From: Pseudomonadota bacterium
Lineage (GTDB): Bacteria; Pseudomonadota; Alphaproteobacteria; UBA1280; JAAZVW01
Assembly (NCBI GenBank): GCA_018623135.1
Contig: JAAZVW010000013.1
Span: 1 to 34,559 of the forward strand
Direction of reading: 5' to 3'
Length of the DNA: 34,559 nucleotides
The notes below the pieces were generated by a model. It was given only the letters and a program-made list of their open reading frames with translations, was not told the DNA's origin and ran no database searches. This document shows positions 1 to 34,559 of this stretch, one piece after another. Position numbers and translations under genes: made by a program. How positions within the stretch are numbered: position 1 is the stretch's first letter; the number at the start of each line of letters is the position of its first letter.

Positions 1-1881
1 CGTAATGCTTACCTAGAAGACCTAGAACAGCGCCACCGTACAATGCCATCTCAAACAAAACGCTTTAAGCAAAAAAATACTAAAGCCGAAGCACCTAAAG
101 AAAAGGTACTACGTGAAGTAACAATCCCTGAATTTATTACAATTCAAGAGCTTGCAAACCGTATGTCAGAACGTGGTGCAGACGTTGTTAAAACGCTTAT
201 GATGATGGGTCAAATGGTAACTGTAACGCAGACAATTGATCAAGAAACAGCAGCCATTATTGTTGAAGAATTTGGTCATTCATACAAACTTACATCAGAA
301 TCAGAAGTAGAAGAAAACATCGGCGGTGCAGAAGACAAAGCAGAAGATCTGCAAACACGTTCACCAGTTGTAACTGTTATGGGTCACGTAGACCATGGTA
401 AAACATCTCTACTAGATGCCATTCGCTCAACAGATGTTGTAGATGGTGAAGCAGGCGGTATCACACAGCATATCGGTGCCTACCAAATTACACGTAACGA
501 TGGCCAAAAACTTACATTTTTAGATACACCAGGCCACGAAGCCTTTACATCTATGCGTGCACGTGGTGCCTCTGTAACAGACGTTGTTGTGCTTGTTGTC
601 GCGGCAGATGATGGTGTAATGCCACAAACAATTGAGGCGATTAAACACGCCAAAGCGGCAGAAGTGCCAATTATTGTTGCGGTAAACAAAATTGATAAAC
701 CAGGTGCAGACCCTATGCGCGTGAAGACAGAGCTTATGAGCTATGAACTGATCGCAGAAGATATGGGTGGTGATACTGTATTTGTAGAAGTATCTGCTAA
801 ACAACGCCAAAACATTGGCGAGTTAGAAGAAATGATTCTTCTTCAATCAGAAGTTTTAGATCTTAAAGCAAATCCAAACCGTGAAGCAGAAGGCGCAGTT
901 GTTGAATCTCGCCTAGATAAAGGCCGCGGTGCTGTTGCAACAATTATTGTACAACGTGGTACGCTAAAAGTGGGTGATATTTTTGTCGCTGGTACAGAGT
1001 GGGGTCGCGTTCGTGCCCTTATTTCTGACCATGGTGATCGTTTAGAACAAGCAGGTCCATCAACACCGGTAGAAATTTTAGGTCTAAACGGTGTACCAGA
1101 AGCAGGTGATAACATCATCGTTGTTGATTCAGAGAAAAAAGCACGTGAAGTTGCAGAATATCGTTCTCGTAAAAAACGTGAAGAGCAAAACGCAGCACGC
1201 TCTAAAATGTCTCTTGAAAATCTGTTTGATCAAATTTCTCAAGGCGATGTGCTTGACCTTCCTATTGTTGTTAAAGCAGACGTTCAAGGTTCGGCAGAAG
1301 CGATTAATGAATCTCTACAAAAACTATCAACAGAAGAAGTTAAGGTATCTATCCTTCACTCTGCCGTTGGTGGTATTACAGAGTCAGACGTGATGCTGGC
1401 AAATGCCTCTCAAGCTCTTATCGTTGGATTTAACGTACGTGCAAACAACCAAGCGCGTAAAGTAGCAGAAACAGAAGGCGTAGAAATTCGTTACTATAAC
1501 GTAATTTACGATTTGTTAGAAGAAGTACGCTCTGCGATGACAGGTATGTTAGCCCCAGTTGTAAAAGAACAAGTTTTAGGTACAGCCGATGTGCGTGAAA
1601 CATTCCACGTTTCTAAAATTGGTACAATTGCCGGCTGTATGGTGTCGCAAGGTATTATTCGTCGTAACGCTAAAGCACGTGTTATCCGTGATGGTGTCGT
1701 TCTGCACGATGGTGAATTGGGTGGTCTTAAACGCTTTAAAGACGATGCTAAAGAAGTACGTGAAGGCTTCGAGTGTGGTCTAAGCTTCACGAAGTTTGAT
1801 GACATCCGTGATGGTGACCAAATTGAGTGCTACGAACTTGTAGAAGAACAAGCGCAACTTGGCGCGGCAACATCTGCATAA
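1..1881 (+). CDS. infB: Translation initiation factor IF-2 (5'-truncated by window edge)
   Basis: IF-2 is the GTPase that places initiator fMet-tRNA on the 30S subunit and promotes subunit joining. The reading frame is open from base 1, so the ATG at 43 is internal and the true N-terminus lies upstream; 626 residues are visible. An IF2_N-type segment ([12 protein letters not shown]) comes first, then the G domain with G1 [11 protein letters not shown] near residues 126-136, G2 [11 protein letters not shown]3 DTPGHEAF, G4 NKID and G5 SAK. Domains II to IV follow, ending in a C-terminal beta-barrel. rbfA starts 28 bases downstream with its own ribosome binding site, the usual nusA-infB-rbfA order. 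Family assignment is certain; only the variable N-terminus is missing. Confidence 0.98.
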
Positions 1882-1909
1882 TTGGCATAGATGAGGTTAG
1901 GAGACTTTT

Positions 1910-2290
1910 ATGACAACATCTATGGTACCAATGAGTCAACGTCAACAACGTGTTGCAAGCCAAATTAAGGATGTGGTGGCACAGGTGCTAAGCCGCGGCG
2001 AAGCTAGCCACCCAGAACTTAATGGTTTGGTAAACATTACACGTGTCTGGATCAGTAAAGACATCCGTCACGCAACAGTGTTTTTTACAACATTAGATGA
2101 CCGAGCACCTAAAATCGTAGAAGATGCTTTTATGGAAATGTCGCATGTCTTTGCTCGTGCAATGGGTAAAAATATGACTTCTAAATATACAGCTAAGTTA
2201 AAATTTGAATATGATTCAGGCTATGACTATTCAAATAATTTAGGCAGAAAATTAGAAGAGCTCGATGTTTCAGAAGAATCAGAAGACTAA
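1910..2290 (+). CDS. rbfA: 30S ribosome-binding factor A
   Basis: RbfA is a KH-fold factor that binds immature 30S subunits and helps 16S rRNA maturation, especially in the cold. The 126-residue length is typical. Visible family features include QRQQRVASQIKDVVAQVL at the N-terminus, the central ITRVWISKDIRHATVFFT strand region and the LKFEYDSGYDYSNNLGRKLEEL segment, which corresponds to the family's 'P.L.F..D.s......i..lL' end. An AGGAG-type ribosome binding site sits just before the ATG. It follows infB by 28 bases. Unusually for this operon, a strong intrinsic terminator begins 6 bases after the stop codon. Confidence 0.95.
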   Translation: MTTSMVPMSQRQQRVASQIKDVVAQVLSRGEASHPELNGLVNITRVWISKDIRHATVFFTTLDDRAPKIVEDAFMEMSHVFARAMGKNMTSKYTAKLKFEYDSGYDYSNNLGRKLEELDVSEESED

Positions 2291-2295
2291 ACATG

Positions 2296-2323
2296 AAAAC
2301 CCAGCTTCTGCTGGGTTTTTTTT
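2296..2323 (+). terminator. Intrinsic terminator between rbfA and truB
   Basis: A 10-bp stem (AAAACCCAGC with GCTGGGTTTT, loop TTCT at 2306-2309) runs into an eight-T tract at 2316-2323. The truB ribosome binding site (AAGGA, 2324-2328) starts directly after the T tract. It should attenuate readthrough from infB-rbfA into truB-rpsO. Confidence 0.85.
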
Positions 2324-2335
2324 AAGGAATATAAA

Positions 2336-3250
2336 ATGGCACGTAAAAAAAAGGGTAACCCTGTTCATGGCGTTCTTGTTCTTTTTAAAGAAGAGGGGCA
2401 ATCTTCTGCGCAAGCAGTCGCACGTGTTAAACGCCTCTTTAACGCACAAAAATCAGGTCATGGCGGCACACTAGACCCTATGGCCTGTGGCGTGCTTCCT
2501 ATCGCTTTCGGTGAAGCAACAAAGGCTTTGCCCTATGTATTAAATGCCGATAAGCATTATAAATTCACCCTAAAATTTGGTGCAGAAACGCAAACAGATG
2601 ACAGAGAAGGGGATTTTACCTTAACCTCTGATAAAAGACCAACAGAGCAAGAACTCACAGATGTTCTTGAAGGTTTTAAAGGCAAAATACAGCAAGTGCC
2701 ACCAGCTTATTCAGCCATTAAGGTGGATGGTAAACGTGCTTATGACCTTGCCCGTGAAGGTCAGGAAGTTGAACTGGAGGCACGAGAAATAGAAATTCTT
2801 GCATTAGAGGTATTAAAATTCAGCCCAGAACAAGCAACTTTGCGTGTTTCAGCAACAAAAGGAACCTATGTCCGATCTTTAGCAAGAGACATCGGTCGTG
2901 CCTTAGGATGTTACGCGTATGTAAGCTATTTAGAGCGTGAAAAAGCAGGTAAATTTACAAAAAATCAATCTATTTTATTAAAAGACCTTGAAATTGCTCA
3001 AGAAAAAGGGCATATTCTCGAAAGCTTACTTATTTCTGTATCTGATGTGCTGGACGATATCCCGGCTTATGAGGTAACAGAAGCCGAAGCCTCAAAGCTT
3101 AAACAAGGGCAACCTTTAAAGCTTAACGTAGCGCAAGGCGACTATCGTGCTTTGTACCAAAATCAGCTTTTATCGCTTATTGAGGTCGCTACCGATGCAA
3201 CGGTCAAGATCAAGCGCAATTTTAATTTAGATATCGAGGAGAAAAGCTAA
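2336..3250 (+). CDS. truB: tRNA pseudouridine(55) synthase TruB
   Basis: TruB makes pseudouridine 55 in the T-loop of tRNAs. The 304-residue protein has the catalytic motif GHGGTLDPMACGVLPI with the nucleophilic aspartate at residue 47, then PPAYSAIKVDGKRAYDLAREG and the conserved GTYVRSLARDIG segment. The C-terminal part (about residues 245-300) resembles the small PUA-like tail. The start is supported by AAGGA 8 bases upstream. Its stop codon is immediately followed by the rpsO ATG, so the two genes are translationally coupled. No promoter of its own is obvious after the upstream terminator, so expression depends on readthrough or on a promoter within rbfA. Confidence 0.96.
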   Translation: MARKKKGNPVHGVLVLFKEEGQSSAQAVARVKRLFNAQKSGHGGTLDPMACGVLPIAFGEATKALPYVLNADKHYKFTLKFGAETQTDDREGDFTLTSDKRPTEQELTDVLEGFKGKIQQVPPAYSAIKVDGKRAYDLAREGQEVELEAREIEILALEVLKFSPEQATLRVSATKGTYVRSLARDIGRALGCYAYVSYLEREKAGKFTKNQSILLKDLEIAQEKGHILESLLISVSDVLDDIPAYEVTEAEASKLKQGQPLKLNVAQGDYRALYQNQLLSLIEVATDATVKIKRNFNLDIEEKS

Positions 3251-3520
3251 ATGTCTATTACAGCAGAACGTACAGCTGAGCTGGTTAAACAGTTCGGTGG
3301 TTCAGAAAAAGATTCTGGCCGTACAGAAGTACAAGTTGCTATTTTAACGCAACGTATCCAAACATTAACTGAACACTTTAAAGATCACAAAAAAGACCAT
3401 CACGGTCGTCGTGGTCTAATTGGTTTGGTAAGCAAGCGTCGTAACCTTCTTAAGTACCTTAAGAACAAAGACGTAGCACGTTACCAAGCGCTAATTAAAG
3501 AACTAGGTCTACGTAAGTAG
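3251..3520 (+). CDS. rpsO: 30S ribosomal protein S15
   Basis: S15 is a primary 16S rRNA-binding protein of the 30S platform. It is 89 residues, the standard length, and has the conserved [40 protein letters not shown] and [19 protein letters not shown] blocks. The ribosome binding site (GAGGAG) lies inside the end of truB and the ATG directly follows the truB stop. A strong terminator lies 41 bases after the stop. In many bacteria pnp follows rpsO; here the next gene is a dps on the opposite strand. Confidence 0.98.
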
Positions 3521-3561
3521 TAAACAAGACACTTAGCGTCTATCTTTTAAGCTCACGAAAA

Positions 3562-3588
3562 CCCCTGCCTTTATGGCAGGGGTTTTTT
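3562..3588 (+). terminator. Terminator of the infB-rpsO operon
   Basis: GC-rich 8-bp stem CCCCTGCC/GGCAGGGG with a five-base loop, flanked by A and T tracts (T run 3583-3588). It closes the translation operon. Confidence 0.93.
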
Positions 3589-3655
3589 ATGTGTAGAGCA
3601 TTTTGATTTTGAGAGCATAAAAAAGCGCCGCAAGGGGATACGACGCTTTAGGGGT

Positions 3656-3691
3656 AAAACCATAAGTACAACAAGTACTCATGGTTTTTTG
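3656..3691. terminator. Hairpin downstream of dps, possible bidirectional terminator
   Basis: Interrupted inverted repeat: AAAACCAT pairs with ATGGTTTT and inside it AGTAC pairs with GTACT. It lies about 33 bases past the dps stop codon on the minus strand. The T tract is longer on the plus strand (six T) than on the minus strand (four T), so its role as the dps terminator is likely but not certain. A weaker inverted repeat (AAAGCG/CGCTTT) lies just to its left at about 3622-3650. Confidence 0.5.
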
Positions 3692-3723
3692 GGGGTAACA
3701 GAAGCTTTTTGTAGGTTTAAAAC

Positions 3724-4167
3724 TTACAAAGAGCTGTTTAACATCCAAATGTTTTTCTCTAAACGAGAAAGCTCGGCACTTAATAAACCAACAGAAGGCT
3801 CGTGCTCTGCTTTTTGTGCCATTTCAAAAGCTTTTTCAGTTGTAAGCAAGAGTGCTTTGTTAGAATTAATTAATTCTTTAAGCATGTCTTCTGCTTTAAA
3901 GCCAAACATTTGGTTATCGTCAATGCTTGTAAGCTCAGCATATTCACTGAACGAACCAGGAGCACGCTCACCTAAAGTACGGATAAGTTCCGCCACTTCA
4001 TCAACAGAGTTAAACGCTTCTGTATATTGCGTTTCTGTCATTAAATGAATGCTCTGAAACTGAGGGCCTGTCACGTTCCAATGTACATTTTGTGTTTTAA
4101 GCTGTACGTGGTAAAGGTCTGCAACAAGTGTTTTCAGTACTTCTACCAATTCTTTATGATGTGACAT
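3724..4167 (-). CDS. dps: Dps family ferritin-like DNA-protection protein
   Basis: Dps assembles into dodecamers that oxidise and store iron and protect DNA during starvation and peroxide stress. I place the start at 4167 because AAGGAG lies just upstream and this gives the usual 147-residue length; an in-frame ATG at 4218 would add 17 residues and lacks that site. The inter-subunit ferroxidase ligands can be followed: His29 (NVHWNV), His41 (QSIH), Asp56 and Glu60 (VDEVAE). The position equivalent to E. coli Asp67 is Glu45, a conservative change. The C-terminal helix SRLEKNIWML is typical. It stands alone, downstream of and codirectional with the thiolase gene, with a 107-base gap that suggests its own promoter. 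Confidence 0.93.
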   Translation of the reverse strand: MSHHKELVEVLKTLVADLYHVQLKTQNVHWNVTGPQFQSIHLMTETQYTEAFNSVDEVAELIRTLGERAPGSFSEYAELTSIDDNQMFGFKAEDMLKELINSNKALLLTTEKAFEMAQKAEHEPSVGLLSAELSRLEKNIWMLNSSL

Positions 4168-4274
4168 ATCAATAATGCTCCTTTTGTTTAATTTGCTTAT
4201 ATATATAAGATAACCCAAAAGTGGATGCTGTTAAAATTTATTATTTTTATAAGAACGATAAGTTTTAATTAACA

Positions 4275-5447
4275 TTATCTTTCAATAGCTAATGCCACCC
4301 CTTGGCCACCACCAACGCAAAGGGTTGCTAAACCTTTATGCGCATCTCGGCGTTTCATCTCGTGTACTAAAGTTACAAGCACGCGTGTGCCACTGGCACC
4401 AATGGGGTGTCCTAAAGCAATAGCGCCACCGTTTACGTTTGTTTTTTCTGGGTTTAAACCAAGCTCTTGGCTTACGGCGAGTGCTTGTGCCGCAAAGGCT
4501 TCGTTTGCTTCTATAAGGTCTAAGTCATCTACCGACCAACCTGCGTTTTTTAATGCTTTTTGCGTGGCAGGTACAGGGCCAATGCCCATAATTTCAGGGT
4601 TAACACCCACTGTCGCCTGCGATTTGATACGTGCAAGTATCTCTAGTCCACGCTTTTCAGCTTCCGATGCTGTCATCAGCACAACCACAGCCGCGCCATC
4701 ATTTAAGCCCGAAGCATTTGCAGCTGTTACAGTACCGTCCTTTTTAAAGGCAGGTTTAAGCGTTGCAAGCTTTTCAAGTTCTGTTAAGCGTGGGTGTTCG
4801 TCTTTATTTATGATAATAGCATCGCCTTTGCGTTGCGGGATCTGAATGTCAGTAATTTCGCTATCAAAAATATTATTTGCAAGAGACTTCTGCGCACGCG
4901 ATTGAGATTCATAAGCAAAAGCATCCTGCGCTTCACGGCTAATTTGGTATTTTTCAGCGACATTTTCAGCTGTAATACCCATGTGGTAATCGTTAAAAGC
5001 ATCCCAAAGACCATCTACAATCATACTATCTTTAAGGGCGGCATCACCAAACTTAAGCCCATCACGCGTATGCATAAAATGTGGTGATTGAGACATGCTT
5101 TCTTGCCCGCCAGCAATAACAATTTCTGCGTCACCAGTCATAATTTGTTGTGCCCCCATCATGACAGATTTAAGGCCAGAACCGCAAACAAGATTAAGAG
5201 TAAGAGCGGGCGTTTGTTCACTTAAGCCTGCGGCAATAGCCGCTTGTCGTGCAGGGTTTTGTCCGCAACCTGTTTGTAAAACTTGCCCCATAATAACAGA
5301 ATCAACCTCTTCAGGCTTAATGGCCGTTTCTTCTAAGGCAGATTTAATGACTTCAGCCCCTAGCATATGTGCAGGGATATCTTTTAAGCTTCCTAAAAAG
5401 CTACCAATTGCTGTTCGTTTAGCTGCGACAATAACGATTTGTTCCAT
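4275..5447 (-). CDS. Acetyl-CoA C-acetyltransferase (thiolase, PhaA-like)
   Basis: Thiolase II enzymes condense two acetyl-CoA to acetoacetyl-CoA, the first step of polyhydroxybutyrate synthesis, or run in reverse in acyl breakdown. The 390-residue length matches the family. The catalytic triad is visible: Cys88 in LNLVCGSGLKSV, His347 in ALGHPIGASGTRVL and Cys377 in LCVGGGQGVA. GGQESMSQSPHF and NVNGGAIALGHP are also characteristic. An AAGGAAAGA ribosome binding site precedes the ATG. Proximity to a PHA-synthase-like gene and phaR supports a biosynthetic PhaA role, but no acetoacetyl-CoA reductase (phaB) is in the window, so a degradative role cannot be excluded. Confidence 0.95.
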   Translation of the reverse strand: MEQIVIVAAKRTAIGSFLGSLKDIPAHMLGAEVIKSALEETAIKPEEVDSVIMGQVLQTGCGQNPARQAAIAAGLSEQTPALTLNLVCGSGLKSVMMGAQQIMTGDAEIVIAGGQESMSQSPHFMHTRDGLKFGDAALKDSMIVDGLWDAFNDYHMGITAENVAEKYQISREAQDAFAYESQSRAQKSLANNIFDSEITDIQIPQRKGDAIIINKDEHPRLTELEKLATLKPAFKKDGTVTAANASGLNDGAAVVVLMTASEAEKRGLEILARIKSQATVGVNPEIMGIGPVPATQKALKNAGWSVDDLDLIEANEAFAAQALAVSQELGLNPEKTNVNGGAIALGHPIGASGTRVLVTLVHEMKRRDAHKGLATLCVGGGQGVALAIER

Positions 5448-5522
5448 AGGTCTTTCCTTAAGGGTTATTCTGGTTTATTGTTGTGTTATATAAAAGTGGT
5501 GATGGTCTCTTGTTATATAAAG

Positions 5523-5541
5523 CCTACCTATAAAAGGTAGG
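5523..5541. promoter_or_regulatory. Perfect inverted repeat in the divergent thiolase/hydrolase spacer
   Basis: CCTACCT, five-base spacer, AGGTAGG. It has operator-like symmetry, lies 44 bases before the plus-strand hydrolase start and about 75 bases before the minus-strand thiolase start, and has no T tract. It may be a regulator site or a 5'-leader hairpin; the cognate regulator is unknown. Confidence 0.35.
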
Positions 5542-5584
5542 AAAGGCGACCCTTTTATAAAATAAAAATAAAGAAAGTTTTAAA

Positions 5585-6397
5585 ATGAGTGTAGAGCTTA
5601 TGTATTCTGTGGTCGGTTTTATTTGTGTAGGTTATATATCCTATGTTTTAGGGATGTTTTTTATGCAAGACAAATTCATCTTCCCAACCCATGAAGTTGC
5701 GAAAGAAATGACCATTCGTACCCCTTTAAAATATGAAGAAATTTATTTGTCTGTAGAAGAGGGTGTTAAGCTCCACGGCGTTATTTTTAAAGCTGCGCAA
5801 GAAAAGGCACCTGTACTTCTTGTTTTTGCAGGTAATGCTTGGAACGCCATTCGCCAAGCAGAAGTAATTAGTAACCAAATACCACAGGTGCATGTTGTAG
5901 GCGTTAACTACCGTGGTTATGGTAAAAGTGAAGGTAAACCTTCAGAAGCAGCCATTACAGCCGATGCCGTACAACTGTATGATATGGTGCGAGAGCGTTT
6001 TCCTAAAAACCCTATTTATATTTTCGGCTATTCTTTAGGGACAGGCATTGCAACCTATACAGCATCAGAACGTGCGGATACCAAAGGCGTTATTTTGGCG
6101 GCACCTTATGATTCTATGGCGCGTACAGCGCAAGATAAACACCCAATTATACCAGCAAGGTGGTTGGTTAAGCATCCGTTGCGCTCTTATAAATTTGTAC
6201 AATCGGTAGAGGCACCTGTAACTATTATTTCTGGTACAGAAGATACTTTGGTGTCGCCTAAACGTACACGCAGGCTTATTCAGCATATTCCAAATTTACG
6301 TGCTCATAATATTATTGACGGTGCAGACCATGGAGAAGTGGTGGAAAAGCTCATTTTCTATCGTTATATTCGTCAAGCGATGGGGTTAGAAAAGTAG
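5585..6397 (+). CDS. Membrane-anchored alpha/beta hydrolase (BEM46/ABHD13-like)
   Basis: The 270-residue protein begins with a hydrophobic segment (about residues 5-28) that should anchor it in the inner membrane, with the hydrolase domain after it. The fold is recognisable from VLLVFAGNAWN (oxyanion region), VNYRGYGKSEG, and a full triad: Ser150 in GYSLGTG, Asp220 in GTEDTLVS and His249 in GADHGEV. This is the pattern of the BEM46/YfhR group, whose substrates are mostly unknown. It is divergent from the thiolase gene and convergent with the PHA-synthase-like gene, ending only 9 bases from that gene's stop codon. Specific substrate cannot be inferred. Confidence 0.85.
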   Translation: MSVELMYSVVGFICVGYISYVLGMFFMQDKFIFPTHEVAKEMTIRTPLKYEEIYLSVEEGVKLHGVIFKAAQEKAPVLLVFAGNAWNAIRQAEVISNQIPQVHVVGVNYRGYGKSEGKPSEAAITADAVQLYDMVRERFPKNPIYIFGYSLGTGIATYTASERADTKGVILAAPYDSMARTAQDKHPIIPARWLVKHPLRSYKFVQSVEAPVTIISGTEDTLVSPKRTRRLIQHIPNLRAHNIIDGADHGEVVEKLIFYRYIRQAMGLEK

Positions 6398-6406
6398 CCG
6401 CTTAGG

Positions 6407-7579
6407 CTACTTTATTTCTTTAAGCCATTTTGCCCATGGGGTAAAAAAAGCTTGTTTTGCTTTTCTGCCCACCATAAGCCCAATATGCCCTGCGTCTACT
6501 TCTGTATGGGTGGTGTTTGGTATTTGTTCTAAAAGCCCTGTACTGCCAGCTGTCGGCACAACAGAATCTTTGCTGGCTGTAATAATATGTGTAGGTATCT
6601 CTAAACGCCCAGGGCTTATGAGATGAGAGTTAATCCACCAACGCCCTTCATGGGGTTTATTGTTTAAAAACCAGTGTTGGTACACATCTAAGGCAATGTT
6701 AGATTCTAGAGCGACACCATCAGCAAGCCAGTCTTCAATAGCAGTCATGCGCTTAAGTTGTTCTTCATCTTCTATTTGTGCATAAGCCGTGAGTCTCTGT
6801 ATGGCAGAAAGAGGGTCTTGGAGCACAAAAAAGCCCTGTATCACATCAATAGGTACCATTTTAGCATTTTTTAAAAAGAAATTGCTCCATGTTTTAGATG
6901 TTTCTAAAAAAGGCGCATAGGGTTGCTTGCTAAAATCCCAAGGGGCGGCAATTAAGCTTAAAGAGGCTAAGCATTCTTGGCGTAAGGTTGCGGCGGCAAC
7001 GGCAAGAGTTCCGCCCATGCAATAGCCTGCTAAATGTACTTTTTCGTTATGAAGGGCATAAATTTCATCTATAGCAGCGGCAATAATATTTTCAATGGCC
7101 TCGTCTAAAGATGTCTGTGAACTGTCGTCAGTCACAATAGGGTCTAGCCAATCAAGCTGATAAACGGTAAATCCTTCATCTTTTAAATGGTTTAAAAGGC
7201 TATAATCTGGTAATAAATCTAAGATATATCCACGGTTTACCATAGAAGGTATTACCAATACAGGAGCGCCTTGTATACAACCTTTTCTGAGTAAAGTTGC
7301 TCTATTGTAAAATGTGACTTTTTCATACTTGGGCTGTGGTCGTTGCCAATCAAATTCTCGATAACGCTTGACACCCTCTAAAAAGCTTTGCGTACTGTGC
7401 TCTTTTCTTTGGTCTTCAAGTTTATGCCATAACTCTTCAAATGGGTTTTCAATTTTAGGTAACACTTTAGCTGTGAGCTCAGTTAAATGCTCACCTCCGG
7501 AAAGATACATCATATAAAGTCCAATAGGTCGTGGCGCTGTTTGGCGTATCGCTATTGTTTTTTTTGTGCGTTTCGGCAT
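6407..7579 (-). CDS. PHA synthase-like alpha/beta hydrolase (short, class III PhaC-like)
   Basis: PhaC enzymes polymerise 3-hydroxyacyl-CoA using a cysteine nucleophile in a modified lipase box. This 390-residue protein has GYCMGG with Cys187, Asp338 in SKDSVVP and His365 in AGHIGLMVG, a complete Cys-Asp-His triad. The length is near the class III PhaC subunit (about 355) and well short of class I synthases (about 590). VLVIPSMVNRGYILDLLP and VYQLDWLDP are also typical of the family. AAAGGA precedes the ATG. It is divergent from phaR, a common pairing. No phaE subunit or phasin is visible, so whether it makes polymer or acts as a related acyltransferase/hydrolase is open. Confidence 0.85.
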   Translation of the reverse strand: MPKRTKKTIAIRQTAPRPIGLYMMYLSGGEHLTELTAKVLPKIENPFEELWHKLEDQRKEHSTQSFLEGVKRYREFDWQRPQPKYEKVTFYNRATLLRKGCIQGAPVLVIPSMVNRGYILDLLPDYSLLNHLKDEGFTVYQLDWLDPIVTDDSSQTSLDEAIENIIAAAIDEIYALHNEKVHLAGYCMGGTLAVAAATLRQECLASLSLIAAPWDFSKQPYAPFLETSKTWSNFFLKNAKMVPIDVIQGFFVLQDPLSAIQRLTAYAQIEDEEQLKRMTAIEDWLADGVALESNIALDVYQHWFLNNKPHEGRWWINSHLISPGRLEIPTHIITASKDSVVPTAGSTGLLEQIPNTTHTEVDAGHIGLMVGRKAKQAFFTPWAKWLKEIK

Positions 7580-7644
7580 AAGAAAATCCTTTGTATATTA
7601 TAAATTTAAGCAAGGTTGACCAAAATCACAAGATACAAAAAATG

Positions 7645-7654
7645 TTGCAGTGCA
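7645..7654. promoter_or_regulatory. Candidate PhaR-type site in the phaC-like/phaR spacer
   Basis: TTGCAGTGCA contains two TGCA-type half-sites (TGCAG-TGCA). PhaR proteins are known to bind TGC/GCA-rich repeats and to repress their own gene. The site sits between two divergent genes about 53 bases before the phaR start. The match is short, so this is only a candidate. Confidence 0.3.
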
Positions 7655-7707
7655 TGAAAAGAACACTTACTTTATATATAGATCAAAAATAAATAAGGAT
7701 GATTCCC

Positions 7708-8319
7708 TTGGCTCGAGATGATATTGCAATTATAAAAAAATACGCCAATCGCAGGTTATATAATACACAAACAAGTATTTATGTAACCCTAGAAGACCTT
7801 TATAAAATGGTGGTTAATAACGAGCACTTTAAGGTTGTTGATGCAAAGTCAGGGCAAGACCTTACGCAAAGCACTTTGGCACAAATTATTTTTGATGAAG
7901 AAGCGCGCGGCGGTGGCATGCTACCTGTGAATTTTATGTGGAATATTATCCGCATGTATGATGATAACCTTAAAACAGTGGTGCCACATTACCTCGAAAT
8001 GTCGATGGATCATTTTATGCAAAACCAACAAAATGTTGTTAGCCAAATGCAAAAAATGATGATGGGTGGCCAAGTGCCAAATCAATTCGATTTTGCAAAC
8101 CCTTTTAAAGGTTGGGAAGATATTGGCCGTAAAAATATGGAGAGCATGCAAGAAGCAATGAAAAGCATGAATCCATTTTATACGATGATGGAAAAAATGT
8201 CTGATTCCGTAAAAACAGAAGCTGATAATGCCAACGTTGAAGATTTAAAAAAACAAATCGAAGCCCTTAATAAAGAAAATTTAGTTTTGAAAGAACAATT
8301 AAAAAAAGCATCTGAATAG
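7708..8319 (+). CDS. phaR: Polyhydroxyalkanoate synthesis repressor PhaR
   Basis: PhaR binds PHA polymer and DNA and represses phasin and its own gene until polymer appears. The N-terminal DNA-binding domain is unmistakable (IIKKYANRRLYNTQTSIYVT, followed by LEDLYKMV and VVDAKSGQDLTQSTLAQIIFDEE). The central part is Met/Gln-rich and the C-terminus (about 175-203) is a predicted coiled coil (DLKKQIEALNKENLVLKEQLKK). I choose the TTG at 7708 as start: AAGGA lies 8 bases before it and the protein then begins MARDD, whereas the ATG at 7699 overlaps that ribosome binding site. This gives 203 residues. The stop codon lies inside the terminator hairpin. Confidence 0.9.
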   Translation: MARDDIAIIKKYANRRLYNTQTSIYVTLEDLYKMVVNNEHFKVVDAKSGQDLTQSTLAQIIFDEEARGGGMLPVNFMWNIIRMYDDNLKTVVPHYLEMSMDHFMQNQQNVVSQMQKMMMGGQVPNQFDFANPFKGWEDIGRKNMESMQEAMKSMNPFYTMMEKMSDSVKTEADNANVEDLKKQIEALNKENLVLKEQLKKASE

Positions 8320-8329
8320 ATGCTTTTTT
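8302..8329. terminator. Bidirectional terminator spanning the phaR stop codon
   Basis: Twelve-bp stem (six A then GCATCT, paired with AGATGC then six T) with loop GAAT. The phaR TAG (8317-8319) lies in the hairpin. It serves the convergent phaR and the minus-strand gene ending at 8331. Confidence 0.85.
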
Positions 8330-8330
8330 A

Positions 8331-8693
8331 TTATTCGATAATATGTTTTCGTTTCTTTTTATTTTGGCGTCTTTCTTCTTTTTTCACATATTCTTTATTA
8401 ACGCCCAAAGCTTTATAAGCTTCAATAATTTTAGGTTTTACTTGTTCTGTTAAAACTTTTTTGATTGGCTTTAAAATGGGGTTTTCAGGAGGCATTTCAC
8501 CACGTTCGATGGCTTCCTTATGTGGGATATGTACAAATTTGAGATAAAGAATAAAGCTAAGAGGCACTGCAGGTAAAATAAAATTACCAAGTGCGTACGC
8601 CCAAGCTTTAGGAATATTGAGTTGCTGTGCAAAATGAAATGTAACAGCAGCGCTTAAGCCTAAAAATGTTAAATAAAGTTCACCCATATTCAT
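8331..8693 (-). CDS. Small membrane protein, function unknown
   Basis: I do not recognise this 120-residue protein. It has two hydrophobic segments, at about residues 6-22 and 32-52 (WAYALGNFILPAVPLSFILYL), then a hydrophilic, strongly basic C-terminus ending in KKEERRQNKKKRKHIIE. That suggests a two-pass inner-membrane protein with both ends on the cytoplasmic side. It starts 7 bases after the gloB stop with AAAGG immediately upstream, so it is very likely the last gene of the inositol-phosphatase-like/gloB operon. An ATG two codons later could equally be the start. Confidence 0.65.
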   Translation of the reverse strand: MNMGELYLTFLGLSAAVTFHFAQQLNIPKAWAYALGNFILPAVPLSFILYLKFVHIPHKEAIERGEMPPENPILKPIKKVLTEQVKPKIIEAYKALGVNKEYVKKEERRQNKKKRKHIIE

Positions 8694-8700
8694 TTAACCT

Positions 8701-9423
8701 TTAATCGGTATCTTTTTTAGAACGCAGTTCAGCAAATACTTGTGCTGAAGGTGCTTTTAAAAATAGATTATATTTTAATTCATCACCTATTAATTGTGGG
8801 ATAGTTTTACCCGTTTGTCGATAGGTTTTCTTGAGTTTTTCAACATATTCTTTGGTTTTTTGGCACTCAGGTACCTGTTTTTTGATAAATCTATAATTGG
8901 CAATTGTATATTCATGTGTGCAGTATATAAGTGTGTCGAGAGGTAAAGATTTTAATTTTTGAAGGCTGTTAAAATATTGTTCAGCTGTACCTTCGAACAT
9001 ACGTCCGCAACCGCCTAAAAAGAGTGTATCTCCACAAAAAAGAAGTTTATGCGCCTTGCTGTAAAAACAAATATGCCCTGTTGTATGGCCAGGTGTTTCT
9101 ATAACACTGAAGTTATGGCCTTGCCAGGTTAGAGTATCTTCTTCTGTTAGATATTGAGTGCAGGGAGGTAAGCGATGCTGGTCTTTAGCTGCGCCATAAA
9201 CCTTGGGGCTGTATTTTTCTATTAGTCTCGGGATACCATCGGTATGGTCCCAATGATGATGAGTGATAAAAATAGCATCTAAAGGCTTTCCAAGCTCTTG
9301 TAGGGCTTGGGTAACAACATCTGCATCTCCTGGGTCTACAACTGCAATTTTACCTGTTTCATTATCTTTTAGTAGGTAAATATAATTATCTCTTAAAGAT
9401 TTAAGAGTATAGATATTAAGCAT
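8701..9423 (-). CDS. gloB: Hydroxyacylglutathione hydrolase (glyoxalase II)
   Basis: Glyoxalase II hydrolyses S-lactoylglutathione to lactate and glutathione, finishing methylglyoxal detoxification. The 240-residue protein carries the metallo-beta-lactamase signature THHHWDHTDG, GHTTGHICFY, CGDTLFLGGCGRMFEG and HEYTIANYRF, followed by the glyoxalase-II-specific C-terminal region (TIPQLIGDELKYNLFLKAPS, FAELRSKKD). All metal-binding His and Asp residues of the family are present. Its start overlaps the end of the upstream inositol-phosphatase-like gene by 8 bases, so the two are translationally coupled. The small membrane protein gene follows 7 bases later. Confidence 0.95.
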   Translation of the reverse strand: MLNIYTLKSLRDNYIYLLKDNETGKIAVVDPGDADVVTQALQELGKPLDAIFITHHHWDHTDGIPRLIEKYSPKVYGAAKDQHRLPPCTQYLTEEDTLTWQGHNFSVIETPGHTTGHICFYSKAHKLLFCGDTLFLGGCGRMFEGTAEQYFNSLQKLKSLPLDTLIYCTHEYTIANYRFIKKQVPECQKTKEYVEKLKKTYRQTGKTIPQLIGDELKYNLFLKAPSAQVFAELRSKKDTD

Positions 9424-10228
9424 GTTCTTTTTCTTCTAACGCCGTTGCAAAATCATTAATATGAGCGGGGTGACAACAGATATAACCTTCTTTTAGGCGC
9501 CAGTTTTCATCAAATATTTTACTAAGCTTAAAGGTTTGCTCGCCTGTGTTTTTATTATAGATGGTGTAGCCTAATTTTTGGCAAATTGCCCAACCAGCAG
9601 CAACATCCCAAAAATGATCAAAGTTACATTGACCAATAATTTTGCCAGCAGCAATCCAACTTAAACCGACAACAGAGGTGTTGTGGTAGCCTGTGTAACA
9701 AGGGCCAGACCAATTATAGAGTTTTGGGTTCATGATAAAAATATCCGTAGGTGCAATATCTTTTTTGATAGCGCGAGGTAGGTTGATTTGTGAATTTTCT
9801 TGGCTTAAGTAGCTTTTTTCACCATCGCAAATATAGAGTTCATCAAAGAAAGGCAAGTAAATCACACCTAGTTCAAGGTGCTTGTTTTTAACCAATGCTA
9901 AAGAGATGCCAAAGGTTGGTAAACCTGCGCCATATGGGGCTGTGCCATCTATAGGATCAAGCACCCATAAGTATTCGTGGTCAAAGATTTCTTTTTGACT
10001 AAGCTCTGTTTTGTGAATTGATTCTTCATCAATTAAAAAATGATTATCTTGAGCAAGTAGGTTTTTAAAGTCTTGCTGCATCATGTTTGAAATTGCAAGA
10101 TCTGTTTCTGTTACCAGTGTATTATCTGCTTTAAATTCTTTGTTTTCGAGTTGGTGTTGCTGACTTAAAGCATAGGCACCAGCCTTTTTAACAAAGGCAA
10201 TCATTTTGTTAAGATAAGTTTTTTCCAT
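9416..10228 (-). CDS. Inositol monophosphatase family phosphatase
   Basis: Members are Mg-dependent, Li-sensitive sugar- or nucleotide-phosphatases (inositol-1-phosphatase, CysQ-like, histidinol phosphatase). Metal-site motifs are seen in order: LIDEES (about residue 67-70), WVLDPIDGTAPY (about 90-101) and FDHFWDVAAGWAI (about 203-215). The usual family form of the second motif is DPIDGTxNF; here it is DPIDGTAPY. I use the ATG at 10228; a GTG two codons earlier is also open, and neither has a clear ribosome binding site. It is the first gene of an operon with gloB and is divergent from the methyltransferase gene. The substrate cannot be told from sequence. Confidence 0.87.
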   Translation of the reverse strand: MEKTYLNKMIAFVKKAGAYALSQQHQLENKEFKADNTLVTETDLAISNMMQQDFKNLLAQDNHFLIDEESIHKTELSQKEIFDHEYLWVLDPIDGTAPYGAGLPTFGISLALVKNKHLELGVIYLPFFDELYICDGEKSYLSQENSQINLPRAIKKDIAPTDIFIMNPKLYNWSGPCYTGYHNTSVVGLSWIAAGKIIGQCNFDHFWDVAAGWAICQKLGYTIYNKNTGEQTFKLSKIFDENWRLKEGYICCHPAHINDFATALEEKEHA

Positions 10229-10307
10229 GGTCACAATCTGTATATTTTGCTTTAATAAAGGCTCATTAGAATAACGAAACTAACACAATACAGGCATAAA
10301 AGCAAAA

Positions 10308-11054
10308 ATGTGGATTAAAGCGGCTGATTTAAGGCAGTGGTATCAGACAGAAATAGGGCGTATAACAAAGCGTGTGTTAAGGCGTAGATTACGCCGCTTA
10401 TTGCCTGTGCAACAGCCTGGAAAAGTGTTGGTAATAGGGTATGCTGTGCCTTATATGCGTTTATTTAGGCATGCAGATGTGGTGCATTTATGTCCCAAAT
10501 CTTTAGGGGTGATTAGGTTTCCGGAAGAAGGGCAAAGTAAAACGCTTTTATCATATGAAGATGAGATGCCTTTTAAAGAAGATACCTTTGATTATGTGTT
10601 TGTATGCCACGGACTTGAATTTGCAGAACACCCAAGGCAAACATTAGCAGAAATTTGGCGTGTACTTAAAAGCCAAGGTAAGGTGTTGCTGATGGCGCCT
10701 AATCGTTTAAGCCCATGGTCTCGGATAGAACAAACACCTTTTGCAAAGGGTAAGCCTTATTCTGCGGGTGAACTAAACATGCTTTTAAAAGAACAAAATT
10801 ACTTAATGACGCAATCAGGTTTTGGGCTGTATTTTCCACCATCTTCTAAAAAACTTGCTCTGAAATTTTTTGATCTTTTTGAAAAAATTGGGGATAGGTG
10901 GTTTGCTATGATGGGTGGTGTTGTGCTTATTGAAGCTAAAAAGAATTTATTTGGGGGGCAGCCTGTTAAAGAGATGCGCCCCAAAGAAAAAGAAAAATTA
11001 AAGCTCAAACCTGCCTTAGGAACAGCTTATAAACAACAAAAAAGCAGCCGTTAG
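10308..11054 (+). CDS. Class I SAM-dependent methyltransferase
   Basis: A 248-residue methyltransferase of the Methyltransf_11 type. Visible elements are GKVLVIGYAVPYMRLF (motif I region, with the usual glycine-rich turn reduced to GYA), EDEMPFKEDTFDYVFVCHGLEFAEHPRQTLAEIWRVLKSQGKVLLMAPNR (motifs II and III, in two parts) and a basic C-terminal tail rich in Lys and Glu. A Arg-rich N-terminal stretch (KRVLRRRLRRLLP) is notable. A methyltransferase of this type next to gloB is a recurring arrangement in alphaproteobacteria. The substrate is unknown. The stop codon lies inside the terminator hairpin. Confidence 0.82.
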   Translation: MWIKAADLRQWYQTEIGRITKRVLRRRLRRLLPVQQPGKVLVIGYAVPYMRLFRHADVVHLCPKSLGVIRFPEEGQSKTLLSYEDEMPFKEDTFDYVFVCHGLEFAEHPRQTLAEIWRVLKSQGKVLLMAPNRLSPWSRIEQTPFAKGKPYSAGELNMLLKEQNYLMTQSGFGLYFPPSSKKLALKFFDLFEKIGDRWFAMMGGVVLIEAKKNLFGGQPVKEMRPKEKEKLKLKPALGTAYKQQKSSR

Positions 11055-11070
11055 GCTGCTTTTTTGTTGT
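11033..11070. terminator. 17-bp bidirectional terminator
   Basis: Perfect inverted repeat of 17 bp with loop GTTA: ACAAC, six A, GCAGCC on the left and its complement on the right. The TAG of the methyltransferase gene (11052-11054) lies within it. It also terminates the two small minus-strand genes that end at 11075. Confidence 0.9.
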
Positions 11071-11074
11071 ATCG

Positions 11075-11215
11075 TTAGCGTTTTTTGAGCTTTCGCAAAG
11101 TTGCGGCCAGTTTTTGACCTGAACGCATTGATTTACTCATATCCCGCATTTGGCGGTTTTGCCCTTTGCGGCGTCCATATTCATCTAGCCGTTTTTGTGG
11201 TTGTTGTTTTGCCAT
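11075..11215 (-). CDS. Tiny basic protein (46 aa), function unknown
   Basis: A 46-residue open reading frame starting MAKQQPQKRLDEYGRRKGQN and ending LRKLKKR, with roughly a third of residues Lys or Arg and one Trp-less, Cys-less composition. An excellent AAAGGAAG ribosome binding site lies 4-5 bases before the ATG. It sits 48 bases after the neighbouring 60-residue gene in the same direction and ends 5 bases from a strong terminator. These signals make it a real gene in my view. The composition suggests binding to nucleic acid or ribosomes, but that is inference. Confidence 0.65.
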   Translation of the reverse strand: MAKQQPQKRLDEYGRRKGQNRQMRDMSKSMRSGQKLAATLRKLKKR

Positions 11216-11263
11216 GTTTCTTCCTTTAAAAAGAGAATTTAACGAGTAAAGAAGGCTTAATTC

Positions 11264-11446
11264 TTAAGCCTGATTTCGACGCTGATTGCGGCAGGCCGCA
11301 CGCTCGCGTTGAAAAGGTTTGCCATCGTGCTTACGACGATGACGTTCTTTTTGTACAGCATTTTGGTGATGTTGGTGCGCCAAAATGCTTTTGGAATGGG
11401 GGCGTGATTTTTCGGTTTGCTCTTTGAGGGCTTTGATTTCAGACAT
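11264..11446 (-). CDS. Small basic protein (60 aa), function unknown
   Basis: Sixty residues, very rich in Arg, Lys, His and Gln (for example LAHQHHQNAVQKERHRRKHD), starting MSEIKALKEQTEKSR. AAGGAT lies 5 bases before the ATG. The stop codon is inside a short inverted repeat (AGGCTTAA/TTAAGCCT, 11253-11271). It is the first of two tandem small basic genes. No known domain is recognised. Possible roles are RNA or ribosome binding; the evidence is composition and gene signals only. Confidence 0.6.
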   Translation of the reverse strand: MSEIKALKEQTEKSRPHSKSILAHQHHQNAVQKERHRRKHDGKPFQRERAACRNQRRNQA

Positions 11447-11541
11447 GTTTATCCTTAATCCATATGAAACGTAAATGCCTTAAAGGCTTGGTTTTGCTTT
11501 TTAGCTGGAAAAGGCTAGCAAAGAAAAATATTGTATGCAAG

Positions 11542-12060
11542 TTATTTTTTATATGAAATGTTGCATAAACAACCAAGGCTGTTTATTTCGCCAATACTTG
11601 GCGTACATAACTGTGGGTTGTTGATAAGTGTTTTTTGTTCATCTGGTAGGCTTACAATGGAATCGACCTCTGCCAACATAAGAGTGAGATGAAAGTTATT
11701 AGGTAGGTATGTTATGTCTATATTATGCTCTGTTAGTGTCGAAATAAGCTGTTCTTGTAGTATTTTTAGGCTGTCTTGTTCTTCTAAAAAGAGAGAGATG
11801 CTTTTTCTGTCTTCACGGGGTTTTACCAAAATAGCTTCGGCAGTTAATTTTTGCATAAGTGGAAAAAGAGGTTCTATCACTTTTACGATTTCCACAACAG
11901 GTCTTTCAGTCTTAAAATGGCATAAGCTGGTATGCGGAATAGATGTTTCCCCCTGAATATAATCAAGGGGCGTGTTCATGGCTTTAAGAAGTTGGCAAAA
12001 GTTGCTGATGTCTTCATTAAAGGCTTCTGGGTATGTAAAGCAGAGGCTGTATGTAGGCAT
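11542..12060 (-). CDS. 2H phosphoesterase superfamily-like protein
   Basis: A 172-residue protein with two H-x-S/T motifs at the expected spacing: His43-Thr-Ser45 in IPHTSLCHF and His124-Leu-Thr126 in NNFHLTLML. That is the signature of the 2H phosphoesterase group (2'-5' RNA ligase-like, cyclic phosphodiesterases), which act on cyclic phosphates or RNA ends. The order of predicted strands and helices fits the bilobal fold. It starts 3 bases after the rmuC stop, so it is probably translated together with rmuC. The assignment is based on motifs rather than clear whole-length similarity. Confidence 0.6.
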   Translation of the reverse strand: MPTYSLCFTYPEAFNEDISNFCQLLKAMNTPLDYIQGETSIPHTSLCHFKTERPVVEIVKVIEPLFPLMQKLTAEAILVKPREDRKSISLFLEEQDSLKILQEQLISTLTEHNIDITYLPNNFHLTLMLAEVDSIVSLPDEQKTLINNPQLCTPSIGEINSLGCLCNISYKK

Positions 12061-12063
12061 CTG

Positions 12064-13212
12064 TTAACCTAGCAGTTTTTGTTCATCAGTATCAGAATCG
12101 ATAGCTGTTTTAGAGCTGCTACGAAGCTCTAAAATTTTCTCTAAAGGTTTTTCCAGTTGGTTGCGGCGTGTACCCGTTAAATTTGAGAATGTTTTTTGCG
12201 CTGTATCTAGCTGGCGTTGGGCTTTTTCGACTTCGTCTGCATACATTTGCCACTGTTTGTAGAATTTATCGAGCAAATTGATCATTTCTGCTGATTTTTT
12301 CTCCATCTGGAAATTATCCACAGCTTGGCGAATAACCCCTAAAATAGCGTACAACGTCATAGGTGAACAGAGAATAACTTTGTTTTTCATTGCTTCATCT
12401 AAAAGCCCAGGGTCTTGCTCATTTAAAAAGCTGAAAACCTGTTCATTAGGTATGAATATAAGCAGATAATCGAGCGTGTTGCCTTGTTCTGAAATATAGC
12501 CACCACGGTTAATGGATTCTTTAACACGCATACGCGCGGCTTTTAAAAATTCTTTACGGTAGTTTTCTTTTTCTGTTTCGGACTGTGCATTTAAATAGTT
12601 CATATAACTATCTAGCGGGAACTTAACATCCATATTTACAACACGGTTTTTAGGAAGTTCAAATGTAAAATCAGGGCGTTTACCATCTTCTGTTTGTGTT
12701 TGTTTGTGGTAGTTAATGCCTTCTATCATGCCCGCAAAACGTAACACGTCTTCTGCCATGCGTTCACCCCACTGGCCGCGTGCTGTGGTGTTTGCTAAGG
12801 CGCTACGCAGTTGTTCTGTCGTTTGGTGAAGGTGTTCTGTTTTATGAGCGGCTTGTTTAAGGCTTTCTGATAGCTGACCAAAAGATTCTTTACGCTCTTT
12901 TTCGATGCCTTGCATCATGTTTTGCATTTTAGAAATATCTTCTTTCATGGCTTTTATAGATTGATCTATGAGCTCTTTTTTGCCTTCAAGCTGTTGGCCA
13001 GAAAGTTGTTGTTGCTGTTGTGCTTGCTGATTAAGTTGCTCTTTTGCCACTCTGAAGAACTCTTCTGCATTTTCGGATAAAGCTTGGCGAGAAAGAACAT
13101 TAAATGTTTGTGCAATATTTTCCTTATAGGATTTTTGAAAAACTTTATTAAGCACAAAAATAAGCGCTGCACCTGTAATAAAACCAAGAATAAAGAAGAG
13201 TGTTTCAGACAT
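12064..13212 (-). CDS. rmuC: DNA recombination protein RmuC
   Basis: RmuC proteins limit recombination at inverted repeats and contain a PD-(D/E)XK nuclease-like core. The N-terminus is a single membrane anchor (about residues 4-24), followed by a long Gln-rich coiled coil (about 45-150) and the conserved RmuC domain: RGQWGERMAEDVLRFAGM, GKRPDFTFELP, NMDVKFPLDSYMNYL, LIFIPNEQVFSFL and CSPMTLYAILGVIRQA. I start at the ATG at 13212 (382 residues, MSETLFF); a TTG four codons upstream is also open. Neither has a strong ribosome binding site. It forms a two-gene unit with the downstream 2H phosphoesterase-like gene. Confidence 0.93.
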   Translation of the reverse strand: MSETLFFILGFITGAALIFVLNKVFQKSYKENIAQTFNVLSRQALSENAEEFFRVAKEQLNQQAQQQQQLSGQQLEGKKELIDQSIKAMKEDISKMQNMMQGIEKERKESFGQLSESLKQAAHKTEHLHQTTEQLRSALANTTARGQWGERMAEDVLRFAGMIEGINYHKQTQTEDGKRPDFTFELPKNRVVNMDVKFPLDSYMNYLNAQSETEKENYRKEFLKAARMRVKESINRGGYISEQGNTLDYLLIFIPNEQVFSFLNEQDPGLLDEAMKNKVILCSPMTLYAILGVIRQAVDNFQMEKKSAEMINLLDKFYKQWQMYADEVEKAQRQLDTAQKTFSNLTGTRRNQLEKPLEKILELRSSSKTAIDSDTDEQKLLG

Positions 13213-13283
13213 GATATATACCAAACGTTTGTCATATAAATTAAAAAAATAGCACAGATTTAGTGTACAGAATATCCTACAAA

Positions 13284-13306
13284 AAAACCAGCCTTTTGGC
13301 TGGTTT
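13284..13306 (-). terminator. Terminator of the tetR-type gene
   Basis: Inverted repeat AAAACCAGCC/GGCTGGTTTT (loop partly TTTT), followed on the minus strand by a run of seven T, about 10 bases after the tetR stop codon. Confidence 0.8.
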
Positions 13307-13315
13307 TAAAAAATA

Positions 13316-13933
13316 TTAAAGTACTTTTGCAAAGTTTTTAAATAGATTCATGGTAGAGCTGATAATTTCTTCTCGGGTTCTTAATGGCGGGCTTGAAAGC
13401 ATATCGGCAATAAGATAATGCGCAACAAGGCTGTTTAAAAAGAGAAAAGAAAGCTCTTCTGTATTCTCACAACAGATGCGACCTTTTTCTTGTTGATGGT
13501 CTAAGTAATTTTTAAGTTCATCTAAGCTAAGTTTAGGACCGTTTTCGTAAAATATTTTAGCAAGTTCAGGGTTCTGGGCGCTTTCAGTGTGTAGTAAGCG
13601 GCGTAATGCGATAGATTCTTTGCTTGAAATAAGATCAATAAAGTTTTCACAGAAGTTTTCTAGCGTGCTTAATACATCACCTTTTTCGTATGATTCACGT
13701 AGTACAGAATATTTTTTGTCGCATTCATTGCCCATAACAGCAAGAAACAAAAAATGTTTGTTTTCAAAATTCGAGTAGATTGTTTGTTTTGCAACGCCTG
13801 CTACTTTTGCAATATCATCCATTGAACTTGCGTGGTAACCGCGCTCAAGAAAGATATGCGATGCAGCTTCAATAATGGCTAATCTTTTTTGTTCTCGTTT
13901 CGAAATAGGTTGCACTTGTTTCATAAGTCCCAT
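13316..13933 (-). CDS. TetR/AcrR family transcriptional regulator
   Basis: The 205-residue protein has a typical TetR DNA-binding domain (about residues 16-62): KRLAIIEAASHIFLERGYHASSMDDIAKVAGVAKQTIYSNF, here in one helix-turn-helix block, then FENKHFLFLAVM. The C-terminal ligand-binding part is all-helical and resembles the AcrR-like C-terminal group (SIALRRLLHTESAQNPELAKIFYENGP). It is divergent from the RND/LolA-like/barrel operon and a palindromic operator lies between them, so it very likely represses that operon and perhaps itself. An ATG three codons later could be the true start; no strong ribosome binding site distinguishes them. The inducing ligand is unknown, perhaps a lipid or hydrophobic compound. 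Confidence 0.9.
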   Translation of the reverse strand: MGLMKQVQPISKREQKRLAIIEAASHIFLERGYHASSMDDIAKVAGVAKQTIYSNFENKHFLFLAVMGNECDKKYSVLRESYEKGDVLSTLENFCENFIDLISSKESIALRRLLHTESAQNPELAKIFYENGPKLSLDELKNYLDHQQEKGRICCENTEELSFLFLNSLVAHYLIADMLSSPPLRTREEIISSTMNLFKNFAKVL

Positions 13934-13986
13934 TTAATATTTAATTAAGCTATAACTCTTTTTAGTATAAACAGTTTATTAATCTA

Positions 13987-14014
13987 TTGACATTTTAAGC
14001 AATAGGTTTAATAT
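13987..14014 (+). promoter_or_regulatory. Sigma70-type promoter of the RND operon
   Basis: TTGACA (13987-13992), 16-base spacer, TAATAT (14009-14014). The -35 is a perfect consensus and the -10 is close. The predicted start is near 14020, inside the palindrome at 14019-14040. Confidence 0.75.
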
Positions 14015-14018
14015 CTAG

Positions 14019-14040
14019 AACTAGACTAGACAGTCTAGTT
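14019..14040. promoter_or_regulatory. TetR-type operator
   Basis: Two nested perfect inverted repeats: AACTAGACT/AGTCTAGTT with a four-base spacer, and inside it ACTAGAC-A-GTCTAGT (14025-14039). It overlaps the predicted transcription start of the RND operon and lies between that operon and the divergent tetR gene, the expected place for TetR repression. Confidence 0.75.
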
Positions 14041-14107
14041 TGGTCTGCGTAATTATTAATATGGCGGTTTTTATAAGAAATTGCAAATATAAAGGATACT
14101 TAAGTCC

Positions 14108-16450
14108 ATGATGTCCGCATCAGAAAAATTGATTGTGCGTTTTACGCAACAACTTATTCGTTTTAAATATGTGGTATTAATTCTTATGGTTTTTTTGGGT
14201 GTTGGTATTGCTTCTGGCGCTCAAAAACTAGGTTTTGATACAAACTATCGCGTATTTTTCTCAGAGCAAAATCCTCAGCTTCTTAAATTTGATGAGTTAC
14301 AAAAGGTTTATACAAAATCAGATAACGCCATGATTTTTGTAAAGCCAAAAAACCCTGACGTACATGTTTTTGATAAGCAAGTTTTAGAAGCAGTGCTTTG
14401 GTTAACAGAGCAAGGTTGGCAGGTGCCCTATGCGACCCGCGTTGATTCTATTACAAACTTCCAGCATACATATGCAGAAGAAGATGATCTTATCGTTGCG
14501 GACTTGGTGTATGAAGATGAACTTGCTGATTTGACCCCAGAAGAACTTAACAGGCGTTTAGAAATCGCCCAAAATGAGCCACTTCTTAAAGGTCTATTAA
14601 TTTCTAAAGATGGTAAAGCAACAGGTGTAAATACAACTGTATACTTACCTGAAGATGATAGCAACGCGCCTATTGAAGTGTATCAGTTTTCTCGTGATGT
14701 GATGGCACAGGCGGAGGAAAAATTCCCAGAGCTTACTTTTGCGCTTTCTGGTGTTGCGACTATGAATGCGAATTTTGCATTGGTAAGCCAAATGGATATG
14801 GGTAAATTAGTGCCTATTATGTATGCGTTACTTGTTGTGGGCATGTTTGTATTTTTGCGTTCATTTACAGGGACTTTAGCAACAGTTGTTATTATTGGTC
14901 TTTCTGCAGGTGTAGCTTTAGGTCTTACAGGTTTTATTGGTATTCATTTAACACCAATTTCTGCTGCAGCGCCAACAATTATTCTTACCCTTGCAATTGC
15001 TGATTCTATTCATGTTTTGGTGACGATGTTCCATAGTATGAGACAAGGCATGGCTAAAAATGATGCAATTGTGGAAAGTTTACGTATTAACTTTTTACCA
15101 GTATTTTTAACAAGTTTAACAACTGTTATTGGGTTTATGAGTCTTAACTTTTCTGATGCACCACCCTTTAGGCATTTAGGTAATATTACAGCTATGGGTG
15201 TGGTGGCAGCTTTTGTGTTTTCTATTATCTTGCTACCTGTGCTTATGTCTATTTTACCTGTACGTGTGAGTACAGAAGAAGGTTATGACCCAGGTCAAAC
15301 AAAGCTTACTCCGTTAGGTAATTGGGTGATTAAGCATAAACATAAAGTTTTTGCTGTAATGGTTATTGCTTCTGCTTATTTATTGGCAATGATTCCACGT
15401 ATTGAACTCAATGATGAATTTGTTAAATACTTTGATGAATCTTTAGAGTTTAGACAGCATACAGATATGGTGACTAAAGAGCTAAGTGGTACTTATACGA
15501 TGGACTTTAGCTTAAAATCTGGCGCGCCTTCTGGTATTTCTTCTCCCGAATATTTACAGAAGTTAGAAGAATTTTCTGACTGGTTATACGAGCAACCTAA
15601 AGTACAGCACGTATATTCCCTTTCTGAAATTTTCAAACGCTTAAATAAAAATATGCATGGTGATAACCCGGATTATTTCCGTCTACCTGCGGATAAAGAG
15701 CTTTCTGCACAATACTTACTTATGTATGAAATGTCTTTACCACAGGGCTTGGATTTAAATGACCGTGTGAATATTGATAAATCCGCTTCGCGTTTAACTG
15801 TTACTTTAGATGATTTATCAACCGTTGAACTGCGTGCTTTAAAAAAATCTTCAGAACAGTGGCTTAAAGAAAATACCCCAGAGTATATGCATACAGAACC
15901 AACCTCACCAGTTGTGATGTTCTCATATATCTCTGAGCGTAATATTGAAAGCATGTTAAGTGGTACAATTGTTGCCTTCTTGATGATTTCTGTTGTGCTA
16001 CTTATTGCTTTGCGTAGTGTTAAGATGGGCGTTATTTCTCTTATACCAAATATGTTGCCTCTTGGTCTTACATTCGGTATTTGGGCAATTACGGCAGGGC
16101 AAGTGAATATGTCTGTTGCTATTATTGCGGCAACATCTTTAGGTATTATTGTGGATGATACAGTTCACTTTTTATCTAAATATATTCGTGCACGTAGAGA
16201 AAAAGGCTTAAGCCCAGAAGATGCGGTACGCTATTCATTCTCAACTGTAGGCACAGCCTTAGTTGTAACAACAGCAACATTAGTGGCAGGCTTTATTGTG
16301 CTTATGTGGTCTGTTTTCCAGCCGAATGGTATTATGGGTATGCTTACAGCCCTTGCGATTGTAACAGCCCTTGTTGTAGACTTTTTACTGTTACCAGTAT
16401 TGCTACTTTACTTTGATAAAAATAAACAAAAGGAACCAAAGAATGTTTAA
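14108..16450 (+). CDS. RND superfamily (MMPL/HAE3-type) transporter
   Basis: A 780-residue inner-membrane permease with the two-half RND layout: one transmembrane segment (about 20-38), a large periplasmic loop (about 40-230), five segments (about 232-385), then the same again (about 412-430, loop to 618, segments 619-775). The proton-relay aspartates are seen in both halves: LTLAIADSIHVLVTMFHSM and LGIIVDDTVHFLSKYI. This pattern fits the HAE3/MMPL group, whose known members move lipids and hydrophobic molecules such as hopanoids, rather than the AcrB drug pumps. AAAGGA lies 11 bases before the ATG. It is the first gene after the TetR operator and overlaps the next gene by 8 bases. No membrane-fusion protein is encoded here. 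Confidence 0.92.
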   Translation: MMSASEKLIVRFTQQLIRFKYVVLILMVFLGVGIASGAQKLGFDTNYRVFFSEQNPQLLKFDELQKVYTKSDNAMIFVKPKNPDVHVFDKQVLEAVLWLTEQGWQVPYATRVDSITNFQHTYAEEDDLIVADLVYEDELADLTPEELNRRLEIAQNEPLLKGLLISKDGKATGVNTTVYLPEDDSNAPIEVYQFSRDVMAQAEEKFPELTFALSGVATMNANFALVSQMDMGKLVPIMYALLVVGMFVFLRSFTGTLATVVIIGLSAGVALGLTGFIGIHLTPISAAAPTIILTLAIADSIHVLVTMFHSMRQGMAKNDAIVESLRINFLPVFLTSLTTVIGFMSLNFSDAPPFRHLGNITAMGVVAAFVFSIILLPVLMSILPVRVSTEEGYDPGQTKLTPLGNWVIKHKHKVFAVMVIASAYLLAMIPRIELNDEFVKYFDESLEFRQHTDMVTKELSGTYTMDFSLKSGAPSGISSPEYLQKLEEFSDWLYEQPKVQHVYSLSEIFKRLNKNMHGDNPDYFRLPADKELSAQYLLMYEMSLPQGLDLNDRVNIDKSASRLTVTLDDLSTVELRALKKSSEQWLKENTPEYMHTEPTSPVVMFSYISERNIESMLSGTIVAFLMISVVLLIALRSVKMGVISLIPNMLPLGLTFGIWAITAGQVNMSVAIIAATSLGIIVDDTVHFLSKYIRARREKGLSPEDAVRYSFSTVGTALVVTTATLVAGFIVLMWSVFQPNGIMGMLTALAIVTALVVDFLLLPVLLLYFDKNKQKEPKNV

Positions 16451-17270
16451 ATCTCTTTTTACAGTTGCAAGCCTTAGCCTTGTTTCTGCTTCAGCCTTTG
16501 CGTTAACAGCAGATGAAATTTTGGCTAAGAAGGATCAGGTAACAGCTGAAGAATTAGGTAAGATGATTGCTCAAGAAGCAGATCGTCGTGATATTGGGTG
16601 GAGCACATCTTCTCAAAAAATGACAATGAAGCTTACAAATGCGCATGGTGAAAGTGTCATCCGTGAAATGCGTTCCAAAAACCTTGAAATTCAAGAAGAA
16701 GGGAAGGGTGACTGGGCTATTACTGTTTTTGATACACCAGCAGATGTAGAAGGAACAGCCTTTTTAAGTTACACAAATATTTTAGAGCCGGATGATCAGT
16801 GGCTTTATTTGCCAGCACTTAAGCGTGTAAAACGTATTTCTTCTCGCAATAAATCAGGTCCTTTTGTGGGTAGTGAATTTGCGTTTGAGGATCTATCTTC
16901 ACGTGAAGTTGAAAAATATACATATAAGTATATCGGGCAAGAGGCTTGTGGCGAGTTAGAATGCTTTAAGTTGGAAGCTTACCCTGCTTATGAGCACTCT
17001 GGTTATACAAAACAAGTTGCTCTTATTGATACGGCGGAATTTCGTTCGCAAAAGATTGATTTTTATAACCGTCGTAATGCGCTTCTGAAAACATTAGAAT
17101 CTAGCGATTATAAGCAGTACTTAGGTCAGTACTGGCGCCCACATACACTGTTTATGCAAAATCATTTAACGAAAAAATCAACAACGCTAAACTTTAGCGA
17201 ATATATGTTTAAAGACCCAAATGTACGTGAATCTGATTTCAGAAAATCTGCATTAAAACGTATTCGTTAA
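16443..17270 (+). CDS. Periplasmic LolA-like outer membrane lipoprotein-sorting family protein
   Basis: This 275-residue protein starts with a signal peptide (MFKSLFTVASLSLVSASAFA, cleavage probably before LTADE). The ATG at 16443 has AAAGGA upstream and overlaps the permease stop by 8 bases; an open frame 10 codons longer lacks these features. The body matches the LolA_like family annotated as 'outer membrane lipoprotein-sorting protein': DQWLYLPALKRVKRISSRNKSGPFVGSEFAFEDL, here in one conserved block, then YTKQVALIDTAEFRSQKIDFYNRR and LKTLESSDYKQYLGQYWRP. Such proteins regularly accompany HAE3-type RND pumps and are thought to ferry a lipid across the periplasm. Two cysteines (ACGELEC) could form a disulfide. 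Confidence 0.87.
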   Translation: MFKSLFTVASLSLVSASAFALTADEILAKKDQVTAEELGKMIAQEADRRDIGWSTSSQKMTMKLTNAHGESVIREMRSKNLEIQEEGKGDWAITVFDTPADVEGTAFLSYTNILEPDDQWLYLPALKRVKRISSRNKSGPFVGSEFAFEDLSSREVEKYTYKYIGQEACGELECFKLEAYPAYEHSGYTKQVALIDTAEFRSQKIDFYNRRNALLKTLESSDYKQYLGQYWRPHTLFMQNHLTKKSTTLNFSEYMFKDPNVRESDFRKSALKRIR

Positions 17271-17282
17271 TAGAGGCATAGT

Positions 17283-18473
17283 ATGAAAAAGTTCGTTCTT
17301 TTTGGTTTAACAGCTTGGGTTGCTTCGGCAGCTCAGGCTGTTGATCTTTCTGGCTACATGGGGTATCAGGGGCGTTACTTCTTGCACGATACACTTATGC
17401 CAGGCCAAAGTGCAGGTGCGCAACATGCGCTGATACTTGAACCTGAATTTCAGTATGATTGGAATAATCGCCGAGACCAATTTACCTTTGTACCCTATGC
17501 GCGCCTTGGTGAAGATGATGCAAAGCGTAATCATTTTGATATTCGTGAGTTGAATTGGTTACACGATGCTTATCCCTATGAAGTACGTGTAGGCATTATC
17601 AAAGACTTTTGGGGTGTGACCGAATCTAACCACCTCATTGATATTATTAATCAGACAGATGCGATTGAAAATACAGATGGTGAAGATAAGTTAGGTCAAC
17701 CTGCGGTGCAAGTCGCCTATCAGGCAGATTGGGGTACCTTGCGCGGGTACCTAATGCCCTTTTTTAGGGAGCGCACATACCCAGGTGTAAATGGCCGTTT
17801 TAGAGCACCCATTGTTGTAGACCGTAAACAAACTGAGTATGAACATGATTTAGGGCGTATGCACCCTGATATTGCATTGCGTTATAGTCATTATATCGGA
17901 GATTGGGATTTTGGCGTATCACACTTCCATGGTACAAGCCGTGAGCCGCTTCTTATTCCACGTTTAAATGCATCTGGTGAGCCTGTTCTGTCGCCTTATT
18001 ATCAAATTATTGACCAAACTGCGATTGATGTGCAAGCGACTAAAGATGCTTGGCTTTGGAAGCTTGAGGCGATGACTAGATCAGGGCAAGGAGATCGTTT
18101 TTATGCTGCTGCCTTTGGTTTAGAATATACTTTCTATGATATTAAGCGTACAGGGATAGATTTTGGTGTTATTGCTGAATACTCTCATGATACACGTACA
18201 AATTTTGCCCCACAAACAATATTGGATGATGATATTTTTGTAGGTGGGCGTGTGACTTGGAATGATATTCAGGATACCTCTTTGCTTGCAGGTGCAATTA
18301 TTGATAGAGATACAAAAGAGCGTTATGTAAGTGCAGAATTTGAACGTAGGTTAGGTCAAAATTATAAGTTAGAGCTTGAGTCTCGTTTCTTTATTGGTGC
18401 ACCTATAAACTCCGTTGGTTATTTCTCTCGTAGTGATGATTATGTGCAGCTAAGCTTATCTCGCTACTTTTAA
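17283..18473 (+). CDS. Outer-membrane beta-barrel protein of the RND operon
   Basis: A 396-residue protein with a cleavable signal peptide (cleavage probably after SAAQA, residue 19) and alternating aromatic/polar strands throughout, for example FGVSHFHGTSREP and YVQLSLSRYF. It ends in Phe, preceded by Tyr, the classic C-terminal signal for insertion by the BAM complex. No plug or TonB box is seen. It follows the LolA-like gene by 12 bases and precedes a very strong terminator, so it is the last gene of the TetR-controlled operon. It may be the outer-membrane receiver or channel for the substrate. Precise family not recognised; alginate-export-like or DUF1302-like barrels are alternatives. 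Confidence 0.78.
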   Translation: MKKFVLFGLTAWVASAAQAVDLSGYMGYQGRYFLHDTLMPGQSAGAQHALILEPEFQYDWNNRRDQFTFVPYARLGEDDAKRNHFDIRELNWLHDAYPYEVRVGIIKDFWGVTESNHLIDIINQTDAIENTDGEDKLGQPAVQVAYQADWGTLRGYLMPFFRERTYPGVNGRFRAPIVVDRKQTEYEHDLGRMHPDIALRYSHYIGDWDFGVSHFHGTSREPLLIPRLNASGEPVLSPYYQIIDQTAIDVQATKDAWLWKLEAMTRSGQGDRFYAAAFGLEYTFYDIKRTGIDFGVIAEYSHDTRTNFAPQTILDDDIFVGGRVTWNDIQDTSLLAGAIIDRDTKERYVSAEFERRLGQNYKLELESRFFIGAPINSVGYFSRSDDYVQLSLSRYF

Positions 18474-18481
18474 TAAAAAAG

Positions 18482-18534
18482 TGTATAACCATAAAAGAGC
18501 CCCGAATATTTCGGGGCTCTTTTATGGTTATACA
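18482..18534. terminator. 24-bp bidirectional terminator
   Basis: Perfect inverted repeat with 24-bp arms and loop TAT, core AAAAGAGCCCCGA/TCGGGGCTCTTTT. It closes the RND operon and, on the minus strand, overlaps the stop codon of the 120-residue gene (18528-18530). Confidence 0.92.
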
Positions 18535-18890
18535 TAGTAGCTAGGTTTGCTTGATCCATCTTCTTTATAAAGAGATTGGTTTTTAGGGTAAGGCTCATAA
18601 GCTATCGCTGTAAGAGGGTAGTCTTTAGGTAAATGACCATAAGCAACAAGTGCAGCAACATCTGATCTGGCAAAATTAATGGCAACAAGTTGTGGCTGCC
18701 CACCAATATCAATAGCCGTTGTTAAAACTTCTCTACCTGTTTTTTTTATACGCCCAGAAGAAACCTGAATCAGCTCCTTTACATGAATAGGGGTGTAAGC
18801 TAAATTGCCTCCTTGGTACCACCATTTAGGCCCATCTTTAGAGGCAACTTCTAAACAAATAATGTTTTTATAAACTTTAGCCTTATTCAT
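18528..18890 (-). CDS. Conserved-looking protein of unknown function downstream of ybaB
   Basis: A 120-residue soluble protein I do not recognise. It has no signal peptide or membrane segment. Features are KWWYQGGNLAYTP, a short basic patch SGRIKKTGREV, and a Pro/Tyr-rich C-terminus (YEPYPKNQSLYKEDGSSKPSYYV). It starts 10 bases after the ybaB stop with no clear ribosome binding site of its own, so it is probably translated by coupling. It takes the position usually held by recR in dnaX-ybaB-recR strings but shows none of the RecR zinc-finger or Toprim motifs. Its stop codon is in the shared terminator. Confidence 0.7.
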   Translation of the reverse strand: MNKAKVYKNIICLEVASKDGPKWWYQGGNLAYTPIHVKELIQVSSGRIKKTGREVLTTAIDIGGQPQLVAINFARSDVAALVAYGHLPKDYPLTAIAYEPYPKNQSLYKEDGSSKPSYYV

Positions 18891-18900
18891 ATACGCTTAA

Positions 18901-19206
18901 TTAGAACGGTAAGTTCATGCCACCAGTTACTGATTTCATTTGTGCATCAATGTGTGTTTGTGCTTTTGTGTGTGCATCATTTACAGCCATTGCTACAAGT
19001 GCTTCTAGTGTTTCAAGGTCATCTACATCAACTGCTTCAGGGTTAATAGAAATAGAAGTTACTTCGTTTTTACCTGTCATTTTAACAGTGACAAGATCAC
19101 TTGAAGATGTACCTGTAAATTCCATAGATTCAAGTTCAGACTGTAAACGCTTTACATTTTTTTGCATTTCTTGCGCTTGTTTCATCATTTGCATCATGTT
19201 TTTCAT
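18901..19206 (-). CDS. ybaB: YbaB/EbfC family nucleoid-associated protein
   Basis: YbaB/EbfC proteins are small dimeric DNA-binding proteins. This one is 101 residues, the usual size, and has the family pattern: MMQMMKQAQEMQKNVKRLQSELESMEFTGTSSSDLVTVKMTGKNEVTSISINPE, here split by a short loop, then DDLETLEALVAMAVNDAHTKAQ and the C-terminal GGMNLPF. AAAGAAAG lies upstream of the ATG. It follows the dnaX tau stop (19238) by 31 bases, the common dnaX-ybaB order. The position of this gene right after the -1-frame end of dnaX supports that end being the functional one. Confidence 0.95.
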   Translation of the reverse strand: MKNMMQMMKQAQEMQKNVKRLQSELESMEFTGTSSSDLVTVKMTGKNEVTSISINPEAVDVDDLETLEALVAMAVNDAHTKAQTHIDAQMKSVTGGMNLPF

Positions 19207-19237
19207 GCTGTTTTATCTTTCTTTTAAGGTTAACTTT

Positions 19238-20976
19238 TTAATTAATATCTATTACTTCTGCCCCAGGGAATTGGTCTAACACACGTTTAACCATAGGGTG
19301 CTTTTTAAATGTGGCGCGTTTTTCTTGTGCTTGTTGTGCAAGCTGTTCTGCAAGGGTAGAAATACCACTTACTTCCATAGGGCCTGCAAGCTCTACGTGC
19401 CAATGCTCACCTGTTGCTTGTTTAAGGCAAGCTATAAACTCTTGTTTAATATCATCAGGGCTTTTTAGGCCTGTGCCCTTAATATACAACCTTATACGCC
19501 CTTTGGCTACAGAAACAGGTCGCGCAGTTGTTCTCATTAACCGTGCGAGGTAGCCTTTGTGGCGGTCAATAGCTGAAACAACTTGGGCCCAAGTTACGTC
19601 AGCACCTAAAGGTTGGGGGCGAATCTGCTTTTTCTGCTGTTTTTGTTCAGTTACTGGGGCAGATTGTGGTTTAACTTCTTCCTTAGACGCTGATGGGCCT
19701 AGTGTTTTGGGGGCGCGTCAGCATCATCCCAAGGGGGCGGGTTATCGCCCATGGGTAGCGCATCTTGTACAGAAGATGAAGGTTCTGTTGGTGCGGCTGT
19801 TTGTGTCATTTTTTCCATGGCTTGTACCATGCCTTTGCCCTGTGCAAGTAATTCTACGGCAGAAACGGGTGCCATATAAAGCACACGAACAAGCGCCATT
19901 TCAACAGCTTCAGCAAGTCTGCCAGATTTTTTCGCTTCATCCATGGCTGTTAAAAGCATCTGATATGCACGAGAAAGAGATTCCAGCTTAATGCTTTTCG
20001 CCATAGCACCGCCACGCTCACGCTCTAATTGAGAAAGCTCTTGAGATTCGGTAAGTTTAGGCACAACTTTAAGGCGGGTAATAAGGTGTAACGTTGCTAA
20101 CATATCCGAAAGGACAAGAAGCGGATCATAGCCTCCCTGATATAGATTTTGAAAAATGCCTAATGTCTCTTCAGAATTGCCTGAAAGCATATTTTCTATA
20201 AGGTCATAAATGCGGGCTTTATCTGCAAGGCCAAGCATATCGTTTACTTTATCTAGGGTAATTTTGCCGCCGATAGAACGAGAAATTGCTTGGTCAAGTA
20301 ACGACATACCATCACGGGCAGAACCATCCGCGGCTTTAGCAAGCACAGGTAAAGCTTCTGGTTCAAATGCAATATCTTCTTGAGAAAGGATACTTTCAAA
20401 GTGTTTTGTTAAATCTTCTACTGTAAGTCGTTTAAGGTCAAAACGCTGACAACGAGAAAGTACCGTAACAGGGATTTTATGTACTTCAGTTGTTGCAAAA
20501 ATAAATTTAACATGCGCAGGTGGTTCTTCTAGCGTTTTAAGAAGTGCGTTAAATGCAGCGCGTGAAAGCATGTGCACTTCATCAATAATATAAACTTTAT
20601 AACGGCCTTGAACAGGTTGGTAATTTACACCTTCAAAAAGCTCACGAATGTCATCGACACCTGTGTGTGATGCGGCATCAAATTCTAAAACATCCACATG
20701 ACGACCATCGGCAATGGCTTGGCATTCTTTATCATCTTCTGCCCAAGTTACGGCAGGCCCATTTTCACAATTAAGGGCTTTGGCTAAAATACGAGCCGTT
20801 GTTGTTTTACCAATACCACGTACACCTGAAAGCACAAAAGCATGATGCACGCGGTTGGCATCAATTGCGTTTTTCAGTGTTTGTACAAGTGCTTCTTGGC
20901 CGACGAGGCCTTCAAAGTTTTGAGGTCGGTACTTACGCGCCAGTACCAAATACTCTTGTTTTGATTTTTCAGACAT
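19238..20976 (-). CDS. dnaX: DNA polymerase III subunit tau/gamma, joined by a -1 frameshift
   Basis: DnaX is the ATPase of the clamp loader; its tau form also links polymerase and helicase. The zero frame (20976 to 19699) gives 425 residues with Walker A GVRGIGKTTTAR, Walker B YIIDEVHML, the VLSRCQRFDLKR sensor region and domain III, close to the 431 residues of E. coli gamma. It stops two codons after the heptamer C-CCA-AAA. The -1 frame stays open for 155 more residues, ending in STLAEQLAQQ and KHPMVKRVLDQFPGAEVIDIN, an alphaproteobacterial tau-type C-terminus; total about 579. I start at 20976 because the longer frame to 21060 runs into the upstream terminator. Two zinc-ligand cysteines are replaced (Ala and Asp). 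A sequencing indel is the alternative. Confidence 0.9.
19699..19711 (-). other. Putative programmed -1 ribosomal frameshift site in dnaX
   Basis: On the coding strand the codons read GCG CCC CCA AAA CAC TAG. The heptamer C-CCA-AAA (19705-19711) fits the X-XXY-YYZ rule for simultaneous -1 slippage, with the zero-frame stop 3 bases after it. A GGGCG/CGCCC hairpin lies about 24 bases upstream in the mRNA (19735-19750). I see no clear downstream pseudoknot or internal Shine-Dalgarno stimulator. Confidence 0.65.
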
Positions 20977-21016
20977 TTTAAATGTGTCTTTCCCTGTTAT
21001 TTTTGCATGCGCGCCA

Positions 21017-21045
21017 AGCATAACATAAGCCTTGGCTAAACACAA
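21017..21045 (-). promoter_or_regulatory. Candidate dnaX promoter
   Basis: On the minus strand: TTGTGT (21045-21040), 17-base spacer, TATGCT (21022-21017). It partly overlaps the T tract of the preceding terminator and lies about 40 bases before the dnaX start. Confidence 0.5.
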
Positions 21046-21071
21046 AAAAAAGCCGCTCATGATGAGCGGCT
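21044..21071 (-). terminator. Terminator of the large lipoprotein gene
   Basis: Stem AGCCGCTC/GAGCGGCT with loop ATCAT, followed on the minus strand by eight T. It separates the large lipoprotein gene from dnaX. Confidence 0.88.
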
Positions 21072-21093
21072 GAAAGAACCTTGCGTTCTTTAA

Positions 21094-24000
21094 TTATCGA
21101 TTAGAGTAGACCTTCATATAAGGCAGTGTTTTGTTCAGGCTGTGCAGCACAATTTCTCTGTTTCCTAAATAACTCAAAATAAAACTGTTTCCAGATTTAT
21201 CCGCAGGGTGCGGGGTTATCGGGTTACCGTTTAAAAGGTTCTGAGTCTGACAGGGAGAAGGTGTGAGATAGAGGTTATACACGTAGCAATGCACTTCCTC
21301 AACTTCTTCTGCATAGCTTAGATAGCCAGAAGGTTCCATCGCCACATAGACATCGGCAATGTCGAGGGTTTCAGATTGCGTAACATTGTTGTTCCATTGG
21401 ATGAGCCCTAAATTACCCGAGTAATCACTTGAATATTGTAAAAAGTAGTTAATGCCGCTATTGACGGGGGAAGACTTGGTTCCGCCAATGAGTAGCATTT
21501 TACGTTCTTTAACCGTATTTACAAATTCATAAAAATCAGAATCCCCAAGTAAATCCTTAAAAAACGGATATGGGCTCGGTTGATGGTACTCTTGAGCAAC
21601 ATAAGAAAGCGACAAAACATCAGGTCGTTCTGCTATGCAGCCATTTTCCCAAAGGTAGATTTTTGCAATTTCGCGGTGCATCTGCTCAATTGGTGAATCT
21701 GCCCACTGAGAGGCTTCTAGAATCTGCTCTTCGCCAAGGCTACGAATCCAGGTAGATGAATCTGAAAGACCAGGTATTGTAAAGCCTGTGTCATTCCATT
21801 TCATTATGTGATAGCTTTCTGCTGGTAAAAGCCCTTCTTGTTGAATGAATTGATCCAGCATCTTACGGGTAATAAAATGGTCAAACTGCGTAAAGTTACG
21901 TTGTCCTTCCATTTTAATATAGTACTCGTAAGGGCTGCCTTTTTGTGCTTCTGCTTCGGCAAGGGATAATCCTTGTTCCTTGCGTTGCATAACACTAATC
22001 CAGTTGCGGAAAAAGTTTGGCTCCATCATAAGGTGAGATTCTGCATAACAGCGGTTTTCCTGATAGGTATTAAGCTGGTCTACAGTTGGATAGGTTGCAC
22101 CAAATTCGGGCATAAATTTTTGCGCTAATGCCAAACTTAGGCTTTCTTTTTCTGGACGTTCAAACAAAGTGGCATGCATCAGATTTAAAAAAGCTGCTGC
22201 ATAGTCATTGATCAGGTCTAATTCACTGTTGTTTTGAACCTCCTCAACAGTTGGTATATAACCTGCAGATTGGTAGTAGTTTTTCCAGAGTGCGCAACTT
22301 ACGCTTACAGGAACTTGCTGCCCTGAAATAGGGTAGTTGGGGTTACCTGCAAGAGAGGTTTGCATGTTGTTACAGTCACTTTGAGTCGCATTTAAAGCCA
22401 TTTGAATAACTTGTGATAACGTAGGCGTTTGCACTGCAGGCACTTGGTTGAAACCAGTATCGGCCTGAATGTTTCCGACGCTATCATAATTTATTGTGAT
22501 ATTTCCGAGGCTTATGCTGCTTTGTGGTGTTTGACCATTAAAGTCGAGGTCAACACTTAAGCTTTGCGAATCGGAGGGATTGGTAGGATTGAACAAATCC
22601 AGTGTGACTGTGAGATGATCACCAAATGTTGGCGGTGTTGCCGCCGTTGTACTCACATAGAGCACCTCCAGTTGATTGTTGGTTAAGGCTTCAAGAGCAT
22701 CGCAGCCCAGCAGCATTGTTGTTTGCCCATTAAAGGTGCCATAAGTATTGGCCAAGTCACCACTAAAGGTGAATTGATCCGTAGAACGACCACCGCTTAT
22801 ACTAAAGCGTGCAATGGCGACTTGTGGCGCATAGGGCGCTAACAATGACAGTTGTGTAGACAGTTCAGGGATAATACCCGCCGCTGTGCTATCTAGCAAA
22901 TAATCTTGCAGCAGTTGATGCTGAGTGCCTTTAATAGGATTAATAAGAGCAGAGCCGCCATGATAAGCAGAGATAATTACATCATCTGCATGGGTCAGCC
23001 GCGTGGCTTCTCCTTGGTAGCTTTCATAAGCACCGATGCTGATGGCACCTAGCTGAGAAGAAATATTTCTGTTATGGCTAAAGTGCGCCTTAGTATCGGC
23101 GACAAGTTGGTTAACAAGTTTGCCTGTTGCACCATGGGAGACCAGTAACAGCGGCCCGCCATTTTCAACCAATGTTTTAACGCTTTCCAGAGCGTCCTGA
23201 TAGAACTGTTCTGAATAGCTATTGGCTAAATTTTCCAGAAAGAGCTGATATTCTGTTACAGGCAGAAGTGTTTCTGTCTGCATATCGCGCTTGTCTGGAT
23301 TATTACCCATATACCAGCGTGCAAAACGCAGTTGGTTCGGGTCGTCGGTGTCAATACTGCTAAAGTTAGGCAAATGATAAGCAATGACCTGATTTTCGGT
23401 AAGCCCTAAAACTTCTGCCAAAAAAGCGGCCTCTTGTTCAGCTGTGTAGCTGCTGGTAAAGGCATCGGCAAAATACAACACGCGGGTGGTATCGGGCCGT
23501 TGGCATTGGTCGGTTAGGAGCTGAAAATCGGGTTTGATAGGGTTTTGCAGGTTTTTATATTGCTCAATAAACCCAGCCATAGGTGCAACAATTGCGTTGG
23601 CATTATGTAAAATAATACCCCGCTGAACGGCATTGAGCTCACCAAGGTCAAAGCCTTCGGCCTGTTCAATCGCATTCAAAAAAGTTGCATCGTCTAAATG
23701 CTGCAAACGTAAGTCTGCTGCAATATAGGCTTGATTTAAATGGCTGACCTGCGTAAGTGCATCTTCGTATGAATCTCCATTAAAACGAGACAGTGCCAGT
23801 TGGCAATGTAGCTCTTGTTGTGTTTCAAAGAGTTTAGAACCATCTGCAAAGTTACAGCTTGAGCGCGGGTAGCCTAAGGCTATGGCGATCATTTCTTGTT
23901 TAGAAAGTTCTGGTTGGTTAGAAACAGAAAAAACAGCCTGATCATTACTAAAGCGGTAGCTTAACAGGGAAGTAAAACTGTGATCGGCAACGCCGTAGAG

Positions 24001-25545
24001 GTTGTTGAGCTCAACGATTTGATCATTGATTTCAACTTCCAGAGGGGTAGCAGGGGTCACAAAAGATTCTTCCGCCGGGTTGTGGTAGCTTAAGCTTATA
24101 TCAACTGCTGTGGTTTGTGTTAACAGACGTGCTTTACAGCCGAATGTAAATAAGCCATTTGCTGTGCTTTCAAAAACATCAGAAAGAGCAACAGCGTTGC
24201 CAGCCTGAGCGGCTTTAATGGTTAAGTTGCGGTTGTTTGTTTGCACATAACCATCTATGGGCATCATACCCAAATTGGCATCGCATTGCGCAAGGCCAAT
24301 AAGCTGTGGTTGCACCTGTTCTAAATGGCTGTTAATAGATGTAAAATCATCAATAGCCTGTTGGTAGTTTTCTCCGAGTTCTTGTTGAAGGGTGTAAATC
24401 ACCTCTGCCGTAATAGGTTGGTTTGTCAGTAAAGCCTGTTGTGCTTTAAGAACAGCCGTACGGCGTTGGTTAACAGTTGTGAGATCAACAGATTGATATT
24501 CTTTAACAGCGGCACCTTCTTCAAGCGCAATGGTGCATTCCCATTGGTCGGCAAGACCATTGTTGTTTGCATCATCTGTACTAAAAGGTGGGGTGTAGCT
24601 GCTATCGCAAAGGTTTGTTGCAAAACCTAAAGCTTGCGACAGAAGAGCAGACTCTTCTAAAATATCTGTCTGCGGTAAGAGTGTTACAAAAACACCTTCT
24701 TCTTCTGAATAGCTGTATGTTGCAACGCGTATTTTTGTTTCTGCTGGTTTGCCCACAAGACCTGTAAGATTAACGGAGCTGAAATTCAGTTCAAACGTAG
24801 GTACAGAACGTAAAGGCAGTAAGCCTTCGCCTTCTTTAAGTTGAACATAAATATCAAAAGACGCTAATTTACGAGCTTTGCAGCCAAGAGCATAATTATC
24901 ATTAAACTCATGCCAGCTGTATGTGTCTTCTTCTGTTACAGCAAAAAGGGTAGAATCGAACCCATCTGTAACTGGAGTTCTTGTGCGCAGTTGTACATCT
25001 TGCGGGTAGGTAATACCCGTAAGTTCGTAACATTGTGCCATGCCTACTGTTGCAGCCTGATAAGCATCTTTAACGCCATTAAGGTAAAAAAGGCTTGTCA
25101 TGGCTTCATTTAGTTGCTCGTAGCCGAGTTCCTCTTCTAAGGCTTTAAGTTGGCTTAAATGAATAGAGGCTTTGTAGGTGTTGAGTTCAGGGTCAAAGAA
25201 ATCCAGAACGTTATAGGTTCTGATAATGGCGTTGAGCAGGGGCATAACGGTTGTAAGATCAATCGTTTGCTCTGCTTCGTTAATATCGCCGTCTGCCAGT
25301 GCAAGGGTGCATTCCAAAACATCTGGTACTTTGTTATTGTTGCCGTCAACAACCGATGATAAGGGGTAAGCGCTTGCGCCTACGCAGTTTTGAGCAGGGA
25401 AACCCAGCTCGTTTGCCACTAACTCCTGTTGAGAAAGGGGCTTGGGCTGTGCTTTGGGTGTGTTGTTCTTGGATTTGTTATCCGAAGAACAGCTTGCGAG
25501 GATGAGCATCATGCACATGAAGCTCAAGAGTTTAGCGAGTTTCAT
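21094..25545 (-). CDS. Giant modular lipoprotein with inserted hydrolase-like domain, function unknown
   Basis: A 1483-residue protein with a lipoprotein signal peptide (LILASC, lipid Cys19) and an Asn/Lys-rich linker, so it should be anchored to the outer or inner membrane facing the periplasm or outside. It is built of repeated modules starting near residues 37, 300, 546 and 1040. Each opens with a pattern like LSxxxxxxALGxxxxxC and a second Cys before LAL, and modules 1 to 3 carry a later GC(K/D)A element (about 220, 468, 945). Modules 1 and 2 contain Ca-binding-like loops DGNNNKVPDVLEC and DANNNGLADQWEC. Module 3 holds about 230 extra residues with LLLVSHGATGKLV (about 798-810), an alpha/beta hydrolase-like nucleophile elbow. 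The C-terminal 350 residues are unrecognised. No secretion or adhesin family is assigned. Confidence 0.85.
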   Translation of the reverse strand: MKLAKLLSFMCMMLILASCSSDNKSKNNTPKAQPKPLSQQELVANELGFPAQNCVGASAYPLSSVVDGNNNKVPDVLECTLALADGDINEAEQTIDLTTVMPLLNAIIRTYNVLDFFDPELNTYKASIHLSQLKALEEELGYEQLNEAMTSLFYLNGVKDAYQAATVGMAQCYELTGITYPQDVQLRTRTPVTDGFDSTLFAVTEEDTYSWHEFNDNYALGCKARKLASFDIYVQLKEGEGLLPLRSVPTFELNFSSVNLTGLVGKPAETKIRVATYSYSEEEGVFVTLLPQTDILEESALLSQALGFATNLCDSSYTPPFSTDDANNNGLADQWECTIALEEGAAVKEYQSVDLTTVNQRRTAVLKAQQALLTNQPITAEVIYTLQQELGENYQQAIDDFTSINSHLEQVQPQLIGLAQCDANLGMMPIDGYVQTNNRNLTIKAAQAGNAVALSDVFESTANGLFTFGCKARLLTQTTAVDISLSYHNPAEESFVTPATPLEVEINDQIVELNNLYGVADHSFTSLLSYRFSNDQAVFSVSNQPELSKQEMIAIALGYPRSSCNFADGSKLFETQQELHCQLALSRFNGDSYEDALTQVSHLNQAYIAADLRLQHLDDATFLNAIEQAEGFDLGELNAVQRGIILHNANAIVAPMAGFIEQYKNLQNPIKPDFQLLTDQCQRPDTTRVLYFADAFTSSYTAEQEAAFLAEVLGLTENQVIAYHLPNFSSIDTDDPNQLRFARWYMGNNPDKRDMQTETLLPVTEYQLFLENLANSYSEQFYQDALESVKTLVENGGPLLLVSHGATGKLVNQLVADTKAHFSHNRNISSQLGAISIGAYESYQGEATRLTHADDVIISAYHGGSALINPIKGTQHQLLQDYLLDSTAAGIIPELSTQLSLLAPYAPQVAIARFSISGGRSTDQFTFSGDLANTYGTFNGQTTMLLGCDALEALTNNQLEVLYVSTTAATPPTFGDHLTVTLDLFNPTNPSDSQSLSVDLDFNGQTPQSSISLGNITINYDSVGNIQADTGFNQVPAVQTPTLSQVIQMALNATQSDCNNMQTSLAGNPNYPISGQQVPVSVSCALWKNYYQSAGYIPTVEEVQNNSELDLINDYAAAFLNLMHATLFERPEKESLSLALAQKFMPEFGATYPTVDQLNTYQENRCYAESHLMMEPNFFRNWISVMQRKEQGLSLAEAEAQKGSPYEYYIKMEGQRNFTQFDHFITRKMLDQFIQQEGLLPAESYHIMKWNDTGFTIPGLSDSSTWIRSLGEEQILEASQWADSPIEQMHREIAKIYLWENGCIAERPDVLSLSYVAQEYHQPSPYPFFKDLLGDSDFYEFVNTVKERKMLLIGGTKSSPVNSGINYFLQYSSDYSGNLGLIQWNNNVTQSETLDIADVYVAMEPSGYLSYAEEVEEVHCYVYNLYLTPSPCQTQNLLNGNPITPHPADKSGNSFILSYLGNREIVLHSLNKTLPYMKVYSNR

Positions 25546-25651
25546 AAAAAACCTCGTGGAAACGAAATAGGCAAAATTACCTAAGGCTGTTTATATAAAA
25601 AAAAGATTAAAAACACAAGTATTGAATACAATTTTTTTAGATGAAATCTCC

Positions 25652-25680
25652 TTGCATCTGCTGTTAAGTTCACGTATATA
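25652..25680 (+). promoter_or_regulatory. Promoter of the SRP RNA gene
   Basis: TTGCAT (25652-25657), 17-base spacer, TATATA (25675-25680). The predicted start, 7 bases on, coincides with the 5' end of the SRP RNA helix. Confidence 0.75.
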
Positions 25681-25686
25681 TGAAGC

Positions 25687-25773
25687 TGTGTCAGAAGTGG
25701 ACGTTTTGTTGGGGTAACCCCGTCAGGCCCGAAAGGGAGCAGCGGTAACTCAACGCGGGTCATTTCTGGCACA
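25687..25773 (+). ncRNA. ffs: Bacterial small signal recognition particle RNA (4.5S)
   Basis: The conserved apical hairpin is present: GTCAGGCCCGAAAGGGAGCAGC, given here as GTCAGGCCC, tetraloop GAAA, GGGAGCAGC. The symmetric loop GTCAGG/AGCAGC binds the Ffh M domain. The outer stem closes GTGTCAGAA with TTCTGGCAC (one G-U pair) and is followed by seven T, so the RNA ends as its own terminator. The length, about 87 nt, fits the short 4.5S type. It partners Ffh and FtsY in co-translational membrane targeting. Closeness to dnaX and ybaB is usual. A minus-strand open frame covering it is spurious. Confidence 0.92.
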
Positions 25774-26012
25774 CTTTTTTTGCCTTAACCCTGTATTTGG
25801 GTAGGTGTGTACCTGTGGTTTCTCTTAAAAATTGTATAATAGGCACTAGATGTTGTATGTGAGTATTTTTTATATACAATTTTTCTTAAAAATATATGCT
25901 AGCTATTGTTTGTGGGTAAAAGACTACCTAAGCTTTTATTTGTTAAGGAATTTTTCCGCTAACATACCTTTTCCTATTATTAAAAAAGGGGTTTCCCCTT
26001 AAGGACTATATT
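25774..26012 (+). other. AT-rich leader region with hairpin before the acidic-protein gene
   Basis: This stretch starts with the SRP RNA T tract. It holds a possible promoter, TTGTAT (25853-25858), 16-base spacer, TACAAT (25875-25880), which would give a leader of about 125 bases. Just before the next gene's AAGGA lies a hairpin AAGGGG-TTT-CCCCTT (25987-26001). No open frame with a ribosome binding site is seen. Read on the minus strand the hairpin is followed by six T. Confidence 0.45.
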
Positions 26013-26459
26013 ATGAATACTAATGCTTTGGTTGATATGGATGTAAATGTTCAGGATCTGGCGAAGTACATTGAGGTTCGTCCTCAAGTACTTGACGAGC
26101 TCATGGATTTAGCTCGTAGCACATCTAACGCAGATTTGATGCAAGTTCTGGAGGATATTCGTTCTCGTTGCGGGAATGATATCTTTGCATACATGCAGGA
26201 TGCAACTATGGATCCGCTGGAAATGCTGATTCAGGAAGAGACCGATCGAGATGAGCTGAAAATGCTCATTGAAACCCAGTTTGAGGATGAAGATGTTCTT
26301 TGTCCGAAACAGGTCTTCTTTGGTGAAGTTGCTGAAGCCATGCCAGTGGAGGAGCCCTCTGCTGAGGAATGTGCCATCTTTGATGACATGAAAAAGAAGC
26401 ACGCCTTAGCAATGGCGAAAAAATTTAAGGGGGAGAAAGTTGTCCCCTTGTATCGGTAA
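26013..26459 (+). CDS. Acidic protein of unknown function (148 aa)
   Basis: I do not recognise this protein. It is acidic for most of its length, with Met- and Glu/Asp-rich helical stretches (VLDELMDLARSTSNADLMQVLEDI, here as one helix; DPLEMLIQEETDRDELKMLIETQFEDED) and a basic C-terminus (KKKHALAMAKKFKGEKVVPLYR). No signal peptide or membrane segment. AAGGA lies 9 bases before the ATG and a hairpin sits directly upstream of it. Its codon choice (more CTG, GAG and CTC) looks different from the flanking genes, which prefer A/T-ending codons. That could mean high expression or acquisition by transfer. It stands alone between the SRP RNA and a terminator. Confidence 0.7.
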   Translation: MNTNALVDMDVNVQDLAKYIEVRPQVLDELMDLARSTSNADLMQVLEDIRSRCGNDIFAYMQDATMDPLEMLIQEETDRDELKMLIETQFEDEDVLCPKQVFFGEVAEAMPVEEPSAEECAIFDDMKKKHALAMAKKFKGEKVVPLYR

Positions 26460-26464
26460 AACAT

Positions 26465-26494
26465 AAAACGCCTCGAAGAAATTCGAGGCGTTTT
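26465..26494. terminator. Bidirectional terminator
   Basis: Thirteen-bp stem (AAAACGCCTCGAA/TTCGAGGCGTTTT) with loop GAAA, between the convergent acidic-protein gene and the thioredoxin-like gene. Confidence 0.9.
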
Positions 26495-26534
26495 GTTTTG
26501 GGTTTTTGGCTCAAAAATAGCTTATAATGATAAG

Positions 26535-27131
26535 TTAATCGGCATATTTAACAGAACATCCGTAAGGGCGGGTTTGGGTTGTTTTAATTTTTTGATGCGT
26601 GCTTATAGCATCTAGCGCTTCTTTTACGTAATTTGTGGCTTCTTTTAAATCTTCCTGCCTGAAAGAGGGGATGCTATCAATTGCGCCTTGGTAAGCCAAT
26701 TTGCCTTCGGCTGTAATAATGTACATATGTGGTGTTGTTACAGCTTTATAGGCTTTACCAACTTCGCCTGTTGGGTCTTTTAACAGTTCAGTTGATGCGG
26801 TGCCGTATGTTTTGGCATATTCAAGTGCTTTTTCGTTATTATGAAAGTAGGGATGGTCAGCACCAGAAGAGTTGATGCTTAGCCACACCACGTCTTTATT
26901 TGTATAGTATTTTTGTAGTGCAGGCATGTTGCCGCTTTTATAATGCTTTTGCACAAATGGGCAATTGTGGGCGTACCATTCCAGCACAATGGTTTTGCCT
27001 TTATAATCTGTTAATGAAATATCTTTATCGTAAGCATTTTTAAGTGTGAAATTAGGGGCTGTATCACCAATATTAAGGGCGTTTGCTACTGATGAGAGGC
27101 ATATAAGCGCTGCGGAGATGAAGAGTTTCAT
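26535..27131 (-). CDS. Exported thioredoxin-like (AhpC/TSA redoxin) protein
   Basis: I start at 27131, where MKLFISAALICLSSVANA is a good signal peptide and AAGGA lies upstream; a longer frame to 27179 lacks these. The mature part (about 180 residues) is a redoxin fold: GDTAPNFTLKNAYDKDISLTDYKGKTIVLEWYAHNCPFVQKHY (here one block), VVWLSINSS and TTPHMYIITAEGKLAYQGAID. The usual CxxC is reduced to a single NCPFV cysteine, and the C-terminus ends TRPYGCSVKYAD, whose conserved Cys could be the partner. This matches the PRX_like group of periplasmic thioredoxin-family proteins. Its role is probably periplasmic peroxide or disulfide chemistry; the exact substrate is unknown. Confidence 0.85.
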   Translation of the reverse strand: MKLFISAALICLSSVANALNIGDTAPNFTLKNAYDKDISLTDYKGKTIVLEWYAHNCPFVQKHYKSGNMPALQKYYTNKDVVWLSINSSGADHPYFHNNEKALEYAKTYGTASTELLKDPTGEVGKAYKAVTTPHMYIITAEGKLAYQGAIDSIPSFRQEDLKEATNYVKEALDAISTHQKIKTTQTRPYGCSVKYAD

Positions 27132-27182
27132 GGGAATTGTTATCCTTGTTAGTGTTATCTGCGAGTTACCCAAAAGCATAAC

Positions 27183-27214
27183 AAAAAAGCCACCTTATGA
27201 AAAGGTGGCTTTTA
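27183..27214 (-). terminator. Terminator of tRNA-Val
   Basis: Stem AAAAGCCACCTT/AAGGTGGCTTTT with a short loop, directly after the tRNA 3' end on the minus strand, with a T tract of six. Confidence 0.88.
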
Positions 27215-27215
27215 A

Positions 27216-27291
27216 TGGTGGACGGTAAGAGACTCGAACTCCTGACCCTCTCGGTGTAAACGAGATGCTCTACCAACTGAGCTAACCGTCC
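27216..27291 (-). tRNA. tRNA-Val (anticodon TAC)
   Basis: Read on the minus strand, the acceptor stem GGACGGT pairs with ACCGTCC, followed by discriminator A and an encoded CCA. The D-arm has TAGCTCAGTTGGTAGAGC, the anticodon loop is TTTACAC (anticodon TAC) between CTCG and CGAG, and the T-arm contains AGTTCGAGTCT. Length 76 with CCA. All cloverleaf elements are present. Confidence 0.97.
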
Positions 27292-27317
27292 GCTACGTCT
27301 TGTCTGACGTGGCGTTA

Positions 27318-27346
27318 TTAATAGCAAAAGCTTTTTAGCTTTGCAA
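27318..27346 (-). promoter_or_regulatory. Promoter of tRNA-Val
   Basis: On the minus strand: TTGCAA (27346-27341), 17-base spacer, TATTAA (27323-27318). The predicted start is about 20 bases before the tRNA 5' end. Confidence 0.65.
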
Positions 27347-27440
27347 GCATAAAAATACAAAAAAATGAAAAAATGTGATTTTTTTTATTTTTTTAATATG
27401 TCCTTTGTTATTTACGCATAGGGTTATTATTTTATTAAGT

Positions 27441-27749
27441 ATGAGACAGCATCGCTTATACTCTTTAACTCTTCTTTTAATTTCAGCGGCTTGCCAGCCA
27501 GCAGAGCTGCCCAATCCTCTATGGCAACAGCCCAGTTATCAGCAATGCTTTTATGAATTGCAAAAAAACATGCAAAAGCAACATAGGCGACCAAAAGATG
27601 GTTTATATAAGCCACGCATAAATATGGTAGGTGATTATGAGGTGGAGTGGCAATTGACAGAAGAAGAAAAAGAAAAGAATGAGGCTTTTAAAACCCATAA
27701 CCAGCTGAAAAAATTATGTAGAACAATATACGGACTAGAAATTATGTAA
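27441..27749 (+). CDS. Small exported protein or lipoprotein, function unknown
   Basis: About 102 residues. The N-terminus RLYSLTLLLISAACQPAELP looks like a signal peptide with an imperfect lipobox (SAAC, Cys at about residue 18). The rest is hydrophilic with three further cysteines absent except CFYELQ and KLCRTIYG, which could form a disulfide. I prefer the ATG at 27441; a GTG at 27375 would add 22 hydrophobic residues encoded by a T-rich tract and is less likely. No clear ribosome binding site is seen. It lies between the tRNA and the response-regulator gene, 44 bases upstream of the latter. Confidence 0.55.
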   Translation: MRQHRLYSLTLLLISAACQPAELPNPLWQQPSYQQCFYELQKNMQKQHRRPKDGLYKPRINMVGDYEVEWQLTEEEKEKNEAFKTHNQLKKLCRTIYGLEIM

Positions 27750-27793
27750 GTAAACCTATACTATAGGTTGATATAAGGTTTTTATAGTTATTA

Positions 27794-28672
27794 ATGGATA
27801 AAGAACTGATGCTTAAAACAAAAGAACAATTAAAAGCTCAGATACAGCATTTGTTGCAACAGGTTAAGCAAGACCATGGGACTTGGGTTGCTGTATGTGT
27901 GCGGTTTAATTTTTGCTTAACTTCTGCTTATGAAACAAAATTAAGAAAAAATATTGTTAAGGGGCTTTTTGAGCAGCTTTTAGTAGATCCGATTTCTAAA
28001 GCTTATAAAGTTGTTGAAATTTCACCTGAGATTTTTGTGTTCTTTGCACATGATGCACAAATACATTCTATCGAGCATGTTCAAAGCCATTATTATGATA
28101 ATTTGTCCGACAAAGGGATGGCAGTAGGTTGTTATGACCTAACAGTGGATTTTGAGAGGTTAGAAAAAGAGCTACAAGATGATGTGGACTTGTATGCCAA
28201 AGAAGAAAAAACCAAAGAAGTTATCCATGAACTGAACCCAATGATGTTAGAAGAAATGGCAGCCAATGGTGGTATGGAATTGCTTCAGGAACAGAGGGCG
28301 CTACGTAAAGAGCCCCATGTTTTGGTGGTGGACGATGAAAAACTAACCTTACGTATTTTAGAAAATTTTGCTAAAAAGCAGGGTGTTGTTTACACCGCCT
28401 CAGAAGCACAGGCGGCTTTAGATATGTACGCTTCGGTATTGCCAGATGTATTGCTGTTGGATATTAACTTGGATGGGTTTTCTGGTTTAGAGCTTTTAAG
28501 GATCATTCGTAAATATGACCAAGGTTGTTATGTACTGATGGTGTCATCTCATAAACAGGCACAGGTAGTACAAGAGGCGGTTAAAGCTGGTGCGGCAGGG
28601 TATTTGACCAAACCTTTTAGTGCCAAACAGTTTGAGCAGGCCTTTGCGCGTTATTTAAAGGCGCAAAAATAA
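27794..28672 (+). CDS. Response regulator with novel N-terminal domain and C-terminal receiver
   Basis: The last 120 of 292 residues form a receiver domain: acidic pair Asp180-Asp181 (VLVVDDEKLTLR), phosphoacceptor Asp223 (LLLDINLDGFSG), MVSSHKQ and Lys273 (YLTKPF). The first 140 residues are not recognised; they are mixed alpha/beta (WVAVCVRFNFCLTSAYETKLR, VVEISPEIFVFFAHDAQ, AVGCYDLTVDFERLEKEL) and are followed by a helical linker (about 130-165). A receiver at the C-terminus with an unknown domain in front is unusual. No DNA-binding domain, GGDEF, EAL or kinase domain is seen, and no sensor kinase is adjacent. A terminator follows immediately. Confidence 0.85.
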   Translation: MDKELMLKTKEQLKAQIQHLLQQVKQDHGTWVAVCVRFNFCLTSAYETKLRKNIVKGLFEQLLVDPISKAYKVVEISPEIFVFFAHDAQIHSIEHVQSHYYDNLSDKGMAVGCYDLTVDFERLEKELQDDVDLYAKEEKTKEVIHELNPMMLEEMAANGGMELLQEQRALRKEPHVLVVDDEKLTLRILENFAKKQGVVYTASEAQAALDMYASVLPDVLLLDINLDGFSGLELLRIIRKYDQGCYVLMVSSHKQAQVVQEAVKAGAAGYLTKPFSAKQFEQAFARYLKAQK

Positions 28673-28700
28673 AAAAGCCTCGGATAAAACCGAGGCTTTT
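28673..28700. terminator. Bidirectional terminator
   Basis: Eleven-bp stem AAAAGCCTCGG/CCGAGGCTTTT with loop ATAAAA, overlapping the end of the response-regulator gene and serving the convergent ahpC-type gene. Confidence 0.88.
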
Positions 28701-28728
28701 AAACATAAGGATTTAAGCTTGATATAAC

Positions 28729-29319
28729 TTAAGCTTGTTTGGCAAGGTAAGCACCAGTTGATTCACGTGTTGTGCTGATTGCTTCTTCACCTTGTTTCCA
28801 GTTTGCTGGGCAAACTTCGCCGTGCTCTTCGTGGAATTGTAGAGCTTCTACCATGCGTACCATTTCTGAAACGCTACGGCCTAGTGGTAGGTCGTTGATA
28901 ACCATGTGGCGAACTGTACCTTCTTTGTCGATAAGGTATGATGCACGGAAAGATACACCGTTTGTTAAAATGCCTAGTTCTGCACATAGTTCTTTATTTA
29001 GATCAGAAATAAGAGGGTATGCAACTTCACCGATGCCACCTTCGTTTAGAGGTGTGCGGCGCCATGCAGCATGTGCGTGTACTGAATCTACAGATGCGCC
29101 CATAACTTTAACACCCATTTCTTCAAACTTAGACATTGCTTTATTGAAAGCAACAAGTTCTGTTGGGCATACGAATGTGAAATCTAGAGGGTAGAAGAAT
29201 ACAACAGCGTATTGGCCTTTTGCGAAATCTTGTACTTTAAATTCTTCTTGGATAGAACCGTCTGCCATTACTGCAGAAACTGTTACATCTGGGAACTTAT
29301 GACCAACCATAAATGTCAT
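28729..29319 (-). CDS. ahpC: Typical 2-Cys peroxiredoxin (AhpC/Prx)
   Basis: Peroxiredoxins reduce hydrogen peroxide, organic peroxides and peroxynitrite. The 196-residue length is typical. The peroxidatic cysteine is Cys51 in DFTFVCPTEL and the resolving cysteine is Cys170 in GEVCPANW; the C-terminus continues past the resolving Cys as in typical 2-Cys enzymes. A strong AGGAG lies before the ATG. Its promoter region is shared with the divergent trxB gene, and thioredoxin reductase could supply its electrons through thioredoxin. No ahpF or ahpD lies in the window. Expression is likely high: a consensus extended -10 is present. Confidence 0.95.
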   Translation of the reverse strand: MTFMVGHKFPDVTVSAVMADGSIQEEFKVQDFAKGQYAVVFFYPLDFTFVCPTELVAFNKAMSKFEEMGVKVMGASVDSVHAHAAWRRTPLNEGGIGEVAYPLISDLNKELCAELGILTNGVSFRASYLIDKEGTVRHMVINDLPLGRSVSEMVRMVEALQFHEEHGEVCPANWKQGEEAISTTRESTGAYLAKQA

Positions 29320-29379
29320 AGTTTTATTCTCCTTAAATTAATATGAAAATCTTTTGCCTTAAATTTATAAGACAAGGTG

Positions 29380-29388
29380 ATTATAGCA
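29380..29388 (-). promoter_or_regulatory. Extended -10 promoter element of ahpC
   Basis: Minus strand TGCTATAAT: a perfect TATAAT with the extended TGn. The -35 region (TTTAAT at 17 bases) is poor, which suggests activator help. The predicted leader is about 55 bases. Confidence 0.6.
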
Positions 29389-29550
29389 ATGATTGATAAA
29401 AAATTAAAGTTCTCATTGGTAATAAATCGATTAGTTTTTTTTATGATTAAGATAAGAAAATTTAATGGGCTAATAAGGGTGCAATTTGTTTGGTTTTGTG
29501 CGATATTTATGGGATACAACGATTAAGTTAATTTTAAAAGGGTTTTTACA

Positions 29551-30504
29551 ATGTCTGATGTTTTTCATTCTGATCTTATTATTTTAGGCTCTGGTCCTGC
29601 TGGTTGCACAGCGGCGATTTATGCAGCGCGTGCAGGAGTGCAAACGGCACTTGTTCAAGGGATGCAGCCTGGTGGTCAGCTCACAATTACAACAGAAGTA
29701 GAAAATTACCCTGGTTTTTCTGAAATTATTCAGGGCCCTTGGTTGATGCAAGAAATGCAAAAACAGGCCGAAAATTGCGGCACAGAAATGAAATTTGATC
29801 ACATTAAAGAAGTACAGTTTTCTGAAGATGGGTCAGACGTGCATAAGCTTATTGGTGAATCTGGACAGGAATACACATGCTACTCGCTTGTGATTTGCAC
29901 AGGTGCATCTGCGAAGTGGCTGGGCATTGAATCTGAAGAGAAGTTTATGTCTAAAGGTGTTTCTGGTTGTGCGACCTGCGATGGCGCCTTTTTCCGTAAC
30001 CAGGATGTGCTTGTTGTTGGTGGTGGTAACACTGCAATGGAAGAAGCGCTTTACTTAGCTAATGGCTGTAAATCGGTAACGATGATTCATCGCCGTGATG
30101 AGTTCCGTGGTGAAGTTGTTCTGCGTGAACGTGTGAAAAAGCATGAGAAAATTAATATTATCTGGAATACGGAACTTGAAGAAATTTTAGGCGACGATAT
30201 GGGTGTTACAGGTGCCAAGCTACGTAACAACCAAACAGGTGAAGTGACAGAACAGAATTTTATGGGCGTATTTATTGCTATTGGTCATAAGCCTAATACC
30301 GATTTGTTTAAAGGTAAGCTTGAAATGGATGAAACAGGCTACTTACAAGTACCAGCAGGTACTGTGCACACGAAAGTGCCAGGCGTGTTTGCCGCAGGTG
30401 ATGTGATGGATCATACATACCGTCAGGCTGTGACTTCTGCTGGCTTTGGTTGCATGGCGGCCTTAGATGCAGCGCGTTATTTAGATGAGCGCCAGCAGGC
30501 GTAA
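29551..30504 (+). CDS. trxB: Thioredoxin-disulfide reductase
   Basis: TrxB passes electrons from NADPH through FAD and a redox disulfide to thioredoxin. The 317-residue protein has the FAD-binding GSGPAGCTAAIYAARAG near the N-terminus, the redox centre CATC (Cys140 and Cys143, in GCATCDGAFFR), the NADPH-binding GGGNTAMEEALYL (about 157-169), the HRRDEFRGE phosphate-contact block and the second FAD motif VFAAGDVMDHTYRQAVTSAGFGCMAALDA, here in one segment. Divergent from the peroxiredoxin gene, an arrangement that fits a shared peroxide-defence role. A terminator follows 35 bases after the stop. Confidence 0.96.
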   Translation: MSDVFHSDLIILGSGPAGCTAAIYAARAGVQTALVQGMQPGGQLTITTEVENYPGFSEIIQGPWLMQEMQKQAENCGTEMKFDHIKEVQFSEDGSDVHKLIGESGQEYTCYSLVICTGASAKWLGIESEEKFMSKGVSGCATCDGAFFRNQDVLVVGGGNTAMEEALYLANGCKSVTMIHRRDEFRGEVVLRERVKKHEKINIIWNTELEEILGDDMGVTGAKLRNNQTGEVTEQNFMGVFIAIGHKPNTDLFKGKLEMDETGYLQVPAGTVHTKVPGVFAAGDVMDHTYRQAVTSAGFGCMAALDAARYLDERQQA

Positions 30505-30534
30505 GGTTGCTTTAGTATAAAAGCTTTATAAATA

Positions 30535-30563
30535 AAAAGCCCCGAATGATTCGGGGTTTTTTT
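30535..30563. terminator. Terminator of trxB (bidirectional)
   Basis: Stem CCCCGAA/TTCGGGG with loop TGA, flanked by A and T tracts (T run 30557-30563). It also lies just beyond the stop of the convergent zinc-ribbon gene. Confidence 0.88.
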
Positions 30564-30575
30564 ATGAGGTGTTTT

Positions 30576-31310
30576 TTATTTACTTAGTACTGTTTTAAAC
30601 TCGCTAATTTTTGACATGTCTGGGTTATGGAAGTAGACCATCCAAGATGTTTTTTCTTGTGGTTTAAGGCTTGATTTTTCTGGTGCAGCTTTCCAGTAAT
30701 CAAGCAAATTGCCTTGCTCATCGTGTAGGCTTACACGTACTTTAGGGAGTAAATATTCTTGCTGGCCGTTGTTGACAATTTCGCCTTTAAAGATAAGCAT
30801 GCGGTTGCTGCCATCTTCTTCCATTTGGCGATTGATGTTTGTAATGGCAAGCTGATCCCAAAAGGCTGGTTTTTCTTCTATCTGTTTTGAGCGGCTGCTT
30901 AAAGACTGTAGCTCAGGGAAGGCATTTAAGATAGGTTCTTTTAAGAATACAAGCGCACCTGATAAGCCCATAAGGATAAAGCAGATCGCAGCAAAAATAC
31001 CAAGAGCTGGGTTGCTTTTTCTTTGAGCGGCATCTTCTTTAATAATACGTTTTTCTTCGACATTGATATTAAGGCTGTCGCGTGATGTTACTTCACGTTG
31101 TTCTGCAGCTTGGCGCAAAGCATCTAAGCGTTTTTCCATATCTGATTTAGGTTGTGTTTCAGAAAATGATTTTGGAAGTGGGTTTAGATTTGCGTTAGGG
31201 TCGTGCCACCATTGGTGTAGGCAGTTTTTGCAACGCACATGACGACCAGCCCCTACTTTCATAGAAGGAACCATATAACGACTTTGACAGGCAGGACATT
31301 GTATAATCAT
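30576..31310 (-). CDS. MJ0042-type zinc-ribbon membrane protein (DUF3426-like)
   Basis: A 244-residue protein with an N-terminal zinc ribbon: Cys5/Cys8 (CPAC) and Cys27/Cys30 (CKNC), the MJ0042 pattern. A charged region follows, then a single transmembrane segment (about 104-124), then a DUF3426-like extracytoplasmic domain (about 150-244: ITNINRQMEEDG, LIFKGEIVNNGQQEYLLPKVRVSL and SSLKPQEKTSWMVYF). The ribbon should be cytoplasmic and the C-terminal domain periplasmic. It is divergent from ftsE, as in many alphaproteobacteria, which hints at a link with FtsEX or envelope growth, but its role is not established. Confidence 0.88.
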   Translation of the reverse strand: MIIQCPACQSRYMVPSMKVGAGRHVRCKNCLHQWWHDPNANLNPLPKSFSETQPKSDMEKRLDALRQAAEQREVTSRDSLNINVEEKRIIKEDAAQRKSNPALGIFAAICFILMGLSGALVFLKEPILNAFPELQSLSSRSKQIEEKPAFWDQLAITNINRQMEEDGSNRMLIFKGEIVNNGQQEYLLPKVRVSLHDEQGNLLDYWKAAPEKSSLKPQEKTSWMVYFHNPDMSKISEFKTVLSK

Positions 31311-31418
31311 GGGTTAATTGCGTATTATTTTAAGGCCTATTTAATATAGTTAACTCGGGGTAGTTTATGTTAGCTTTATGCGGATTGCAAGCCTCTTTAA
31401 TAAAATTCATTTGGCTTA

Positions 31419-31447
31419 TTGAAAAATATGAGCAATGGGGCTAGAAT
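31419..31447 (+). promoter_or_regulatory. Promoter of the ftsE operon
   Basis: TTGAAA (31419-31424), 17-base spacer, TAGAAT (31442-31447). The predicted start, near 31454, gives a leader of about 49 bases. Confidence 0.7.
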
Positions 31448-31502
31448 GAGCCGGCAAATAACAAGCGCTTATTGCTTATAAAATATGATTTAGGAAATTT
31501 TA

Positions 31503-32168
31503 ATGATTCGATTCAATGAAGTCGGTTACCAATATGACCAAAGTGCAAAGGCGACAGTACGTGATCTTTCTTTAGATTTGCAGTCTGGCTCTTTTTATTA
31601 TCTTTGTGGCCCTTCGGGTGCGGGTAAAACAACACTTTTTAAAATGCTTTACATGGATTTGTTGCCAACACGTGGTGATTTAACTTTGTTTGGTAAAAAT
31701 ACAAAAGATTTAACGCGTGAAAATATTGCGCAGATGCGCAGGCGTATGGGTGTTGTGTTCCAAGATTTCCGTTTATTAAAGCATTTAAGCGTTAAAGAAA
31801 ATGTGGCATTGCCTTTGATTTTTGAAAATAAATCTCAAAAAGCGATTGATGCCTCTGTTGAAGAAATTTTAGATTGGGTTGGTTTAGGGGATAAACTTTT
31901 AAGCATGCCTGATGAGCTTTCTGGCGGTGAAAAGCAGCGTGTTGCTATTGCAAGAGCTGTGATTAATCGCCCTGAAATTTTAATTGCGGATGAGCCAACA
32001 GGTAATGTGGATGACACAATGGCTGCGCGTATTATTCATTTATTTTCTGAACTAAATAAGCATGGCACAACGGTATTGCTTGCAACACATGATAAAGGGT
32101 TGATTGAAAACTTCCCGAATGAGTGCTTGTTTTTAGAAGATGGTATGCTAATGAAAGGCCAAATGTAA
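31503..32168 (+). CDS. ftsE: Cell division ATP-binding protein FtsE
   Basis: FtsE is the cytoplasmic ATPase of the FtsEX complex, which activates peptidoglycan hydrolases during division. The 221 residues carry Walker A GPSGAGKTT (36-44), the Q-loop in VVFQDFRLLKHLSV, the ABC signature LSGGEKQR (139-146), Walker B ILIADEPTG (about 158-166) and the H-loop LLATHD. The start follows TTAGGAAA. The stop TAATG overlaps the ftsX ATG by one base, indicating coupled translation of the complex. The LolD family is similar, but the adjacent ftsX settles the assignment. Confidence 0.95.
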   Translation: MIRFNEVGYQYDQSAKATVRDLSLDLQSGSFYYLCGPSGAGKTTLFKMLYMDLLPTRGDLTLFGKNTKDLTRENIAQMRRRMGVVFQDFRLLKHLSVKENVALPLIFENKSQKAIDASVEEILDWVGLGDKLLSMPDELSGGEKQRVAIARAVINRPEILIADEPTGNVDDTMAARIIHLFSELNKHGTTVLLATHDKGLIENFPNECLFLEDGMLMKGQM

Positions 32169-33013
32169 TGGGTGCAGGGCTTAAAATAGCGCATAAAGCG
32201 CTTTCATTAAAAAAGGATGGTGTGTTCCGCCTTATGGTGATTATGCTAACGCTTTTGGGTTGGATGTTTGCTATGGGCAGTTCTTTTGTTTTAGGGTTGG
32301 ATAACTTATATGATAAGTGGCAGCTAGAGCAAAAATCACGCGTGAGTATTTATTTATTGCCAGATACTGATTTTAGAAAAATTGAACATCTTGAAAAAAC
32401 ATTAGAGCGCCAAATAGGTGTTGTTTCAGTTGATATGTTGGGTCAAAAAGAAACATTTGAATTGCTTGAACCTTATTTAGGTGAAGTGAAATCGGTACCT
32501 TTACCTAAAATTATTGATGTTGAAATTGACCATCGCTTAGCGCGTGATTTGTTTGATAGACAGGTGAAAGAAATTTTCCCGAATGCTGAAATTGATGATG
32601 CGCAAGAGTTGTTGGATTCTGTTTCATTAGGTGTTCGTTTTGCGCAAACGGCTATTTTAGCTGTCGCTATAGCGATTTTAATTATTCTTGTTATTTTAAC
32701 GATTTTAACAGTGCGTGCGGGTATTCGTGCACAACATTATGTGTTGGGAATTATGCAGTATATGGGTGCTGGAGATGCTTTTGTGGCGCGCTTGGTTTCG
32801 ACACAGGTGATTGCGATGGCGGCTATGGGCTATGCAGGTGCTGTTGTGCTTTCTAGCTTAAGCTTGTTTACGATTATGCAAAGCTTCCCGATGGCGGCTG
32901 AGTATGTAGATGCAAGCCTTTGGGTTGCTTTGGGAGTTGCGCCGTTGGTATTGTTTGTGGTGGCGGCGATTGTAGCACCATGGGCAACAAAATCGGTTAT
33001 TCTTTCTAAATAA
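32168..33013 (+). CDS. ftsX: Cell division permease FtsX
   Basis: FtsX is the membrane subunit of FtsEX; its periplasmic loop recruits hydrolase activators. I start at 32168, the ATG overlapping the ftsE stop, giving 281 residues; the open frame extends 15 codons further upstream inside ftsE but that start is unlikely. Four hydrophobic segments are seen (about 21-43, 165-190, 208-235 and 250-275). The periplasmic loop between the first and second contains the family's SRVSIYLLPDTDFRKIEHLE and SVPLPKIIDVEID segments. It is shorter than E. coli FtsX at the N-terminus, as is usual in alphaproteobacteria. A terminator follows. Confidence 0.92.
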   Translation: MGAGLKIAHKALSLKKDGVFRLMVIMLTLLGWMFAMGSSFVLGLDNLYDKWQLEQKSRVSIYLLPDTDFRKIEHLEKTLERQIGVVSVDMLGQKETFELLEPYLGEVKSVPLPKIIDVEIDHRLARDLFDRQVKEIFPNAEIDDAQELLDSVSLGVRFAQTAILAVAIAILIILVILTILTVRAGIRAQHYVLGIMQYMGAGDAFVARLVSTQVIAMAAMGYAGAVVLSSLSLFTIMQSFPMAAEYVDASLWVALGVAPLVLFVVAAIVAPWATKSVILSK

Positions 33014-33040
33014 GAGTATTCCTTAAACTTTATTAAATAG

Positions 33041-33078
33041 GGCGTTGTGTATATTTATATTTATACGACGCCTTTTTT
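33041..33078 (+). terminator. Terminator after ftsX
   Basis: Imperfect stem GGCGTTGTGTATA / TTTATACGACGCC (two G-U pairs) followed by six T at 33073-33078. Confidence 0.75.
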
Positions 33079-33129
33079 AAGTTAAACTTCTTGTTAAATC
33101 TTTAATTAAAAAATAATAAAATTAATTTT

Positions 33130-33690
33130 ATGGTACAGACAAAAGACTTTTGTAAATCATTAGGCGTGTTTTTTGCGGCGCTGCTTTTTGCTTTTCATCT
33201 TGCTTTAGGGGCTTTTTGGTTAAGTTTACCCAGTCAGCCGAAAGAGGCAGATTTAAGCCAAATTGAAGGTATTAGTATCTTTACGGGCGGTAAAGGGCGT
33301 TTAGATGCGGGGCTTTCTATGGTGAAATCTGGCTTTAATAAACCTGTGTTGGTTACAGGGGTGAATACCAAAGTATCGGTACAAGAGCTTGCAGATGTAT
33401 TCGGTTTGGGAATGCAAGATCTTTCTACTGTAACTTGGGATTACAGAGCATTAAGCACTAGCGGAAATGTGCGCCAAACAAAGCTGTGGGCAAGCAGGTA
33501 TCAATTAAAGAAAATTATTGTGATTACGGCGGCCTACCATATGCCCCGTAGTTTGACGCTTTTTGAAAGATTGGCGCCAGAATTGCAAATAGTACCTTAT
33601 CCTGTGTTTCCGGAGGGGGTAAGTTATAGATTATTGGTTTCTGAGTTTATGAAATCTTTACTTGTAAGGCTTGGTATTGATTATATTTGA
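33130..33690 (+). CDS. YdcF/DUF218 family membrane-anchored protein
   Basis: The 186-residue protein has an N-terminal membrane anchor (about 11-33) and a DUF218 domain, with IFTGGKGRLDAGL, KPVLVTGVNT, ALSTSGNVRQTKLWA and IIVITAAYHMPRSLTLFERL. This family (YdcF, ElyC, SanA) acts in envelope and cell-wall-related processes; biochemical function is mostly unknown. A DUF218 gene after ftsX is a recurring alphaproteobacterial order. There is no clear ribosome binding site before the ATG. It is separated from ftsX by a terminator, so a separate promoter is likely in the AT-rich 50 bases before it. Confidence 0.87.
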   Translation: MVQTKDFCKSLGVFFAALLFAFHLALGAFWLSLPSQPKEADLSQIEGISIFTGGKGRLDAGLSMVKSGFNKPVLVTGVNTKVSVQELADVFGLGMQDLSTVTWDYRALSTSGNVRQTKLWASRYQLKKIIVITAAYHMPRSLTLFERLAPELQIVPYPVFPEGVSYRLLVSEFMKSLLVRLGIDYI

Positions 33691-33736
33691 TGCCATACTA
33701 TTCAATAAGATAGATATGAAAATGGTATAAAGGATT

Positions 33737-34559
33737 GTGAGTATCCGTTATTTAGTTGTATCGCTTTTGAGTTTGGTTGTAACGGCTTGTTCTTTAAGTT
33801 CTGTAGAAGAAAAAGCAACGCAGCAGACAGAAGCTTCTTTAGTTATTAAAAAAGAGGCTGTTATTGATGTGCCTAAAAGGCAGATTTCTGGTGATGTGGC
33901 GAAAATTAGAAAGCATTACTTAATTGCTTCGGTTGCGGAAAGTAGAGGCGATTATGAAAAAGCTCTGGATGCCTATGAAGTTGTTCTTAAAGAAGACCCT
34001 TTGCAAGAAGATGTGCGCGCGCGTGTTTTTTCTTACTACCTTTCGTTAGGGGATATTAAACAGGCTTTGCATCATTCTACCTACATGGAAAATGCAGATA
34101 ATCCATCATTGCTGTTTTTGGTGCTGAAATCCTACGATGCTGCGGCAGAAGGTGCCTTGGACGATGCTTACAATTATATGCATAAAGCACAGGAACAGAT
34201 GCCACGTATGCTTCAGCTTTTATTGGCTGAGGCTTATATTAATATTGCACGTGGTGATCATGTTGAGCAAAGTATCCAGAAATTAAAAGACTATAAGCCA
34301 GAGCCGAATATGAGCGTTTATAAATACTATCATTTGGGGCGTATGAGCGAGCGTATGGGTAAGTTAGATGTTGCTTTGGAATATTATAGATCTGGTTATA
34401 TGATGGACCATAGTTCTTTTGCCTTAGCAGAATCTTTGGTGCGTATGCATTTAAAATTGTCTCAAGAACAAAAAGCAGAAGAAATTATAAATAATTATTT
34501 GCGCGTTAATAAAGATACGCTGCTTGTTGACCATATGAAAGAGCGCATCACACTAGAAC
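33737..34559 (+). CDS. TPR-repeat lipoprotein (3'-truncated by window edge)
   Basis: An open frame with a GTG start just after AAAGGA runs to the last base of the window (274 codons visible). The first residues form a lipoprotein signal peptide with lipobox VTAC (lipid Cys18). From about residue 55 the sequence is helical with TPR-like helix pairs, for example ESRGDYEKALDAYEVVLKEDP, here split over the loop, LGDIKQALHHS and ERMGKLDVALEYYRSGYMMD. Such proteins are often outer-membrane-attached scaffolds. It lies 46 bases after the DUF218 gene and may share its transcript. The C-terminus and full function cannot be judged here. Confidence 0.8.
   Translation, partial: MSIRYLVVSLLSLVVTACSLSSVEEKATQQTEASLVIKKEAVIDVPKRQISGDVAKIRKHYLIASVAESRGDYEKALDAYEVVLKEDPLQEDVRARVFSYYLSLGDIKQALHHSTYMENADNPSLLFLVLKSYDAAAEGALDDAYNYMHKAQEQMPRMLQLLLAEAYINIARGDHVEQSIQKLKDYKPEPNMSVYKYYHLGRMSERMGKLDVALEYYRSGYMMDHSSFALAESLVRMHLKLSQEQKAEEIINNYLRVNKDTLLVDHMKERITLE

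Follow-up and report, generated by a model that had tools for sequence, protein, structure and literature searches.

The minus strand of the window analysed here (the whole stretch of DNA, 34,559 nucleotides) encodes, at positions 21094-25545, a 1,483-residue lipoprotein that we read, with a probability of about one half, as the product of fusion and expansion, within this lineage, of a two-protein secreted system; in the resulting chain, a hydrolase-like domain would serve in binding and repeated modules would form a calcium-stabilised stalk or scaffold. With moderate confidence, we regard this giant protein as a variant derived from an unnamed family and not as the product of an unexplained insertion. 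Following this singleton exposed a recurring gene pair in which a secreted or lipidated protein with a calcium-type loop is encoded directly upstream of, and often overlaps, a secreted hydrolase-like protein. Should the giant protein be a fused, nucleophile-dead descendant of such a pair, it would offer a clean natural experiment in which an enzyme and its partner became a structural surface protein.

A singleton lipoprotein gene between the SRP RNA gene and dnaX

In bacterial lipoproteins, a signal peptide is followed by a lipobox, [LVI][ASTVI][GAS]C, whose cysteine is lipidated, and the N-terminus of the giant protein, MKLAKLLSFMCMMLILASC, contains both elements (Table 1). The length and lipoprotein character given in an earlier sequence-only reading of this DNA hold. 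The residue at position +2 after the lipidated cysteine is serine, not aspartate; under the Escherichia coli rule, serine at this position corresponds to sorting to the outer membrane. The chain would thus be lipid-anchored by Cys19 in the outer membrane, possibly exposed at the surface. The open reading frame reads as a single gene that ends with a terminator-like hairpin; its GC content at third codon positions is 0.40, compared to 0.26-0.36 in five neighbouring genes.

The gene is located between an SRP RNA gene (25685-25778) and dnaX. In two relatives (G005 and G003), dnaX is preceded by the SRP RNA gene at a distance of about 115 bases; the two are also close together in three further genomes (G002, G016 and G019), and a comparable open reading frame is absent from this junction in all four order relatives inspected. 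Given this proximity and the lack of such a frame in the relatives, the giant gene is most simply explained as a lineage-specific insertion at the SRP RNA-dnaX junction.

The giant protein is an orphan. No homologue was detected in its own genome (about 85% complete), in six genomes of the order, in 60 relatives, in 385 genomes of the class searched with both the domain and the module profile, in plasmids, in phages, or in pattern scans of GTDB and IMG/VR, the GTDB scans covering only a few peptide patterns, so that absence there is not exhaustive. Searches of Pfam, NCBIfam, PHROGs, PDB and PADLOC returned nothing meaningful. Borderline matches within the class were rejected; one of them (L005) reads as a Bug/TctC-type protein encoded on the opposite strand.

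Table 1. Features of the giant lipoprotein gene and its 3' flank (window coordinates)
Feature	Residues	Position	Strand	Basis
Signal peptide and lipobox LASC, lipidated Cys19	1-19	25489..25545	-	sequence; lipobox rule
Module 1, Cys 54/79/172/222	~38-296	24658..25434	-	self-alignment with module 2; Cys spacing
EF-hand-like loop DGNNNKVPDVLE, module 1	67-78	25312..25347	-	DxNxNxxxDxxE pattern
Module 2, Cys 313/337/421/470	~297-545	23911..24657	-	self-alignment; Cys spacing
EF-hand-like loop DANNNGLADQWE, module 2	325-336	24538..24573	-	pattern; best match to partner-family loop
Module 3, N-terminal half, Cys 564/581, loop lost	546-680	23506..23910	-	alignment; Cys and GCxA positions
Hydrolase-like domain, first residue Cys681	681-890	22876..23505	-	hmmsearch and hhalign against HSQGN family; weak secondary-structure support
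Degenerate nucleophile elbow VSHGATG (family V[SA]HSQGN)	802-808	23122..23142	-	alignment
Asp aligned with the family's invariant Asp	855	22981..22983	-	alignment
His aligned with the invariant His of GH.F...YL	876	22918..22920	-	alignment
Module 3, C-terminal half, GCDA at 947, strand-rich	891-1039	22429..22875	-	model; Cys spacing
Module 4 and C-terminal region, Cys 1058/1084/1166/1303, GCIA	1040-1483 and stop	21094..22428	-	Cys spacing; GCxA
Terminator-like hairpin with T run, immediately past the stop codon		21051..21071	-	sequence

Repeated modules, cysteines and calcium-type loops

Modules 1 and 2 are clearly true repeats, with 31% identity and a local alignment score of 181 (mean of 36 and maximum of 56 in 200 shuffles). 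Module 3 is a weaker repeat: its N-terminal part aligns with module 1 at a score of 69 (shuffle maximum of 49), and its score of 39 with module 2 is not significant, being equalled by 33 of 200 shuffles. Module 4 shows no significant similarity to modules 1 and 2 in plain alignment, and its status as a repeat is supported by cysteine spacing alone. The proposal of a modular lipoprotein made from the sequence is confirmed.

The 16 mature cysteines fall into four sets of four (Table 1; the set of module 3 is completed by Cys681 and Cys948), with repeating gaps of 17-26 and 82-100 residues within modules, a third gap of 50, 49, 267 and 137 residues in modules 1 to 4, respectively, and 91-110 residues between sets; a final pair, 1420/1432, lies in the C-terminal region. 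This regularity was matched by none of 100,000 random placements, for a statistic that was picked post hoc, with the data already seen. The fourth cysteine always belongs to a GCxA element, namely GCKA in modules 1 and 2, GCDA in module 3 and GCIA, at position 1302, in module 4; the sequence-only reading had correctly noticed GC(K/D)A in the first three modules and missed the fourth. The extra segment that it placed in module 3 amounts to about 217 residues and lies between the third and fourth cysteines (Cys681-Cys948), and module 4 is longer by about 87 residues at the same place.

Two loops of the form DxNxNxxxDxxE occur in the chain, as had been noticed; they occupy equivalent positions in modules 1 and 2, and none of 5,000 shuffles contained two such loops. 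Judging by this 12-residue sequence pattern, by which the calcium-type loops were assigned, modules 1 and 2 would bind calcium.

A two-gene family of calcium-loop partners and HSQGN hydrolase-like proteins

The strand-elbow-helix sequence of module 3, LLLVSHGATGKLV (residues 798-810), resembles sequences with the string 'VSHSQGN', which prompted a search for such a family. A degenerate DNA pattern scanned against 399 phylum genomes yielded members, and plasmid searches with tblastn contributed others; a stricter pattern, HSQGNLF, had no match in 96 relatives. The family consists of secreted proteins that share a leading cysteine and the motifs C..K...NG, V[SA]HSQGN, D.VI and GH.F...YL, with H, S, Q, G and N of the elbow, D190 and H229 invariant across 11 aligned sequences. 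Neither Pfam nor NCBIfam has a model for the two members tested, the motif strings are not mentioned in the literature searched, and the examples (L043-L057, L059 and L060) are annotated as 'hypothetical protein'.

At 16 of 17 sampled hydrolase loci, a secreted or lipidated partner protein is encoded directly upstream, usually overlapping the hydrolase gene, or is fused to the hydrolase, as in Deinococcus. Partners were sought by their loop pattern; that of L059 was recognised without one. In nearly all loci, the partners contain an EF-hand-like loop and two cysteines, and they share a GxDxDxNGVRDDVxxxI loop and helices. Pfam has no model for them, and only the additional N-terminal region of the L060 partner resembles FIMAH, below the cut-off. 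The gene pair recurs in beta- and gammaproteobacteria, in Deinococcus and in viral contigs, and constitutes a two-gene family of a partner and a hydrolase-like protein. A toxin-immunity interpretation of the pair was considered and is not favoured, given the Sec-type signals on both proteins and the surface-type repeats upstream in some partners.

One such pair is present in the genome that encodes the giant protein. Across 289 genomes of the class, the sole match to the hydrolase profile is on contig C7 of this genome, where a hydrolase fragment (31.4 bits), truncated at the contig edge ahead of its elbow, follows a 183-residue partner lipoprotein. The partner was found blind by the partner profile at 37.6 bits, the only strong match in the class. 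The assembly contains no exact match to an HSQGN-coding pattern.

Relationship of the modules to the partner family

Several partner proteins have a lipobox like the giant protein, and the C7 partner is itself a lipoprotein. The cysteine spacing (about 57 in the C7 partner and 49-50 in modules 1 and 2), the EF-hand-like loop and the position ahead of a hydrolase are likewise shared with the giant protein: HSQGN hydrolases are preceded by a cysteine-containing partner with a calcium-type loop, and the hydrolase-like domain of the window by partner-like modules in the same chain. The C7 partner aligns with module 2 along the calcium-type loop at a score of 56, which a single shuffle in 500 attained, and the profile of modules 1 and 2 scores 19.2 against the partner profile, above all 400 column shuffles (maximum of 19.0), over only 18 columns. 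The best similarity is over the loop, where modules 1 and 2 have DxNxN....D..E and lack the RDD of the partner form DxDxNGxRDD. A match over some 120 residues was not obtained: module 2, the best of the four, reaches 4.5 bits with the partner profile, a score attained by 57 of 2,000 shuffles, and modules 1, 3 and 4 do not match at all. The modules further differ from the partners in having two more cysteines and in a length of about 250 residues.

The lack of significant similarity outside the loop leaves room for the reading that modules and partners are not homologous, their EF-hand-like loops having arisen by convergence, and that a hydrolase-type domain was inserted in module 3 between its third and fourth cysteines, a place where module 4 is expanded as well. 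We consider this doubtful: Cys681 aligns with the leading cysteine of the hydrolase family, the family's hydrolases are preceded by a partner at 16 of 17 loci, and the same genome contains a genuine partner whose loop is like that of module 2. Since nearly all sampled family members have a partner directly upstream or fused, the segment, which the sequence-only reading took for an insert, fits a fusion behind a partner-like half-module better than the insertion of a hydrolase into a module of unrelated origin.

Origin of the hydrolase-like domain

Residues 681-890 most likely descend from the secreted alpha/beta-hydrolase-like HSQGN family, on supportive yet weak evidence. In hmmsearch, the domain scores 6.7 bits with the family profile, exceeded by 1 of 3,000 shuffles, and in hhalign, 199 collinear columns extend from Cys681 to HQLLQDYL, compared to at most 73 columns in 400 shuffles. 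The domain and the family share the leading cysteine, the strand-elbow-helix, D.VI and H....YL in the same order, with Asp855 and His876 aligned to D190 and H229 of the first row of the family alignment; such agreement in the order of four motifs points to probable common descent without proving it. The hydrolase-like character recognised from the sequence is supported by this weak collinear match. The domain differs from the family in the absence of the nucleophile serine and of QGN, in its smaller length, and in being embedded in a multi-module lipoprotein.

That residues 681-890 are instead another alpha/beta (Rossmann-like) domain, from outside the HSQGN family, appears unlikely. The scores are marginal: two of 400 shuffles attained the hhalign score of 24.0, which a segment of an ABC-transporter ATPase ties with 120 columns, and the family profile did not recover the domain in a genome search at E<=0.01. 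Single-sequence structure models are of low confidence (mean pLDDT of 39 for module 3 and 55 for the domain, pTM of 0.55), and with them Foldseek gave no match at E<=0.001, the weaker matches being mixed. Against this alternative, the leading cysteine, elbow, aspartate and histidine agree collinearly over the 199 columns, and several alpha/beta hydrolases are among the weak Foldseek matches (2zyr, 2qjw, 6fw5, 7r1k, 4lip and 7cy9). The low-confidence model of the domain has the expected strand-elbow-helix-strand order, and its predicted beta-alpha order and elbow position are those of bacterial alpha/beta hydrolases and lipases in general, from which the domain differs in having no GxSxG nucleophile and no match to the Pfam clan at any reported E-value.

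Loss of the nucleophile and a proposed function

In place of the invariant H-S-Q-G-N elbow, the domain has H-G-A-T-G, with Gly805 at the position of the nucleophile serine; this replacement probably leaves the domain catalytically dead, so that it would no longer act as an enzyme. The ancestral system would have paired a small two-cysteine protein bearing an EF-hand-like loop with an alpha/beta-hydrolase-like protein. In the giant protein, modules with calcium-type loops and cysteines that may pair in disulfides would form a stalk or scaffold carrying a non-catalytic hydrolase-like domain, for which the change of serine to glycine leads us to propose binding rather than cutting. The giant protein may function alongside the ordinary pair of partner and hydrolase found in its genome. 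More tentatively, it could represent a two-protein surface system expanded in a single chain, whose hydrolase, now a non-catalytic binding domain, cooperates with the active pair from another locus of the genome or regulates it. Retention of Asp855 and His876 at the aligned positions and of the strand-elbow-helix might indicate that the domain is still an enzyme, with Ser803 or Thr807 as its nucleophile or with a changed mechanism, which is quite improbable given that H-S-Q-G-N is invariant in the 11-member family and that four of its five positions are changed here.

Possible programmed frameshifting of dnaX

As called in the window, dnaX encodes 453 amino acids and ends early, at a stop that comes after C CCA AAA; the start is probably the internal MSEKSK, and the tau-like C-terminal part runs on in the -1 frame. 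The slip-site observation covers the window and loci L027, L029 and L030. Among relatives in the same order, the slip sequence is C CCA AAG in G005 and G003 and A AAA AAG in G001, and dnaX is in one frame in G002; together, these sequences suggest that the long form of the product would require programmed -1 frameshifting. In other bacteria, dnaX genes with two open reading frames, in which tau depends on recoding, have been described, the majority with poly-A runs (PMC3711429). The orientation of the SRP RNA gene relative to dnaX varies among the relatives.

A cassette of a calcium-loop partner and an HSQGN hydrolase

A conserved cassette of two genes, encoding a calcium-loop secreted partner and a hydrolase with the HSQGN elbow, is present at loci L042-L057, L059 and L060; no Pfam or NCBIfam model matched the tested proteins. 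Two Vibrionaceae plasmids label the partner 'chromosome partitioning protein ParA', a name that is probably wrong. The genome that contains the window carries, at a contig edge, the sole pair of this type detected among about 300 genomes of the class, with a truncated hydrolase. An open reading frame for an adhesin-like protein lies on the same contig. The second of the two ordinary hydrolases in the window matched the HSQGN profile no better than chance.

Features in the window and on contig C7 (locus L061) of the same genome
Feature	Location	Strand	Remark
Alpha/beta hydrolase, ordinary	window 5585-6397	+	Abhydrolase_1 type
Alpha/beta hydrolase, ordinary	window 6407-7579	-	Abhydrolase_1 type
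dnaX	window 19699-21060	-	slip site about 19705-19711
Small bacterial SRP RNA gene	window 25685-25778	+	divergent from the giant lipoprotein gene
Partner lipoprotein and truncated secreted HSQGN-type hydrolase	C7 3-994	-	
Candidate secreted adhesin, 1,292 aa	C7 7598-11476	+	resembles filamentous-haemagglutinin type; recognised by eye
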